The notes under the pieces: generated by a model
Database searches by the model: none
What the model was told of the DNA's origin: nothing
What the model saw: the letters and a program-made list of their open reading frames with translations, nothing else
NCBI GenBank assembly: GCA_030426325.1
Contig: JAUHYO010000005.1
Coordinates: forward strand, 1-36,581
Reading direction: 5' to 3'
DNA: 36,581 bases
Source of the DNA: Gammaproteobacteria bacterium
GTDB taxonomy: Bacteria > Pseudomonadota > Gammaproteobacteria > Steroidobacterales > Woeseiaceae
Made by a program: the position numbers and the translations under genes
Shown: positions 1 to 36,581 of the stretch, piece after piece
Layout of the letters: every line of letters starts with the position of its first letter
Numbering within the stretch: the first letter of the stretch is position 1

Positions 1-2
1 TG

Positions 3-365
3 GGGCACCCTCCTGCAATTTTACGGGTTCGTTACTGGTACCGGGACGGCAGGACCGCGTGGATCATTGACGAGATTGGCAAGGAACAGCCTATTACCTT
101 TGGCGTTGTAGTAGAAGATGCGGCCGTACAGACGCTGCGCGTGATGCAGTTTCGTGAAACACGCGGCTGGGAAATTCGTTATCCATTCTTTACCGAACAG
201 TTTTCGCAACTGCGCCTGACGGACAAAGGCTCACTCAGTCATCGCATTGACGGTATCAGCGGCGCTACACTTTCCGTGAAAGCGGCAACCCGAATCGCAA
301 ATCTCGCGCTGGTCCTTGATGAATATACGAAAAAAACGCAGCAACAGGCGGCCGCGACCCACTAG
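3..365 (+). CDS. FMN-binding domain protein, C-terminal part (5' end outside window)
   Basis: Frame is open from base 3 with no stop (GHPPAITRVRYWYRDGRTAWIIDEIGKEQPITFGVVVED...). It ends in DGISGATLSVKAATRIANLAL, which fits the FMN_bind S/TGAT flavinylation motif. Confidence 0.8.
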   Translation, partial: GHPPAILRVRYWYRDGRTAWIIDEIGKEQPITFGVVVEDAAVQTLRVMQFRETRGWEIRYPFFTEQFSQLRLTDKGSLSHRIDGISGATLSVKAATRIANLALVLDEYTKKTQQQAAATH

Positions 366-1080
366 GCACTGGGCACGTCGCACACACCGTGTGCTCGGCG
401 TCAGTTCAATGGCCTTCCTGGTGTTAATCGCGTTGACCGGCCTGATTCTGAATCACGCGGATGGCCTTGGTCTGTCACGAACACCCGCGGCATCCTGGCT
501 GATCGGCCTGTACGGGGTCGAGCTACCGTCGGTGGATTCGGCGTTTGACGCGGGTGATGTCCAGTTCGCGACATCAGCGGCGACCCTGTATGCCAATGGC
601 CAGGCGATTGCGAAGGGTGTCAGTCCCCTGACCGGGGCGGTTGAAGCCGGCGGCGTTGTTGTCGCCGCGACCCAGGATGAGATTTTCGTCGCCGATCCCA
701 TGGGCGTCCTGATCGAACGCTACGCCGCTGATGTGCCGATCAGGCGAATCGGCAGCAGTGAGCAGCGCATCGTTGTCTCGGACGGAGAATCAATTCGCGA
801 ATTCGACGCGCAAGCGATGAACCTCGTCGCGATCGACGATGCTTTGGTTCCCAACATCACATGGTCGCGAGCCGGAGCGCCGAACGCCGAGCAAGCGCGG
901 CAGATTGGTCTCACAACGCTCGGTCAGGCGCTTAACTGGGAACGGGTTTTGCTCGATATTCACAGCGGTCGCATCCTGCCCGGCCTGGGTCGCTGGCTGG
1001 CCGACCTGACGGCGCTCGCGCTCTTGTACATGTGTGGCACCGGCATCGTGCTCTGGACCCGACGACGCAATCCGCGGTAA
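319..1080 (+). CDS. PepSY-associated TM helix family membrane protein
   Basis: N-terminal WARRTHRVLGVSSMAFLVLIALTGLILNH and C-terminal TM helix LTALALLYMCGTGIVLWTRRR. Overlaps the end of the FMN-binding CDS, as expected for a coupled pair. Confidence 0.7.
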   Translation: MNIRKKRSNRRPRPTRHWARRTHRVLGVSSMAFLVLIALTGLILNHADGLGLSRTPAASWLIGLYGVELPSVDSAFDAGDVQFATSAATLYANGQAIAKGVSPLTGAVEAGGVVVAATQDEIFVADPMGVLIERYAADVPIRRIGSSEQRIVVSDGESIREFDAQAMNLVAIDDALVPNITWSRAGAPNAEQARQIGLTTLGQALNWERVLLDIHSGRILPGLGRWLADLTALALLYMCGTGIVLWTRRRNPR

Positions 1081-1091
1081 GGATCAAACGG

Positions 1092-1739
1092 TCAGTTCTG
1101 CCAGGCGAGCGAATGTATGTAGCTGATTTTGTCCGGCTGCGTCAGCCGATAGAACGCGCGAAGCTGCTCATTGTCAGGATCGGCCGGGATTCGATCGAGA
1201 AGCTTGCGGCAAAAGCGCGCCGCGTAGCTGTTGGCCACTTCATAACGCTCTCGCTGACTGCGACTCAGGCTTGGCTGAAAGGCGATGTCGTCGAACAGCA
1301 GCTTGTGAAGATTCCGAAGCAGCGAATAATCCTCTTGTTCCTGGGCGAGTAACGCAGTCGTAATAAACTTATCCACTTCAGCCTGAAGTTCCAGCTCCAG
1401 CAAAGTTACTGCCTTATCGCTGCCTGCGCACCAGCCAAGATAGTTGAAGTGACTGATCCCCTCCAGAACAACCGACAGGTCGGCTAGCTCATTGGCGCAC
1501 AGTTTCTTCAGTGGGTCTGAATTATCGAGGCGCGACAACAGAGCCTGGTCGAGAAACACGCTGAGGGAAATGCCGTCCTCGCCTTCGGCGATGAGAACGG
1601 TTTCTTCGACGTTGTCAGGAAGCACCTTGCGTCCCAGCAGGTTCGCCAGGTTGCGGTCGGTAATCAAAAAGTCCTGGAGCCGGTGCCCACAGTCGGCATC
1701 GTAGATGCTGGCCATGTACCCATGAAGCTCGGCAAGCAT
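1092..1739 (-). CDS. conserved hypothetical protein (215 aa)
   Basis: Complete ORF with no domain I recognise. Start overlaps the stop of the upstream ORF (TGATG). Confidence 0.7.
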   Translation of the reverse strand: MLAELHGYMASIYDADCGHRLQDFLITDRNLANLLGRKVLPDNVEETVLIAEGEDGISLSVFLDQALLSRLDNSDPLKKLCANELADLSVVLEGISHFNYLGWCAGSDKAVTLLELELQAEVDKFITTALLAQEQEDYSLLRNLHKLLFDDIAFQPSLSRSQRERYEVANSYAARFCRKLLDRIPADPDNEQLRAFYRLTQPDKISYIHSLAWQN

Positions 1740-2353
1740 CAGTGTGTCTTCGACGTCCCGCCGATGGGCACGACGCCGTTCTGCTCAAGAATCTTCGCAG
1801 CGCGTTTGCTACCGGTCTTGCGCCAGATTTCGTAGACGCGGACGACATCGTCTGAGCCGCAGGCACCTTCTCGAACCTCATTCAAAACGTCGACCAGCGC
1901 CTGAAACTTCCGGGCCATTTCCCGGAACACGTCAACCAGCGCCATTCCTCGCGTCGTGCCTTTGATCTCATCAGACAGCGATCCGTAAGCACTGCCGCCC
2001 ATGCGAACGTAGTAGTCCATGTCTACGGGTCGATACGCGAGGCTGTCTGCAAAAAATCCGGCGGTGAATAGCGCAACGTCGCCGATGCGCTGCAAGGACG
2101 AAGAGCGCTGCTCCTGTGTATCGGCATCGGCGGCGTCGGCCAACATCAGGGCCAAGGGGCGCACACCGCAATGCTCGTCGGTTTCGTCGTAAAAATTTTC
2201 GGAGCGTGAGAAGAGGGTGAGAAGATTTACCACGTAGTGGCTGGTGTGCGGATTGACATCCACATTCTGGTTGTCGATCGCGGTATTGATCGATTCGCGG
2301 AAAAAATCGCGCAGGCTGGAAACAGTCACAACACGATCATACAATGCGGCCAT
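1739..2353 (-). CDS. conserved hypothetical protein (204 aa)
   Basis: Complete ORF, first gene of a two-gene unit coupled by TGATG to the 215-aa ORF. No domain recognised. Confidence 0.7.
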   Translation of the reverse strand: MAALYDRVVTVSSLRDFFRESINTAIDNQNVDVNPHTSHYVVNLLTLFSRSENFYDETDEHCGVRPLALMLADAADADTQEQRSSSLQRIGDVALFTAGFFADSLAYRPVDMDYYVRMGGSAYGSLSDEIKGTTRGMALVDVFREMARKFQALVDVLNEVREGACGSDDVVRVYEIWRKTGSKRAAKILEQNGVVPIGGTSKTH

Positions 2354-2424
2354 AATATTCCGACCTCCCGTCCGTGCAAGCAGATGGATACGTAAAGGTA
2401 TATTACATATTGACTGAATGCAGT

Positions 2425-2438
2425 GTGAACAGGTTCAC
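2425..2438. promoter_or_regulatory. 14-bp inverted repeat GTGAAC-AG-GTTCAC upstream of the ACR3 gene, candidate operator
   Basis: Perfect 6-bp arms with 2-nt centre in the intergenic region between divergent genes. Confidence 0.4.
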
Positions 2439-2545
2439 GTAAATAGAGCCGGGCCTGTATTTCGGAAAGAACTGCTGCAACTTACCTCGTTATTACATTG
2501 AACTCGCGGGTGTGGAACCACACCAGCAAAGGAGAATATCGGCCA

Positions 2546-3568
2546 ATGGGATTGTTCGAACGATATCTGTCAGTCTGGGTCGCGTCCTGCATCGCTGCAG
2601 GCGTTGCACTCGGCGTTGTATTTCCTGGCCTCTTCGCGCTGGTCGCGAGCCTCGAGTACGCGAGTGTCAATCTCGTTGTGGCACTTTTTATCTGGGTAAT
2701 GATTTACCCGATGATGGTGAACGTTGATTTCGCATCAATTAAAGACGTGGGAAAAAAACCCAAGGGTCTGTGCATCACCCTGGTCATCAACTGGCTAATT
2801 AAACCGTTCACGATGGCCGCGCTGGGTATTCTGTTTTTCGAGTACGTGTTTGCGGGCCTTGTCGAGCCACAAACTGCCAAGGAATACATCGCCGGCATGA
2901 TACTGCTCGGCGTCGCGCCTTGTACGGCAATGGTGTTTGTCTGGAGCCAGCTGGTCCGCGGGGATGCCAACTACACCCTGGTGCAGGTTTCGATCAACGA
3001 CATCATCATGGTATTTGCGTTTGCGCCGATTGCGGCATTGTTGCTTGGCGTTACTGACATTATCGTGCCCTGGGAGACCTTGCTGCTATCTGTAGTGCTC
3101 TACGTCGTGATACCGCTCGCTGCTGGCTACGTGACGCGCAAAATGCTGGATACATCAGAAGATCATGAACGCATCGCAAGCTTTACCGCGAAGGTAAAGC
3201 CCTATTCGATCATGGGATTGCTCGCGACAGTCGTACTGCTGTTTGGATTCCAGGCGCAGACGATCATCGACAAGCCGCTGGTTATAGCGCTGGTCGCGGT
3301 TCCATTGCTGATCCAAAGTTACGGCATCTTTTTTATCGCCTACGCGTGGGCTTACCTGTGGCGCGTCCCGTTCGATACGGCCGCACCCGCCGCGTTGATC
3401 GGCACATCGAATTTTTTCGAGCTGGCCGTTGCGGTGGCAATCAGCCTGTTCGGGCTCAACTCCGGCGCCGCGCTGGCGACCGTGGTCGGTGTGCTGGTCG
3501 AGGTACCGGTCATGCTGTCGCTGGTGTACTTCGCAAATGCCACGCGCCGGCATTTCGCCGAACGTTAG
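2546..3568 (+). CDS. ACR3-family arsenite efflux transporter
   Basis: About 10 TM segments; [46 protein letters not shown] and [17 protein letters not shown] fit ACR3 (BASS superfamily). ATG 2546 has AAAGGAG upstream; the track's 2498 start is less likely. Confidence 0.88.
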
Positions 3569-5487
3569 GGTTTGAGGTGTGAGTCGAGAAAGGCGACAAG
3601 CGGTTCATAGAGTTTCCTTGCTTCATTGATGTACTCGAAGCCGTGACCCACGTCATCGAGAATCACAAAATCAGGGTCAATGCCACGCAGTTTCATTAGC
3701 ATCCGTAGGCGCCAGCTGTGTTCGACGTCGACAACCCGGTCGGCGGTCCCGTGCGCGAGCAGGATCGGGCGGTTAATGTCTTTGTAACGGTATGCCGGTG
3801 AATGTGCGCGCTGTTCTTCATAATCAAGGTCAGGATCGCCGATAATTCGTGCCAGCGTCTCCCGTAACTCGGGGTTCTTGTGAATCCTCGACTGCGCAAA
3901 CAGCAGTGTGAGGTCGGTGACGCCGGCGAACGAGGCGCCGCACTTGTACATTTCGGGGCTGCGGATAACGCTCATCAGGGCGGAGTAACCGCCATAGCTC
4001 GAACCGAATATCCCGATGCGGCCACCGTCGATCTGTGGGTATTTATCAAGTGCAGTCATCACTGCGGCATCGATGTCGTCCTCAATGCCGCGTCCCCATT
4101 CACGCAGGCCCGCCTCAATAAACTCCTGCCCGTACCCGGACGAACCTCGATAGTTCACCTGCAATACCGCATAGCCCTGCTGTGCGAGCCATTGGACATC
4201 CTGCGAGAAGTATCGGCTGTCGCTGACACCGATAGGCCCGCCGTGAGGCATGACGACGAGTGGAATGGAATCGCCACCGGCAGCAGGCAGCGTCAGGAAT
4301 GCGTCGACGGTGATTCCTTCCTCGGAATCGATTTCGAGAACGACCGTGTCGCTGAGCGTCTCCGGATCCAGCCACGGAGCCAGTTCAACCAGCATCTCGC
4401 AATGATCGTCTGCCAGGTTACAGCGCTGAATTTCACCCCGGTCCCTGGAGGTCGAGGTGCGGATCAGCTGAATGTTGCCGTCTTTCGAGCGCCCGACAAT
4501 GATGATTCCCTTGTCCGGGAACTTGCCCTGGATCTGATGGAACTCATTGCGGGCGTCTTCGGAAAAGAAGTGATATCGAAGCATGCCTTGTTCCGAGAAA
4601 ACCACACCGTAGGGCGCGAGTTCGCCGGGCCGGATCAGCAGTTTGCGTAAATCGAATCGTTCATGTTCAAAGATGGTCCGTACCAGCGATCCATCTCTGA
4701 GATCCAGTTCGATCGCCGCGGTCTTGTCGGTAAAGGCATTTGAGAGCGCAAACAAGGTATTGCCGTCTGGTGAAACGCCGTAAGGGTAAAAGTCGGCTTC
4801 CTTGTTTGCCGCCCAAATTTGAGTCCAGTCATCGACGCCTGCCGTGCGGCGCCATACCTCCGGGATGCCATCGATGTACCGGATACCGGCGATATAGTGA
4901 CCGTTGTTGTCGGCGGCATAATAGAAATAGTCACTCGACCCGGTATCAACCCTGAGCTGCCGCTTGAACAACTTGCTTGATTTGGCAAAGACATCGATGC
5001 GGAAAAGGTCGGTGGCAACATACTCGTCTTCCCGCCGTATGCGCGCATAGACGACTTCGTCGGCGCTGTCGAGAAGCGGGTCATGAATATATCCGTCGAT
5101 TGAATGCTGTTCTGACTGAATTTCCGAGTATTCTCCAGCGTCATTGACGCCCATTCGACTGGGTCGAAATTTTTCGACGCCGCTGATCCGGTTCCATGTT
5201 TGTACGACCAGCGTGTTGTCGCCAATCCACTGAATGTCCTGCACGCGTTCGTCTTCGCTAAAACTGTGAATGCGGACATAACCGACGTCAGAATTGCCGA
5301 CATAGACTTCCTGGTTCCTGCGATAGGCATCGTATTCACCGGTGGGTGATAGCTCGATCGATTGGATTTCGCTTGCGCGAAACAGGTCGTCGAACGTGAC
5401 ATTCGTGTTGTCGCCCTCGTCGGCACTCGCTCCGATACACGGAGCCAGGAATGAAAAAACAACTAACAGGCTAATCGAATGTTTCAT
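3565..5487 (-). CDS. secreted S9 family (prolyl oligopeptidase-like) serine peptidase
   Basis: Signal peptide [22 protein letters not shown]; beta-propeller-like N-terminal half; nucleophile [14 protein letters not shown], Asp in [14 protein letters not shown], His in DDVGHGFEY. Confidence 0.9.
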
Positions 5488-6421
5488 TTGCGACCCCCGT
5501 GCTAACCAGGCGTTTTTCACTCAGGTAGAAATCGGTAAAGCGATCATCCGGATACAGGCCGTTGGCAATTTCGTATTGATCCATGAGTTCCGGGTAGCGC
5601 TGTTCAAGTGCCGTTAACGTAATAATGAGGCGATCATTCAGTGAGACCCGGTAGTAGCCATCGGACTGTACGTTCAGCAAGAAAACACCGGCGTAATTCA
5701 GCTTGCCGGCAACGACATCAAAGCGCATATCGAACTTGCGCAAGTTATAGGTACGGCGGGAGTTGTAGAATTTTTGTTCAATTTCCTCCCATTCGTAAGT
5801 ACCGGCTTTGGCCCGGATTACGCGAAACTGCTCGCCCCGGCGGTTCGGCCCAAACACGATGGTTCCGCCGAGCGCGTTGAGCCGATTGATACGCACAAAA
5901 TTGGTCGCCTCGGTTGAGTTGAATGCAATGATGAGCAGGCCTTCATCGTCGTCGAGCCGTTCGAGGTCAAAGCGTTCTTCAACATCGTTCTCAAGTAGTT
6001 GGAGAACCGTTTCGTAGGCCTGGTAATTGAGATCGTAGGCCGTATGAACGGCCGCGCGGTCGTGGCAGGTGAAGTTTGGCACATCATGGGCCATGGACTG
6101 GGCGACCTGTTCGACGATGTCCTCCACGTAGGCGGCACGGGCCTGGTCGATTCTCCGGTAGTTCTTGAATCGTTCGACAGAGGCGCGAAGTTCTTCGTCT
6201 GTTGACTTGCCCCCGGTGTTCCCGGCCAGCTTGCGTTCCACGAGGTCGAGCAGCCGCGCTTCGTATCGCTTCTGTAACCGGTTGGATTTTTCGACGTGCG
6301 ACTCGGCATTCCGGGTCAGCATCTTCTGGCACTTGGCGAATGCTTTGCTGGGTTCAGACGACGCACCGACTGGCATCGCCAGCAGGGCGATCCCGGCAAG
6401 CAGCACGAGGCGACTACTCAT
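5471..6421 (-). CDS. secreted protein of unknown function, paralog A
   Basis: Signal peptide MSSRLVLLAGIALLAMPVGASS. Clear similarity along its length to the next gene (RAKAGTYEWEEI, AGKLNYAGVF, LEQRYPELMDQYEIANGLYPDDRFTDFYLSEKRL). Confidence 0.75.
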   Translation of the reverse strand: MSSRLVLLAGIALLAMPVGASSEPSKAFAKCQKMLTRNAESHVEKSNRLQKRYEARLLDLVERKLAGNTGGKSTDEELRASVERFKNYRRIDQARAAYVEDIVEQVAQSMAHDVPNFTCHDRAAVHTAYDLNYQAYETVLQLLENDVEERFDLERLDDDEGLLIIAFNSTEATNFVRINRLNALGGTIVFGPNRRGEQFRVIRAKAGTYEWEEIEQKFYNSRRTYNLRKFDMRFDVVAGKLNYAGVFLLNVQSDGYYRVSLNDRLIITLTALEQRYPELMDQYEIANGLYPDDRFTDFYLSEKRLVSTGVANETFD

Positions 6422-7367
6422 TGTTGTCCATGCCGCCTGCGGCACTCGCAAGCCGTTTTTCGGAAAGATAATACTCGGTGAATCGGTCGTCGGGATTCAG
6501 GCCGTTGGCAACTTCATACTGGTCGAGAAGATCCGGGTATCGCTGTTCCAGTGCGGCGAGCGTGATCACTAATCGATCTTTTAACGATGCCGAATAATAT
6601 CCACCGGGTTTCACGTCAAACATGAAAACGCCGGCGTAATTGAGCTTGCCGGCTTGGACTTCGAACTTGAGATCGAGATTCTCAAGTTTGTACAGGCTTC
6701 TGTAGTCCCCTGACTTTCTATTGATCTGATGCCAGTTGTAGGTACCCGCTTTGGCCCGCATTACGCGAAAGTATTCGCCACGCCAGTAAGGCTCGAACTG
6801 AATGTTTCCGCCAATTGCACCCTGACGGTTAATTTTGACCTCATGCGTCAGGGTCGATGCGTTGTACGCAATTATGACCAGGCCCTCGTCCGGCTGAATG
6901 TACTCCAGGTCAATGCGTGCCTCAATATCGCCTTCGACGAGTTTCAGCGTGCGCTCGTAGTGATACAAGTAATTATCGAACGTATATAGGGTAGGACTCC
7001 GATTCTGGCATCGCAAATCCGACCCGTCGTTTTTCTCCAGTTGCAAATGTCGCTCAATGGCTTGCTCAACATACGCATCGCGCGCCTGAACGAGGCGGTG
7101 CCATCGTTTGATGCGTTCAATGGAGTCAAGCAACCGATGGTCGCTGGAGGCAAAGTCGCCGCTGTCCTTGAAAGCGCTTCGCACAATCTTCTGGAGTCTT
7201 GCGTCGTACTTGTGTTGAACCTTGTCGGCTTTCTTGAGGTGTAAAGCGGCCTGTTTTTCGACCAGTTGCCGGCAAGCAGTGTAAGCGGCACTTGGCTCGG
7301 CATTCGCGATTGGCATCGGCGTCAGGAACGCGGTACAAAAAAGCGCGATGTGAGCGGCTGCTTTCAC
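6414..7367 (-). CDS. secreted protein of unknown function, paralog B
   Basis: Signal peptide MKAAAHIALFCTAFLTPMPIANA. Shares RAKAGTYNWHQI, AGKLNYAGVF and LEQRYPDLLDQYEVANGLNPDDRFTEYYLSEKRL with paralog A. Confidence 0.75.
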   Translation of the reverse strand: MKAAAHIALFCTAFLTPMPIANAEPSAAYTACRQLVEKQAALHLKKADKVQHKYDARLQKIVRSAFKDSGDFASSDHRLLDSIERIKRWHRLVQARDAYVEQAIERHLQLEKNDGSDLRCQNRSPTLYTFDNYLYHYERTLKLVEGDIEARIDLEYIQPDEGLVIIAYNASTLTHEVKINRQGAIGGNIQFEPYWRGEYFRVMRAKAGTYNWHQINRKSGDYRSLYKLENLDLKFEVQAGKLNYAGVFMFDVKPGGYYSASLKDRLVITLAALEQRYPDLLDQYEVANGLNPDDRFTEYYLSEKRLASAAGGMDNNE

Positions 7368-7444
7368 GCAGTCAGTTTACTGAGTGCAGCGGGACGAGTC
7401 GAATACTATGACGGCAATCAGTCAACAATGTATTGTCTGTCGCC

Positions 7445-8182
7445 ATGGCAAAAAAGCGCAAAAAAAGGCCTGTCCCGCGTTGGAAGCGCTGGCTCCGCTG
7501 GTTTGCCCTCGCCGTGTTTGTGTTCGTCGCTGGCAGTGTGCTGCTGGTGCTGCCATTGCGCTGGTTCAATCCTGTAACCACCGCATTTATGTTGCAGGAC
7601 GACAGCGGTCGCGAGCCTTTACTTCACGAGTGGACGGCCTGGGACGAGTTGGGATCAAGCATGGCGCTGGCTGCCGTCGCCTCGGAAGACCAGCGATTTG
7701 CCGATCACTTTGGAATCGATCTAACGGCGATCCAGAAGTCCTTAGGTGAGAAAGACCAACGTGGCTATGTCCGGGGCGCGTCGACGATTTCACAACAAAC
7801 CGTGAAGAACCTCTATCTATGGCCCGGTCGAAATTTCATTCGCAAGGGCCTGGAGGCCTGGCTGACCGTCGTTCTGGAAGTGTGCCTGCCAAAGCAGCGC
7901 ATTCTGGAGATCTATCTCAACATCGCCGAGTTTGGCCCGGGTGTCTACGGCGCCGGAGCCGCCAGCCGATACTATTTTGGCGTGCCGCCCGAAGGACTGA
8001 GTGACCGGCAGGCAGCGTTGCTGGCGGGTGTACTGCCAAGTCCGCGCAAATTGCGCCCGAATGACCCGTCTGACTATCTTCGCAAACGCAGCGACTGGAT
8101 TGTCACCCAGATGCAGCGCCTCAGGCGCGAGGCCTGGCTGACGCGCATCGCCAGCACCGACCTTATGCCCAGTCGCCTCTAG
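7445..8182 (+). CDS. mtgA: monofunctional biosynthetic peptidoglycan transglycosylase
   Basis: GT51 motifs AVASEDQRFADHFGID, RGASTISQQTVKNLYLW, KQRILEIYLNIAEFGPGVYGAGAASRYYFG; single N-terminal TM helix. Confidence 0.95.
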   Translation: MAKKRKKRPVPRWKRWLRWFALAVFVFVAGSVLLVLPLRWFNPVTTAFMLQDDSGREPLLHEWTAWDELGSSMALAAVASEDQRFADHFGIDLTAIQKSLGEKDQRGYVRGASTISQQTVKNLYLWPGRNFIRKGLEAWLTVVLEVCLPKQRILEIYLNIAEFGPGVYGAGAASRYYFGVPPEGLSDRQAALLAGVLPSPRKLRPNDPSDYLRKRSDWIVTQMQRLRREAWLTRIASTDLMPSRL

Positions 8183-9033
8183 GTCAGTACTGCTGTCCGG
8201 TTGCCGTTGACGAATACACGGTGCTCGGCGTGCCACCGAACGGCCCGGTTCAGCACGACACTTTCTATATCGTTGCCGATCTCGGTCAGCCGTTGCGGGT
8301 CCATCGTGTGATCCACGCGCTCCACGGCCTGTTCGATAATCGGCCCCTCGTCGAGATCTTCAGTTACATAGTGACTGGTAGCGCCGATGAGTTTGACGCC
8401 GCGTTCATGCGCCTGGTAGTAGGGGCGGGCGCCTTTGAACCCGGGCAAAAACGAGTGGTGAATGTTAATGCAGCGACCCGCAAGGCTTGCGGTCATCTCG
8501 GACGACAGGATCTGCATGTAGCGCGCAAGGACGAGCAGTTCGGCATTGAGGTCTTTAAACAAATCAAGAATCTTTTTTTCCTGCGCCGGCTTTTCGCCCT
8601 TGGTGACCGGAAAGTGGTAGTAGTCGAGTCCATACCATTCGACAAGCCGGCGATTGTCATCGTGGTTCGATACGACGCCAACCACATCAATGGGCAATGT
8701 GCCATTGTTCCAGCGATGCAGCATGCTGTTCAGACAATGATCCTGTTTCGAAACCGCAATGAGTACCTTGCATTTCTGATCGCTGGGCCAGAGCGACCAG
8801 ACCATATTCAGGTCCGCGGCGATTGGCGCAAATTCGCTCTCGATGGCGTTCTTGCTCCGTTGCTTCATGCCGGAGAATACGGTGCGCATGTAGGATCGGC
8901 TCTCGACCGGTTCGCGGTAGTGCGACGCTTCAAGAATCAGGCCATCGCGGTCCGCAATAAATTTTGATATTGCGGCGACGACGCCGGTTCGGTCGGGGCA
9001 GTCAGTGACGAGCGTATAGGTATCGTGTTTCAT
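8179..9033 (-). CDS. purU: formyltetrahydrofolate deformylase
   Basis: ACT-like N-terminus (YTLVTDCPDRTGVVAAISKFIADRDG) and formyltransferase-like core (LARYMQILSSEMTASLAGRCINIHHSFLPGFKGARPYYQAHERGVKLIGATSHYVTEDLDEGPIIEQ). Confidence 0.95.
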   Translation of the reverse strand: MKHDTYTLVTDCPDRTGVVAAISKFIADRDGLILEASHYREPVESRSYMRTVFSGMKQRSKNAIESEFAPIAADLNMVWSLWPSDQKCKVLIAVSKQDHCLNSMLHRWNNGTLPIDVVGVVSNHDDNRRLVEWYGLDYYHFPVTKGEKPAQEKKILDLFKDLNAELLVLARYMQILSSEMTASLAGRCINIHHSFLPGFKGARPYYQAHERGVKLIGATSHYVTEDLDEGPIIEQAVERVDHTMDPQRLTEIGNDIESVVLNRAVRWHAEHRVFVNGNRTAVLT

Positions 9034-9161
9034 ATAAGCCGAATCCGTCGGGTTGAGATTGTGGTGCGGGTGCGCCAGTCTACTCAGCGCCCGATGCCAA
9101 GTCGACTGTCATCGGCTACGAATAGTATGATGACCGCATAACAAGAACCGGAGATCGATTG

Positions 9162-10259
9162 ATGAAAACCTCACGTCGCAACTTCATCCGTTCGGCATCG
9201 GCAATAGGCGCACTTGCCGCGCTGCCGGGTTGGGCCTGCTCGCAAAGCACCTCGCCCAAATCGCTGAACATCCTGGTGCTGGGTGGAACAGGCTTCATTG
9301 GACCGCATGAGATCAACTATGCATTGTCGCGTGGGCACAAGGTCACGATGTTTAATCGCGGCAAGACAGCACCGGATCTATTTCCGAATGTTGAAAACCT
9401 GATTGGCGATCGCGATGATCAGCTCGACGCATTGAAAGGTCGCGACTGGGATGCGGTCATCGATAACTCCGGCTTTTATCCGCGTCATGTTCGACTGTCG
9501 GCCGAGTTACTGCATGGGCATGTTGGCAAATACATGTTCGTTTCCAGTATCTCCGCCTATGGCGAAGGACTAAAAGTCGGGGAAGACGAATTCACTGCGG
9601 CCTATGCCGTGATGGATGACCCGACCGACGAGTCCGACTCGATTTACGGCAGAACCTACGGTCCGCGCAAGGCGCTTTGCGAACAGGAAGTGAGCAAGGT
9701 GTTCGGTGACGATGCGATCAATGTCAGGCCCGGCATCATTACAGGCACCGGTGACCCCACTGAACGCTTGCGCCACTGGCTGCGTCGCATGGTCGTCGGC
9801 AACGAGATACTGGTTCCCGGGCAGGACGACCTGCCGGTGCAATACATCGATGCAGCCGATCTGTGTGGCTGGATGGTGCGACTGCTGGAAGACGGCAATG
9901 GCAGCGGTCCGTACAACGCAGTCGGTGCCGAGGAGCCGTACCGCGCCAGGCCGTTGCTTGAGGGGCTGGTTGCATCGACCGGTTCAACGTCGACGCTGAC
10001 GTGGGTCGACTGGGAGTGGATACGAGCCAATACGACCGAGACGGCGAATTACGGACCCTGGTTCGGTGCAGGTCCCATTCCGTTCATGCAAGTGACCAAC
10101 AAGCGCGCGATGGCGGCCGGCCTAAAGTTTCGTCCGATCGGCGATACGGCAAACGACATGATTGCCGAGCTTGAAACGTTCGGCGAGCCCAAGTGGGGAC
10201 CGGGCGGATTCAGTCTTGAAACCGAGGCCGCCTTGCTGGCCAAGTGGCACGCGACTTAG
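9162..10259 (+). CDS. NAD-dependent epimerase/dehydratase-type protein with Tat-like signal
   Basis: Rossmann motif ILVLGGTGFIGPHEINYALSRGHKVTMFNRG, downstream of twin-arginine leader MKTSRRNFIRSASAIGALAALPGWA. Confidence 0.85.
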   Translation: MKTSRRNFIRSASAIGALAALPGWACSQSTSPKSLNILVLGGTGFIGPHEINYALSRGHKVTMFNRGKTAPDLFPNVENLIGDRDDQLDALKGRDWDAVIDNSGFYPRHVRLSAELLHGHVGKYMFVSSISAYGEGLKVGEDEFTAAYAVMDDPTDESDSIYGRTYGPRKALCEQEVSKVFGDDAINVRPGIITGTGDPTERLRHWLRRMVVGNEILVPGQDDLPVQYIDAADLCGWMVRLLEDGNGSGPYNAVGAEEPYRARPLLEGLVASTGSTSTLTWVDWEWIRANTTETANYGPWFGAGPIPFMQVTNKRAMAAGLKFRPIGDTANDMIAELETFGEPKWGPGGFSLETEAALLAKWHAT

Positions 10260-11512
10260 GCGAATCCGTGGATATATTCGAGCAACTCAGCGGGATAAAC
10301 ACGCTCCTGCCACCAGCCGCTGGACTGAGCATTCTGGTCGTCGTCGCGATCATTGCGCACCTGGTTGTCAAGTACGCCCTGGTACGTGCCGTACGTGCGT
10401 TTGCCGATCGATCGAGTGTTACCTGGGACGATGCACTGGTCAGCCACAATGTTCTTGGGCGCCTGGTCCAGGTGCTGCCGGCGCTGATCGTTTTCATTGG
10501 CACGCCATTGGTGCCGGATCTGCCGGACAGCGGTGTAACCCTTATCCGCAATATCACGATGGGCTACATCGTGTTGATGCTCACACTCGCGTTGACGGGG
10601 CTCCTCAGCGCCGCCAGTACGATCTATTCGAGCTTGCCGATAGCAAAAGAGCGCCCGCTGAAGGGGTTTGTGCAGCTCCTTCAAATTGTCGTCTGGATTC
10701 TTGGCGGCGTGATGATTATTTCGGTCGTCCTGGATCGTTCACCGCTGCTGCTGTTGAGTGGCTTCGGTGCAATGACGGCCATTCTGCTGCTGGTATTCAA
10801 GGATACGATCCTGTCGCTCGTGGCAAGCGTGCAATTGACGGCGCAGGACATGGTGCGTGTTGGTGACTGGATAGAAATGCCGCAGTTCGGTGCCGACGGT
10901 GACGTCATCGATGTGCAGCTGCATACCATCAAGGTGCAGAATTGGGATAAGACGATCACGACGATTCCGACCCATCGCCTGATTTCCGATTCTTTCAAGA
11001 ACTGGCGTGGCATGTCGGAGACGGGTGCGCGTCGAATCAAGCGATCGCTGTACATCGATGTTTCGACGATTCGCGTCCAGACACCGGACGAGATCGATCA
11101 CTTCACGCGGTTTGCTCTGCTTAAGGACTACATCAAGCAGAAAGAGCAAGAGCTCGCCGAATACAACAAGGGGCTTGCACATGAGGTTGATGACGAAGTT
11201 AACCGGCGCCGGCTCACAAACATCGGCACATTTCGAGCATACGCATTCAACTACCTCAGGAATCATCCGAAAATTGACCAGGACATGACGCTCATCGTCC
11301 GACAGCTCGCGCCCGGACCGGAGGGCTTGCCGCTGGAAATCTACTGCTTCACCAACACCACACAGTGGGCTAAGTATGAAGGTATCCAATCCGATATCTT
11401 CGATCACCTGATGGCGATCGTGCCGGAGTTTGGCTTGCGTTTATTCCAGAAGCCGGCGGGCTCGGATCTGGCGAAGCTAAAAGATCAAATGTTCAACGCT
11501 GCTCAAGATTGA
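10244..11512 (+). CDS. MscS-type mechanosensitive ion channel family protein
   Basis: Several TM helices; GFGAMTAILLLVFKDTILSLVASVQLTAQDMVRVGDWIEMPQFGADGDVIDVQLHTIKVQNWDKTITTIPTHRL. Alternative GTG start at 10268. Confidence 0.9.
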   Translation: MARDLGESVDIFEQLSGINTLLPPAAGLSILVVVAIIAHLVVKYALVRAVRAFADRSSVTWDDALVSHNVLGRLVQVLPALIVFIGTPLVPDLPDSGVTLIRNITMGYIVLMLTLALTGLLSAASTIYSSLPIAKERPLKGFVQLLQIVVWILGGVMIISVVLDRSPLLLLSGFGAMTAILLLVFKDTILSLVASVQLTAQDMVRVGDWIEMPQFGADGDVIDVQLHTIKVQNWDKTITTIPTHRLISDSFKNWRGMSETGARRIKRSLYIDVSTIRVQTPDEIDHFTRFALLKDYIKQKEQELAEYNKGLAHEVDDEVNRRRLTNIGTFRAYAFNYLRNHPKIDQDMTLIVRQLAPGPEGLPLEIYCFTNTTQWAKYEGIQSDIFDHLMAIVPEFGLRLFQKPAGSDLAKLKDQMFNAAQD

Positions 11513-14500
11513 GCGTATAACGCGCTTCGCGGCGCTTGCCGGTGGCATGTTCAACGCTCAAGCGCAAAGTCCAAACTTCGCTACCTTCCAGCAAGCCTGC
11601 GGGAAATTGGGCTAGTACTGCATCGTGAACACGAACGAGAATATTCTCACCGACTTTCTGCCAACTGGCTGGCTCGTGACCGAGACCGATTTCCAGGGTC
11701 CCATAGCCGAACAGGTTTGCATCTGCAAGGCCGCGAACTGAAATCAATACTTCGCCATCCTTGTCGGCTCGAGTTACAGCGCTGATTTCAGCGTCAATAA
11801 AAAAATCCGGGTCGGCTGCCAGCGCGGCCCCGGCATCTACTACGCCAAAGCCGGTCAGTCGATCTTTGCCTGCGGCTTCGACATCACGAGCTGACTGCTC
11901 GACGATGCGTCGAACCTGTTGCGCCGTTAGCTGACGACGCTCCGACCAGACCAGAGAAGCAATCCCGCTAACGATTGGCGCGGCAAAGGACGTTCCCGAT
12001 GAACGGTAGTAGCGATAGTCGTCGCCGAGAAAAGCATCACCACGAACATAGGATGTCTCGGCCTTGTTGTACATGAAGTCAGTCGCGCGTGCGCGCAGGC
12101 TGACGATATCGACGCCCGGTGCCGCTACGCTGATTGCTGATCCTACGTTTGAAAATACTGCGCGCCGGTCAGTGGCATCGGTCGCCGAAACCAGCATGAT
12201 ATTCTTGGGCGTGGCAGGCTGGATGGCATCGATGTCTTCGGCCCCGTTGCCTGCTGATGCGACGATCAGCAGTCCTTTCGCATGCGCGTAGTCAACGGCA
12301 TCGTGGACAGCCGGCGGAAAGCCTGGACCGGACACGCTGAGGTTGATTATCTGTGCCCCGTTATCTGCCGCGTAGACAATGGCTCGGGCGACGTAGGATG
12401 CCCGAGTCCGACCGAAATTATTCAGCGCTTTGAGCACCATGATGCGAACATTTGGGTTAACTCCATCAATGCCCACATCATTGCCGCTCGTTGCACCGAT
12501 TAGCCCTGCAACAAAGGTGCCGTGGCCATCGTAGTCCCATGGGCGATTTTTATCAGCGGTAAAGTCCCAGCCGATCAGATCATCGACGTAACCATTGTTG
12601 TCGTCGTCTACGCCGTTATCGGGGATTTCTTCTGCATTTCGCCAAAGATTGTCCCAGGCAAAGTCCAGATGATTCCAGTCGAGGCCAGTATCGATCACGG
12701 CAACAACTACCGGACTTCCGACGGGCGTTTTGTCAGCCGTTAATCCCGCGTGGCCAAAGTCCCAGCGATCGTCGACCGACTTGATGGGCGTTTCGGCCGA
12801 CGTCAGGTAGCCGCTACCCTCCTGTGGCAGCGCCGAATCGCCGCAATCATTGTTGCTCCAGCTGGAATTCGGAATCAAATCTAACACCGACAAATCAATG
12901 CCGGTCGACTCCTTGTAAGCATGGCTCACATTAAAATTGTCCCCGATTGAGAAGCCCCGGTTTGGCCTTGTGAAACCGGCGGGTATCTGAGCCTGAATCT
13001 CGGCGGGCAGCTGGTCAAAATTCATGCCGGGTGCGCCGTATCCGGGAAACGTCTGAATAATGCTGTCAACGCGATCATACTCGAGTTTTACGCTGATCGA
13101 ATTGGTGTCGTAATCCGCTTTGATTTGCCACGGCGAACGCTCGAGACTTGCGCTCCCGGATGACCCAGGCAATTCCGAATTCGGGAGTTGCCCATTCTGG
13201 CGCGCGATTCCATCGATCCCCGTGAAGAGGCGGTCGCCAGGAAGATCTGCGCCCAAGGTTGTGTTGCGAACGGCACCCAGGCTGAATGGAAGGTCCTGTT
13301 CGTCGATGCCATTCGATTTCTTCAGCAAGACGGCGAGGCCGGAAACGGGTTTGGCGATGCCGTTTTCACCGGACTCAAAAATTTCAACATTGATCGATGG
13401 TCCGGTGGATTGGGAAAATGTTGGCTCGGTTATCGCTTCCACGTTGGTTCTGGTGCAGCCTTTCCACATATCCTGCAGCGCGAGATTGAGTTCCTCTCGC
13501 TCGGCCTCTGCATCAAGCGCTATTGATGTTGCTTCGGCCTGGTCAGCATGCGTTGTGTCGGGATGGCGAATGTAATCCCACATTTGCATTGCCGTATCGT
13601 TGAACGCATCGCGTTTCCTGATCATTTCCAGCATCGCCAGGCGCTGATCTTCGGAGCAGTAGCGGAAATCGAAAGCACTGGCGGGCGGGAGGTCGTGCGT
13701 CGAAAAGGGGTCCGAATCCGCGTAGCCGGATGGGCTTAACTGACCGTACATGGAATAAAAGCCCTGGAGAATCGCGGCGGAATCAAACTGTATCTCCGAT
13801 ACAGCCGGCGTATTGGCAAACCGCCCCAGGTAGAGAGCGTAGTAGAGTAAACCACGCGTGATTTGCAGTCTGGAATTCTCCGACAGGTTGGGGTCGGCGC
13901 TCACCGATTGAAGCATGTCGACCCATTGTTCCAGCAGCTCCTGTCCCTTGTCGATCAGTGTAATGGTCGTGGTCGGTTGAATCGCCAGGTAATCGTTTGA
14001 TCGCATTATCTGTTCGAAGATTTCAAGAACCGTATCCGGATTCATGTGCCCCATTGTGAATGCGGCATCGGAAAAATTAACACCAAACAGCTGTGCGTTT
14101 AACATCAATGCTGCGAAGAGTAGCTGCCGGTCGGCGGCGGCGTAGTCGGGATTCTGCAAGGCCTGAGAGAACAGGTTCTGGAATTGAGTATATGAATTAA
14201 AAGAAGCTTCATATGCGTCCCTTTCCACCAGTTGTGCAAGCACAGCGTCAGGATCGAACAGTCCGAGTACAAAACCTGCGTCTGAAAGCATCGGGTGATA
14301 GAGGCGCGGATTCTGCATCAGGCTGAAGAACGCATGGCTCTTACTTTCGGGCGATGCTGACGGGTGCGCGAGAATTTTCATGAACAGCATATACAATTGC
14401 GTGTATTGATACTGCATTGGCAATGGCTCGTCGGGGCTCAGCGCGCCATCAGCCTGGGCTATTCCGCTAGCATCGAAGGCAGTGCGAACAGCCGACAATG

Positions 14501-15368
14501 CAAGGGCAGGATTGAACAGTTCCAGCTCCTGTAGCGCAGTCGCTGCGGCGGACTGCAGGGTTGCGTAGTTTTGCATGACGACAAGCGCCGCCATCAGCTT
14601 ATCGTTGCGTGCAATACTTGGATTAGCGGTCGCTTTTTGCAAATCGCGCCAGGACTCGGCAGCAATATCCGCGCCGGCTTGAGTGCCGCTCCTGGCGGGC
14701 GAATCTGGCTGGCGAGGCGGGGTGACGGGCGGTGGCAGGGCGCGTTTGAACCCCTCGTCAACCGAGCCCCAGTACTGTTGCCTGCGGCTGTCAGAAAAGT
14801 TGCCTATGCCATAGTTGTGATCGGGAAACCAAAGATGCAACGGTAACAAGGCCCCGTTAGTCGCATCGCAATATTCGTTGCTTTGAATCGCAAGACTATA
14901 GTCGTTCAGTATGCTGGCCGTTGCGGGCAATGCGGCTGAGCCACTGGCATCGGCAACGGCCGCACCAGGGCGCGTGGTAATCAGGACCAAACCGTTCGAT
15001 GCCTCAGCTCCATACAACGCGGTCGCGGAGGCGCCTTTGACGATGTTGATTTCTTCAATCAAGTCCGGGTCGAGATCCGATATGTCACCGCTGGTTCTGA
15101 CACCATTTACTAGAACCAGTGGACTTCCGGCGCTGGATCCCGTTCCACGTATCGTGACGTCTGCGGCGCCAGTTGTCGCTCCCGGATGCGCAGGCAAGTT
15201 GCGCAGCAGATCCGAAATATTTGTTGTCGAAGATAACTCCAGGTCTTCCGCGGCTATTGTTGTGACCGGTGCCGGCCCGAGCGTACCGTCGCGTTCAAAA
15301 GCCTGCAACGACGCGTGGAGCCCGATGCACGCGAACAGCGCGCAGAATGCTGCGATCTTTCTGGTCAT
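11493..15368 (-). CDS. S8 (subtilisin-like) serine peptidase with N-terminal SusC-like TonB plug domain
   Basis: Signal peptide, then DVTIRGTGSSAGSPLVLVNGVRTSGDISDLDPDLIEEINIVKGASATALYGAEASNGLVLITTRPG (plug). C-terminal subtilase: VVVAVIDTGLDWNHLDF (D893), YDGHGTFVAGLIGA (H949), SSGTSFAAPIVSG (S1127). Confidence 0.88.
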   Translation of the reverse strand: MTRKIAAFCALFACIGLHASLQAFERDGTLGPAPVTTIAAEDLELSSTTNISDLLRNLPAHPGATTGAADVTIRGTGSSAGSPLVLVNGVRTSGDISDLDPDLIEEINIVKGASATALYGAEASNGLVLITTRPGAAVADASGSAALPATASILNDYSLAIQSNEYCDATNGALLPLHLWFPDHNYGIGNFSDSRRQQYWGSVDEGFKRALPPPVTPPRQPDSPARSGTQAGADIAAESWRDLQKATANPSIARNDKLMAALVVMQNYATLQSAAATALQELELFNPALALSAVRTAFDASGIAQADGALSPDEPLPMQYQYTQLYMLFMKILAHPSASPESKSHAFFSLMQNPRLYHPMLSDAGFVLGLFDPDAVLAQLVERDAYEASFNSYTQFQNLFSQALQNPDYAAADRQLLFAALMLNAQLFGVNFSDAAFTMGHMNPDTVLEIFEQIMRSNDYLAIQPTTTITLIDKGQELLEQWVDMLQSVSADPNLSENSRLQITRGLLYYALYLGRFANTPAVSEIQFDSAAILQGFYSMYGQLSPSGYADSDPFSTHDLPPASAFDFRYCSEDQRLAMLEMIRKRDAFNDTAMQMWDYIRHPDTTHADQAEATSIALDAEAEREELNLALQDMWKGCTRTNVEAITEPTFSQSTGPSINVEIFESGENGIAKPVSGLAVLLKKSNGIDEQDLPFSLGAVRNTTLGADLPGDRLFTGIDGIARQNGQLPNSELPGSSGSASLERSPWQIKADYDTNSISVKLEYDRVDSIIQTFPGYGAPGMNFDQLPAEIQAQIPAGFTRPNRGFSIGDNFNVSHAYKESTGIDLSVLDLIPNSSWSNNDCGDSALPQEGSGYLTSAETPIKSVDDRWDFGHAGLTADKTPVGSPVVVAVIDTGLDWNHLDFAWDNLWRNAEEIPDNGVDDDNNGYVDDLIGWDFTADKNRPWDYDGHGTFVAGLIGATSGNDVGIDGVNPNVRIMVLKALNNFGRTRASYVARAIVYAADNGAQIINLSVSGPGFPPAVHDAVDYAHAKGLLIVASAGNGAEDIDAIQPATPKNIMLVSATDATDRRAVFSNVGSAISVAAPGVDIVSLRARATDFMYNKAETSYVRGDAFLGDDYRYYRSSGTSFAAPIVSGIASLVWSERRQLTAQQVRRIVEQSARDVEAAGKDRLTGFGVVDAGAALAADPDFFIDAEISAVTRADKDGEVLISVRGLADANLFGYGTLEIGLGHEPASWQKVGENILVRVHDAVLAQFPAGLLEGSEVWTLRLSVEHATGKRREARYTLNLEQR

Positions 15369-15400
15369 GGGAGCTCCCTGACACTTGTTTTTGTTATTGA

Positions 15401-15414
15401 ATCGCCGGGGCGAT
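15401..15414. promoter_or_regulatory. 14-bp inverted repeat ATCGCC-GG-GGCGAT in the divergent S8/S8 intergenic region
   Basis: Perfect 6-bp arms with 2-nt centre, between the divergent starts at 15368(-) and 15465(+). Confidence 0.35.
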
Positions 15415-15464
15415 CGGACTTTACTCTACCAGAATAGGGGTTTCCGTTGTAGGATGGTCCCGTC

Positions 15465-17486
15465 ATGCGATTCGCTCTAATCACAATAATAGCGTCGCTG
15501 TTCGCCAGTTCGCTCGCCTTCGCGAAGGTTGACCCGGATGCCACCTATTCCGGGGATCCGCCTCTGGCCTTCAATAGTTCCACTCTGTGTCTGGGCGCCG
15601 ACTGCCCCATTGCCATCAGCGGTGCCACCCAGCCGGCTGATTGCAATTTCGCCGGGCTTGGGATTCCGGAGCCGTTCACTCCCATCGCTGGCGAAGCTGG
15701 AATGCCATCAATCAGGATAACGGGTGGTGATGCTGGCGGTAGCGCATTCATGTTGACGCCACCAATAGGCGGCGACAGCTTTGACCTCGGTGCGCCGGTT
15801 TGGCCAAGCAACTGGGATACCGGATACGACGCCAGTCCGATTCGCGGCATTTTCGACAGCGATGGCGTTGGATTGTTGCCGAATGGAATATTCGGTGAGA
15901 ATCCAGCGACAACATTTGGCGCGACCTCGTCGAGGTATTCCAGCCTGAATGTCACTGCAAGCGCATCGCAGCTTGGTCCGGAAATCGGTGCGCACATTTT
16001 TTCTGACGTTACGATCAACAACACAAATTACGTTACGCTGCTTTTTGATGCCAATGAGCTTGCGAGTATTCGCCGGTCGATCGATTCAGCCGGGATAGCA
16101 GGTGTTGAAGACAATGTTTGTCGTGTGGTCCTGTTGCCATCGGACCCTAACTTTCTGAGAACCGGACGGCATGGCGGCGGGTCCTGGGGGCAGCAACAAG
16201 ATGATCAGTGGGCGATCAAACGCGTGGGATACACCACCGACGAGAATTCCGCATGGAATTTCCTGCCAGCAAGACTTGAGCCGGTGATCGTGGCGGTCAT
16301 CGATACCGGGCTTGATTGGCAGCACCTCGACATTGCTCCGGAATCGCTTTGGAAAAACCCCAACGAAATCGCCGGCAACGGTATCGACGACGATCGCAAC
16401 GGCTACGTCGACGACATCATCGGCTGGGATTTCCTGGCCCGTTCGAATGCACCATGGGATTACGATGGTCACGGCACGGTCGTTGCCGGTGTCATTGCCG
16501 CCGCTCACAACAATGTCGGTATGGCCGGCATCAGCCCGAACGCCCGTATCATGGTGTTGAAAGCCGTGAACAATTTCGGCTCCGGCCGTGCCTCCTTCCT
16601 GGCGGAAGCGATTGTGTACGCGGTCGACAACGGAGCAAAGCTAATCAATATCAGTGTCGGGGGCAGCGGGACCAGCAGCATGGAGTCGTCAGCCATCGAC
16701 TATGCACATAGCAAGGGCGTGCTAATTGTCGCAGCTGCGGGCAATGAAGGTGTTGAATTGACGGATTTTGGTCCAGGCGGTCACAGCAATGTCCTGACGG
16801 TGGGGGCGACGCACATGGATGATCGGGCAGCAGCGTTTTCAAACTACGGTGATGCAGTCGATATCGTCGCGCCGGGAGTTGATGTGTTGAGCCTCAGAGC
16901 GCGGTACACGGATGTCAATTTTCGCCCCCAAATAGACGATAGCTATGAACTGGGCGCCAATAACGTCGGCGACGACATGCGCTATACCCATGTCAGTGGC
17001 ACATCGTTTTCGGCGCCGATCGTAACCGGAACAGCGGCACTGCTGCTTGGCAAGAACCCGTCGCTGGCAGCCGAACAAGTCAAGTACCTGTTACTCGCCA
17101 CAGCGGACGATATTGAACAACCTGGCCGCGACAAGTATGCGGGTTATGGTTTGCTCAATGCCCGTTCGGTATTGACGACCACCACCGACTTTTTCCTGAC
17201 TGCGGAAATTACCGGTACCGAGGTGACGGAAAAAATGCTGAACGTCAAAGGGACAATTAATGCGGATCACTTCAAGAGAGCCTGGATGCAGATTGGTGCA
17301 GGCGAGACACCTGGCCAGTGGCGGTATGTCGGCGCTAAGCGGAAGTATCCGATTCAAAACGGGGTGTTGGGAAGCATTCCGTTGCAGGAGCTCGAAGGCT
17401 CCGAGCTTTGGCAAATCGTCGTCAGTGTCGAACACAAAAGTGGCCTGATCAAACGGGTGCGTTACCCGATCAGGATGAAGAACTAG
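15465..17486 (+). CDS. secreted S8 (subtilisin-like) serine peptidase, plug-less paralog
   Basis: Signal peptide MRFALITIIASLFASSLAFA; VIVAVIDTGLDWQHLD (D280), YDGHGTVVAGVIAA (H336), VSGTSFSAPIVTG (S514). C-terminal domain resembles that of the divergent 1291-aa protein. Confidence 0.92.
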   Translation: MRFALITIIASLFASSLAFAKVDPDATYSGDPPLAFNSSTLCLGADCPIAISGATQPADCNFAGLGIPEPFTPIAGEAGMPSIRITGGDAGGSAFMLTPPIGGDSFDLGAPVWPSNWDTGYDASPIRGIFDSDGVGLLPNGIFGENPATTFGATSSRYSSLNVTASASQLGPEIGAHIFSDVTINNTNYVTLLFDANELASIRRSIDSAGIAGVEDNVCRVVLLPSDPNFLRTGRHGGGSWGQQQDDQWAIKRVGYTTDENSAWNFLPARLEPVIVAVIDTGLDWQHLDIAPESLWKNPNEIAGNGIDDDRNGYVDDIIGWDFLARSNAPWDYDGHGTVVAGVIAAAHNNVGMAGISPNARIMVLKAVNNFGSGRASFLAEAIVYAVDNGAKLINISVGGSGTSSMESSAIDYAHSKGVLIVAAAGNEGVELTDFGPGGHSNVLTVGATHMDDRAAAFSNYGDAVDIVAPGVDVLSLRARYTDVNFRPQIDDSYELGANNVGDDMRYTHVSGTSFSAPIVTGTAALLLGKNPSLAAEQVKYLLLATADDIEQPGRDKYAGYGLLNARSVLTTTTDFFLTAEITGTEVTEKMLNVKGTINADHFKRAWMQIGAGETPGQWRYVGAKRKYPIQNGVLGSIPLQELEGSELWQIVVSVEHKSGLIKRVRYPIRMKN

Positions 17487-17496
17487 GGGAAATATC

Positions 17497-18696
17497 GTGA
17501 ATAAGCTAGCGTTGCTTGTGCTCGCAGCCCTGCTCCTGCCCGTCAGCGTGCAGGCGAAAACCAAGCCCGCCTACGAAATCCCGACCTTGCCAGAAAAAGA
17601 GGATGAGGAAAGCCTCTGGGAATCAGCTAGCAAACATGAAATGCGTCTGCGCAACAGCGGCACTGTTTTCCGCGACCGGGAGATAGAGGCATACCTTGAA
17701 TCACTCGCTGATCGACTGATCGGGGATCGGCTGGATCACCTCGGTATTGAACTCGATTTCATGCTGGTTGCCGAACCCACACTTAATGGTTGGGTGTATC
17801 CGTACGGCACGGTGGGTCTGCATACCGGTCTGCTGGTGCGCATGGACAACGAAGCGCAACTAGCGGCCATTGTTGCGCATGAGGTGTCGCACTTTATGCA
17901 ACGGCATACCTATCGCGAAATGCTCGATGGGAAAAAACAGTCGGTGCTTGGCAAGGGGCTCGGTTTCCTGGCGTCGGCGGCATTGGCTCGAGAGACCGGA
18001 ACGTTCGACAAAGGGGTGATGGATTTTACCGGCGAACTTTGGAGCAATCTTGCGACCAGCGGTTATTCGAAGAAAAATGAATACGTAGCCGATGAGGAAG
18101 GTCTGGATTTGATGGGGTATGCCGGGCTTTCGATAGATGAATCAATACCGGCGTTTCATCGGCTGGCGGAAAACGAAGCCTACGGAGCTGGCGACCCGCG
18201 AAAAATGTGGAGTAGTCATCCGCGCCTTGAGGATCGAATCAGCAACCTGCAGAAAGAAATCAAGAAGAAGAAACGAAAAAAGGGACACGAGCAGGGAACG
18301 GTTCCGGAATCGGTGCAATACTATAAAGCCATCGCGCCGGCGCTGATGATAAACGCGAATCTCGATATTCGTGAGCAGCAGTACGAGCGGGCGAGAGACG
18401 CATTGGACAAATATATCCAGGCGATTCCAGACAGCCCGGATGCTCATTTTCTACGGGGCGAGTCGTATCGCATGCAGTCCATGCGCGGTTCCGAATTAAG
18501 CGAGGCTGTCGCCGCGTACCGTGAAGCGTTGTTGCACGACTCGGCTTATGCAGATGCCTACCGCGAAATTGGCATGGCGATGCGTGTTACGAAGAATCGC
18601 GGCGAAGCGATTGCGGCGTTCGAAAAATACCTTGAGATTGCACCGGAAGCGCCGGACGCTGGTATCGTCCGCGGCTACCTGGAGGGATTGCAGTGA
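17497..18696 (+). CDS. M48 family metallopeptidase with C-terminal TPR-like region
   Basis: Signal peptide; HExxH in LAAIVAHEVSHFMQRH; downstream Glu-containing NEYVADEEGLDLMGYAG; TPR-like repeats in the C-terminal third. Confidence 0.9.
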   Translation: MNKLALLVLAALLLPVSVQAKTKPAYEIPTLPEKEDEESLWESASKHEMRLRNSGTVFRDREIEAYLESLADRLIGDRLDHLGIELDFMLVAEPTLNGWVYPYGTVGLHTGLLVRMDNEAQLAAIVAHEVSHFMQRHTYREMLDGKKQSVLGKGLGFLASAALARETGTFDKGVMDFTGELWSNLATSGYSKKNEYVADEEGLDLMGYAGLSIDESIPAFHRLAENEAYGAGDPRKMWSSHPRLEDRISNLQKEIKKKKRKKGHEQGTVPESVQYYKAIAPALMINANLDIREQQYERARDALDKYIQAIPDSPDAHFLRGESYRMQSMRGSELSEAVAAYREALLHDSAYADAYREIGMAMRVTKNRGEAIAAFEKYLEIAPEAPDAGIVRGYLEGLQ

Positions 18697-19388
18697 GGAT
18701 TGCGCGCCTGCTGATTATTCCGCTCGTACTACTGCTGGCGCCGAGCATATTCGCGGCAGACAAGGATCAAGCCTTCACGACGGATAAGCGGGATTTCAAA
18801 AAGCGGTTCGCGACTATTGCGTTGTCCCCGGTGGACGCGGACCCGCTATTTAATATGCCGGACTCAGTAGCCAAGATCGTCGAAGAAGAAATCACCAAGC
18901 GCTTGCAGAGACGTGGTTACAACGTCTTACCCTCATCGGTGCTTGCAGGTATCCGTTCCACCATGGAAGCCCAGGTGGGCGGTACTACGAATGCGGAAAC
19001 GGGTGAAACCGATGCCGCGAGATTGCAGGCAGTGCGCAGTCATGCGTTGCGCGAACTCTGGTTGCAGCATCAATTTGACGGGGTTGCGACGATTCGTATT
19101 TCAACCACTACCGCGCAGTTTGCGAAAAGTAAGGCCGAGTGGGATGGTGTTACCCAGAAAGTCGAAAGTGAGGGACGTGACAAGGGCTATGGTGGTGGCA
19201 TCGTTGCGTCTTCTATTTCATTTGCGGTATTCGATGAGGCCATGCGGGTACAGTACGTTTATTATGGCGGGCTCGAACTCCTGCAAATGCGTGTAGAGGC
19301 GCAGTTGTTGCCGGTCCCAGCCGATCAGTACTTTCTCGACGAGAAACGAATCCGCAAAGCCGCGCAGATAGCGGTGTCCCCGATCTAG
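18693..19388 (+). CDS. secreted protein of unknown function (231 aa)
   Basis: GTG start overlaps the stop of the M48 gene (GTGA). Signal peptide MRIARLLIIPLVLLLAPSIFA. Confidence 0.7.
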   Translation: MRIARLLIIPLVLLLAPSIFAADKDQAFTTDKRDFKKRFATIALSPVDADPLFNMPDSVAKIVEEEITKRLQRRGYNVLPSSVLAGIRSTMEAQVGGTTNAETGETDAARLQAVRSHALRELWLQHQFDGVATIRISTTTAQFAKSKAEWDGVTQKVESEGRDKGYGGGIVASSISFAVFDEAMRVQYVYYGGLELLQMRVEAQLLPVPADQYFLDEKRIRKAAQIAVSPI

Positions 19389-19436
19389 GACATTCAATAT
19401 CTGATCAATCGCCGTTCAGCATCGCTTCAGGATCGT

Positions 19437-19455
19437 TGTGGCCAGATAGGCCACA
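19437..19455. promoter_or_regulatory. inverted repeat TGTGGCC-AGATA-GGCCACA just upstream of the OM beta-barrel gene
   Basis: Perfect 7-bp arms, 5-nt spacer, ending about 17 nt before the start codon; no T-tract follows. Confidence 0.45.
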
Positions 19456-19472
19456 CGACTTGAAGGAGAACG

Positions 19473-20030
19473 ATGATGATCCGAACGACGACGACACTGG
19501 TAGCCGCAGCGTTACTGACAACCGCAATGCCACTAACCGCACAAGCACATCCGGATGCCTATGTTGGTGCGAGTATTGGTAACGCGCGCCTCGACGATGA
19601 TTTCGATGGCTTCGGCATTGATACCGACACCAACGCGTATCGATTATTCGGTGGCATTCAGCTCGGCAAAGCCCTGGGTATCGAGGCGGGCTACCTGAAT
19701 TTCGGCGACTTCACCGAAACCGTCGACCTGGGCGGACTGCTGTCGCGCACCGACATCAGTGGCGATGGCTGGACGCTCGGCGGCACGCTGTCTCTACCGC
19801 TGTCGAACAACCTGTCGATCTTCGGCAAGGGCGGCGTTTTCTTCTGGGATGCCGACATCACGATTGACGGGTTTTCGATCGATACTCCTGGCGATGAAAA
19901 TCCGTACTGGGGTGGTGGCCTGAAGCTCGACCTCGGCGATAACTTTTCGCTGCTTGGCGACTGGACGGTCTATGAGTTCGATGTGCTGGAGACGGATGTC
20001 ATATCCATCGGCTTCAACTATCGATTCTAG
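19473..20030 (+). CDS. small outer-membrane beta-barrel (OmpA-like/OMP_b-brl) protein
   Basis: Signal peptide ending AQA; AYVGASIGNARLDDDFDGF...YRLFGGIQLGKALGIEAGYLNFGDF; C-terminal strand ISIGFNYRF ending in Phe; SD AAGGAG. Confidence 0.88.
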   Translation: MMIRTTTTLVAAALLTTAMPLTAQAHPDAYVGASIGNARLDDDFDGFGIDTDTNAYRLFGGIQLGKALGIEAGYLNFGDFTETVDLGGLLSRTDISGDGWTLGGTLSLPLSNNLSIFGKGGVFFWDADITIDGFSIDTPGDENPYWGGGLKLDLGDNFSLLGDWTVYEFDVLETDVISIGFNYRF

Positions 20031-20140
20031 GCCGCTTGCGCCAGATTCGTTGTGTTTTAGCAACACTTTCAACTTTTCCCTGCGCGACGCGAAAGTCCTT
20101 TACTGGAAGAACTTTTAATAGGTACTACAGTCAATATAAG

Positions 20141-20157
20141 GGCGGTCACAAACCGCC
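20141..20157 (+). other. short stem-loop GGCGGT-CACAA-ACCGCC in the leader of the TonB-dependent receptor gene
   Basis: Perfect 6-bp arms, with a T5 run a few bases downstream, 54 nt before the start codon. Confidence 0.35.
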
Positions 20158-20210
20158 TGTGTCGTGTTTTTGCAACGTTCTTCACATTGATCGATTGAAG
20201 GGGAAAAGAC

Positions 20211-22832
20211 ATGAAAAGGTATACATCGATAGCGTCGATGCTTGTGCCCATCGTCGTTATGAATCTGACCTTCCTGCCGGCGCAGCCTGCGCTCGCACAA
20301 GACAATCAGGTCGAGGAGGTCATTGTCACCGGGTCTCGAATTGGGCGAGCCTCCGACTTTGAAAGCCCATCGCCAATTACGACAGTTGACCGCGAGTACA
20401 TCGACAACTCCGGCTACCTGAATCTTCAGCAAATTCTCGAGAAAATCCCGGCCACGGGTAATGGTACGTTTTCTACCCGCGGCAACAATCAGGACTCCAC
20501 GGCAAACGGATCGTCGGCTGTCAGTCTTCGCGGCCTGGGCGCCGATGCGACACTGGTGCTCGTCAACGGTCGCCGGGTCGCCATCGGTTCATTTGCGGAA
20601 AGCGTCACGACGAACTTCGTGGACATCAACAGCATCCCGGTAGCGGCGATTGAGCGCGTTGAGATCCTTAAGGACGGTGCATCCGCCGTTTACGGTTCCG
20701 ACGCCGTCGCCGGCGTGGTCAATATCGTCCTTCGAAATAATTTCGAAGGGCTTGAGTTCACGCTGGGTTACGGCGACACATCCGAAACAGACAGTGCCGA
20801 GACAACATTTTCTGCCATGTGGGGCACGGGTGGCGACGATGGCAATGTCACGATGATTTTCGACTACTTCCAGAATGACTCGTTGTTTAACTACGAACGA
20901 CCGAAGCTTGCAACAGCTGACCAATCGTTCCGCGGCGGTCAGGACTTTCGTTCATCGCGCGGGTTCCCCGGAACCTTCATAGTTGATGGTACGACCATGG
21001 TTGATCCAACCTGTCCGCCGGATCGCGACGTTGGCGTCTGCGTATTCGACTACGGTCCATTCAACGTGCTGGTGCCCGAATCCGAGCGAACCGGTTTGAT
21101 TTTGCTCGGCAGCAGAAACCTGGGTTCGGATGTTGAGCTGTTTACGGAAATTGCGGTGCAGCACAACACGTCCATCGCCCAGGGCGCACCAACGCCTCTG
21201 GATGATTCGGCTGGCCTCACTGTTCCGGTAACACATCCGAACAACCCGTTTCCCGGTGCAATCAATCCGATCGAGGTATTTCGCTTCCGACCGGTGGATG
21301 CGGGTCCACGGCAATGGAGTATTGAGAGCGACAACCTGCGCATGCTGTTAGGTCTGCGCGGCGAGATTAATGACTGGAGCTGGGAGATTGCAGGTTCTCG
21401 CGGCCGCAGCGAATCGCTGCAAACCGGTGACCGCTCGCAGGGATGGGTACGAACGGATTTTCTGCAGATGGAAATCGACGCGGGAAATTACAACATCTTC
21501 GGTACCACCTTTAATTCGGACGATGTGCTTGATCGCATACGCACCAGCCTCGTTCGCCAGGGAAGCTCGGACCTGAAAACCATTGACGCGACGATCTCGG
21601 GCGAAGTCTTCGACATGTCGTCCGGACCTGTGTTGATGGCGGCGGGCCTTGAATATCGCGAAGAAAGCGTGTCCGACGTTCCCGACGATCAGTTCCAGCG
21701 TGGCCTGATTTTTGGCACGGAGTCGGTATCCGCTGCAGCGGCCCGCGACAACTGGTCGGCCTTTGTCGAGTTCTCGGTGCCCTTGCTCGAAAATCTCGAA
21801 CTGCAGGTCGCCGGACGCTTTGACGACTACAGCGATTTCGGCAATACGACGAACCCGAAGGTCGCCGCACGCTGGGATATCAACGAGATGATCGCTGTGC
21901 GCGGTTCCTGGGGGCAGGGCTTCCGTGCCCCGTCACTTGCACAGATCGGTCTCGGTCCTTCCCAGGAGTCACTGTTCTTTGCCGATACTTTTGGCTGTGC
22001 GGTGAATCCTACGTACTGTGCAACGACCGACTACACGGTGATCTTCTCGGGCAACCCGGACCTCGAAGCAGAAGAATCTGAAACCTTTAACTTCGGCGTT
22101 TCCATCAGCCCGATGGAGGGGATGCAGGTGTCGCTGGATTACTGGGACATAACGCAGGAGAAGAAGATCGACGATGTACCGTTCGGCTTTCTGTACAACA
22201 GCTTCTGCAACAACCAGAACAGTACCGTCTGCGTACGCGGCACACCGCAGCCCGGTGAAGCACTCGGACCTCTACAATCGGTCAGCACGAGTTTCGTCAA
22301 TATCGGTGAGCAATCGGCAACCGGTATCGACCTGTCAGCGTCTTATACGGCTGATGTTGGTGCCGGTACCCTGGGTCTTAACCTCTACTATGCGTACCTG
22401 ATGGACTTCGATCGCGTGGAGCTGGACTCATCGGGCGCCAATTTCGTTACCCGATCGCTCGCGGGCGAGTATGAATATCCGGAGTCGCGCTGGTCACTGG
22501 GCGGCACTTACACGCTCGGGGATTGGGCCATCGCCTCGCAGCTGGACTATGTTGGTGAATTCGAGGATACGCCGGACATCGATTTTGATGGTGTCCTCGA
22601 CTACGATACCAACGTTTCGCGCACGGTTGATTCCTACCTGACCGTCAATGCCCAGGTCAGCTATTCGGGTTTCGAGAATACCCGGCTGATGTTCGGTGTC
22701 GACAACCTGTTCGACGAAGAGCCACCATTCGCAATCGGTGATGGTGATTCGGACCTGTACGGCTACGTGCAGAGTCAGCACAGCCCGCGCGGCATGTACT
22801 GGTATTTGCGCGCGAACTTTTCATACGAATAA
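20211..22832 (+). CDS. TonB-dependent receptor
   Basis: Signal peptide; TonB-box-like EEVIVTGSR; plug VSLRGLGADATLVLVNGRRVA...VERVEILKDGASAVYGSDAVAGVVNIVL; long barrel region, ending YWYLRANFSYE. Confidence 0.95.
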   Translation: MKRYTSIASMLVPIVVMNLTFLPAQPALAQDNQVEEVIVTGSRIGRASDFESPSPITTVDREYIDNSGYLNLQQILEKIPATGNGTFSTRGNNQDSTANGSSAVSLRGLGADATLVLVNGRRVAIGSFAESVTTNFVDINSIPVAAIERVEILKDGASAVYGSDAVAGVVNIVLRNNFEGLEFTLGYGDTSETDSAETTFSAMWGTGGDDGNVTMIFDYFQNDSLFNYERPKLATADQSFRGGQDFRSSRGFPGTFIVDGTTMVDPTCPPDRDVGVCVFDYGPFNVLVPESERTGLILLGSRNLGSDVELFTEIAVQHNTSIAQGAPTPLDDSAGLTVPVTHPNNPFPGAINPIEVFRFRPVDAGPRQWSIESDNLRMLLGLRGEINDWSWEIAGSRGRSESLQTGDRSQGWVRTDFLQMEIDAGNYNIFGTTFNSDDVLDRIRTSLVRQGSSDLKTIDATISGEVFDMSSGPVLMAAGLEYREESVSDVPDDQFQRGLIFGTESVSAAAARDNWSAFVEFSVPLLENLELQVAGRFDDYSDFGNTTNPKVAARWDINEMIAVRGSWGQGFRAPSLAQIGLGPSQESLFFADTFGCAVNPTYCATTDYTVIFSGNPDLEAEESETFNFGVSISPMEGMQVSLDYWDITQEKKIDDVPFGFLYNSFCNNQNSTVCVRGTPQPGEALGPLQSVSTSFVNIGEQSATGIDLSASYTADVGAGTLGLNLYYAYLMDFDRVELDSSGANFVTRSLAGEYEYPESRWSLGGTYTLGDWAIASQLDYVGEFEDTPDIDFDGVLDYDTNVSRTVDSYLTVNAQVSYSGFENTRLMFGVDNLFDEEPPFAIGDGDSDLYGYVQSQHSPRGMYWYLRANFSYE

Positions 22833-22852
22833 CGCGATACGGGCAGTACTAC

Positions 22853-22878
22853 GGGAGGCGCTTCGGCGCCTCCCTTTT

Positions 22879-22880
<2 letters not shown>
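22853..22880 (+). terminator. Rho-independent terminator after the TonB-dependent receptor gene
   Basis: GGGAGGCGC-TTCG-GCGCCTCCC followed by T6: 9-bp perfect stem with UUCG tetraloop. Overlaps the stop of the convergent fadH-like gene. Confidence 0.93.
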
Positions 22881-24963
<2,083 letters not shown>

Positions 24964-24987
24964 TCAGCGCAATGCTATGCTTAAGTT

Positions 24988-26385
24988 ATGAAACCCTGCC
25001 GAATAGTGAAAGTGCTGCTCGCCTGCCTGGTCCTGGCAACTGCACCCCTCGCGGCGACGGAGGGCACCGCAGTCGTTCTCGATCTGGAGGGCGCCATCGG
25101 CGTTGCGACCGCCGAATTCATCATCACTGGGATCGAGGATGCCGAGGAGCGCGATGCGACTTTGGTCATCATTCGTATGGACACGCCGGGCGGGCTGGTC
25201 AACTCCATGCGCGATATCGTGTCGGCGATACTGGGTTCCGATGTACCGGTGGTCACTTATGTGTCACCAGCCGGGGCGAGAGCCGACAGCGCCGGGACCT
25301 ACATACTCCTGGCCAGCCATGTCGCGGCCATGGCGCCAACGACGCACCTGGGTGCGGCGACACCCGTCTCGCTCAGTGGTGACGATGTTGGCGGCGGCGA
25401 CTCCGGTTCGGAAAATGATTCCGACCCCGGCGCCGGATCGGACGAAACGAAAAAGTCGGCACCGTCTGGATCGGCGATGGAGCGCAAGGTCATGAACGAT
25501 TCGATTGCCTATATTCGCGGGCTCGCCGAAGCGCATGGCCGAAATGCCGACTGGGCGGAAAAGGCTGTCACCGAGGCTGCGACGCTAACCGCGAACGAGG
25601 CCCTGGAGATGAACGTCATCGACGTGATCGCTGCGAACCGCGCCGAGCTTCTTAAAAAAATCAATGGCCGCGAAATCAAGGTAAACAATCAGAGCGTTAC
25701 GCTCAACACTGAGGCCTTGCTGATCGAAAAAATCGAGCCCAACTGGCGCATCAAGTTTCTGAGCACGATCGCCAGTCCCGAGATCCTGATGATTCTTATC
25801 ATGATCGGTGTTTACGGGCTGTGGTTCGAAGGCACCAACCCCGGCGCGATTGTTCCGGGTGTCGTCGGTGTTATCGCACTTTTGCTTGCTGCTTACGCGC
25901 TGCAGGTTCTGCCGGTCAATTACGCCGGGCTGGCGCTGATTGTCGTCGGCATCGCCCTGATCGTCGCCGAATCGTTCGTCCCGAGTTTCGGAGCGCTTGG
26001 CGTGGGTGGGATCGTTGCCTTTATTTTTGGCGGCATCATCATGTTCGACAGCGGCATACCCGGGTTCGGTATTTCAATCTCTTTTCTGGTTGGCTTTGCC
26101 CTGATTTCCGGCGTTTTTTTGCTGTGGATGGTTTCCTATCTCGTCAAGTTACGCCGGCGCGGTGCGGTTACCGGAATCGAAAATATCGTTGGTGGTACGG
26201 GCACGGCGATGGATTCGTTCTCAGGCGCAGGTCGCGTCTGGCTGGAGGGCGCACCGTGGTCCGCATTCAGCAGAGTACCCATCGATAAAGACCAGCAGGT
26301 CGTCGTAACCGCGGTTGACGGACTGATACTTGAAGTCGAACCCGTGCGAGCACCCGATGCCGCCGCCGCGGAACATCAAACTTAA
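24988..26385 (+). CDS. NfeD family protein with ClpP-like serine protease domain
   Basis: GTAVVLDLEGAIGVATAEFI, RMDTPGGLVNSMRDIV, SPAGARADSAGTYILLASHVAAMAPTTHLGAATPV; C-terminal multi-TM segment and NfeD beta-barrel-like tail. Confidence 0.92.
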   Translation: MKPCRIVKVLLACLVLATAPLAATEGTAVVLDLEGAIGVATAEFIITGIEDAEERDATLVIIRMDTPGGLVNSMRDIVSAILGSDVPVVTYVSPAGARADSAGTYILLASHVAAMAPTTHLGAATPVSLSGDDVGGGDSGSENDSDPGAGSDETKKSAPSGSAMERKVMNDSIAYIRGLAEAHGRNADWAEKAVTEAATLTANEALEMNVIDVIAANRAELLKKINGREIKVNNQSVTLNTEALLIEKIEPNWRIKFLSTIASPEILMILIMIGVYGLWFEGTNPGAIVPGVVGVIALLLAAYALQVLPVNYAGLALIVVGIALIVAESFVPSFGALGVGGIVAFIFGGIIMFDSGIPGFGISISFLVGFALISGVFLLWMVSYLVKLRRRGAVTGIENIVGGTGTAMDSFSGAGRVWLEGAPWSAFSRVPIDKDQQVVVTAVDGLILEVEPVRAPDAAAAEHQT

Positions 26386-26406
26386 AGACAACACCGGGGA
26401 ATACCA

Positions 26407-27174
26407 ATGACACTCATTCCATACGCGTCTGTTCTGATGCTAATCGTCGTCATCCTTTACAACACGATCAAGATTCTCAAGGAGTATGAGCGTGGCGTCA
26501 TACTGTTTCTTGGCCGATTCCAGAAGGTAAAGGGCCCCGGCCTGATTGTCCTGGTTCCGGGCTTGCAGAAAATGATCAAGGTGGACCTGCGTGTGGTTGT
26601 TCTGGATGTGCCCACGCAAGACGTCATTTCGCGTGACAACGTTTCAGTCAAGGTCAATGCTGTCATTTACTTCCGCGTCGTCGATCCGGAAAAAGCAGTG
26701 CTTCGCGTTGCCGATGTATTCGAGGCAACCAGCCAACTGTCGCAAACAACCTTGCGATCGGTTCTCGGCCAACATGAGCTCGACGACATGCTGGCAGAGC
26801 GTGACAAGCTGAATTTCGATATCCAGAAAATACTGGATCATCGCAGCGACGCCTGGGGCATCAAGGTCGAAAATGTTGAAATAAAGCACGTTGACCTGGA
26901 CGAGAGCATGATTCGCGCCATCGCCCAACAGGCGGAAGCGGAGCGAGCCAGGCGCGCGAAGGTTATCAATGCCGAGGGTGAAAAACAGGCCGCCAACATG
27001 CTGGCCGACGCTGCGCGAACGCTCGCTGGCGAGAAACAGGCGCTACAGCTTCGTTACCTGCAGACACTCAAGGAAATTGCCGGTGAGAAAACCAATACAA
27101 TCGTATTTCCGTTGCCGCTCGACCTGATCGAACCGTTAATGGCGCTGGGGAAATCGATCAAGGACGACCAATAG
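26407..27174 (+). CDS. slipin/stomatin-type SPFH domain protein
   Basis: [69 protein letters not shown]; follows nfeD, the usual partner gene. Confidence 0.93.
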
Positions 27175-27634
27175 CCAGCCGCGCCGCCCGTCGCTCGTCC
27201 GCTGCCACAAAGCGCCGATGTTCCACCGCCGTCTTCGGCAGCACCGGCGGTACCTCGGTTGGTTTGCCGTCATCGTCGAGCGCCACAAACGTCAAATACG
27301 CCGATACCACGTGACGCCGGTCTCCCTGAAAGCTGTTCTCGGCAGCAACGTGCACGCCGATTTCCATTGAGCTCCGCCAGGAGCGGTTGACGGATGCCTT
27401 TACCACCAGTGTTTCACCGGTGTGTGCCGGTGCGAGGAATGTAAGGCTGTCAACGGCCACCGTGACGCAGGAGCGGCCACTGTGTCGCTCGGCGACGATC
27501 AGTGCGGTGCGATCACACAAGCCCATGACCAGCCCGCCGAACACGGTGTGCTTTGAGTTCAGATCGTTCGGGAATATCTTGTAGACGTTTTGCTCGACGG
27601 CGGTTTCAGCCGGTTGTTTTCCTGTCTTCGTCAT
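27158..27634 (-). CDS. hotdog-fold acyl-CoA thioesterase
   Basis: [33 protein letters not shown]...[28 protein letters not shown]. Confidence 0.88.
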
Positions 27635-29523
27635 TGGTCGATCCTGTTGAGTGCGTAGCGGACGAGGCGTCGGAGTACTTTAGGGCCAAGTCCGGAGGCG
27701 TCAGCGAGTCCGATGCGTTCGATCGCTGCATTATTCGCCGGCAGTGCGCGGGTGTTCATTGCTGCGAGGAATGCCCGCAACTTTGACGATGTCGTGGCGG
27801 TATTCGATTGCAGCCATTCGAGTGCCTTAATCAGCTGCTGTTCATCGGCGGTTAGTACTGACCCCAACGGGTAGTCGGGGAAATGGGCCTTAAACTCCGG
27901 CTGTCGGAACACGGCCTGCAGGGCATCTAATGAGTTGGCGGTCGAACCCTCGCTCAGTTGATGCTCTCTGGGAAGTTTTCCCGCCTGTTTCGCCTCAGCC
28001 ATCAGGGCGGGTTGAAAAGCCGAATCCGCGATTCGCAACATCGCGTCGATGACCTCGGCGTCCGTTCGTCCGCGCGTTGCGGCGATGCCGTACTCAGTCA
28101 CGAAAATATCGCGATGATGGCGCGGCACGGTTGCCGACCCATATGACCAGCGAATATTTGACTCCGCGGCGCCCTTTTTCGTACGGCTGGCGCGCAGCAT
28201 CAGAATGGAATGTGCATCGTCCAAAGACTGCGCCATCGACACAAAATCAAACTGACCGCCGACGCCGCTGACGACGCGGCCATCACTCAATGTGTCCGAT
28301 ACGGCCTCACCCAGCAGCGTCGCCATCATGGTCTCGTTGATGAGCCGTGCGTTCTGCCGCTGCCGCCGCTTCCGGTCTTCGTCACCGAACAGTGTGTTGA
28401 CGTAGGAAATGCGCGTCATGTTGATTCGCCGACGTCTCTTCGGCGGCATCTCGTTCAGCGCGTCGTAAAACATCCTGGAACCAACAAAGAACCCCGCATG
28501 AACTAGCGTGTCATCCTCATCGTCCGCTGGCCGTTTGATCAGGCCACGCTGGAACAGGGCGAGCACGGCATCGCTTAACAATTCCGTCGATGCGTAGAGT
28601 CCCTTGTCGAACGGTGCATCCTCAATCGGCAACCTTGTCCTTGCAGTTGTTCCTGTGCCGCCGGGCAGGGCATCAAGAACCCGGCGAAATACATCCGGCG
28701 ATTCGTGCCGCAGCGACAGGCAGTGCGCGACCGCATCGCTCAGCGAGCCGATGCCGAGCTGCAGCGTTCCGCCATCCGGAATCAGGCTCGCGACGTGCAT
28801 GGCGGTCGCATAGTCGGCGGGTGTCACGGCACGATTCAGCAGGCCGAATGGCGGATACTGGCAGTCATCGCTGTCAAGAATAAGGTCGAAACAATCCGCA
28901 TTGAGCTCGGAATCGCCGAACATGTAGGGCATGTGCCGGTTGACCTGGCCAACCATTGCAACGGGAGATCCGGCACGACGTTTTGCCTCCAGTTTTGGCA
29001 GCAGATCCAGTGTGATTTCGGGGTTCGAGCTGAGGCTGTAATGGCCCGTCGCCTCCGCGGACGTCGCCACCAGTTGCGCGACCACATTGACGCCGAGTGC
29101 CATCAGCTCATCAACGACCTGGCTGTAATTGATGCTCGTGTAATTCTGTTGCGCGATGGGATTCTGAAGGTATGCACCTGGTCGAAGATAGAATTCCCGG
29201 ACCGTGATGTTCGGCGGCAGGCTGTTCTCCGCAATGGCTTTGACATAGATCGGCGTCGGCCAGTCGGCGTACAGGCGTTTAACCAGCGGATCGATGAAGT
29301 TTGATTGCAGCTCGTTCGAGCCTTTTGGCGTCGTAAGCGTCAGGCCGGTAAATACCGTCAGAGATATCGACGGGTCTGCCGCTGCCCGCGAATACAAGGC
29401 GTCGACAATGTGTGTTGCCTTGCCGACGCCGATCGGCAGCCCGAGCACGACGGTCTTGTCGAGCATTGCAATAAGTCTGTCCGCGAGCTCGGAAGCGGAT
29501 TCGAAGGATAGCGGTCGTGGCAT
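27631..29523 (-). CDS. acetyl-CoA hydrolase/transferase family protein
   Basis: CoA-transferase-like sequence: LPIGVGKATHIVDALYSRAA, GGTLQLGIGSLSDAVAHCLSLR, FVTEYGIAATRGRTDAEVIDAMLRIAD. 4-bp ATGA overlap with the thioesterase gene. Confidence 0.88.
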   Translation of the reverse strand: MPRPLSFESASELADRLIAMLDKTVVLGLPIGVGKATHIVDALYSRAAADPSISLTVFTGLTLTTPKGSNELQSNFIDPLVKRLYADWPTPIYVKAIAENSLPPNITVREFYLRPGAYLQNPIAQQNYTSINYSQVVDELMALGVNVVAQLVATSAEATGHYSLSSNPEITLDLLPKLEAKRRAGSPVAMVGQVNRHMPYMFGDSELNADCFDLILDSDDCQYPPFGLLNRAVTPADYATAMHVASLIPDGGTLQLGIGSLSDAVAHCLSLRHESPDVFRRVLDALPGGTGTTARTRLPIEDAPFDKGLYASTELLSDAVLALFQRGLIKRPADDEDDTLVHAGFFVGSRMFYDALNEMPPKRRRRINMTRISYVNTLFGDEDRKRRQRQNARLINETMMATLLGEAVSDTLSDGRVVSGVGGQFDFVSMAQSLDDAHSILMLRASRTKKGAAESNIRWSYGSATVPRHHRDIFVTEYGIAATRGRTDAEVIDAMLRIADSAFQPALMAEAKQAGKLPREHQLSEGSTANSLDALQAVFRQPEFKAHFPDYPLGSVLTADEQQLIKALEWLQSNTATTSSKLRAFLAAMNTRALPANNAAIERIGLADASGLGPKVLRRLVRYALNRIDQ

Positions 29524-29561
29524 CGGGCAAGCTTAGCAAGCCTGCCGTCTCAGGTCGTCTT

Positions 29562-30638
29562 TCAGGTATCCGTGTGTACGGCGACCAGTTCGCCATCATC
29601 CAGCGACTCGGCCCCTCGCACCGCGATCCGGTCACCGGATTCGAGTGCGCCGCGGACGGCCAGGTCATCGCCGCTTGCTTCTGTCACCTCGACGGCGACA
29701 CGTTCGACAATCTGCTGGTCATTGATACGCATGACAAAGGTACCGTCGGCGCGCAGCACGACCGAGTCGCGTGGCACCGTCAAAGCCCTATTTGAGGAAA
29801 GTGGCAACTGCACGCTGACCAGCTGCCCGGCCGCGACAACGCTCGGCGCGTCTTCCGGCAAGTCGAGACGCACCTCAAAAGTCTGCGATTGCGAGTTTGC
29901 TGCCGGCACTACCTTCCGAACACGGCCTTCGAGGCGCAGTTCATTCATGCGCACTTCAGCTATCTCGCCGGCGCGCATCCGGGGCAGGTACCTGACAGGA
30001 ACCGACGCACGAACTTCAAGGTTTTTCGTGTCTGTCATCGCCGCCAGAACGATGCTGCGCTCGACGTCCTCACCGGCATTTCTCAGGCGCTGCGTGACGA
30101 CACCCGAGAACGGTGCGCGCACGACGCAGCGGCGGAGCTGACTTTCTGTTTCACGAATGGTGATCTTCGCGATTCGAAGGTCGCCCGCTGCGAGGTCACG
30201 ACTTGCCTGCGTGCGTTCAAGCTGCAACTCCGAAATGGCGCTGGTACCAATCAGCGATTCAAGTCGTGCAAGTTCGCGTGACAGGTTCTCAAAGTTCACG
30301 CGTGCGCGATCGGCCTCGGCACTCTGCCGCTCGCGCTGCAGTTCCAGCATTTCGCAATCAAACCGGGCAACGACAGCGCCTTGATCAACGTGGTCTCCGG
30401 GCTCGGCGACCCACTGGATGCGCCCGGCCATGCCAGCGGTAATTTGCGTTTCGTTACGGCTGAAGACGGTGCCGGCCGCCGGTATGCGTGGTGCAATCTC
30501 GGAGCTTGCCACCAGCGCCGCCGTCACCGGGACCGCTTGTTGTTCGTTCTGTGCCTCTACCGGCTCGGCGAACAGCGCCCATAGCAGCGCAAAGACCAGT
30601 GCGGTAACAAATCGTGTGTGCGATCGAGTATGCGTCAT
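29562..30638 (-). CDS. efflux RND transporter periplasmic adaptor subunit
   Basis: Signal peptide; biotinyl-lipoyl-like half (TAGMAGRIQWVAEPGDHVDQGAVVARFD), coiled coil, then RAPFSGVVTQRLRNAGEDVERSIVLAAM. Confidence 0.92.
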   Translation of the reverse strand: MTHTRSHTRFVTALVFALLWALFAEPVEAQNEQQAVPVTAALVASSEIAPRIPAAGTVFSRNETQITAGMAGRIQWVAEPGDHVDQGAVVARFDCEMLELQRERQSAEADRARVNFENLSRELARLESLIGTSAISELQLERTQASRDLAAGDLRIAKITIRETESQLRRCVVRAPFSGVVTQRLRNAGEDVERSIVLAAMTDTKNLEVRASVPVRYLPRMRAGEIAEVRMNELRLEGRVRKVVPAANSQSQTFEVRLDLPEDAPSVVAAGQLVSVQLPLSSNRALTVPRDSVVLRADGTFVMRINDQQIVERVAVEVTEASGDDLAVRGALESGDRIAVRGAESLDDGELVAVHTDT

Positions 30639-33600
30639 GCTGTTGTCTCCGCTGCTGTTGCCGCCAACGTCTTAGTTACACGTTCAATGCGAGATTCGCC
30701 GATTCGCAGAATGCTTGGCAGCAGGATGAGGGTAAACACGGCACTCACGCTCATGCCACCGACAATGACGGTGGCAAGCCCGCGATAGATCTCGCTGCCG
30801 ATGCCAGGCACCAGCATTAGCGGCAACATGCCGCAGATCGAGGTTAGCGTGCTCATGAATATCGGTCGTGCCCGTATGCGAATGGCCTGTGCGACAGCGC
30901 TTGCTCGATCCGTGCCTTCTCGCTCGGCAACGCGTGTCTGGTGCACCAGTAGTATCGCGTTGTTGACCACAAGGCCGAGCAAGATGATGAAGCCAATCAT
31001 TGTCAACAGTTCAAGTGACTGGTACGTGAAGAGATTCAGAACGCGCAATCCGATTACACCTCCGACAATCGCGAGCGGCATCACCAGTAGAACGATCAGG
31101 CTGTCGCGTACCGAGCGGAACATTGCAGCCATGATCAACGCAAGAATCAGTACCGCGAGAATAAAGTTCTGTCCCATGTCGGCGACCGCGCTCGCGAGCT
31201 GGTCGACCGTGCCCCGATAGAAAATATCCGAATCGGCTGGCAGTGCATTTTCGATGATCGGCCCTATCTCGGCGCGCAGTTCGTTGAGTGCATCCTCCAT
31301 CGTCATGTTGGCTGGCGGCAGCACTTGCAGGGTAATGGTGCGTTGCCCGTTCACGCGTCGAAGCTGCGTCGGGCCAACGGTCCGATTGATCGACGCGAGT
31401 TCGCCGACCACCTGGATGCCGGACTGCGGTGTGAAAATCGGCACGCCCGCCAGGTCCTCCGGTGTTGTCCAGTCGCCGCTCCAGATCAACACATCCACGC
31501 CGCGGTTGCCGTCGAAATAGCGCCCTGCATTCAGACCGCCTGTGAAGGCACGAACGGCATCGGCGACAGCGCCGCGATCCAGGCCGGCTTGCGTGATCCG
31601 ACGGTCATCCGGTACCAGTTGCAGTTCAGGCTTCGACATCGACGTCCCGGGTATTGCGCGAACGGACCAGTCGGGGAAGCGATCGGAAATCGCCTCTTCA
31701 CCGACACGCGCCGCGTCCATCAACGGCACCAGGTTGGGCCCCTGCAGATCGATATTGATATTTCGGCCGCCGGAGATACCGATGTTCAGCAGTGATGCCC
31801 GAGATACGAACGGTTTCGCACCGGGTAAACCGACCAGTAATTCTTCGCGCAGCATGCGCATCAGTTCCGGCGCTTCTCTCGGGTCGCTCGGGTAAATGAA
31901 CACCCCGGTCGCGTTGGAGCCGTAGGAATACAGGTTGTATCCGCGGATACCCGGACTGGCTTCGCCGTCGACGTGCGGCTGAAATCGCCGAATCACTTCG
32001 GCAATGACTTCCTCCTCGATAGTGCTCAACGGTGTGCCCTCGGCGATACTAAAAAAAGCCTCGACGCCATCGGCATCGGCTTGCGGCAGAAAGTCGAGCT
32101 TTGGTGCGAGCAGCCAGGTGAGCAGCGCCGGCAGAACGAGCAGGGACGCGATCCAGCCGGCACGTTGACGGGGCGTACTGGTGACCGCGATGAGTCGGTT
32201 CGTCAGCCGGTCCCAGGTCGCACCCAGTCGATCGATACCGGTGTGCTCTTCGTGAAAGTAGCGACTGGCCACCGGCAAGATTGTTATTGCGGCGATCATC
32301 GACGTCGCGACTGCGACCGACAAGGTCAGCGCCAGATCCGCGAACAACTGGCCTTCGAGCCCCTCCATGAAAAGAATAGGCAGGAAAATCGCGATACTGG
32401 TTACCGTGGAGGCGAACAAGGCACCGACGACCTGCGATGGTCCTTTGCGGGCTGCCTTCCTGTACGGCATTCCGCCTTGCCGCAGACGGACAATATTCTC
32501 CTGCACGATGATCGCGGCATCGAGGACGAGGCCGACGGCAAACGCGAGGCCTGCGAGTGACACGACATTCAGACTGCGTCCGAACAAGCTCAAGACCAGC
32601 AATGACGACAGCAGCGAAAACGGAATGGTCAACGCGATGAGCAGGGTTGCTCGCCAGCCTCGGAGGAACAGCCAGAGCACGGCAAGGGCCAGTATCACCC
32701 CAAGTATCAGGTTGCCGTTCACCAGCCCGATGGCGCGGCGAATGTGCACCGACGCGTCGAAGCTCAACACCATTTTTAGCTCTTCGGCGGCGAGGGGGCC
32801 GGCATTGAGTTCCTCGATTGCCTCGTTGATGTCGTCAAGGATTGTGACGGTATTGGCGCCGTACTTGCCCTGCACCTGGATGTAATAGGCCGGATAGCCC
32901 GTGCGATACATGAAGCCGCTTCGGGGATAAAGCTCAGTCGTGATGTCAGCGACTTCGCTCAGGTAGACCGGCTCATTACCCCGCCGAGCCACGATGAGCT
33001 CGCCGAGATCATCGATATCAAACCCGCCGAGAAAGCGGACTGTGTATTGACGTCGACCGACACTCGCAAGTCCGCCGGTTGCATTCACAGCTCGCGTCAC
33101 TGTGTTTGCTATATCGGTTACCCGAACGCCGAGTGCAGCGGCGCGGTAGGGATCGAAATTGATCAGCACCAGCGGGTCGCGTTCGCTGCGAAGGTTGATG
33201 CGCTGCACGCCGTCGATCTGCAACAGGCGCGGTTCAACTTCGGTATCCAGTACGCGCTGAAATTCGGTGACATCGGCACCGGGTGTAGGCTCCAGCGGGT
33301 GTACGAGCAAGGTTGCCACCGGAAAATCCCAACCACCAACCTGTATGGAAGGTTCCTCCGCATCCGGCGGTGGCGGTTCGGCGCGATTCAACGCGTTGAG
33401 CACGTCGAGCATGGCCTGCTGCATGTCGGTACCAATGTCGAATCTTAAGTGCACATTGCCGTTGCCGGAGCGCACGTCGCTGGACATTTCGATAACGCCT
33501 GGAACCTGCCGCAGCACCGTCTCCTGTGGCTCTACGATGCTTGCTTCCACTTCCTGTGGCGCGGCGTTGCGCCACGAGGTATTGATATTGACTTCCGGGT

Positions 33601-33724
33601 ACTCGAGGTTGGGCAGCATCTGGATCGGCAAGGATGCGATACCCATGACCCCAAGCACGAACAACAACACCGCGACGGCGAGAAGTGCGGCCGGATTGTC
33701 CGCAGAGACTTTGATTAATGACAT
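30635..33724 (-). CDS. efflux RND transporter permease (AcrB-like)
   Basis: About 1029 aa; LNVVSLAGLAFAVGLVLDAAIIVQENI, MIGFIILLGLVVNNAILLVHQTR, RARPIFMSTLTSICGMLPLML. 4-bp overlap with the adaptor gene. Start MSLIKVSADNP preferred over upstream MC. Confidence 0.94.
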   Translation of the reverse strand: MSLIKVSADNPAALLAVAVLLFVLGVMGIASLPIQMLPNLEYPEVNINTSWRNAAPQEVEASIVEPQETVLRQVPGVIEMSSDVRSGNGNVHLRFDIGTDMQQAMLDVLNALNRAEPPPPDAEEPSIQVGGWDFPVATLLVHPLEPTPGADVTEFQRVLDTEVEPRLLQIDGVQRINLRSERDPLVLINFDPYRAAALGVRVTDIANTVTRAVNATGGLASVGRRQYTVRFLGGFDIDDLGELIVARRGNEPVYLSEVADITTELYPRSGFMYRTGYPAYYIQVQGKYGANTVTILDDINEAIEELNAGPLAAEELKMVLSFDASVHIRRAIGLVNGNLILGVILALAVLWLFLRGWRATLLIALTIPFSLLSSLLVLSLFGRSLNVVSLAGLAFAVGLVLDAAIIVQENIVRLRQGGMPYRKAARKGPSQVVGALFASTVTSIAIFLPILFMEGLEGQLFADLALTLSVAVATSMIAAITILPVASRYFHEEHTGIDRLGATWDRLTNRLIAVTSTPRQRAGWIASLLVLPALLTWLLAPKLDFLPQADADGVEAFFSIAEGTPLSTIEEEVIAEVIRRFQPHVDGEASPGIRGYNLYSYGSNATGVFIYPSDPREAPELMRMLREELLVGLPGAKPFVSRASLLNIGISGGRNINIDLQGPNLVPLMDAARVGEEAISDRFPDWSVRAIPGTSMSKPELQLVPDDRRITQAGLDRGAVADAVRAFTGGLNAGRYFDGNRGVDVLIWSGDWTTPEDLAGVPIFTPQSGIQVVGELASINRTVGPTQLRRVNGQRTITLQVLPPANMTMEDALNELRAEIGPIIENALPADSDIFYRGTVDQLASAVADMGQNFILAVLILALIMAAMFRSVRDSLIVLLVMPLAIVGGVIGLRVLNLFTYQSLELLTMIGFIILLGLVVNNAILLVHQTRVAEREGTDRASAVAQAIRIRARPIFMSTLTSICGMLPLMLVPGIGSEIYRGLATVIVGGMSVSAVFTLILLPSILRIGESRIERVTKTLAATAAETTA

Positions 33725-33884
33725 GCACAACCCCCGTTGCAGCGAATGGACGATCGCTCCTTCATCTGATGCAGAGTAGGGATGAAAAGTTGTCTGTTTA
33801 GCGCTCTAAATCGGCAAGGTGTGCGCCTCGCGCGACCAAATGGTCACGGCTGCTGCTGGGGCCTCTTCACTGCAGGCCTTTTAA

Positions 33885-36212
<2,328 letters not shown>

Positions 36213-36233
36213 GTTGATCCAAACTGAAAAAGG

Positions 36234-36264
36234 AACGGCGGCGCCAAAACGCCGCCGTTTTTTT
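36234..36264 (+). terminator. Rho-independent terminator after katG
   Basis: AACGGCGGCG-CCAAAA-CGCCGCCGTT followed by TTTTT: 10-bp perfect stem. Confidence 0.93.
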
Positions 36265-36266
36265 AT

Positions 36267-36581
36267 CTAAAGAAGGTTCATCCGGCGCAGCAAGTCCTCG
36301 TAGCGAGGATTGCCTGCGAGCAACCGGGTCATCGTGTCGAAACCCTTGATGTAAACAAGGCCAGGATCACGGACAGCGAAGCCGCGCTCCAGCGCAGCCA
36401 GGGCTTCGTCGACGTCGCCCCAATAGGTATAGACGGTGGCGACCTGCCAGGAAACATCATCGCCGTAAGTGTTGATCAGCTTGCCGAGGCTTTGCTGTGC
36501 GGCTTCGTGGTCACCCATTTTCTGATGGAGAACGGCCTCTATCTCCCAGCGAAGAAAATCGAAAGTTTCCGCTTGAATCGC
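36267..36581 (-). CDS. TPR-like protein, C-terminal part (5' end outside window)
   Basis: Frame stays open to the window edge (AIQAETFDFLRWEIEAVLHQKMGDHEAAQQSLGKLINTYGDD...WGDVDEALAALERGF...). Ends LLAGNPRYEDLLRRMNLL, a tail seen in TPR-containing regulatory proteins. Confidence 0.65.
   Translation of the reverse strand, partial: AIQAETFDFLRWEIEAVLHQKMGDHEAAQQSLGKLINTYGDDVSWQVATVYTYWGDVDEALAALERGFAVRDPGLVYIKGFDTMTRLLAGNPRYEDLLRRMNLL

Follow-up and report, generated by a model that had tools for sequence, protein, structure and literature searches.

The window, i.e. the whole stretch of 36,581 nucleotides that was analysed, comes from the genome of a marine gammaproteobacterium of the family Woeseiaceae (assembly GCA_030426325.1, contig JAUHYO010000005.1). 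It contains a gene whose product joins a TonB-dependent receptor plug to a subtilisin-like protease of the S8 family. The unbroken 1291-aa frame of the preliminary description was found and lies on the minus strand, reading uninterrupted from 15368 to 11493; the plus strand is rich in stops there. The features of this ORF and of the genes next to it are:

11493..15368, minus strand: 1291-aa plug-S8 protein on one ORF, which ends with a stop codon at 11493-11495
15300..15368, minus strand: signal-peptide-like N-terminus, aa 1-23 (hydropathy and inspection by eye)
14991..15275, minus strand: TonB-dependent receptor Plug domain, PF07715, aa 32-126 (Pfam E 3.5e-18)
14826..14909, minus strand: conserved post-plug motif SLAxQSxExCDATxG, aa 154-181, with C167 (alignment)
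13749..14651, minus strand: helix-rich insertion, at about aa 240-540, in the window's copy (low-confidence model and alignment)
12729..13706, minus strand: family-specific pre-protease region, about aa 555-880, with C571, C638 and C842 (alignment)
11844..12716, minus strand: Peptidase S8 domain, aa 885-1175 (PF00082, E 2.4e-49, 168.6 bits)
12690-12692, 12522-12524 and 11988-11990, minus strand: catalytic D893, H949 and S1127, respectively
11496..11810, minus strand: C-terminal domain, aa 1187-1291, likely beta-rich, common to the neighbouring S8 protein
15465..17486, plus strand: divergent neighbour of 673 aa, a second protease of this S8 subfamily, without plug
17497..18696, plus strand: M48-TPR protease (match to the BepA model below cut-off)
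18693..19388, plus strand: small exported protein of 231 aa, with a sub-threshold match to FlgO (E 0.046)

The protein starts with MTRKIAAFCALFACIGLHASLQA, which has a hydrophobic core at about aa 5-16 and, by hydropathy and by eye, looks like the signal peptide described earlier. The plug that follows reaches 66.5 bits, where the cut-off is 23.9, and covers profile positions 6-106 of 107; the complete plug previously placed at about aa 33-133 is thus recovered at aa 32-126 as a nearly full profile. The plug signature (RG, [ND]G, [YF]G and a later G) is retained, in the window's copy as RG, NG and YG, and the NCBIfam SusC/RagA signature is matched with 45.7 bits, slightly below its cut-off of 46.2. 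The AlphaFold2 model of the plug region, built from 3 sequences, is poor (pLDDT 41), and a Foldseek search with this weak model returned receptor structures only (BtuB, PirA, SusC and FepA). As the AlphaFold2 models are poor, the plug assignment rests on the profiles.

No receptor barrel (TonB_dep_Rec, PF00593) is matched in the ORF by the Pfam or NCBIfam models, in agreement with the earlier reading, and because no barrel match follows the plug we do not file the protein as a TonB-dependent receptor. The long middle region had been described as alpha-rich. A very poor AlphaFold2 model of aa 138-1291 (2 sequences, pLDDT 33) is indeed mainly helical with few strands, but most of the helical stretch at about aa 240-540 is an insertion unique to the window's copy and absent in the other members. 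At the end of the chain, the PF00082 match has D893, H949 and S1127 in canonical contexts, as claimed before, and the ORF is by these marks a predicted subtilase with an intact catalytic triad. No known S8 pro-domain was detected in it by Pfam.

Plug and S8 domain on one ORF were found in nine species from three families (f1, f10 and f15) of one order, with both domains confirmed by profiles in all of them. The members besides the window's are L021 (Woeseia sp. OFTM247, whose coordinates give the same place as G124), L022 (G030), L023 (G033), L043 (G240), L044 (G314), L045 (G176), L046 (G191) and L164 (G203). Six members come from the window's own family and have 59-89% S8 identity. The fusion occurs in 9 of the 396 sampled genomes of the order, including 1 of 150 in f10 and 2 of 40 in f15; no more plug-S8 proteins were found in the class (369 genomes, searched with a linker profile) or in the phylum (299 genomes, searched with an S8 profile). 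The distribution is rare and patchy, which implies that the fusion is frequently lost or moved sideways.

An assembly chimera or annotation artefact, fusing a receptor gene to a protease gene, had been raised as a possibility, with read breakpoints near 14970. Apart from the oddity of the architecture, and the fact that the window's genome is a draft in 435 contigs, nothing speaks for it. Against it, nine genomes carry the fusion without stops, among them G124 with only 6 contigs, and the GC content is continuous across the joint, with no break at the plug boundary near 14970. The eight other, independent genomes and the even GC content rule out this origin, to which we assign virtually no chance.

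The order fusion, divergent plug-less S8, M48-TPR protease and small exported protein is found in the window, L021, L022, L023 and L044. The M48-TPR protease has the same position in L022, with like ORFs in L021, L023 and L044, and the position of the 231-aa protein is kept in all four; in L021, L023 and L044 both were identified by position, size and sequence ends. In L043 a contig end cuts the divergent S8 gene, and L045, L046 and L164 are without the divergent-S8 arrangement. The M48-TPR protease scores 112 bits on NF052400 (BepA), which has a cut-off of 570, and the nearby presence of this BepA-like protein suggests, by association, a role in outer-membrane protein handling. No TonB, ExbB or ExbD genes were noticed adjoining the fusion gene.

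Elsewhere in the window, the minus strand encodes, side by side, two exported proteins that resemble each other (326 aa at 5471-6451 and 317 aa at 6414-7367); their C-termini are near-identical and the first is without a confident Pfam match. At 24988-27174 on the plus strand, an NfeD-type protein is followed by a 255-aa ORF that, by eye, has the look of a membrane-anchored SPFH/stomatin partner.

The S8 parts of the fusions score about 650-725 bits on their own profile, compared with at most 212 for other S8 proteins in the first survey, and they form what is by profile score a distinct subfamily. Some members of the subfamily or its fringe lack the plug and have other N-termini (L165, 928 aa; L166, 1606 aa; L167, 1216 aa, 499 bits, many CxxC; L168, 528 aa, 417 bits; L169, 604 aa). 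L166 (4468-9285, G191) has a long unrelated N-terminal part with the same-subfamily S8 domain at its end, and is by its predicted domains another fusion of this protease subfamily. The N-terminal part of L167 (219-3866, G273), about 800 aa long, has many CxxC/CxxxC pairs, with 28 cysteines in the whole protein, and is perhaps metal-binding or disulfide-rich.

A cysteine after the plug (C167) and one before the S8 domain (C842) are present in all nine plug-S8 proteins. The plug-less neighbours have comparable cysteines, and the mature part of L165 has just such a pair. C571 and C638 are jointly missing in L046 and L164. These patterns suggest two disulfide bonds, C167-C842 and C571-C638, and the plug would be a module inserted between the signal peptide and a Cys-flanked core common to the plug-less relatives.

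This arrangement also bears on a reading without any external partner, in which the plug shields or steadies the protease like an autoinhibitory pro-domain and is cut off or displaced on activation. The conserved C167 and C842 could link the plug-core junction to the segment preceding the S8 domain, and no known S8 pro-domain was detected. However, the same subfamily has plug-less members, and differing plug types are tolerated (see below), which is unexpected for a tight-fitting inhibitor. We regard this reading as doubtful.

Sequence divergence is much quicker in the plugs than in the protease. In all pairs but the closest, plug identities are 29-43% where the S8 domains have 51-73%. The identity of the middle region tracks that of the S8 domain (rho 0.72), while plug identity scarcely does (rho 0.32, p 0.06, the pairs not being independent). 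For example, the SusC-type plugs of the window and L046 are 43% alike although their proteases are only 57% identical, while L164, the closest protease relative of L046 (72%), has another plug type. The L164 plug is 49-50% identical to the receptors L077, L028 and L078 but at most 42% identical to any S8 plug.

Trees of the plugs are based on 121-133 columns and have long branches, and the placement of L164 comes from pairwise identity. Keeping all S8 plugs in one clade was rejected in the reduced set (p 0.009 and 0.003) but not in the larger ones (p 0.33 and 0.18), and there was no rejection when only the L046 and L164 plugs were kept together (p 0.51). Forcing the protease topology on the plugs was rejected in every run (AU p 0.00006-0.0016). 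The plugs resemble different receptor subfamilies, although they may still go back to one origin. Given the rejected protease topology and the receptor-like plug of L164, replacement of the plug is likely to have occurred during the history of the family.

In the closest pair, G030/G240, the plug is 59%, the middle 56% and the S8 domain 89% identical; by comparison, six plugs of ordinary receptors have 94-99% identity between these genomes. In this pair dN/dS rises from about 0.10 in the S8 domain through 0.25 in the middle to 0.34 in the plug (dN 0.35, dS 1.02). A plug value below 1 means that it is not neutral on average in this pair; as the middle diverges as fast as the plug, the divergence is partly not plug-specific. 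The plug is fast-evolving but constrained.

These rates could be taken to mean that the plug is a relic or spacer, i.e. that a receptor signal peptide and plug were captured, once or repeatedly, as an export start and have no plug-specific role. The fast divergence of plug and middle, the patchy distribution and the frequent loss of the TonB box (see below) would all fit. The constraint seen in the dN/dS of the closest pair does not, and neither does the preservation of the domain: all nine members score 64-129 bits on a plug profile made from receptors together with eight of these members, and the Pfam cut-off was passed in 6/6 members scanned there. A plug that has no role of its own seems to us somewhat unlikely.

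Only L022, L043 and L164 (3/9) have a TonB-box-like motif, EV[IV]VT[GA], right after the signal peptide. It is missing in the other six members, and among these is the window's protein, for which the lack of a TonB box had been correctly noted. The motif matters for a further reading, in which the plug is an export handle by which the protease passes through a TonB-dependent transporter and ends up extracellular. The model here would be the subtilisin-like protease PopC of Myxococcus xanthus, which is handled by the TonB-dependent transporter Oar and crosses the outer membrane only with Oar, the Oar plug domain and the TonB box (PMC6434023). Woeseiaceae have many peptidases (PMC12175321), and the motif adjoins the signal peptide in the three members named. 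PopC itself, however, has neither a plug nor a signal peptide, two-thirds of the plugs are without the motif, and the neighbouring S8 protein is presumably exported regardless of its lack of a plug. Such a passenger role is unlikely in our judgement.

A receptor barrel without its own plug was looked for as a partner of the fused plug. In G030, G124 and G176, which are 95-99% complete, none of the 95 PF00593 barrels is plug-less, although very divergent barrels would escape this count. For every barrel compared, the ORF also encodes a plug, so a dedicated empty partner barrel is unlikely, and the fused plug would have to act on intermediates of assembly or else compete with the resident plugs. 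Apart from the S8 fusions, the plugs without a barrel in these genomes were few: a fragment at a contig edge, a receptor that is broken, a hit below threshold in an OmpA-like protein and an 889-aa ORF. The latter (L171, 452-3118, G124) has a PF07715 match and no PF00593 match, and is either a divergent barrel or a further plug fusion. In the 4.0-Mb genome of L046 (G191), TonB-receptor plugs are matched at least 150 times (150/219 candidates scored), by these matches an unusually large receptor set.

We tentatively suggest that the fusion is an exported protease directed by its plug to receptor- or TonB-linked partners, a reading we consider possible though short of probable. The signal-peptide-like start would (i) export the subtilisin-type protease to the periplasm or surface, where (ii) the plug would serve as its N-terminal recognition module, kept close at the plug-core junction by the C167-C842 disulfide. 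The plug could then bind a receptor- or TonB-linked envelope partner, the likeliest being the barrel of a TonB-dependent receptor that is being assembled or turned over, and this binding would bring the protease to its target; an exchanged plug would mean a changed partner. A docking module is favoured, indirectly, by the retention of the plug in nine species, the exchangeable behaviour of the N-terminus and the precedent of PopC and Oar (PMC6434023). The simplest version of docking is disfavoured, as all barrels in the three genomes have their own plug and six of the nine members are without the TonB-box-like motif.

A more specific form of plug-directed targeting can be speculated, in which receptor-family plugs have been swapped repeatedly as exchangeable bait, so that a single envelope protease is redirected to different barrels or to receptor-attacking agents (bacteriocins, phages), like an integrated decoy. 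This is a long shot. Separately, profiles of defence systems were run on the locus and gave no more than generic subtilase matches.

A retained family with a barrel-free plug on a protease would mean that a plug is able to act as a stand-alone module. The fusion would also offer a natural handle on how the TonB-dependent machinery handles a subtilisin-like protease, and on whether proteases police receptor assembly. With nine members, with and without a TonB box and with varied plug types, these ideas are testable.

Plug domains are regarded as parts of outer-membrane receptor barrels, and databases contain Bacteroidota proteins in which plugs are joined to non-barrel domains of other kinds. 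Plug and S8 are each textbook families. The preliminary description knew of no family with this arrangement, and likewise no paper on a plug-protease fusion was found among the open-access PMC papers searched; a candidate paper on a "TBDR-pTFP module" turned out to be unrelated.

Compared with known systems, the fusion is like the TonB-dependent receptors (PF07715 and PF00593) in its signal-peptide-like start followed by a full-length plug and, in three members, in the TonB-box-like motif, but it has the Cys-flanked core and the protease in place of the barrel. With the subtilases (MEROPS S8) it shares a complete S8 domain with an intact triad, yet it belongs to a distinct subfamily with, in nine members, a plug in front; the closest NCBIfam S8 models, both matched below cut-off, are mycosin (TIGR03921) and dentilisin (NF033595). 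The likeness to BepA, the M48-TPR outer-membrane quality-control protease, lies in a relative encoded two genes from the fusion, but this relative is only a neighbour and the functional link is one of association. PopC and Oar likewise tie a subtilisin-like protease functionally to a TonB-dependent transporter and its plug; there, however, plug and protease are on separate proteins, whereas here they share one chain.
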